Source: a virus. Taken from it: 24,878 nucleotides of DNA. The notes under the pieces are model-generated. The model saw only the letters and a list, made by a program, of their open reading frames with translations. It did not search any database and was not told the DNA's origin. Where the stretch lies: IMG/VR virus record IMGVR_UViG_3300030098_006832, positions 1 to 24,878 of that record. The stretch is one strand, 5' to 3'. This document shows, piece after piece, positions 1 through 24,878 of this stretch; position 1 is the first letter of the stretch, and each line of letters begins with the position of its first letter. Both the position numbers and the translations under genes were made by a program.

Positions 1-330
1 ACTACTCTCGTCGGGGCTTTGATAGTTGCCAAAGGAGCCATCATCGCTAAAGCGGTTGCACTTAAAACCACTCTCATTGGAGCTTTGATAGTTGCCAAAG
101 GAGCCGTGATTGCCAAGGCAATAGCCCTAAAAACTATTTTTATTGGTGCTTTAGTAGCGGCTAAGGCTGCTATTATATCAAAGGCAACAACCATTTACAC
201 CAGTTTTATGGGAGCAATGACCACAGCAATCTCAGCAGTGGCGAGTTTTGCTGTTTCAATATATACGAGCTTTATAGCACCAGTTTTTGCTGCGGTTGCT
301 TCTGTTTTTACATTCGCCGCGTCTCTGATT
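1..330 (+). repeat. 66-bp (22-codon) tandem repeats in the tape measure gene
   Basis: Five consecutive 66-base units can be aligned: 1-66, 67-132, 133-198, 199-264 and 265-330. Units 1 and 2 are nearly identical in protein and share a 24-base identical core. Unit 3 keeps the pattern TxFIGAL..AKAAIISKA. Units 4 and 5 keep only the spacing and a T.F start. The repeats decay from left to right, so more exact copies probably lie upstream of the window. Confidence 0.85.
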
Positions 331-1110
331 GCTAGTGCTATACCTGCTTTAGTTGCGGTCACAGGTGCTGTCATTTCATTTACAGTGGCTCTTTTGACTA
401 ACCCGATTGTGCTGATTGGGATGGCTATCGCAGCCGTAGCATATTTGATTTACGACAATTTTGATATGCTGTTCAGCTTTATGATATCTGGATTTACCAT
501 GGTGGGTGATATTTTCTCAACCATTGGCAACGGGCTTGCATCAATATTTTTTGGCATTGTGGATGGTCTAACAGGCATTGTAAATGCTATGATCGACGGG
601 GTGAACTTCATGATCGACGGTCTAAATACAATAAGTTTTACAATACCAGATTGGGTGCCATTTGTTGGTGGAGAGACTTTTGGAATTGATATTCCTCTGA
701 TACCCTATTTAGAGAAAGGGGGCGAAATCAGTACAGATGGAGCAGCCTACTTGCACCAAGGAGAGAAAGTTGTCCCCGCAGCCCAAGTACAACAATTGGA
801 TGACTCAATAGAGACAGCTAGCACATTACTCGCAGCAGCACCAATGATAGCAATGACAATGATGAACCCAGTAACCATGATCGCAGGTGCTGTTGGCGCG
901 GTAGCTACCACTGGACTGGGTGGCAATAATGATGATGTTGTCGAAGCGATACAAGAGAATACAGCGGCGATCAAGGCACTGATTGCACAAGGCGGAGGAC
1001 CCACAGAGGCTGGTGGTACTAACACTATTACGCTGGAAATAAACGAAAGACAGCTTGGAAAAGTAGTTACTAAGGTGCTGAATGACAAAAACCCACTTAC
1101 TTTGGGGTAG
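1..1110 (+). CDS. Tail tape measure protein, C-terminal part (5' partial)
   Basis: The reading frame is open from base 1, so the gene starts upstream. The TTG at 19 is an ordinary leucine codon, not a start. The visible 369 residues begin with hydrophobic Ala/Val/Ile-rich tandem repeats of 22 residues. A long hydrophobic stretch follows (about residues 75-160), then a Gly/Asp-rich segment. Near the end lies a motif of the form GGEIS...AYLHQGEKVVPA. Tape measure proteins of tailed phages often end with such a GG...GE.vvPa motif. They set tail length, and their hydrophobic parts take part in DNA passage through the host membrane. The position directly before baseplate genes agrees with this. 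The family call rests on composition, the terminal motif and context; a different hydrophobic virion protein is possible. The stop is 9 bases before the next start. Confidence 0.7.
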   Translation, partial: TTLVGALIVAKGAIIAKAVALKTTLIGALIVAKGAVIAKAIALKTIFIGALVAAKAAIISKATTIYTSFMGAMTTAISAVASFAVSIYTSFIAPVFAAVASVFTFAASLIASAIPALVAVTGAVISFTVALLTNPIVLIGMAIAAVAYLIYDNFDMLFSFMISGFTMVGDIFSTIGNGLASIFFGIVDGLTGIVNAMIDGVNFMIDGLNTISFTIPDWVPFVGGETFGIDIPLIPYLEKGGEISTDGAAYLHQGEKVVPAAQVQQLDDSIETASTLLAAAPMIAMTMMNPVTMIAGAVGAVATTGLGGNNDDVVEAIQENTAAIKALIAQGGGPTEAGGTNTITLEINERQLGKVVTKVLNDKNPLTLG

Positions 1111-1119
1111 GAGATAGCA

Positions 1120-1911
1120 ATGAGTGCAGCAACACAATATGCAAATGACGGAAATTATTATGTCCATATAAAAGGTCTTCATAATACTGTATCCATAAAA
1201 TTTAAAGCAATTATTACGAGCTTCAAGGATAGTTTTGAATCAAAGTATAACTCTGAGGAAGTTTATGGTAGAATAGATCCCATAATGACCTTCCAAGGAA
1301 CAACAAGAAAGCTGTCAATTAATTTAGAAGTTCCTGCCTACAGTGTAGATGAAGCGCAACAAAATTTTCAAAGCCTTTCTCAATTGTTGGCATCGCAGTA
1401 CCCCGGCTATGATACTGCTGGAAGTGCAACTAGCATTTCAACTGCGCCTCTTCATAAAATAAAATTTGCAAACTGGGTCACGTCCGGTGGAGCACAGGGC
1501 ACTATAAATGAAGCAGGGTTAGTCGTAGCTTTGGAGGGTGTATCTTTTAGCCCCAATTTAGACGCTGGTGTTTTTGAAAGCGGACCAAAATTGTTACCAA
1601 AACAGTTTGACTTGGAACTCACAATGACAGTTCTTCACACAGACCAAATTGGATGGAATCCGGATGGATGGGTTGGAAGCAGAAGATATCCATACACAGA
1701 AATTGCAGAAGACATTAGTTTAAATAACCCAGAGGACGGAGAACTCAATATGACGTTGCCGGGAGAAGTTGTGGAAGATACTGTAAATGGCTCTGATGGC
1801 GACGGTAGTTTTTATGAGAACATCCAACAATCAATTGAAGACATACTTTTAGGAGGCAATCAACTGCGTTTTGGTCCGGGGATGTCTTTTGAAGATCCTG
1901 ATAATCTTTAG
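1120..1911 (+). CDS. Putative baseplate/tail protein
   Basis: This is a 263-residue protein with no signal peptide or membrane segment. AGGAG at 1109-1113 precedes the ATG. It is rich in beta-strand-like sequence. One segment (about residues 40-95) has the pattern GRIDPIMTFQGTTRKL followed by a strand and S.DEAQQNFQSLSQL, ending in YPGYD. I associate this arrangement with small baseplate/tail-tube-terminus proteins of contractile tails, but I cannot name the T4 equivalent. The C-terminal 50 residues are acidic and probably flexible. It sits between the tape measure gene and a gp53-like gene, so it is most likely a virion baseplate component. The specific role is inferred from position only. 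Confidence 0.5.
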   Translation: MSAATQYANDGNYYVHIKGLHNTVSIKFKAIITSFKDSFESKYNSEEVYGRIDPIMTFQGTTRKLSINLEVPAYSVDEAQQNFQSLSQLLASQYPGYDTAGSATSISTAPLHKIKFANWVTSGGAQGTINEAGLVVALEGVSFSPNLDAGVFESGPKLLPKQFDLELTMTVLHTDQIGWNPDGWVGSRRYPYTEIAEDISLNNPEDGELNMTLPGEVVEDTVNGSDGDGSFYENIQQSIEDILLGGNQLRFGPGMSFEDPDNL

Positions 1912-1932
1912 TAAAAAGGGAGAGCATATAGA

Positions 1933-2271
1933 ATGGCTACTAGATACAACAATAGAAAGGTAACAAGAAATAAGAACAAGCTTTACAAGAATCATTTTGA
2001 AAAAAGAAACGTATCGCAAATTAGACAGTTTAGAACTCCGGAGTTGGCATACCCAACACCTGATCAAATCAACCAGCTAAATGTTCTCACTCACGTTTGG
2101 AAAGGTGGCGATAGATATTATAAATTGGCTTTTGAATATTATGGCAACTCTAAATATTGGTGGGTTATTGCTTGGTTCAATCAAAAACCAACGGAGGCAC
2201 ATATAAATTATGGAGACATTGTTTTTGTACCAACTCCTTTGGATAAATTACTAAACTTTTATGATGTATAG
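1933..2271 (+). CDS. Baseplate wedge protein, T4 gp53-like with LysM-type fold
   Basis: This is a 112-residue basic protein. Its N-terminal 30 residues are Lys/Arg/Asn-rich. Residues 55-105 match a LysM-like pattern seen in gp53-type wedge proteins: GDRYYKLAFEYYGNSKYWWV, then W.N and GDIVFVPTPLD. In T4, gp53 joins the inner baseplate wedges, and related small LysM-type proteins occur in most contractile tails. Here the domain is a structural clamp in the virion, not a cell-wall binder. Aromatic residues in the YGN..YWWVIAWFN core are the main support. AGGGAGA at 1917-1923 precedes the ATG. Exact T4 orthology is not proven. Confidence 0.62.
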   Translation: MATRYNNRKVTRNKNKLYKNHFEKRNVSQIRQFRTPELAYPTPDQINQLNVLTHVWKGGDRYYKLAFEYYGNSKYWWVIAWFNQKPTEAHINYGDIVFVPTPLDKLLNFYDV

Positions 2272-2285
2272 TAGAGAGAATAAAC

Positions 2286-4763
2286 ATGGCTAGCAAAAAA
2301 GAAACCACGTCTGGAAAACTTAGATTCAAAGAGCAATGTTATTTGCTTTGGAACGTAAGCACTTTTGTATCAAAAAATTCTAATACAAGTTACGAAAACA
2401 TGGCTGTAATTAATGGCGAGCCAACTGATGTAATCAACAAACTTGTTTCAAGACCTAAATTAGACAGATTATTTGAGCTAAAGCCAGTTGAAAATGCAGC
2501 GTTGGTACCCATGATAAAGTTATTCAAGACAACCACCGGTGAGACCAAAAAAACACAAGAGATAAAATTCAACACAGTGCTATCTAACGAGTCAATAGAA
2601 TCTATTACTAGCACAAAATATGGTCGCGGAGACGGAATTGGAATAAAAAGTGTCTCATACGACCTACAAGGCGGCTCCACAACAGGAGGCGCAGCTTTAG
2701 TCAAAAAAGGCGTCACAGCGGTCGAGATATCTTTTATTTTTCAAAACTTAGAGCAACTAATTCAAAGAGACGGCGACGGTCCGGCACTCATAGATCTGGT
2801 ATCATTTCCACCCGCCGAGGGCAAGCGTTCTACCCCCAACTGTGCCGAGGGTTCTCCTATTGATTTCACAGATGTTTTTGACCCAAGTCAGTTTGCAATA
2901 AAGCTTGTATATGGTTATGCCGCTCCGAACACAGAGGTGGTAGATCAGCAACTAAGAACGATTATAGAAAATTCTGCTACCACACTGTTGCTAAATTTAG
3001 AAAAACACGAATTAGATTTTAGACAAGACGGCACGGTCGAACTTAAGTGCAAATATCAAGGGTATTCCGATTCTATTATGGCACAACCAGAGGCAGATCT
3101 GCTTTTTATAAATAAAAAAAGAGACCCACATATAAACGAAAAGCAACGTGACACTAAAACGGTAGAAGAAGAACTAAACCAAGTCAAGGCTGAAAGAGGA
3201 CAGGAGACCGCACAAGAGGATATCGATCAATTAGACAAGCAGATAGCAGATTTGCAAAATGAACTTGAAGAGTTACAGAAGAAGGAAAAGCAGCAGGGCG
3301 AAGATGATAGAGTCAACGCCTATAAGAGGTTTTTGCAAGAAATATACGACTCTGGAAAAGTTATGTTCGTTGAATTAGATGAAAATCAAGTTGAACAACA
3401 TTTGGCAGAAATATCAGGAGAAGAAGACTTCGAGGGACGAGCGTTGGACGAAGCGGGTGTAACCGAAGAACCCGGACCTATAGACAGTGTTATAGGGGCA
3501 ATTAGTGGTCTTTTTGGAGACAGCGAAAACAACGAAGTTGAAAAAAAAGAAGCTGATCAAAGCTCAGGAGCAACAATACCAGACCCACAACAAGCAGATA
3601 TTGATGACTTGAAGACAGATGGATGGAATGACGCAGAGGATATTTTTGAAGAGGATAATCTAGAAGACGTGCAGCAGGCAGTTGCAGATCTCGTTGCTGC
3701 AAATTCTTCAACTAGACCAAAAGATCCCGGTGACGTGAGAATAAATTTCATATATTATGGCGACCTGCTAAATATTGCATTCAAAGTGTTTAATGGCAAT
3801 CCCGTTGCCTCCAACCTTATACCCATGGTAGGTCCCATCGTTTACAGCGACCCTAAGTCAGGACAGCAATTCATTACAAATTTGGCAGACATTCCTATTT
3901 CTCTAAACAAATTCATTGAATGGTTTAATAAAAATGTTGTAGCCCAAGGAAGACAAGAGTATTTGCTCAAAGATTTCATTAGAGACACAATAAAAGATTT
4001 AATACATGCAGCACTGGGAGAAAATTGCTTCCCCGGCACAGGACACCCAGCACCAGAGCCAAATGTAACGATAGCCGATATTCCATTGGCAAGCGTCGGC
4101 GGCAGTGCCGTGATACAACCCGGCGCAAGAATTCAAGCCGCCCAAGTCCCAACACCAGCACCAGTGCACTACAAGGATGCTAATAAAATAGATCAATATA
4201 TTTATATCTATTGCTACACATTCGGCATGTCAAACCTAAAAGGTAACAGGGCGGAAGATCATGAAAAGGGCATTTATCATTTGCAGTTTGGATCGGATCG
4301 CGGCTTAGTGAAAAAAGTGGTTTTTAGCAGGATAGATGATCCCAACTTGAGGGCTTCGCGAGCAAAATCAGTCAAATGTGACCTTAGACACTTGAGAGAA
4401 AATTATAAAGTAAATGTAACCATGGTTGGTAATTCTTTATTTAGACCGGGGCAAACTATTTATATAAATCCAACTTTAGGAGCATCTGATCCCATGACTG
4501 GAAAAAAAGTCACAAGCGCTTTGGGTCTGGGAGGATACTACACAGTCGTAAAGGTCAGTGGTGAATTAAGCAGAGACGGCTTCAATACTGAAGTGGAAGC
4601 AATTTTTGAATCATCAGGAGTCTCCAAAAAAGCCGGGATTCAACCAGTGCCATCTTCTCCCCCATCACGCGGCGGCGTCGGTGGAACCGGCGATGGCGAA
4701 AAAGGCTCCTCTAATCCTGCCGAGGGAAGCATTGAAGACACACCGGTAATGGTAGGGATATAA
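2286..4763 (+). CDS. Large baseplate hub-like structural protein
   Basis: This 825-residue protein has three visible parts. Residues 1-285 are a mixed beta region containing GRGDGIGIKSVSYDLQGG and a segment reading ELKCKYQGYSDS. Residues about 290-350 are strongly charged heptad-like sequence (EEELNQVKAER, DQLDKQIADLQNELEELQKK), a likely coiled coil. Residues about 360-475 are acidic and probably disordered. From about 480 a second folded region follows, including RINFIYYGDLLNIAF and, near 630, IDQYIYIYCYTFG. The last 40 residues are a Gly/Pro/Ser-rich tail. The order (tape measure, small baseplate protein, gp53-like, then this) points to the baseplate hub or an inner wedge. No enzymatic motif is visible. 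An RBS-like GAGAGA precedes the ATG. Confidence 0.5.
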   Translation: MASKKETTSGKLRFKEQCYLLWNVSTFVSKNSNTSYENMAVINGEPTDVINKLVSRPKLDRLFELKPVENAALVPMIKLFKTTTGETKKTQEIKFNTVLSNESIESITSTKYGRGDGIGIKSVSYDLQGGSTTGGAALVKKGVTAVEISFIFQNLEQLIQRDGDGPALIDLVSFPPAEGKRSTPNCAEGSPIDFTDVFDPSQFAIKLVYGYAAPNTEVVDQQLRTIIENSATTLLLNLEKHELDFRQDGTVELKCKYQGYSDSIMAQPEADLLFINKKRDPHINEKQRDTKTVEEELNQVKAERGQETAQEDIDQLDKQIADLQNELEELQKKEKQQGEDDRVNAYKRFLQEIYDSGKVMFVELDENQVEQHLAEISGEEDFEGRALDEAGVTEEPGPIDSVIGAISGLFGDSENNEVEKKEADQSSGATIPDPQQADIDDLKTDGWNDAEDIFEEDNLEDVQQAVADLVAANSSTRPKDPGDVRINFIYYGDLLNIAFKVFNGNPVASNLIPMVGPIVYSDPKSGQQFITNLADIPISLNKFIEWFNKNVVAQGRQEYLLKDFIRDTIKDLIHAALGENCFPGTGHPAPEPNVTIADIPLASVGGSAVIQPGARIQAAQVPTPAPVHYKDANKIDQYIYIYCYTFGMSNLKGNRAEDHEKGIYHLQFGSDRGLVKKVVFSRIDDPNLRASRAKSVKCDLRHLRENYKVNVTMVGNSLFRPGQTIYINPTLGASDPMTGKKVTSALGLGGYYTVVKVSGELSRDGFNTEVEAIFESSGVSKKAGIQPVPSSPPSRGGVGGTGDGEKGSSNPAEGSIEDTPVMVGI

Positions 4764-4786
4764 TATTTTGAGGGTAGCAAAAAGAT

Positions 4787-6175
4787 ATGGGAAAAAGTAG
4801 AAAACCATCAAATTCAGAAGCTTTTACAGCCCGTGCGCGGAATGGCATGGACGCTTTTTCGTATTATAAATTTAGAAAATTATACAAAAGTATAGACTTC
4901 TCAGACCTTCAGCCAGACTATGGAGTGCACGGAGCAGGGATTGATGACCTTGCAATGCCAAGACCGATTGACTTATGGTATGAAAAGCCTTATTTTGGCA
5001 GATACGACCTAAATGGTAACCCGATATACATATTAGAAAAGCATCTCAAGCAATTACCTGTGCCTATGGGGAGAGACTCAACAATTCTTGCTGTAAATTT
5101 TGTTGTAGATGCTTTTCAAGATTTGCAGAGGCATTTCGCGAAAGCGTTAGCATCGAATAAAATAAAACCCAGTTTTATGCTATCCAAACTGCCTGTCACA
5201 CGAGCGCACATGAGCCCAGACAAATTGCACCAAGAATATATCGGCAAGTTGTTTGAGGTTTTCATCTTATCTTACTTGGGGACCAACAATTTGCATAAAA
5301 AGATCAGAGGATTTTCAGATTTTATGAATTATTTCAATGATTTTTTTAGAGATTCTGGACAAAATCTGCCTTTTACATTTTCTAGTTTTTTAGGCTCAAA
5401 AAGATGCCCATCGAATGTGTGTGGTTTGATTCTAGACATGAAAGAAGTAAGCTTTTCTAATGATGCCAAAAAAGTGAATGATTTGCTAGGGCGAGATGAA
5501 TTTTCTTTTTATGCGAGTTCTGCTAGAAATCATGGATTTATGGTATCCAAAAACGCTCCATGGCGTTTAGTGGCTGACGTTAGTTCACCGCAAATGAAAC
5601 AGTATATGTCAAAATATGACACCACTTTAGACGAAAATAATTTTTTCAAGAAATACTATGCCGAGGCTTACATCGCAGACATTGAAATCATGCTGAAAAA
5701 CATAGTCAGCTATTACAACAATTACATAACATCTAGACCGTATACGAGCAAAACATACCATGTTTATAGTCCGGGCGAAATTGGAACAACTAAAGAAAAG
5801 ATGAAAACAATAACGCGCAACATGGTACGTCAAAAAACCAGTCTAAAAAATATATTTAGAACTTACGGCATTGACGATATATTGAATTTTTATTTTACAA
5901 TAAAATGCTATGAAACCAACGCAAAACAATTACTAAAAGATAAAGAAAACATCGTTGCAGAAGCAGTAAGCAGAAAAGAGAGTGTAGGTCTGCCCTTCGC
6001 ACTCAGTTACTTAAATAGCAAAATTACAGAACAAGTAAAAATAAATTTGACTATTGGCTCTGAGTATGTTAAAGGTAATAATGAAAAAGCTAGACGTTTG
6101 TCAAATTCTCGAAAACCACAAGATAAAGAGCCAAATATAAAAGATGTTATTTCAGGCGATTACAACAGAAAATAA
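4787..6175 (+). CDS. Unassigned protein, probably structural
   Basis: This is a 462-residue basic protein with many Tyr, Phe, Lys and Asn. It has no signal peptide, no clear membrane helix and no catalytic motif that I recognise. Distinctive segments are RPIDLWYEKPYFGRYDLNGN (about 60-80), ILAVNFVVDAFQDLQRHFAK (about 103-122) and APWRLVADVSSPQMKQYMSK (about 260-280). The tail after residue 430 is Lys/Arg/Asn-rich and looks disordered. GAGGGT at 4770-4775 precedes the ATG. The last 32 bases overlap the next gene. Placement at the end of the baseplate block suggests a virion or assembly role; this is inference from position. Confidence 0.5.
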   Translation: MGKSRKPSNSEAFTARARNGMDAFSYYKFRKLYKSIDFSDLQPDYGVHGAGIDDLAMPRPIDLWYEKPYFGRYDLNGNPIYILEKHLKQLPVPMGRDSTILAVNFVVDAFQDLQRHFAKALASNKIKPSFMLSKLPVTRAHMSPDKLHQEYIGKLFEVFILSYLGTNNLHKKIRGFSDFMNYFNDFFRDSGQNLPFTFSSFLGSKRCPSNVCGLILDMKEVSFSNDAKKVNDLLGRDEFSFYASSARNHGFMVSKNAPWRLVADVSSPQMKQYMSKYDTTLDENNFFKKYYAEAYIADIEIMLKNIVSYYNNYITSRPYTSKTYHVYSPGEIGTTKEKMKTITRNMVRQKTSLKNIFRTYGIDDILNFYFTIKCYETNAKQLLKDKENIVAEAVSRKESVGLPFALSYLNSKITEQVKINLTIGSEYVKGNNEKARRLSNSRKPQDKEPNIKDVISGDYNRK

Positions 6176-7328
6176 AGAAATAATCTATACTAATAGTAGA
6201 ATTTATACCGATATCATCCCAGAGCTTACAAGAACTTGGTCTTATTGCCCCTCCTTAGATAATGGAAACATAGAATATGCAGAATTTCGCTGCGCCGGTC
6301 TGACTCTCGACGAAGTTTGCCCCGAGCATATTAGGGATAGATGGGAATTGGCAAAAGAGGAAGTTAAGAGTCATTGTAGAGCATGTATTGAGAGCAGGAT
6401 TGATATAACAGGTGGTAAATTTTATGATTTTCTACCCCCAGCAGCATTGTTGGAGTACCTGCGAACAAAGGACGAGATAACGCAATATGTTTTTGATAAT
6501 TTTCCTAAGCCTGAAAACTATGATTTCTTGTTTGAGTTACAAAAGGTGTTGGCAAAAATAGAAACTAATCGCGTCAAGCTAGATTTGACCCCGTTGAAAA
6601 ACAAGAGGCACGATTTCCGCACTAACCAATTTTACAATAAAGTTAGAAGACTAAAGCCTTATGTTAGGTACAACTTATTTGGCACAAAAACCGGTCGCTT
6701 GACAACTAAAAAGGGTAGTTTTCCTATTCTGACAATGGACAAAAATTATAGACAAATATTGACCCCCCAAAATGATATTTTCGTTGAATTGGACTACAAT
6801 GCTGCTGAGTTGAGAACACTTCTACATATGTCCGGTGAGGACCAGCCACAACAAGATATTCATGATTGGAATATGAGTAATATATTTCCTCAAATCAATG
6901 ATCGCGAGGCGGCAAAAAAAAGAGTGTTCTCTTGGCTCTACAATCCAATTGCAGAGGATAAAGATCTTGAGCGATTCTACAATCGAAGCTTGGTATTAAA
7001 AAAACATTGGGATGGGAATAAAATTACAAATCCTTTTGGGAGGCAAATTGAGGCAGATGCAAAACACGCTTTGAACTACATAATACAAAGCACAACTTCT
7101 GATTTGTTTTTGCGGAGAATTTTAGAATTGGCAAAGTTACTAGAATCAAAAAAGTCGTTTATTTCATTTTTGATTCATGATAGTGTAGTCATTGATTTAG
7201 ATAAGAGTGAAAAACACCTCATACAAGAAATTGCAGACACCTTTGCTAAGACTGATTTTTCTAAGTTTTTGGTAAACATGAAGGCAGGAAAGAATTACGG
7301 AGAAATGAAAGAAATATGCAGAATATAG
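6144..7328 (+). CDS. polA-like: Family A DNA polymerase, stand-alone polymerase domain
   Basis: The 394-residue length is close to one PolA polymerase domain alone; no 3'-5' exonuclease domain is present. Signature motifs appear in order. An RYNLFGTKTGRLTTKKGSFP segment corresponds to the T.TGRLSs..PNLQ region. Motif A is VELDYNAAELRTL with Asp217. The O-helix is R254-x3-K258-x3-F262-x3-Y266, so the dNTP-binding residues are kept, but the usual Gly after Tyr is Asn. Then come NPFGRQIEADAKHALNYIIQ and motif C, FLIHDSVVID, with His345-Asp346. The canonical HDE is HDS here, so the Glu is replaced. The protein is probably an active DNA polymerase, but divergent and without proofreading. An in-frame TAA at 6138 makes this ATG the earliest start. 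A bacterial-type DnaE polymerase lies 11 kb downstream. Confidence 0.85.
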   Translation: MLFQAITTENKEIIYTNSRIYTDIIPELTRTWSYCPSLDNGNIEYAEFRCAGLTLDEVCPEHIRDRWELAKEEVKSHCRACIESRIDITGGKFYDFLPPAALLEYLRTKDEITQYVFDNFPKPENYDFLFELQKVLAKIETNRVKLDLTPLKNKRHDFRTNQFYNKVRRLKPYVRYNLFGTKTGRLTTKKGSFPILTMDKNYRQILTPQNDIFVELDYNAAELRTLLHMSGEDQPQQDIHDWNMSNIFPQINDREAAKKRVFSWLYNPIAEDKDLERFYNRSLVLKKHWDGNKITNPFGRQIEADAKHALNYIIQSTTSDLFLRRILELAKLLESKKSFISFLIHDSVVIDLDKSEKHLIQEIADTFAKTDFSKFLVNMKAGKNYGEMKEICRI

Positions 7329-8188
7329 TTGGTTTGGGATCAGCAGGGTGCAATATTGCTAAAAGTTTTGCAAAGTACCCCGAGTATACTATTAGAACGA
7401 TTGATTGTGTTGAGCCCTCGGGCGACGAGCACTTTAGAATCAAGAAATGTGATTCTCACGAAGAATACGAAGCGGCAGTCCCCGACATGTCTGACTTCTT
7501 TTCTCACATCAAGGCAGTTGATGAGGTGCTTTTTATTATTGGCGGCTCCGGTGAGATCAGCGGGGCTTCTTTATCAATCTTGCAACAAATAAACCACGCC
7601 AGATTGCATGTGCTTTACATTAAGCCAGATATTTCACTTTTGAGCGAGGTAGGGAGATTAAGAGAAAGGCTCGTATATAATGTTCTTCAAGAATATGCGA
7701 GATCGGGCAAATTTGAAAGAATAATTCTCATAGATAACCCCAAGCTCGATGAAACAATGGGAGGAGCACCAGTAATTGGTTATTACGACCAATTGAATAA
7801 AATGATAGCGTCAACAGTTCACATGATCAACGTCTTTGACCACACCGACCCAGAGATTGGTACAATTTCTTCGCCCCTCGAAGTGTCCAGAATTATTACG
7901 ATTGGTATGATGGATATAGAAACTGGAGAAGAAAAATTATTTTTTTCATTGACAAATGCAAGAGAGAAGAGTTATTATTACGCCATCAACTACGAAAAGT
8001 TGAAAAAGGACAAAGAATTATACAAGGGCATAACAGTTCAAATGAAAGATAAAGTAGAAGATGGTGGCGCAAGGATAGCTTATGGCATCTATTCTACAAA
8101 TTATAGTTCAAATTATTGCTATGTCGTTGCTAGAAGTTCTATGATTCAAGGTTTAGTTTTGGAGGAAAACAATGTTGAAAACAATTAA
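7316..8188 (+). CDS. Divergent FtsZ/tubulin-like GTPase candidate
   Basis: This 290-residue protein begins almost at once with IVGLGSAGCNIAKSF, matching the first nucleotide-binding loop of FtsZ/tubulins (VxGxGGAGxN). Residues 70-90, VDEVLFIIGGSGEISGASLS, occupy the place of the tubulin signature loop (GGGTGTGxA) but are degenerate. Residues 99-105, VLYIKPD, then a helix, then RIILIDNPKLDETMG (135-149), follow the FtsZ order of VVTKPF, helix and IPND.LL. Residues 155-180 resemble the long central helix with an Asn (QLNKMIAST) and an acidic loop (FDHTDPE). Phage tubulins such as PhuZ form filaments that position replicating DNA; TubZ segregates plasmids. Whether this one binds GTP or polymerises is unknown. 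The gene overlaps the polymerase by 13 bases. Confidence 0.62.
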   Translation: MQNIVGLGSAGCNIAKSFAKYPEYTIRTIDCVEPSGDEHFRIKKCDSHEEYEAAVPDMSDFFSHIKAVDEVLFIIGGSGEISGASLSILQQINHARLHVLYIKPDISLLSEVGRLRERLVYNVLQEYARSGKFERIILIDNPKLDETMGGAPVIGYYDQLNKMIASTVHMINVFDHTDPEIGTISSPLEVSRIITIGMMDIETGEEKLFFSLTNAREKSYYYAINYEKLKKDKELYKGITVQMKDKVEDGGARIAYGIYSTNYSSNYCYVVARSSMIQGLVLEENNVENN

Positions 8189-8432
8189 TGCTTATGTAGG
8201 CACTTTTGAGAAGAAAACCGGTGAAGAGAGATCTATGCGCTTTGTAAAGATTTCGGACTTACCAGAGGGGTTTATGGATTCACAAACTAAGGGCGGTCAA
8301 CAGAGAAAACTGTCTGAGGGTAACGAACTGGTTTGGGACTTGGATAAAAAACAATTCAGAGTCTTTAACTGGAACACAGTAAAAGGCGATGTTACACAAA
8401 TTACTAATTTTCGTGTTGACAGCCTAATTTAG
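8172..8432 (+). CDS. Small conserved-type phage protein of unknown function
   Basis: This is an 86-residue protein with a strong GGAGG site at 8160-8164, overlapping the previous gene by 17 bases. The sequence is compact and probably all beta. ERSMRFVKISDLPEGFM is followed by GQQRKLSEGNELVWDLDKKQ and FRVFNWNTVKGDV. I have an impression of similar small proteins, sometimes described as SH3-like barrels, in T4-type phages of marine bacteria, but the function is not known to me. No signal peptide, cysteine cluster or catalytic residues are visible. It is the last gene before the promoter of the SSB-recombinase unit. Confidence 0.7.
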   Translation: MLKTINAYVGTFEKKTGEERSMRFVKISDLPEGFMDSQTKGGQQRKLSEGNELVWDLDKKQFRVFNWNTVKGDVTQITNFRVDSLI

Positions 8433-8445
8433 ATATGATACATTA
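8417..8445 (+). promoter_or_regulatory. Candidate sigma70-type promoter for SSB and recombinase
   Basis: A perfect -35 TTGACA lies at 8417-8422, inside the end of the preceding gene. A 17-base spacer leads to TACATT (4 of 6 to TATAAT) at 8440-8445. TATGAT at 8435-8440 is a better -10 but is too close to this -35. The A+T-rich stretch TTATAAATC (8444-8452) also resembles a T4-type late box. The site lies about 60 bases before the SSB start. Confidence 0.5.
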
Positions 8446-8501
8446 TAAATCAGATGTGAGGAATATTTGCCGAGCATACTATAACAAAGGAGAGGAAAAT
8501 A

Positions 8502-9245
8502 ATGGGAATTGATTTAGATAAAATTAGACAACGTAAACAAGCGTTGGAAAACAAAGGAGGCGCTGGAAACAATAACTTCTGGCGTCCACAAGATGGCGAC
8601 CAATCCATTCGGATTGTCCCAACACCAGATGGTGATCCTTTTAAGGATTACTTCTTTCACTACAACTTAGGTAAAACTCCGGGTTTTTTATGTCCGAAGA
8701 AGAACTTTGGAGATAACTGTCCTGTGTGTGAATATGCGAACAGTTTGTATAACCAAGGGACGGAAGACGCACAAAAGGCGGCAAAAGGCTTGTTCGCTCG
8801 ACAACGCTTCTTCTCACCGGTATTAGTTCGTGGGGAAGAAGCTGAAGGAGTTCGAGTTTGGGGTTATGGGAAGATGGCTTATGAGTCTCTAATCAATCTC
8901 GTGCTAAACCCAGAGTATGGGGACATTACTGATGCTGAAGAAGGCACCGACATTGTTCTTAACTATGGAAAACCACCGGGAGCACAATTCCCGCAAACTA
9001 AACTTCAACCTCGTCGGCGGTCTTCACCGCTTTGCCAAGATGGTCCAGAGAAGTGTGCAGAACTGCTGGATAATATTCCAGATTTTGATGACTTATTTGA
9101 ACGAAAGACAAGCGAAGAGGTCGGGACCCTGCTAGATAACTTCTTAGAGGGCGGTGACGATGAGGAGACCACTGAGGTAAAACAGTACAAAAAGGCTGAC
9201 GAATCTTCTTCGGTTGATGAAGCATTCAATGAACTTTTAAGCTAA
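8502..9245 (+). CDS. Single-stranded DNA-binding protein, T4 gp32-like
   Basis: This is a 247-residue protein. After a basic N-terminus (DKIRQRKQALENKGG) it has FFHYNLGKTPGFLCPKKNFG and NCPVCEYANSLY. This gives His53-x10-Cys64-x8-Cys73-x2-Cys76, matching the H-x12-C-x9-C-x2-C zinc site of T4 gp32 in order and nearly in spacing. The C-terminal 60 residues are acidic and Ser-rich, as in SSBs whose tail recruits replication proteins. It covers single-stranded DNA during replication and recombination. The strong AAAGGAGAGG site before the ATG suits an abundant protein. The recombinase gene follows after 16 bases, the usual functional partner. Confidence 0.87.
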   Translation: MGIDLDKIRQRKQALENKGGAGNNNFWRPQDGDQSIRIVPTPDGDPFKDYFFHYNLGKTPGFLCPKKNFGDNCPVCEYANSLYNQGTEDAQKAAKGLFARQRFFSPVLVRGEEAEGVRVWGYGKMAYESLINLVLNPEYGDITDAEEGTDIVLNYGKPPGAQFPQTKLQPRRRSSPLCQDGPEKCAELLDNIPDFDDLFERKTSEEVGTLLDNFLEGGDDEETTEVKQYKKADESSSVDEAFNELLS

Positions 9246-9261
9246 AACTAGAGGAGAGAAA

Positions 9262-10365
9262 ATGGGAGCTAAAAAAGCTGGCAGGCTTTCTATTGATGAT
9301 ATGAGAAATCTTATCAACAAGAAAGCTGGTGTGCAAGTTGCACACAACCTAAACAAAGAAAATCCAACAGAGGTAACAGACTGGATTCCTACTGGTTCCC
9401 GTTGGCTCGATTCTATCATCTGTCGGGGTCGATTGGCTGGTATTCCGGTCGGTAAGGTGACAGAGATTGCTGGATTGGAGGCAACTGGTAAATCATACAT
9501 GGCAGCACAGGTCGCTGCCAACGCTCAAAAGATGGGTATTGATGTGGTTTACTTTGACTCGGAATCCGCCATCGATCCCACCTTTTTAGAGAGGGCAGGC
9601 TGTGATGTCAATACTATTTTATATGTTCAAGCTCAGTCTGTTGAGTTTGTGCTCGAAACTATCGAGGAACTTTTGGGTTCTAATGAAAATCGGATGCTTT
9701 TTATCTGGGATTCTCTTGCTCTTACACCTGCTATTTCCGATGTGGAAGGAGACTTTAATCCACTTTCTTCCATGGCAGTAAAGGCAAGAATTTTGGCTAA
9801 AGGCATGTCGAAACTGACCGTTCCTATTGCCAATAGTCAATCAACCTTCTTGGTCTTGAATCAGTTGAAGAGTAATATCACTAGAAGTCCAAGCGAGGCT
9901 TTGACAACCCCTTATATGACACCCGGAGGAAAGGCTATGATTTATGCCTACTCATTGCGTGTCTGGTTGACTGGTCGCAAGGCAAAAGCTTCATTCATCA
10001 CTGACGAAAAAGGTTTTCGTATTGGCTCTGAGGTGAAGGTGAAACTGGAGAAGAGTAGGTTTGGAACGCAGGGTCGCCAATGCAACTTTAAGATTCTGTG
10101 GGGCGACGAGATCGGCGTTCAAGATGAAGAAAGCTGGCTGGAGGCAATCAAATCTTCAGACAATGTGATCCAATCAGGTGCTTGGTATCAACTCGTTCAC
10201 GAGGACGGGACCACTGAGAAGTTTCAGGCTGCTAAGTGGAAAGAAAAGCTTCAGAATGAAAAGTTCAAAACTCGGGTCCTACAGATTATGGACGAAGAGA
10301 TTGTCATGAAGTTTGACACTCGCCAAGGCAACGCTGAAGACTTCTATGAAGAAAAGGATGAATAA
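9262..10365 (+). CDS. uvsX: RecA/UvsX-type recombinase
   Basis: This is a 367-residue RecA-fold ATPase. The segment WIPTGSRWLDSIICRGRLAG leads to a Walker A, GLEATGKS, at residues 71-78 (RecA has GPESSGKT). A Walker B-like strand, RMLFIWDSLALTP, lies at about 145-157. FLVLNQLKSNI and TTPYMTPGGKAMIYAYSLRV fit the switch and L2 region of UvsX-like proteins. It should form filaments on single-stranded DNA and catalyse strand exchange, driving recombination-dependent replication and repair. AGAGGAGAG sits just before the ATG. Length and sequence agree better with phage UvsX than with bacterial RecA; no C-terminal bacterial RecA tail is seen. Confidence 0.94.
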   Translation: MGAKKAGRLSIDDMRNLINKKAGVQVAHNLNKENPTEVTDWIPTGSRWLDSIICRGRLAGIPVGKVTEIAGLEATGKSYMAAQVAANAQKMGIDVVYFDSESAIDPTFLERAGCDVNTILYVQAQSVEFVLETIEELLGSNENRMLFIWDSLALTPAISDVEGDFNPLSSMAVKARILAKGMSKLTVPIANSQSTFLVLNQLKSNITRSPSEALTTPYMTPGGKAMIYAYSLRVWLTGRKAKASFITDEKGFRIGSEVKVKLEKSRFGTQGRQCNFKILWGDEIGVQDEESWLEAIKSSDNVIQSGAWYQLVHEDGTTEKFQAAKWKEKLQNEKFKTRVLQIMDEEIVMKFDTRQGNAEDFYEEKDE

Positions 10366-10374
10366 GGAGAAAAA

Positions 10375-10605
10375 ATGAAAAAGCTAATTATTGTCTCATT
10401 GCTAGCTGTGTTCATGACGGGGTGTGCATTTTATGTACCACGCCCAGCACGAGTGGTAACCTACTCATATGAACCAGCGGTTATAGTTACTCCTGTTTTC
10501 GAGGAGCGACGGATTATTTATCGTTCGCCCCCTCGACGAGTGATTAATAACCATTATTACAGGTGCAAGGTTTCTCACAAGCGAAACAAAAAATATTGTC
10601 GATAA
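10375..10605 (+). CDS. Small predicted lipoprotein
   Basis: This is a 76-residue protein with a classic lipoprotein signal: KK at positions 2-3, a hydrophobic core (LIIVSLLAVF) and MTGC with the lipidated Cys17. The mature part has repeated R-P/V-I segments (PRPARVVTYSYEP, RRIIYRSPPRRVINN) and a basic end with two more Cys residues. AAGGAGA precedes the ATG, 9 bases after the recombinase stop. Phage lipoproteins can act in superinfection exclusion or in lysis (Rz1-type), but nothing here decides between these. It is the last gene before a strong terminator. Confidence 0.75.
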   Translation: MKKLIIVSLLAVFMTGCAFYVPRPARVVTYSYEPAVIVTPVFEERRIIYRSPPRRVINNHYYRCKVSHKRNKKYCR

Positions 10606-10618
10606 CAGAAAATTGCAC

Positions 10619-10648
10619 TTGACTTTTAGACCTCAGATAGATTATACT
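10619..10648 (+). promoter_or_regulatory. Sigma70-type promoter overlapping a terminator
   Basis: The -35 TTGACT is at 10619-10624 and the -10 TATACT (5 of 6) at 10643-10648, with an 18-base spacer. The -10 lies in the loop and descending stem of the intrinsic terminator at 10631-10662. The expected start of transcription (about 10655) is at the end of the stem, so the new transcript would not carry the hairpin. It should drive the exonuclease-helicase-RNR unit. Confidence 0.75.
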
Positions 10649-10662
10649 GTCTGAGGTTTTTT
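10631..10662 (+). terminator. Intrinsic terminator after the recombinase-lipoprotein unit
   Basis: CCTCAGATAG (10631-10640) pairs with CTGTCTGAGG (10647-10656) around the 6-base loop ATTATA, giving a 10-bp stem with one G-U pair. Six T residues follow directly (10657-10662). It is a textbook rho-independent structure, 26 bases after the lipoprotein stop. Confidence 0.9.
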
Positions 10663-10674
10663 ATTGAGGTAATC

Positions 10675-11631
10675 ATGAAAAGAGTTATTTTTATCGATGC
10701 ACTAAACATGCTGTATCGAGCTTACATTGTAGACCCGAGTTTATCAACCAACGGACAACCCATCGGTGGTATCAAGGGGTTTTTGAAGATGAGCCAAAAG
10801 CTCATCAGAGAAATGAAACCAGACTCCGTTGTAATCGCATGGGATGGAGAGGGGGGATCCCGCCGCCGTCGCCAAGTCAAGAAGGATTATAAGGCTGGTC
10901 GTAAGCCTATCCGCTTGAACCGGCAGATTCGCAACCTTACAGAGTCTGAAGAAGTGGAAAATAAGATTTGGCAACAGACCAGACTCACAGAGTATCTCAA
11001 CCACCTTCCAATAGCTCAGGTGATGTTACCTAGCGTTGAAGCTGATGACGTGATTGGCTATTGTGTGCAGATGGAAAAGTATAAGGGCTGGCAAAAGATT
11101 ATTGTATCCAGCGATAAGGATTTTATCCAGTTGTGTGACAATGAAACTGTCTTATATAGACCAATACAAAAGGTGTTTTTGAACTCAAAAAGAGTCTTGG
11201 AAGAGTACGGCATACATCCGGTAAACTTTGCCCTCGCTCGTGCCCTTTCTGGTGATAAAAGTGACAATCTACCGGGGGTTCCGGGTGTTGGTATGAAGAC
11301 CGTCGCAAAAAGATTTCCTTTCTTTGCAGACGAAAAAGTTTGTGATATTAATTTTTTGCTGGACTATTGTAAAGAGAGAAAAGATGAGAAGTTAAAAGTT
11401 TACAATTCGATTATTGAAAACGCAGATTTGATCAAAGAAAACTATAAGCTAATGCAGCTTTATGCACCAAGTATTCATATTCAAGGCAAGCAGGTTATCC
11501 GTTCAGCAGTGGAGGATTTTGAATATGAATTCAACAAGACGGGTATCGTATGCATGATGAATGAAGACGGCTTTGGCGCTTACGATTGGTCTGATCTATT
11601 CACAGCATCCAAGCGGATGGTAAGAGGATAA
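10675..11631 (+). CDS. 5'-3' exonuclease / flap endonuclease (T4 RNase H-like)
   Basis: This 318-residue protein has the FEN/PIN arrangement. FIDALNMLYRAYI at the N-terminus carries the first metal-binding Asp8. GFLKMSQKLIREMKPDSVVIAWDG is followed by the basic RRRRQVKKDYKAGRKP arch. SVEADDVIGYC and IIVSSDKDFIQL supply the acidic cluster. LSGDKSDNLPGVPGVGMKTV is the helix-3-turn-helix DNA-binding motif with its Asp residues. It removes RNA primers and 5' flaps from lagging-strand fragments. It is the first gene of the unit starting at the terminator-linked promoter and abuts the helicase gene with no spacer. Confidence 0.92.
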   Translation: MKRVIFIDALNMLYRAYIVDPSLSTNGQPIGGIKGFLKMSQKLIREMKPDSVVIAWDGEGGSRRRRQVKKDYKAGRKPIRLNRQIRNLTESEEVENKIWQQTRLTEYLNHLPIAQVMLPSVEADDVIGYCVQMEKYKGWQKIIVSSDKDFIQLCDNETVLYRPIQKVFLNSKRVLEEYGIHPVNFALARALSGDKSDNLPGVPGVGMKTVAKRFPFFADEKVCDINFLLDYCKERKDEKLKVYNSIIENADLIKENYKLMQLYAPSIHIQGKQVIRSAVEDFEYEFNKTGIVCMMNEDGFGAYDWSDLFTASKRMVRG

Positions 11632-13008
11632 ATGGAAAAAGTAGATTTTTCTAAATTTGGTAAAACCTTTCAAGAAGATCTTGCACAATTGATTGTTGAG
11701 GATCGCTCCTTTTCAGATCAAATGCAGGAGCTTCTGAACTTTGACTTTTTCGAGTTCAGATACTTGCAGGTTTTTGTCGAGAAGGTTTTTGGCTATCGCG
11801 TCAAGTATGGTGTTCACCCAACAAATAAGATTCTGATCTCCATTCTTCGGACTGAGTTGGAGGACGAGAACGAAGCAACAAGGAAGCAGGTCAGAGACTA
11901 CTTCTCCAGAATTTACAATAGTCCTCCCGATATTCGGGAGCAAGAATATATTAAGTCAATCGCTCTTGATTTTTGTAAAAAGCAAAAGCTGAAAGAGGCA
12001 ATGATTGAATCTGTAAAGCTTCTGAAGAAATCCTCTTTTGACGAGATCAGCGACGTTCTCAATCAGGCTTTGAAGCTAGGAAGCGACAATAATTTTGGTT
12101 ATGATTACAAAGCTGACTTCGAGCAACGATTTCAGATAAAAGCCAGAGATCCTGTTTCTACAGGTTGGACAGAGATCGATGGTTTGACGCAAGGTGGGTT
12201 GGGCAAAGGAGAGTTGGGAGTTGTTATTGCCCCAACCGGAGCAGGTAAATCTATGGCTCTTGTGCATCTCGGTGCAGAAGCTGTCAAACAAGGTAAAACT
12301 GTCGTTCACTACACATTAGAACTTGCATCAACAGTTATTGGAAAGAGGTATGATAGTTGTATCACTGGCATCATGATGTCGGACCTTCATGCACTAAAGG
12401 AAGAGGTTTATGAGAAGGTCACGGATCTTCCGGGCGAGCTAATCATCAAAGAATACCCAACAAAGTCGGCTAGTCCAAATGATTTGAAAATCCACCTAGA
12501 AAAGCTGAGAAAACGAGATATAGATGTGGACATGATTATCGTGGATTATGGGGATTTACTCCGACCGAATGTGATACACAAGGAGAAGCGAATCGAACTG
12601 GAGAGAATCTATGAGCACTTGCGAGGACTAGCCCAAGAGTTCAATTGCCCCTGCTACACTGCCAGCCAGACGAATAGGTCTGGATTGAATGCAGAAGTTA
12701 TTACGATGGAATCAATTTCAGAGGCATTTAACAAATGTTTTGTAGCCGATTTTATTTTTTCTTTGTCCCGAACTATCGAAGATAAAAGCACAAATTCGGG
12801 AAGAGTGTTTGTGGCTAAAAATAGAAATGGTCCGGATGGCTTAATCTATCCTATATACATGAACACGGGTAATGTCAAAATCAAGGTGTTGCCACCAACT
12901 GGTGAAACAATTGCTGATATTGCTGTAAATTCTGCCAAGAAACAAGAGAAGATTCTGAAAGATAGTTACAAAGAGTGGAAGCAGGATAAAAAGAAAAAGG
13001 AGACCTAA
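11632..13008 (+). CDS. dnaB-like: Replicative DNA helicase, DnaB/gp41 type
   Basis: This is a 458-residue protein with the two-part layout of DnaB-family helicases: a helical N-terminal region (1-165) and a RecA-like motor. DPVSTGWTEIDGLTQGGLGK leads into Walker A APTGAGKS at about 200-207, then VVHYTLEL (the motif with the Glu). DMIIVDYGDLLRP at about 299-311 is Walker B. YTASQTNRSG is the conserved Gln-containing motif H3, and FVAKNRNGPDG near the end holds the basic residues contacting DNA. It unwinds the fork 5' to 3' as a hexamer. No primase domain is fused and none is in the window. Translation probably couples to the exonuclease, whose TAA touches this ATG. Confidence 0.95.
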   Translation: MEKVDFSKFGKTFQEDLAQLIVEDRSFSDQMQELLNFDFFEFRYLQVFVEKVFGYRVKYGVHPTNKILISILRTELEDENEATRKQVRDYFSRIYNSPPDIREQEYIKSIALDFCKKQKLKEAMIESVKLLKKSSFDEISDVLNQALKLGSDNNFGYDYKADFEQRFQIKARDPVSTGWTEIDGLTQGGLGKGELGVVIAPTGAGKSMALVHLGAEAVKQGKTVVHYTLELASTVIGKRYDSCITGIMMSDLHALKEEVYEKVTDLPGELIIKEYPTKSASPNDLKIHLEKLRKRDIDVDMIIVDYGDLLRPNVIHKEKRIELERIYEHLRGLAQEFNCPCYTASQTNRSGLNAEVITMESISEAFNKCFVADFIFSLSRTIEDKSTNSGRVFVAKNRNGPDGLIYPIYMNTGNVKIKVLPPTGETIADIAVNSAKKQEKILKDSYKEWKQDKKKKET

Positions 13009-13011
13009 TAG

Positions 13012-14880
13012 ATGACAGAGAAAGACCAAATTGCCAGAGACATCCTCTCAGATGTTACTGTGCATATGAAGTACGCCAGATACATTCCAGAGAAAGAAAG
13101 AAGAGAGACGTGGGCAGAGATCGTAGATAGAAATAAAGCGATGCACGTCAAGAAATATCCAGAGCTAGAAAGCGAAATAAATGATGCGTATGAGATGGTA
13201 TACGCAAAAAAAATCTTACCATCAATGAGATCTATGCAATTTGGAGGAAAGCCCATTGAGGTCGCCCCAAATAGAATTTACAACTGTGCCTTTGCCCCTA
13301 TCGATGACTGGCGAGTGTTTAGTGAAGTTATGTTCCTTTTGCTCGGAGGCACCGGTGTCGGCTACAGTGTTCAAAAACACCATGTAGAAAAGTTACCAGA
13401 GATTCAAAAGCCTGCGTCTAAGAGAACTAGACGATTCCTGATTAATGACTCAATTGAGGGTTGGGCAGATGCTGTCAAAGCTTTGGTACAATCATACTTC
13501 AAAGGAGGCTCCAAGTTACGGTTTGACTATTCAGATATTCGCCCAAAAGGCGCTCGCCTTGTCACATCTGGTGGCAAAGCACCGGGACCACAGCCACTAA
13601 AAGAGTGCTTGGTAAAACTTCAAGGTATGTTTGAAGCTAAGGAAAATGGAGACAAGCTTACCACGATTGAAGCTCACGATATGATATGCCATATCGCTGA
13701 CGCAGTGTTGGCTGGTGGTATTCGTAGAGCAGCCTTGATCTCCTTATTTTCAGCAGACGATAATGAAATGATTGCCGCAAAGACAGGAAACTGGTGGGAG
13801 ACAGCCCCGCAAAGAGGCAGGGCTAACAACTCTGTTGTACTCCTACGTCATAGAATTACAAAAGATTTCTTCCAAGACCTCTGGGAAAGAGTAAAGGAAT
13901 CAGGTAGTGGAGAACCGGGCTTTTATTTCTCTAACGATAAAGACTGGGGCACCAATCCCTGCTGTGAAATTGCACTTCGCCCATATCAATTTTGTAACTT
14001 AACAGAGGTAAATGTTAGCGATGTCGATAATCAAGAAGAACTAAATAGTAGAGTCAAGTCAGCAGCTTTTATTGGCACTTTGCAAGCCGGTTATTCAGAT
14101 TTTCATTATTTGCGAGATGTTTGGAGAAGGACCACTGAGAAAGAAGCCCTGATTGGTGTTTCTATGACTGGGATTGCTTCCGGAAAAGTATTGAATTTAG
14201 ATACAACTGAAGCCTCCAAAGTGGTGAAAAAAGAAAATGAAAGAGTAGCTAAAATAATTGGCGTCAATAAAGCGGCGAGGTGCACAACAGTAAAGCCTGC
14301 TGGTACAACATCTCTAACTCTCGGCACTTCTAGTGGAATTCATGCTTGGCACAATGAGCACTATATTCGACGACTCCGGGTTGGCAAGAATGAAGCAATT
14401 TATACTTATCTTTCTATCTATCATCCGGACATGGTTGAGGATGAGTATTTTAGACCTCACGACACAGCGGTCATATCAGTGCCTCAGAAGTCTCCGGAGG
14501 ATGCTATTATGAGAACTGAAAGCGCTCTTCAACTATTGAAGCGCGTTTCTAAGATTAGCACAGAATGGGTAAAGCCCGGAACAAGAAGTGGTCAAAACAC
14601 TCATAATGTCTCTGCTACAATTTCCATCAAGGAAGCTGAGTGGGCTGATGTTGGTGAGTGGATGTGGGAGAATAGAGATATTTATAATGGACTTTCTGTA
14701 TTGCCATATGATGGTGGATCTTATAAGCAGGCTCCATTTGAGGATTGTTCTAAGGAAACTTATGAAGCCATGCTAGAAACCTTAGAAGAAGTTGACTTAA
14801 CAAAAGTTGTAGAGATTGAAGACAATACCAATCTGACGGGCGAACTTGCCTGCGCTGGTGGTGCTTGTGAGATTAAGTAA
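13012..14880 (+). CDS. nrdJ: Ribonucleotide reductase, class II (adenosylcobalamin-dependent), monomeric type
   Basis: This 622-residue enzyme converts ribonucleotides to deoxyribonucleotides using B12. Cys92 (RIYNCAFAP) and Cys328 form the expected redox pair. NPC(317)CE(319) carries the thiyl Cys and the Glu, and the 11-residue step from Cys317 to Cys328 matches the monomeric Lactobacillus-type enzyme (C408, E410, C419). LGGTGVGYSVQ is the usual glycine loop. The end reads LACAGGACEIK, so Cys614 and Cys619 are 5 apart like the C-terminal shuttle pair. It is shorter than the roughly 740 residues of that prototype. No radical-generating NrdB partner is needed. It is in one unit with the helicase: TAA, TAG and then the ATG within 10 bases, preceded by AAGGAGA. 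Confidence 0.94.
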   Translation: MTEKDQIARDILSDVTVHMKYARYIPEKERRETWAEIVDRNKAMHVKKYPELESEINDAYEMVYAKKILPSMRSMQFGGKPIEVAPNRIYNCAFAPIDDWRVFSEVMFLLLGGTGVGYSVQKHHVEKLPEIQKPASKRTRRFLINDSIEGWADAVKALVQSYFKGGSKLRFDYSDIRPKGARLVTSGGKAPGPQPLKECLVKLQGMFEAKENGDKLTTIEAHDMICHIADAVLAGGIRRAALISLFSADDNEMIAAKTGNWWETAPQRGRANNSVVLLRHRITKDFFQDLWERVKESGSGEPGFYFSNDKDWGTNPCCEIALRPYQFCNLTEVNVSDVDNQEELNSRVKSAAFIGTLQAGYSDFHYLRDVWRRTTEKEALIGVSMTGIASGKVLNLDTTEASKVVKKENERVAKIIGVNKAARCTTVKPAGTTSLTLGTSSGIHAWHNEHYIRRLRVGKNEAIYTYLSIYHPDMVEDEYFRPHDTAVISVPQKSPEDAIMRTESALQLLKRVSKISTEWVKPGTRSGQNTHNVSATISIKEAEWADVGEWMWENRDIYNGLSVLPYDGGSYKQAPFEDCSKETYEAMLETLEEVDLTKVVEIEDNTNLTGELACAGGACEIK

Positions 14881-14888
14881 AAAACTGC

Positions 14889-14917
14889 TTGACATTTTTA
14901 TCTAAAGGTAATATTAT
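14889..14917 (+). promoter_or_regulatory. Strong sigma70-type promoter
   Basis: A perfect TTGACA (14889-14894), a 17-base spacer and TATTAT (5 of 6, 14912-14917) lie just after the RNR stop. Transcription should start near 14924. This excludes the TTG at 14889 and the ATG at 14916 as starts for transcripts from this promoter and supports the ATG at 14958. It is the best-matching promoter in the window. Confidence 0.8.
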
Positions 14918-14957
14918 GTCTGAAACTTGTGAAAATTATTCAAATAAAGGAGAAAAC

Positions 14958-15248
14958 ATGTTTGGAAAACCAGTACCAGCAATTGAAATCGTCGCAGAAG
15001 AAAGAGAAGTGGTCCAGAAGGAGGAGCACATTTCAAATTATATCAAAGCTATGGCAGCGATTGAAGATGAAATGGAACCCTTGAAAGAGCACAAGCGAGA
15101 TCTCAAAACTAACTATCTTGAGAACGAGTGGCTTACAAAAGAAGAGATTAGCATGGCTGTTAAAGCTTATCGCCTACTGAAAGGCGACACTGACATGGAT
15201 CAGTTGATGGATTTTTATGACCGCGTTTCAAAGACTGTTACAAAGTAG
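14958..15248 (+). CDS. Small charged helical protein, possibly GapR-like
   Basis: This is a 96-residue protein. The start at 14958 has an ideal AAAGGAG site (14946-14952) and lies downstream of the predicted transcription start. The frame is open back to 14889, but that part contains the promoter. The central region (IEDEMEPLKEHKRDLKTNYL) is a charged, coiled-coil-like helix, followed by EEISMAVKAYRLLKGD. The pattern of a charged helix with a conserved Leu/Arg-Leu-Lys end resembles GapR/DUF2312 proteins, which bind overtwisted DNA ahead of replication forks. That likeness is weak and only suggestive. As first gene of a strong promoter it may be well expressed. Confidence 0.7.
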   Translation: MFGKPVPAIEIVAEEREVVQKEEHISNYIKAMAAIEDEMEPLKEHKRDLKTNYLENEWLTKEEISMAVKAYRLLKGDTDMDQLMDFYDRVSKTVTK

Positions 15249-15256
15249 GAGGAACA

Positions 15257-15541
15257 ATGAATTTTTATCCTTGCAATAGGCATTTACTAGTAGAAAAGGT
15301 ACAGCTTGAAGCAGAGGGGCAATCACCCCCTGCTGTCTTGTTGCCTGACGACTATAAGCCGAAAACTGATACTTATGGCGCATACAGACTTTTGCTTGAC
15401 GCCAATGACTGTTCTCTGGAAGCGGACCCCGGAGATACTGTCATTGCAGAGCAAAGCATGGTCAAAGAAGTAGAGCACCAAGGAAAGAAATATTTCCTAG
15501 TGCAGGAAAACTACGTCTTAGGCATTTTTTCTGAGGAATAA
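15257..15541 (+). CDS. GroES-like co-chaperonin candidate
   Basis: This 94-residue protein has the length of GroES. The start, FYPCNRHLLVEKV, matches the first strand (IRPLHDRVIVKR). Residues 18-30, ending in PPAVLLP, lie where GroES has its mobile loop with the hydrophobic tripeptide that docks on GroEL; here it would be Val27-Leu28-Leu29. Later, DPGDTVIAEQSMVKEVEHQG and ENYVLGIF match the GD.V......V...G and E.dILaI strands. T4 encodes such a protein (gp31) to make host GroEL fold its capsid protein. Similarity is judged by eye and modest, so another small beta-barrel is possible. AGGAGGAA precedes the ATG. Confidence 0.62.
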   Translation: MNFYPCNRHLLVEKVQLEAEGQSPPAVLLPDDYKPKTDTYGAYRLLLDANDCSLEADPGDTVIAEQSMVKEVEHQGKKYFLVQENYVLGIFSEE

Positions 15542-16090
15542 ATGGGTATTTCACATCTCATATGTGTAGCTGCCACTGCACTTTCAATCTTTCCAAACTC
15601 AGATACGGTCTGTAAGCATATCAATGTGGTTGTTGAGGAATCTGATAAAAATGATATCGACCCCACATTGCTCGTATCTTTGATAGCCGTCGAAAGTAAT
15701 TGGAAGCCACATGTGGTTAGTCATGCAAATGCTTGTGGCTTGACACAAGTCTTGCCCAAGTACACAAAAAAATATGGAGGCAAAGATCGCAATCTTACAT
15801 GCGATGAACTGAAAGACCCGAACACTAGCATCAAAGTAGGTGCGAAGATCTTGAGCTATTGGCTTCACTCTTACGCAAGGGGAAATAAGACAACGGCTTT
15901 GTGTGGCTACAACGCCGGCTTTAGGTGCAAGGGAGAAAATCGTAACGCTACTGGTATTAGGTATGCAAAAAAGGTTTTGAAATACCAAAGAATCTTGAAG
16001 CGCGAGATGAGGAAAAAGGAAAATGAAGAAAGTAAGCACACCAAAAATTGTGATAGGTTCTTCCTTGGAGTCAGTTCTTTTTGCTTCTAG
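15542..16090 (+). CDS. Lytic transglycosylase (SLT/goose-lysozyme fold)
   Basis: This is a 182-residue protein. After a hydrophobic N-terminus (HLICVAATALSIF) comes the SLT domain: DPTLLVSLIAVESNWKP with catalytic Glu51, ACGLTQVLPKYTKKY, and ALCGYNAG at about 119-126. The enzyme cleaves peptidoglycan glycan strands. It could be the lysis enzyme or a virion-associated entry enzyme. The N-terminus looks like a secretion signal but lacks the usual basic residues before the hydrophobic core. There are seven Cys residues from position 24 on, consistent with a periplasmic disulphide-bonded protein. The ATG directly follows the stop of the GroES-like gene, and the 3' end overlaps the next gene by 68 bases. 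Confidence 0.85.
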   Translation: MGISHLICVAATALSIFPNSDTVCKHINVVVEESDKNDIDPTLLVSLIAVESNWKPHVVSHANACGLTQVLPKYTKKYGGKDRNLTCDELKDPNTSIKVGAKILSYWLHSYARGNKTTALCGYNAGFRCKGENRNATGIRYAKKVLKYQRILKREMRKKENEESKHTKNCDRFFLGVSSFCF

Positions 16091-16829
16091 AAACAACTGC
16101 ACACTTATTCTAAATAAAGTTAGCCCACCTGAAATCTATGAAGCTCAAGATCTTGAGACATGGAACCAAATAACATTCTTGCTTTCCATGGCTGGGAAGA
16201 TCCCGATGTCCGATAAAGTTTCGACAATCAGAATAATTGAAGAAGACAAAAAGATAAAAGCTTTTACATCATCAAATAGAATGATTGAGTTTGTTTGTGA
16301 TAAAGTCTTTGTCTTTGATGACGAAAATGTTGAAGGTCTTCCCGTTCCGACGACTAAGCACAAGAACCCCAAGAAGAAGATTATGGACTGGGTTAATGTG
16401 AGAGCGGGGATGCTCCATGAGTTTGAATTCATAGAGACAGAAGAAGAGTTTGTCAGCGAAGTCCACTTTTATAAATCACCTCGGATTGACGGAGATCATG
16501 AACACAAAGATTTAGTCGCTATCTCGTATTTGACAGACGAACAAATAAAAGACCACTCATACTCAGACCTCATGACCTTGTACAAAACGAAAGAGGTAAT
16601 GAAGTCCCACGGCATCAGGGGACCAAGAAACGGCAGAGATCCTAACAACCCAGAGAAGTACAAATACTATGATATAAAATTAGAAATGAATCGACGCGAA
16701 ATAAAGAAACTGCACATGGATTCATACGAAGACACAGACTTCATTTCCTTTTGTAAAAAGGATACTTACACCGAAATGAATGAATATATTTCAAAGCTCC
16801 ATAATTATACTGAAGGTGGTGCAGGATGA
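16023..16829 (+). CDS. Unknown protein with Rossmann-like N-terminus
   Basis: This is a 268-residue protein. It starts with KIVIGSSLESVLFASRNNCT, a strand, glycine turn, helix and strand, as in dinucleotide-binding proteins, but without GxGxxG. The middle part, FVFDDENVEGLPVPT and VSEVHFYKSPRIDGD, and then DLVAISYLTDEQIKDHSYSD, gave no family I recognise. The last 80 residues are charged and helical. GAGG at 16009-16012 fits the ATG. Four bases overlap the next gene (ATGA), so these two are translationally coupled. It sits with a Met/Gly-rich and a nucleotidyltransferase-like gene in front of DnaE. Function unknown. Confidence 0.7.
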   Translation: MKKVSTPKIVIGSSLESVLFASRNNCTLILNKVSPPEIYEAQDLETWNQITFLLSMAGKIPMSDKVSTIRIIEEDKKIKAFTSSNRMIEFVCDKVFVFDDENVEGLPVPTTKHKNPKKKIMDWVNVRAGMLHEFEFIETEEEFVSEVHFYKSPRIDGDHEHKDLVAISYLTDEQIKDHSYSDLMTLYKTKEVMKSHGIRGPRNGRDPNNPEKYKYYDIKLEMNRREIKKLHMDSYEDTDFISFCKKDTYTEMNEYISKLHNYTEGGAG

Positions 16830-17263
16830 TGTCATCTTCAAAGGGGGGCAGAAGAATGTCTAGTGCAGGAGCAGTCGGTTCAGGGGGCGGTGGAGGTGCA
16901 GCAGCAGCGGCACCAGCATCCAGTCAGAGAGTCACACCATCAGATGGTGCGGCACCAGCAAACAATAATAACGACCAAGGTGTTGAGATGGGGGGAACCC
17001 CAGACGGTGGAAACAGTGGTCAATCTATCAACATTAATATCACTAATGAGGTCAGTTCTTTTCAAAACATGAGTTCGGAGCAAAGCCTTCAGATTGGAGG
17101 CGGGTCTGAAATGGGACAAATGGGCGAATCCAATCAGATGGACATGGAAAAGATGATGAAGTTGATTATGTTGATGATTATCATGAAGATGATGGAAAAA
17201 ATGATGGAACAATTGGGTGGCGGAGCCGAAGGCGGCGCGTCAATGATGGGAGGTGGGGGATAA
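16826..17263 (+). CDS. Gly/Met-rich low-complexity protein
   Basis: This is a 145-residue protein with no family I recognise. Residues 1-100 are Gly/Ala/Ser/Pro/Asn-rich and look disordered, with SININITNEVSSF as a possible strand (67-79). Residues 105-130 (MDMEKMMKLIMLMIIMKMME...) form a helix in which nearly half the residues are Met. This is amphipathic or membrane-active, or could be an oligomerisation element. The end is GGASMMGGGG. Start choice: the first ATG overlaps the previous stop; a second ATG follows immediately. The stop TAA overlaps the proposed ATA start of the next gene. Codon bias toward Gly/Met is real at protein level, not a single-base repeat. Confidence 0.6.
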   Translation: MMSSSKGGRRMSSAGAVGSGGGGGAAAAAPASSQRVTPSDGAAPANNNNDQGVEMGGTPDGGNSGQSININITNEVSSFQNMSSEQSLQIGGGSEMGQMGESNQMDMEKMMKLIMLMIIMKMMEKMMEQLGGGAEGGASMMGGGG

Positions 17264-18135
17264 GATCTCCTTTTCACTTAGCAGGTGTTGTCCCTCTCGC
17301 GGGGGAAAAATTAGATTTCAATTTTCCGTGGCATGATTCCATGCAACCAATCGGACCAGACTATTTAGCTGTGGAGAGAGCAGTCTTAGAGTGTGCTTGG
17401 GCTGGATGTGAAACAATATGGCTTGTGTGTAATGACGACATGCAGCCTCTGGTTCGCTCTAGGCTTGGCGAATACGTTATTGACCCTGTTTCCATCGGTA
17501 GGCTGAACAAGTACCCTTCTGAATCAAGAAGAAAAATACCAATATATTACGTTCCTATACACCCAAAAGATCTCGGCAAGAGGGATTGTCTGGCTTTCAG
17601 TGCACTGTACGGTGCTCTAACCTCATACCACGTCAGCAATAAGATAAGCAAGTGGGTTGTTCCAAGTAGATACTATGTAGCTTTTCCCTACGGAGTCTAC
17701 GACCCAGAAATACTCAGAGAACATCGCCTAGACATTTCTAGTGACAATTCCTTTTTTCTCTCCAGCGATGGAAAGACAGTTGCTGATGGGGAATACCTTG
17801 GCTTCACTTTTGATGAGGAGGAATATAAAAAATATAAAAAAGTTATTATGGATGAGGGCACCGGTTATAGACCCAAGGGAACTGCCTTTGGGGATGAAGA
17901 TGTGTTGCCCTTAGAAGAAAGATGGAGTGCTGTTCATTTTAAGCTTGACACAGTATTTAGATCTGCTAGAATAGCTGAAGCAAAAGTAGTTGAATTACCA
18001 TGGTACAACAACATAGGCTCTTGGCAAGGACTGAAAGATTATTTAGCCTCAGAGGTAGAGTTAGAAAAGCCAAACAAGCTAATTCTTTCAAGTAGGCAGT
18101 GGAGCAAGATAGGAGAAAGTATTGAAGAAGAGTGA
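17260..18135 (+). CDS. Nucleotidyltransferase-like (GT-A-like) protein with probable non-AUG start
   Basis: The first ATG in this frame is at 17341, but the sixty bases before it encode AGVVPLAGEKLDFNFPWHDS. This continues smoothly into SMQPIGPDYLAVERAVLECA and AGCETIWLVCNDD. That layout, an initial strand and loop, a long helix and then a strand ending in NDD, recalls the N-terminal half of sugar-nucleotide pyrophosphorylase-type GT-A folds. The glycine/arginine signature of true pyrophosphorylases is absent. The frame is open upstream with no ATG, GTG or TTG. An ATA at 17260 has GGAGG (17249-17253) six bases before it and overlaps the previous stop as ATAA. I therefore place the start there; 17341 is the conservative alternative. 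Later segments include VPSRYYVAFPYGVYDPEIL. Function is uncertain. It overlaps DnaE by 14 bases. Confidence 0.6.
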   Translation: MRSPFHLAGVVPLAGEKLDFNFPWHDSMQPIGPDYLAVERAVLECAWAGCETIWLVCNDDMQPLVRSRLGEYVIDPVSIGRLNKYPSESRRKIPIYYVPIHPKDLGKRDCLAFSALYGALTSYHVSNKISKWVVPSRYYVAFPYGVYDPEILREHRLDISSDNSFFLSSDGKTVADGEYLGFTFDEEEYKKYKKVIMDEGTGYRPKGTAFGDEDVLPLEERWSAVHFKLDTVFRSARIAEAKVVELPWYNNIGSWQGLKDYLASEVELEKPNKLILSSRQWSKIGESIEEE

Positions 18136-21100
18136 CATTCCATTCGTAGGGTTACACGCACACTCTGTGGCGGGTTCTTTTTTTGATGGCTTGGGTTTCC
18201 CCGGCGAGCATATGGATAGCGCCTTTGAGAATGGCATGGATGCCTTGGCTCTAACAGACCATGGCAACATGAATGGTCTTAGCTATCAGGTTGACCACGC
18301 CAAGAAAATGATGGAAGAGGGTAAAAACTTCAAGCCTATCTTTGGTGTGGAGGCGTACTTTATTCCTTCTGTCAAGGATTGGAAGAAAGAACTGGAAAAG
18401 GAAAAAGACTCAAAGAAAAAATCTAAGTCTAGTGGTCTCGTAATTGAAAACGAGGGTGCGTCAAAGAGTAAGAAGAGCAAACTAAACAAACGGAACCACC
18501 TAATCCTACTGGCTCAGAATCAAACTGGATTGAGTAATATATTTAAGATGGTTTCTGATTCATACACTAACGATAATTTCTATCGCTATCCTCGTATGGA
18601 TTACGACCTTTTGACCAAGCACAATGAAGGGGTCATCGCTGCTTCTGCATGCTTGGGCGGCGTATACGCTGGTAACTATTGGGACAATCGGGACATGGGC
18701 AAGGACGCTGTTATTCAAAGCATGCGCCGAACCACAGAGCGCATGATTGATATCTTTGGCGACCGCTGGTATGGAGAATTGCAGTGGAATAATGTCCCCG
18801 AGCAGCACGAGTTGAATCAGTACATCATCCAACTACACCACGAGTATGGCATACAGCTAATCTCTACTGCTGACAGCCACTATCCAAACAAAGATGCATG
18901 GCGCGATAGGGAACTCTATAAACGTCTGGGCTGGCTTGGCAAGAGCAGCCCAGATTATTTATCCTCTGAACTTCCTGAAAGTGTTGAGGATATCGGATAT
19001 GAACTATATCCTAAGAATGGCGACGAGATGTGGCAAGCATACAAATACTATTCTGAAAAAGTCGGCGCATCTTACAGTGACAAGATGATCGAGGAGTCCA
19101 TCTTACGAACACACGATATCGCACATAATAGAATCGAAACGTACATGCCAGACAACACGGTTCGATTACCTAGTTTTGTTGTACCAGATAAACAATCAGC
19201 ATCAGAAGCTCTCCGTAAGTTTAGTGAAGATGGTCTCGTGAAGCTCGGGCTAATGAACAAAGAATATTCAAATAGATTGGCTCTAGAGATGGACGTCATC
19301 AGCAAGCGAGGATTCGACGAATACTTTTTAACGATGAAGAGCATCGCAGATAAAGCTACGGACTGTCAACTCGTCGGCTCCGGCCGCGGCTCTGCTGCCG
19401 GATCTCTGGTTGCATATGCTCTGGGTATCACACAGATTGATCCTATCAAATATAAGTTGCAGTTCGAGAGGTTCATGACTAAGGATCAAACGGATTATCC
19501 TGATATCGATTACGATGTTTCGGATCCAATGGAACTAAAGGAAATGCTGATTGATGATTGGGGTCGCAATACAGTTGTACCCATCTCGAACTTCAACACG
19601 CTACAACTTCGCTCACTTGTAAAGGACATCTCCAAGTTCTACGGTGTGCCATTCACAGAGGTCAACCCTGTCACATCAAAGATGTTGAAGGAGGCGACTC
19701 CACTAGCCAAGAAAGCACATGGAATCAAGGCAGGTGTTTACACACCAACCTTTGAGGAGCTAAAGGAATACTCAGAATCACTCAAGACATTCCTTGCGAA
19801 ATATCCTCATATCGCCAGCCATATTGACGTCATTTTTGGACAACCGAGATCTATTAGTCGTCATGCTGGCGGCGTTGTTATCGGTGAAGATTTGGACAAG
19901 TATATGCCACTTATAAACAGCGGTGGCGTTGTACAAACTCCATGGTCAGAAGGACAGAATGTCAGGCACTTAGAGCCTATGGGCTTCATTAAGTTTGATA
20001 TCTTGGGCTTGGCTTCTCTAAGAATGATGGAGGGTGCAATCAGACATATCCTCAAGAGACATCACGGTATTGAGAAACCTACTTTTGAGGACGTAAAAGA
20101 TTATTATGATACAAAGCTCCACCCAGAGAAGATCGACTTGAATGACCAGAAGGTTTATAAGAATGTTTTTCATAGAGGCAAGTGGGCTGGTATCTTCCAG
20201 TTCACAGAGGGTGGAGCACAGGACTTTTGCAAGAAGGCAAAGCCGAAGAGTGTTATTGACATCGCTGCTATCACTAGCATTTATCGACCGGGACCACTTA
20301 GCGCCAAGGTGGATAAGATGTATGTCAAAGCAATGAGAAAGCCCGAGGGGGTTGAGTATGCAAATGATATTGTGAAAGAAGTGACCGAAGAGACATATGG
20401 ATTCTTGATCTTCCAAGAGCAGATTGCTCTCCTCGCGCACAAGCTGGGTGATGGTTTGTCACTAGACGAGGGTAACGCTCTCCGAAAGCTGCTGACTAAG
20501 AAAGGGACCGGAAAGACACAACAAAAGAAAGACAAGATTTATAAGAAGTTTGTTTCAGGCTGTATCAAGAAAGGATTGACAAAGGGCAAGGCGCAAGAGC
20601 TTTGGCAAACATTCGAGTATTTTTCAGGGTATGGCTTCAATAAGTCACACGCTGTCTCTTACTCGGTGCTTTCATATCAGTGTGCTTGGTTGCTGAACTA
20701 CTATCCAGCAGAGTGGATGGCTGCGTTCTTGGACAAAGAACCAGAGTCCAGAAAGGAAAAGGCGATTGCGATTGCAAAGCAGTTTGGTTTCAAAGTCGAA
20801 CCGCTAGACGTCAACAAGTCAGGGGAGGTTTGGGAGATTAGCGATGATGGCAAAACTCTCATCCAGCCACTAACCTCTATCAAGGGCTTGGGTGGAGCAG
20901 CCATGGAGCAGATTCTAGAGCATCGCCCCTTCACTAAAGTGGAGGACTTCCTTTTCAATGAGGAAATGGTATATTCCAAGTTGAACAAAAAAGCTCTTGA
21001 TGTTTTATGTCGGGCAGGTGCACTGAAATGTTTGATGGACAATAGATTCAGCGGTGAGAAGCATTTCTGGAGTGCAGTGGCTGTGATGCGCCCTCGCAAA

Positions 21101-21526
21101 GAGAAGAACTTATTAGAGAACATTGAGAAGTATAGGGACGAGGGCGACTTTACCAACTACGAAAAGATCGAACACCTCTCCAGCCTAACAGGTGCTTTCC
21201 CCCTTAGTCTCGTTATGGACGATGATGTGATGGCTAGGTTAGCTGAGTTGCATATCCCACCGATATCTGAATATGATGTTGACTTGGGAGCCGCATGGTT
21301 TATTCCTAGAAAAGTGAATATTAAGAGGACAAAAAACGGGAAAGAGTATTACATATTGGAGGTGATTGATTCTAATAATGTTTTGACTTCAATCAAATGT
21401 TGGGGAGTCAACTCTAAAAAAGACAAGATTGCAATCAATAGACCTTACATGGGAAGGCTAGAATACGATGAGCAATGGGGCTTTAGCACTAGATCGATCA
21501 GCAGAAACTTTAGACTTTTAGGATAA
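18122..21526 (+). CDS. dnaE: DNA polymerase III alpha subunit, DnaE type, with intact PHP domain
   Basis: This is a 1134-residue bacterial-type replicative polymerase. The TTG start has AGGAGA at 18111-18116. The N-terminal PHP domain keeps the nine-residue metal site as I read it: His12, His14, Asp22, His47 (LTDHGN), Glu77 (GVEAYF), His126, Cys177 (SACLGG), Asp251 and His253 (TADSHY). A Lys/Ser-rich insert (85-124) interrupts it. The polymerase core has GSGRGSAAGSLVAYAL (about 420-435), PDIDYD with Asp461 and Asp463, and KFDILGL with Asp626, matching the E. coli catalytic triad D401/D403/D555. FSGYGFNKSHAVSYSVLSYQ follows. The C-terminus has a helix-hairpin-helix region and an OB-like segment (VNIKRTKNGKEYYILEV). 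A PHP of this type can proofread in Thermus DnaE, so no separate epsilon subunit may be needed. Confidence 0.97.
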   Translation: MKKSDIPFVGLHAHSVAGSFFDGLGFPGEHMDSAFENGMDALALTDHGNMNGLSYQVDHAKKMMEEGKNFKPIFGVEAYFIPSVKDWKKELEKEKDSKKKSKSSGLVIENEGASKSKKSKLNKRNHLILLAQNQTGLSNIFKMVSDSYTNDNFYRYPRMDYDLLTKHNEGVIAASACLGGVYAGNYWDNRDMGKDAVIQSMRRTTERMIDIFGDRWYGELQWNNVPEQHELNQYIIQLHHEYGIQLISTADSHYPNKDAWRDRELYKRLGWLGKSSPDYLSSELPESVEDIGYELYPKNGDEMWQAYKYYSEKVGASYSDKMIEESILRTHDIAHNRIETYMPDNTVRLPSFVVPDKQSASEALRKFSEDGLVKLGLMNKEYSNRLALEMDVISKRGFDEYFLTMKSIADKATDCQLVGSGRGSAAGSLVAYALGITQIDPIKYKLQFERFMTKDQTDYPDIDYDVSDPMELKEMLIDDWGRNTVVPISNFNTLQLRSLVKDISKFYGVPFTEVNPVTSKMLKEATPLAKKAHGIKAGVYTPTFEELKEYSESLKTFLAKYPHIASHIDVIFGQPRSISRHAGGVVIGEDLDKYMPLINSGGVVQTPWSEGQNVRHLEPMGFIKFDILGLASLRMMEGAIRHILKRHHGIEKPTFEDVKDYYDTKLHPEKIDLNDQKVYKNVFHRGKWAGIFQFTEGGAQDFCKKAKPKSVIDIAAITSIYRPGPLSAKVDKMYVKAMRKPEGVEYANDIVKEVTEETYGFLIFQEQIALLAHKLGDGLSLDEGNALRKLLTKKGTGKTQQKKDKIYKKFVSGCIKKGLTKGKAQELWQTFEYFSGYGFNKSHAVSYSVLSYQCAWLLNYYPAEWMAAFLDKEPESRKEKAIAIAKQFGFKVEPLDVNKSGEVWEISDDGKTLIQPLTSIKGLGGAAMEQILEHRPFTKVEDFLFNEEMVYSKLNKKALDVLCRAGALKCLMDNRFSGEKHFWSAVAVMRPRKEKNLLENIEKYRDEGDFTNYEKIEHLSSLTGAFPLSLVMDDDVMARLAELHIPPISEYDVDLGAAWFIPRKVNIKRTKNGKEYYILEVIDSNNVLTSIKCWGVNSKKDKIAINRPYMGRLEYDEQWGFSTRSISRNFRLLG

Positions 21527-21552
21527 AAATGAACGTCAAGATAGGAGCAAAT

Positions 21553-22023
21553 ATGAATCTAAAATTTTATAAAATCAGACCAGAAGCAAAGCTGCCTGTG
21601 AGAGCACACAGGACAGACGCAGGTATGGACTTGTTTTACTGTCCCAACGGCAACCGTGGATCAGCTATGTCAGATCAGGGCGAATATTGGATCCCAGCCA
21701 GAGCTAGCAGCCTTATTTCAACTGGGTTGAAAACAGAGATTCCAGAAGGGTACATGCTGGAAATCAAAAACAAGTCAGGCATTGCATCCAAGCGGCAACT
21801 TGTTGTGGGCGCTTGCGTAGTTGATCCCGGCTATGATGGAGAAATCTATGTGAACCTCCACAACATCGGAGTAGAGACACAGAAGATCAAACCCGGAGAC
21901 AAGATCGCCCAAGCGGTCCTTGTTCCAGTCGTTCATTGCGGTATTGAAGAGGCGAAAGCGGATGACTTGAATGACGGCTCGACAAGGGGCGAGGGGGGCT
22001 TTGGCTCAACTGGTGATCGCTAA
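21553..22023 (+). CDS. dut: dUTP diphosphatase
   Basis: This is a trimeric-type dUTPase that hydrolyses dUTP to dUMP, keeping uracil out of DNA and feeding dTMP synthesis. All five motifs are present: AGMDLF, NKSGIASK, GACVVDPGYDGEI, GDKIAQAVLVPV and RGEGGFGSTG. Residue Asp of motif 3 and the terminal Gly-rich Phe motif are kept, so it should be active. Two starts compete: ATG 21529, close to the DnaE stop, and ATG 21553. The second is preferred because AGGAG (21543-21547) is well spaced and because NLKFYKIRPEAKLPVRAH is the normal beginning of the family. Using 21529 adds 8 residues. Confidence 0.96.
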   Translation: MNLKFYKIRPEAKLPVRAHRTDAGMDLFYCPNGNRGSAMSDQGEYWIPARASSLISTGLKTEIPEGYMLEIKNKSGIASKRQLVVGACVVDPGYDGEIYVNLHNIGVETQKIKPGDKIAQAVLVPVVHCGIEEAKADDLNDGSTRGEGGFGSTGDR

Positions 22024-22298
22024 TGGGAAAATTCACCAAGAAGATAGGCAGAAAAAAACAGCTAGATTCTGAAAAAGAATTGGCTTCAAAGGTCGGACTC
22101 TTTGGAAAAATTGGGAACTCTTGTATAGTTTGTGATAAACCCTTTGACAAGACGGACAAAGAAATGGTAAAATCTTGGTACGTCATTGTAAGAAATGAAA
22201 CTAAACAAGTTAATTTGTACTGTCCCCCTTGTTGGGAGAGAGGCAAAGAAATGGTAAAAGAAATTCAGGAGAATCTAAGTGAGCGAGAGAAAAAGTAA
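22023..22298 (+). CDS. Small zinc-finger-like protein
   Basis: This is a 91-residue, Lys/Glu-rich protein. It has two CxxC pairs: CIVC (about 34-37) and CPPC (about 67-70), about 30 residues apart with VKSWYVIVRNETKQVNLY between them. This is the layout of a zinc ribbon or treble clef. Such small phage proteins often bind nucleic acid or RNA polymerase, but no partner is indicated. Its ATG overlaps the dUTPase stop (TAATG), and its 3' end overlaps the next gene by 20 bases. Confidence 0.7.
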   Translation: MGKFTKKIGRKKQLDSEKELASKVGLFGKIGNSCIVCDKPFDKTDKEMVKSWYVIVRNETKQVNLYCPPCWERGKEMVKEIQENLSEREKK

Positions 22299-22662
22299 AA
22301 ACGTTTATAAGAAATTTTGTGAAGAGAGCCGCATTCGCTATGCCATTGATGATTGTGGCAATCCGATTAGCCCCTCGCGAGTTAGAAAGTTTGCCAATGA
22401 CCATCTTTGGTGGACAGGCACAGACGATGGTCGAATTGGTGTGACTGTTGAAAGACCAACCCCTGCTACATATAATGGCATTAGAAAAAAGCTAATCGAG
22501 GCTGGGTGTGTAGCACAGCAAGAGGGGGACTCGGAGGGCAACTTCTTTGTTATGCAAGAACGTGCCCTGAAAGTTGCTGAACTAATCAAAGCCACCAAGA
22601 AAAAAGGCTCGTCCTCTCGAAGTAAGAGGATGAAAGAATATTGGCAAAACCGAGGAGAATAA
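22279..22662 (+). CDS. Unknown basic protein, possible winged-helix
   Basis: This 127-residue protein starts at GTG, with AGGAG (22267-22271) seven bases before it. Residues 70-105, with TPATYNGIRKKLIEAGCVAQ followed by EGNFFVMQERALKVAELI, look like a recognition helix and a beta-wing as in winged-helix proteins. The final 25 residues are Lys/Arg/Ser-rich and probably contact nucleic acid. No exact family recognised. A DNA-binding or regulatory role is inferred. Confidence 0.65.
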   Translation: MSERKSKNVYKKFCEESRIRYAIDDCGNPISPSRVRKFANDHLWWTGTDDGRIGVTVERPTPATYNGIRKKLIEAGCVAQQEGDSEGNFFVMQERALKVAELIKATKKKGSSSRSKRMKEYWQNRGE

Positions 22663-22663
22663 T

Positions 22664-22705
22664 ATGAACAATAAAGCAAATGCAGCGAGGTGGAACAATG
22701 GTTAA
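22664..22705 (+). CDS. 13-residue leader-type open reading frame
   Basis: ATG at 22664 has a strong GAGGAGA site (22652-22658). It encodes MNNKANAARWNNG and stops at TAA 22703-22705. The stop lies just past the preferred start of the next gene (22698), so a ribosome ending here is placed on that start. A translational-coupling leader is possible; a chance short frame is also possible. Confidence 0.35.
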   Translation: MNNKANAARWNNG

Positions 22706-23762
22706 TCATCCAGATTTATATTCAGCACAACAGTTTTTTTCTAGATGTCCACTTTATGTCAGTTTTGATGATGTATTGCTGGTACCACATTATTCAGATA
22801 TAGAAAGCAGGAAATCACTATCAACTAAGAACAGTTTAGGCAATGTCCCCCTTGACCTGCCCATCATTTCTAGCCCAATGGATACTGTGACAGAGGTTGC
22901 CATGGCTTCTGCTATGGATGCTCACGGGGGCTTGGGAATTATCCATAGATATAATTCTATTCAAGACCAAGCTGCTCTTGTAAAAGATTCAAAAGAGAAA
23001 GGCTTGAAAAACATTAGCGCAGCCATTGGCGTAACTGGTGATTACCAAGAGCGAGCACGAGAACTAGTTAATAGTGGTGCTAATGTTCTATGCGTTGATG
23101 TAGCGCACGGTCATCACTCTATGATGCGTGATGCCTTGAAGCACTTGAAGGAGGAGTATGGGGGAGATACTCACATTATGGCAGGAAATGTCGCCACTGG
23201 TCAAGGCAGTCTTGACCTTGCATCTTGGGGGGCTGACTCTATTCGTGTCGGCATTGGTGGTGGTTCAATTTGTTCGACGAGACTAGTAAGTGGTCACGGA
23301 GTACCCACCTTGCAATCTATTATTGATTGCGTGACTGCTGGTTGTCCTGTTCCGATTATTGCAGACGGAGGTATGAAGACTAGCGGAGATGTCGTCAAGG
23401 CTCTTGCTGCTGGTGCTGACTTTGTTATGCTCGGCTCAATGCTTGCTGGGACTGACCAAGCACCCGGACAAGTATTCGACAACGGTAATAAAAAATATAA
23501 AGTCTACCGTGGTATGGCTTCAAGCGAAGCCCAAGTAAACTGGAGAGGTAAAACCTCTACACCAGAAGGAATCTCTACAACTATCCCATACAAGGGAGAT
23601 GTTAGCATTATTTTGGATGACCTTAAGGGAGGTATTCAAAGTGGGATGTCTTACTCGGGCGCTAGAACCATTCAAGAATTACAGGCAAAAGCTAGCTTCG
23701 TTCAGATGACTTCTGCGGGAAGGGGAGAGAGTCATACGCATATTTTATCGAGGAACAAATGA
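22698..23762 (+). CDS. IMP dehydrogenase / GMP reductase family enzyme
   Basis: This is a 354-residue TIM-barrel enzyme. Family landmarks: LTFDD-like FDDVLLVPHYSD, SPMDTVTE.AMA, GGLGIIHR, DVAHGH, MAGNVAT and GIGGGSICSTRLVSGHGVPT with catalytic Cys192. IADGGMKTSGDVVKALAAGA, YRGMASSEAQ, PEGI...IPYKGDV and ELQAKASFVQMTSAGRGESH follow. No CBS regulatory insert is present. The flap after YRGM is short and lacks the Arg-Tyr pair that activates water in IMPDH, which makes GMP-reductase-like chemistry (GMP to IMP) or altered activity possible. The C-terminal SAG..ESH segment, however, is IMPDH-like. ATG 22698 is chosen over 22680 because GAGGTGG (22687-22693) stands right before it and the conserved part starts soon after. 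It belongs with RNR and dUTPase in nucleotide supply. Confidence 0.92.
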   Translation: MVNHPDLYSAQQFFSRCPLYVSFDDVLLVPHYSDIESRKSLSTKNSLGNVPLDLPIISSPMDTVTEVAMASAMDAHGGLGIIHRYNSIQDQAALVKDSKEKGLKNISAAIGVTGDYQERARELVNSGANVLCVDVAHGHHSMMRDALKHLKEEYGGDTHIMAGNVATGQGSLDLASWGADSIRVGIGGGSICSTRLVSGHGVPTLQSIIDCVTAGCPVPIIADGGMKTSGDVVKALAAGADFVMLGSMLAGTDQAPGQVFDNGNKKYKVYRGMASSEAQVNWRGKTSTPEGISTTIPYKGDVSIILDDLKGGIQSGMSYSGARTIQELQAKASFVQMTSAGRGESHTHILSRNK

Positions 23763-24088
23763 GTGTATATGGGGAAGCAGGAAAAAAGATAGTTTTCTAT
23801 GATTCCGAAAAGAATCATGCAGAGCTAAAAATTAGATTGCATTATGATGGTCTAACTCAAAGTGCGTTCTTCAGAGAAATAGTTGCTGGTTATGTTTCGC
23901 AAGACGAAAATATTATAAGTTTTATTGAGAAGGTCAAGCACGAGAAAAAAACACAAAGCAAAGAAAAGATGAAAAAAATCTCAAAGATGAATGCGGCAAA
24001 GAAGAAAACGATCCAAAAATTCGCACTCGATCAAGATGAAATTGAGAACATATTTGATATTTTGGAGGAAGAATGCCCAGAGATATAG
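23759..24088 (+). CDS. Ribbon-helix-helix-like small protein
   Basis: This is a 109-residue, Lys-rich protein that overlaps the previous stop as ATGA. ELKIRLHYDGLTQSAFFREI is a strand followed by two helices, like Arc/MetJ-type ribbon-helix-helix proteins, which bind DNA as dimers. The middle (EKKTQSKEKMKKISKMNAAK) is a basic helix. The end, DEIENIFDILEEECPEI, is hydrophobic and acidic, a shape that T4 late transcription proteins use to bind the sliding clamp; this last likeness is only suggestive. It is directly followed by a sigma-like gene, so a transcription role is plausible. Confidence 0.6.
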   Translation: MSVYGEAGKKIVFYDSEKNHAELKIRLHYDGLTQSAFFREIVAGYVSQDENIISFIEKVKHEKKTQSKEKMKKISKMNAAKKKTIQKFALDQDEIENIFDILEEECPEI

Positions 24089-24318
24089 AATTTGATTGTG
24101 CAAGCGTTTGCATGAGAACTGGTCAGAAATGTTGCAATAAAGATTGCAGGCAATGGCTAGATTACGAACAGGATTTAAACTGCACATTGGTGGCTGTAAG
24201 AAAAAATGGAAAGATGTCTCTAAGAGAGACTGCTGACCGTTTAGGAGTCAGTTTTGTAAGAGTAAAGCAAATACAGGATAAGGCTGTAGAAAAATTGACA
24301 GGAAAGATTGACTTTTAA
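24073..24318 (+). CDS. Short sigma factor region 4-like protein with cysteine cluster
   Basis: This is an 81-residue protein. Residues 48-76, MSLRETADRLGVSFVRVKQI and DKAVEKL, match sigma70 region 4.2, the helix-turn-helix that reads the -35 element. Regions 2 and 3 are missing. The N-terminal half has six Cys (9, 13, 20, 21, 25, 37) with EFDCASVCMRTG and KCCNKDCRQW, spacing suited to a zinc or iron-sulphur site. GGAGG at 24064-24068 fits the ATG. It could redirect RNA polymerase in the late phase or act as an anti-host factor. It is probably a transcription regulator; the mechanism is inferred. Confidence 0.72.
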   Translation: MPRDIEFDCASVCMRTGQKCCNKDCRQWLDYEQDLNCTLVAVRKNGKMSLRETADRLGVSFVRVKQIQDKAVEKLTGKIDF

Positions 24319-24337
24319 GATATAAAAGGACTATTTA
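24308..24337 (+). promoter_or_regulatory. Weak promoter candidate before the acidic virion protein
   Basis: TTGACTTTTA at 24308-24317 is identical in ten bases to the -35 region at 10619. An 18-base spacer leads to TATTTA (24332-24337), only 3 of 6 to consensus. TATAAAAG at 24321-24328 resembles a T4-type late box. Either could drive the gene at 24384; neither is strong. Confidence 0.3.
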
Positions 24338-24383
24338 TCATTGTGCAAACGCATTTTTTTATTAAACTTAGGAGAACATAAAA

Positions 24384-24878
24384 ATGAGCAACAAGAAAAC
24401 ATTACTCAACGAGGGAACAATTAGACGCTTCATGACACTTGCAAACATGGACAACCTCGCTGAGAGCTACCTTGACAGATATGAAGTCAATGAGGGCGAA
24501 GAAGAGGAAGAGGTTGAAGAGGGTATGCGCCCCGCCAAGCATGATGATGACAAAGAAGTCGAAGAGGGCATGAGAGCCGCTAAAGACGACGACGAAGTTG
24601 AAGAGGGCATGAGAGCCGCTAAAGACGACGACGAAGTTGAAGAGGGGATGCGCGGTCTTGGCAAGCATGACGATGAAGAAGAACCAGCCATGAGAGATCT
24701 TGACGAAGAGGAGTTGGATCTAGACGTTGACGCAGAAGCAGAACTCGACGCACCAGACGAGGCACCTGCTGAAGAAGGCGGCGCAGATGAAGCCATGGTA
24801 AAGAAGCTTGTCGATGCTATTGCCGGCGCAATCGAAGGCGCAACCGGTGTTGAAGTTGCCGTTGAAGGCGGCGACGAG
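24384..24878 (+). CDS. Acidic repeat-containing protein, possible prohead core or virion protein (3' partial)
   Basis: The frame is open from ATG 24384 to the window end (165 residues seen). AGGAGA (24370-24375) precedes the start. The N-terminus KKTLLNEGTIRRFMTLANMD is basic and helical. A very acidic region of repeats EEGMRAAKDDDEV (residues about 45-95) follows, then Asp/Glu/Ala-rich sequence. The last part, MVKKLVDAIAGAIEGATGVE, is a helix. Very acidic, helical, repeat-bearing proteins that lead a virion gene block are often scaffold or prohead core proteins, but this assignment rests on composition and place only. Confidence 0.6.
   Translation, partial: MSNKKTLLNEGTIRRFMTLANMDNLAESYLDRYEVNEGEEEEEVEEGMRPAKHDDDKEVEEGMRAAKDDDEVEEGMRAAKDDDEVEEGMRGLGKHDDEEEPAMRDLDEEELDLDVDAEAELDAPDEAPAEEGGADEAMVKKLVDAIAGAIEGATGVEVAVEGGDE
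24516..24683 (+). repeat. 39-bp in-frame tandem repeats
   Basis: Two exact 39-base copies lie at 24561-24599 and 24600-24638, each encoding EEGMRAAKDDDEV. They are flanked by diverged copies at 24516-24560 (EEGMRPAKHDDDKEV) and from 24639 (EEGMRGLGKHDDEEE). The sharp identity of the middle pair suggests a recent duplication. Confidence 0.92.

Follow-up and report, generated by a model that had tools for sequence, protein, structure and literature searches.

The gene at positions 7316 to 8188 (+ strand) of a 24,878-base virus record, analysed over its whole length and referred to here as the window, encodes a protein that, by fold and by profile homology, represents a divergent branch of the FtsZ/tubulin superfamily, whose members usually form filaments at the expense of GTP. 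The gene is single-copy and belongs to the core of the DNA-replication module in a lineage of uncultured phages. The protein is possibly a minimal pseudo-GTPase tubulin with a core of about 275 amino acids and no tail, which would bind guanine nucleotide, hydrolyse it with low efficiency, if at all, and serve as a scaffold of the replication complex. A probability of roughly 0.45 is given to this reading. Phage tubulins have so far been discussed mostly as dynamic filaments in nucleus-forming jumbo phages and in plasmid-like phages. Here, a tubulin fold without its catalytic loops is a core replication-operon gene of an uncultured phage lineage, which hints that the fold may have been co-opted as a permanent component of the viral machinery that copies DNA.

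Gene and Genomic Neighborhood

The tubulin-fold gene has an ATG start and encodes 290 amino acids followed by a stop. Compared with a relative (L048), dN is 0.068 and dS is 1.11, and the dN/dS of about 0.06 indicates purifying selection. Together with 161 distinct family members, this bears out the initial annotation, which had taken the open reading frame to be a gene for a 290-residue protein. That annotation had also placed an overlap with a polymerase gene here. The first 13 nucleotides of the tubulin-fold gene are indeed shared with the 3′ end of a family A DNA polymerase gene, polA (6144 to 7328, + strand; 394 amino acids; Pfam DNA_pol_A, E 5.8e-16), in which no exonuclease domain was found. 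A possible ribosome-binding site for the tubulin-fold gene (ggaga, 7299 to 7303, + strand) lies inside polA.

At its other end, the gene overlaps by 17 nucleotides with the start of a gene for a small WYL_2-like (Sm/SH3-like) protein (8172 to 8432, + strand), which was identified by a weak match. This is followed by genes for a gp32-like single-strand DNA-binding protein (SSB; 8502 to 9245, + strand), a UvsX/RecA-like recombinase (9262 to 10365, + strand), an exonuclease, a DnaB helicase, and a ribonucleotide reductase.

Fold and Superfamily Membership

Neither Pfam nor PHROGs recognises the window protein, so these profile libraries miss part of the superfamily, and phmmer gave no significant match in the PDB. 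A family alignment was needed because these single-protein searches gave nothing. With 37 family sequences as input, the AlphaFold2 model of the window protein has a pLDDT of 90.8 and a pTM of 0.89; residues 282-290 have a pLDDT under 50. Structure prediction with a fold search had been named at the outset as the test that could refute a tubulin identity, and it returned a two-domain tubulin/FtsZ fold. The top 50 Foldseek matches in the PDB are all TubZ, FtsZ, or tubulin, with E 2.9e-12 for TubZ and 3.5e-12 for FtsZ. By VIA-align, the model matches CetZ with a Z of 25.1 (4.1 Å, 265 residues), TubZ with 23.6 (3.7 Å, 286 residues), and FtsZ with 22.2 (3.6 Å, 272 residues), and the range over the full length against CetZ, TubZ, FtsZ, and tubulin is 21-25. 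A search of viral predicted structures gave, among its best matches, proteins of other phages labelled as FtsZ, cell division protein, or tubulin. L039, a relative with 30% identity, was predicted separately. Its model (pLDDT 94.0) matches the same tubulin families with a Z of 23.1.

Profile comparison points the same way. With hhalign, residues 2-277 of the family profile align with a profile of ten FtsZ sequences (E 2.7e-5, score 44.4). The best of 120 column shuffles scored 30.1, the reversed profile 15.9, and an unrelated polA profile 16.4. The initial annotation had proposed a profile search of this kind, and its suggestion of a new FtsZ/tubulin branch is upheld. It is nearly certain that the protein has the predicted two-domain tubulin fold, with a nucleotide-binding domain, a core helix H7, and an activation domain, and that it is related at superfamily level to FtsZ and tubulin.

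Matches of members to library models are less clear. The NCBIfam model with the largest number of matching members is FtsZ, weakly, in 7 of 82 with a best E of 2.8e-4. Pfam PF00091 has no match in the window protein at its curated cut-off; in the family, 5 of 82 have one with an E of 0.1 or below, the best being 0.01. With a best E of 6e-5, Pfam TrkA_N matches 11 of the 82 members, so that the sequence alone would be ambiguous; the structure is not. That the protein is another Rossmann protein of the TrkA-N or dehydrogenase type, and no tubulin, is very improbable. The TrkA_N matches are what the N-terminal GxGxxG would be expected to give, but only N-terminal stretches of TrkA_N or alcohol dehydrogenase align by sequence, whereas the match to tubulins extends across both domains of the model, and the FtsZ profile covers nearly the entire chain. 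A TrkA_N or alcohol dehydrogenase identity was rejected, with the top structural matches all being tubulins.

Family and Core-Gene Status

Relatives turned up at 46 loci in a first scan of viral contigs and at 48 in an alignment-based scan. Both scans had been seeded with the protein's own motif, VYNVLQE(Y), and the search was repeated through the neighbors for this reason. Alignments of polA and of SSB were used, and the best 80 loci were taken for each query, which samples near relatives. VYNVLQEYxRS was considered as an invariant motif and rejected as partly an artefact of the seed; in the loci found through polA or SSB, VYN varies and QEYxRS holds. The same viral population may recur across samples, and the 152 loci found through neighbors hold 123 distinct proteins of at least 240 amino acids. 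The family has 161 distinct members in all. The uncultured tailed phages that carry it form a widespread group, with contigs of up to 190 kb. No description of the family was found in the openly accessible papers searched.

Among the best 80 loci per query, the tubulin-fold gene lies between polA and SSB, on the same strand, in 132 of the 132 loci that have both neighbors. Eight more loci have one neighbor and no tubulin-fold gene. In seven of these, the contig or the stored stretch stops at or near that neighbor. The exception is L143, where the 2.9 kb upstream of SSB carry a methyltransferase-like gene among others but lack both polA and the tubulin-fold gene. All 14 long contigs (76-190 kb) have one tubulin-fold match, one of them partial at the contig end. 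The coding sequences of polA and the tubulin-fold gene overlap in 64 of 116 loci, and a gap of more than 300 nucleotides, commonly about 305, separates them in 37. In at least one of these loci (L087:2650-3003), a small MazG-like open reading frame can be read between the two genes. The contig of L076 (G013) carries, about 1 kb away from its intact copy, a short, degenerate second fragment of the tubulin-fold gene (69505-69645, model positions 204-250) with two stops.

Another possible role is that of a decoy which is incorporated into the FtsZ filaments of the host, or caps them, and keeps the infected cell from dividing. Accessory genes for host takeover tend to occur patchily, which counts against this role, and the gene is instead inside the replication module in every one of the 132 loci. 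The protein also has little sequence in common with FtsZ. The decoy is considered improbable, even with an FtsZ-like fold remodelled at one end and with FtsZ-binding phage proteins known, such as T7 Gp0.4 (PMC13423816).

Conserved Loops and Putative Nucleotide Pocket

The family was mapped to Escherichia coli FtsZ by hhalign, and the element names H8 and H9 are our own assignments. Conservation was counted over 124 sequences, the window protein and the 123 proteins found through neighbors. The initial annotation had read an FtsZ/tubulin loop order from the sequence, and the alignment supports it: GLGSAGCN is T1, GGSGEISGA is T4, VLYIKPD is strand S5 leading into T5, and ILIDNPKL is S6/T6. The glycine loop T1 (residues 6-13, GLGSAGCN; 7331 to 7354, + strand) has G6 conserved in 97%, G8 in 98%, and G11 in 96% of the sequences. 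T6 (residues 139-144, IDNPKL; 7730 to 7747, + strand) places N141 (89%) opposite FtsZ N165, a residue of guanine recognition. In the core helix H7 (residues 156-175; 7781 to 7840, + strand), Y157 lies opposite FtsZ F182 and N161 (90%) opposite N186. H169 (96%) and N172 (94%) are also conserved, and the counterpart of FtsZ D187 is not. Y157 and N161 would recall the tyrosine and asparagine of beta-tubulin that hold the guanine.

The catalytic signatures are different. The motifs GGGTG[ST]G (T4), GAGxN (T3, gamma-phosphate), and NxDxxD (T7, catalytic) were each found in 0 of 161 distinct members, so the signature loop described earlier as degenerate is degenerate across the family. T3 (GAGAN) is gapped out in the alignment. 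Where FtsZ has T3 and then "PE", the protein has an acidic stretch, EEYE (residues 49-52; 7460 to 7471, + strand), with E49 at 93% and position 52 acidic in 124 of 124 sequences. The GGGTGTG of T4 has become roughly GSGxISG in the family. In the window protein, residues 77-83 (GSGEISG; 7544 to 7564, + strand; G77 89%) replace the GTG[ST]G phosphate loop. At the T7/H8 position (residues 176-192; 7841 to 7891, + strand), between H7 and S7, no column is acidic in more than 69% of the sequences, and no helix is predicted in the AlphaFold2 model, as is also the case at the H9 position (residues 200-216).

The C-terminal (activation) domain covers residues 193-278 (7892 to 8149, + strand). In most members, the chain terminates on a conserved IQ that directly follows the last strand, or a few residues away from that IQ. 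The C-terminal helix H11 and the tail of PhuZ and TubZ were not found in the family. The family has a signature of its own on helix H5, QEYARS (residues 125-130; 7688 to 7705, + strand). Over the 124 sequences, whose loci were not selected by this motif, R129 is present in 124 (100%), and Q125 and S130 are each present in 123 (99%). This helix would be the likeliest candidate for a partner-binding or core-packing signature.

Comparison with Known Tubulins of Phages and Bacteria

The protein should not be filed as FtsZ, TubZ, or PhuZ, because the GTPase signatures and the tail that define these proteins were looked for and are absent. PhuZ (phage phiKZ gp39 and phage 201phi2-1) is likewise a phage-encoded tubulin fold with a non-canonical T4. 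It hydrolyses GTP and forms dynamic filaments, and its C-terminus carries H11 and an acidic tail (PMC3678025; PMC4244570). The family described here differs in lacking the tail and NxDxxD, occurs in other phages, and adjoins polA and SSB. It has no significant sequence match to PhuZ: against the single PhuZ sequence of phiKZ, used without a profile, hhalign aligned only 30 residues (E 0.047). TubZ of Bacillus plasmids and phage c-st is among the best structural matches. Its chains have about 400 amino acids, and its C-terminal tail is needed for filament dynamics (PMC5322520), whereas the present family has neither a tail nor the canonical GTPase signature. FtsZ and CetZ share the fold, and FtsZ the profile homology, but the protein has about 15% identity to them, is without GGGTGTG, GAGAN, and NxDxxD, and has neither a helix at T7/H8 nor a tail like that of FtsZ. 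The FtsZ-like Tubulin_2 proteins (PF13809) are similar in that they, too, have a divergent tubulin fold and do not belong to the main family; they have large N- and C-terminal extensions (PMC9871819), unlike the present protein. Tubulin_2 is absent from the 25 listed Pfam families matched by 82 members.

Possible Function

The shared fold, with TubZ and CetZ among the closest, would allow the protein to be a GTP-driven cytomotive filament of the PhuZ/TubZ type that has a divergent catalytic loop and centres or segregates phage DNA. The part in placing or segregating replicating DNA that the initial annotation proposed is neither supported nor contradicted by the results. Known phage tubulins do position DNA (PMC4244570). 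The unusual T4 by itself is no proof of an inactive enzyme: the T4 of phiKZ PhuZ is GGASGST, and phiKZ PhuZ hydrolyses GTP (PMC3678025). However, a GTP-driven dynamic filament is unlikely because the family has lost the catalytic loop activated between subunits, together with the gamma-phosphate loop and the tail. The gene is also located in a replication module, and no TubR-like match was seen among its neighbors (polA, WYL_2-like, SSB, and UvsX). Given the loss of T7, T3, and the C-terminal tail, a static scaffold is likelier than a dynamic filament in the style of PhuZ or TubZ.

As a pseudo-GTPase scaffold, the protein would still bind guanine nucleotide through T1, T6, and H7, perhaps as a permanent structural ligand. 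Hydrolysis by the usual inter-subunit T7 mechanism would be impossible. The protein would form a platform, static or gated by nucleotide, on which phage replication proteins assemble, and not a dynamic spindle. We infer a bound guanine nucleotide because the T1, T6, and H7 positions are retained, and a replication function because of the constant placement between polA and SSB, often with overlapping reading frames. The case for guanine binding is built on a small number of aligned positions, and the loss of T3 and T4 could equally mean that no nucleotide is bound. A physical role in replication does not follow from gene order and overlap within the operon.

With no nucleotide bound, the protein could be a plain tubulin-fold adaptor or a processivity-type subunit of the adjacent polymerase. 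This, too, seems unlikely. The lost T3 and T4 and the strict co-localisation with polA agree with it, but the T1 glycines, N141, and N161 are conserved at about 90% or more, which is unexpected for an empty pocket. The distances of the tubulin-fold protein and polA correlate after removal of SSB (partial r 0.46), but no weight is placed on this correlation, as linkage by itself might produce it. Returning to the pseudo-GTPase scaffold, a more specific proposal is that a tubulin has ceased to be a cytoskeletal GTPase and now serves, without hydrolysis, as an obligatory subunit or scaffold of a viral DNA replication complex, fixed throughout a phage lineage. This is held as somewhat doubtful. 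Such a role for a tubulin fold was not found in the literature open to search. The family makes it testable whether a tubulin fold can work without GTP turnover and whether it can organise a replisome.

Distribution Outside the Lineage

No match to three family members was found by tblastn in the named-phage collection. Microcystis phage Mel-JY01 is the best SSB match among named phages. Mel-JY01 and its relatives possess a homologous module with a polA-like gene, SSB, RecA, an exonuclease-type gene, and a helicase, and the module of Mel-JY01 is without the tubulin-fold gene. In its polA homologue (L257:1590-2816), the catalytic motifs look altered, with DYDAFHIK for DYNAAELR and LYDAF for IHDSV. 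Judging from these residues, it may be a non-catalytic polymerase.

A recognisable tubulin-fold copy was absent from 37 of 37 sister-lineage viral contigs with a detectable polA. In 24 of 24 sister loci examined, the interval from polA to SSB holds a different conserved protein of about 130 amino acids (for example, L267:3637-4056). Because the sister module is without the gene and holds this other protein in the interval, the tubulin-fold gene marks one lineage, either through a gain in that lineage or through a loss from the sister. A copy that has diverged beyond recognition may be present elsewhere in the sister genomes.

A pattern search for VLQEYARSG found no bacterial or archaeal relatives. 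Among relatives found through polA, the only one with the gene in a bacterial assembly is the chromosome of a metagenome-assembled genome labelled 'candidate division WOR-3' (CP070664.1). The phage module there (L258:4797-9829) is flanked by runs of 100 N bases. This occurrence is probably a phage contig that was binned or scaffolded into the bacterial assembly, and is not evidence of a host. A cellular origin of the gene was rejected, with the pattern search empty and this scaffold the only cellular record.

Other Genes of the Window

The window possesses two DNA polymerases. In addition to polA, there is a DnaE-type polymerase III alpha subunit with a PHP domain (18122 to 21526). The motif A, B, and C positions of the window polA (D217, R254, K258, Y266, and D346) are invariant in 20 homologues. 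Directly upstream of polA, in the window (4787 to 6175) and in many other loci, is a gene for a conserved protein with a KNAPWRLVAD motif; it diverges fast, with a mean column identity of 23%. An IMP dehydrogenase (guaB-like) gene (22680 to 23762; Pfam E 5e-107) represents a phage-encoded step of GTP synthesis, and any link between it and the tubulin-fold protein would be speculation. A small protein (24073 to 24318) with a match to sigma-70 region 4 (E 9e-8) is a possible phage sigma-like factor. The window also encodes a low-complexity protein of 145 amino acids (16826 to 17263) that is rich in Gly, Ala, and Met.
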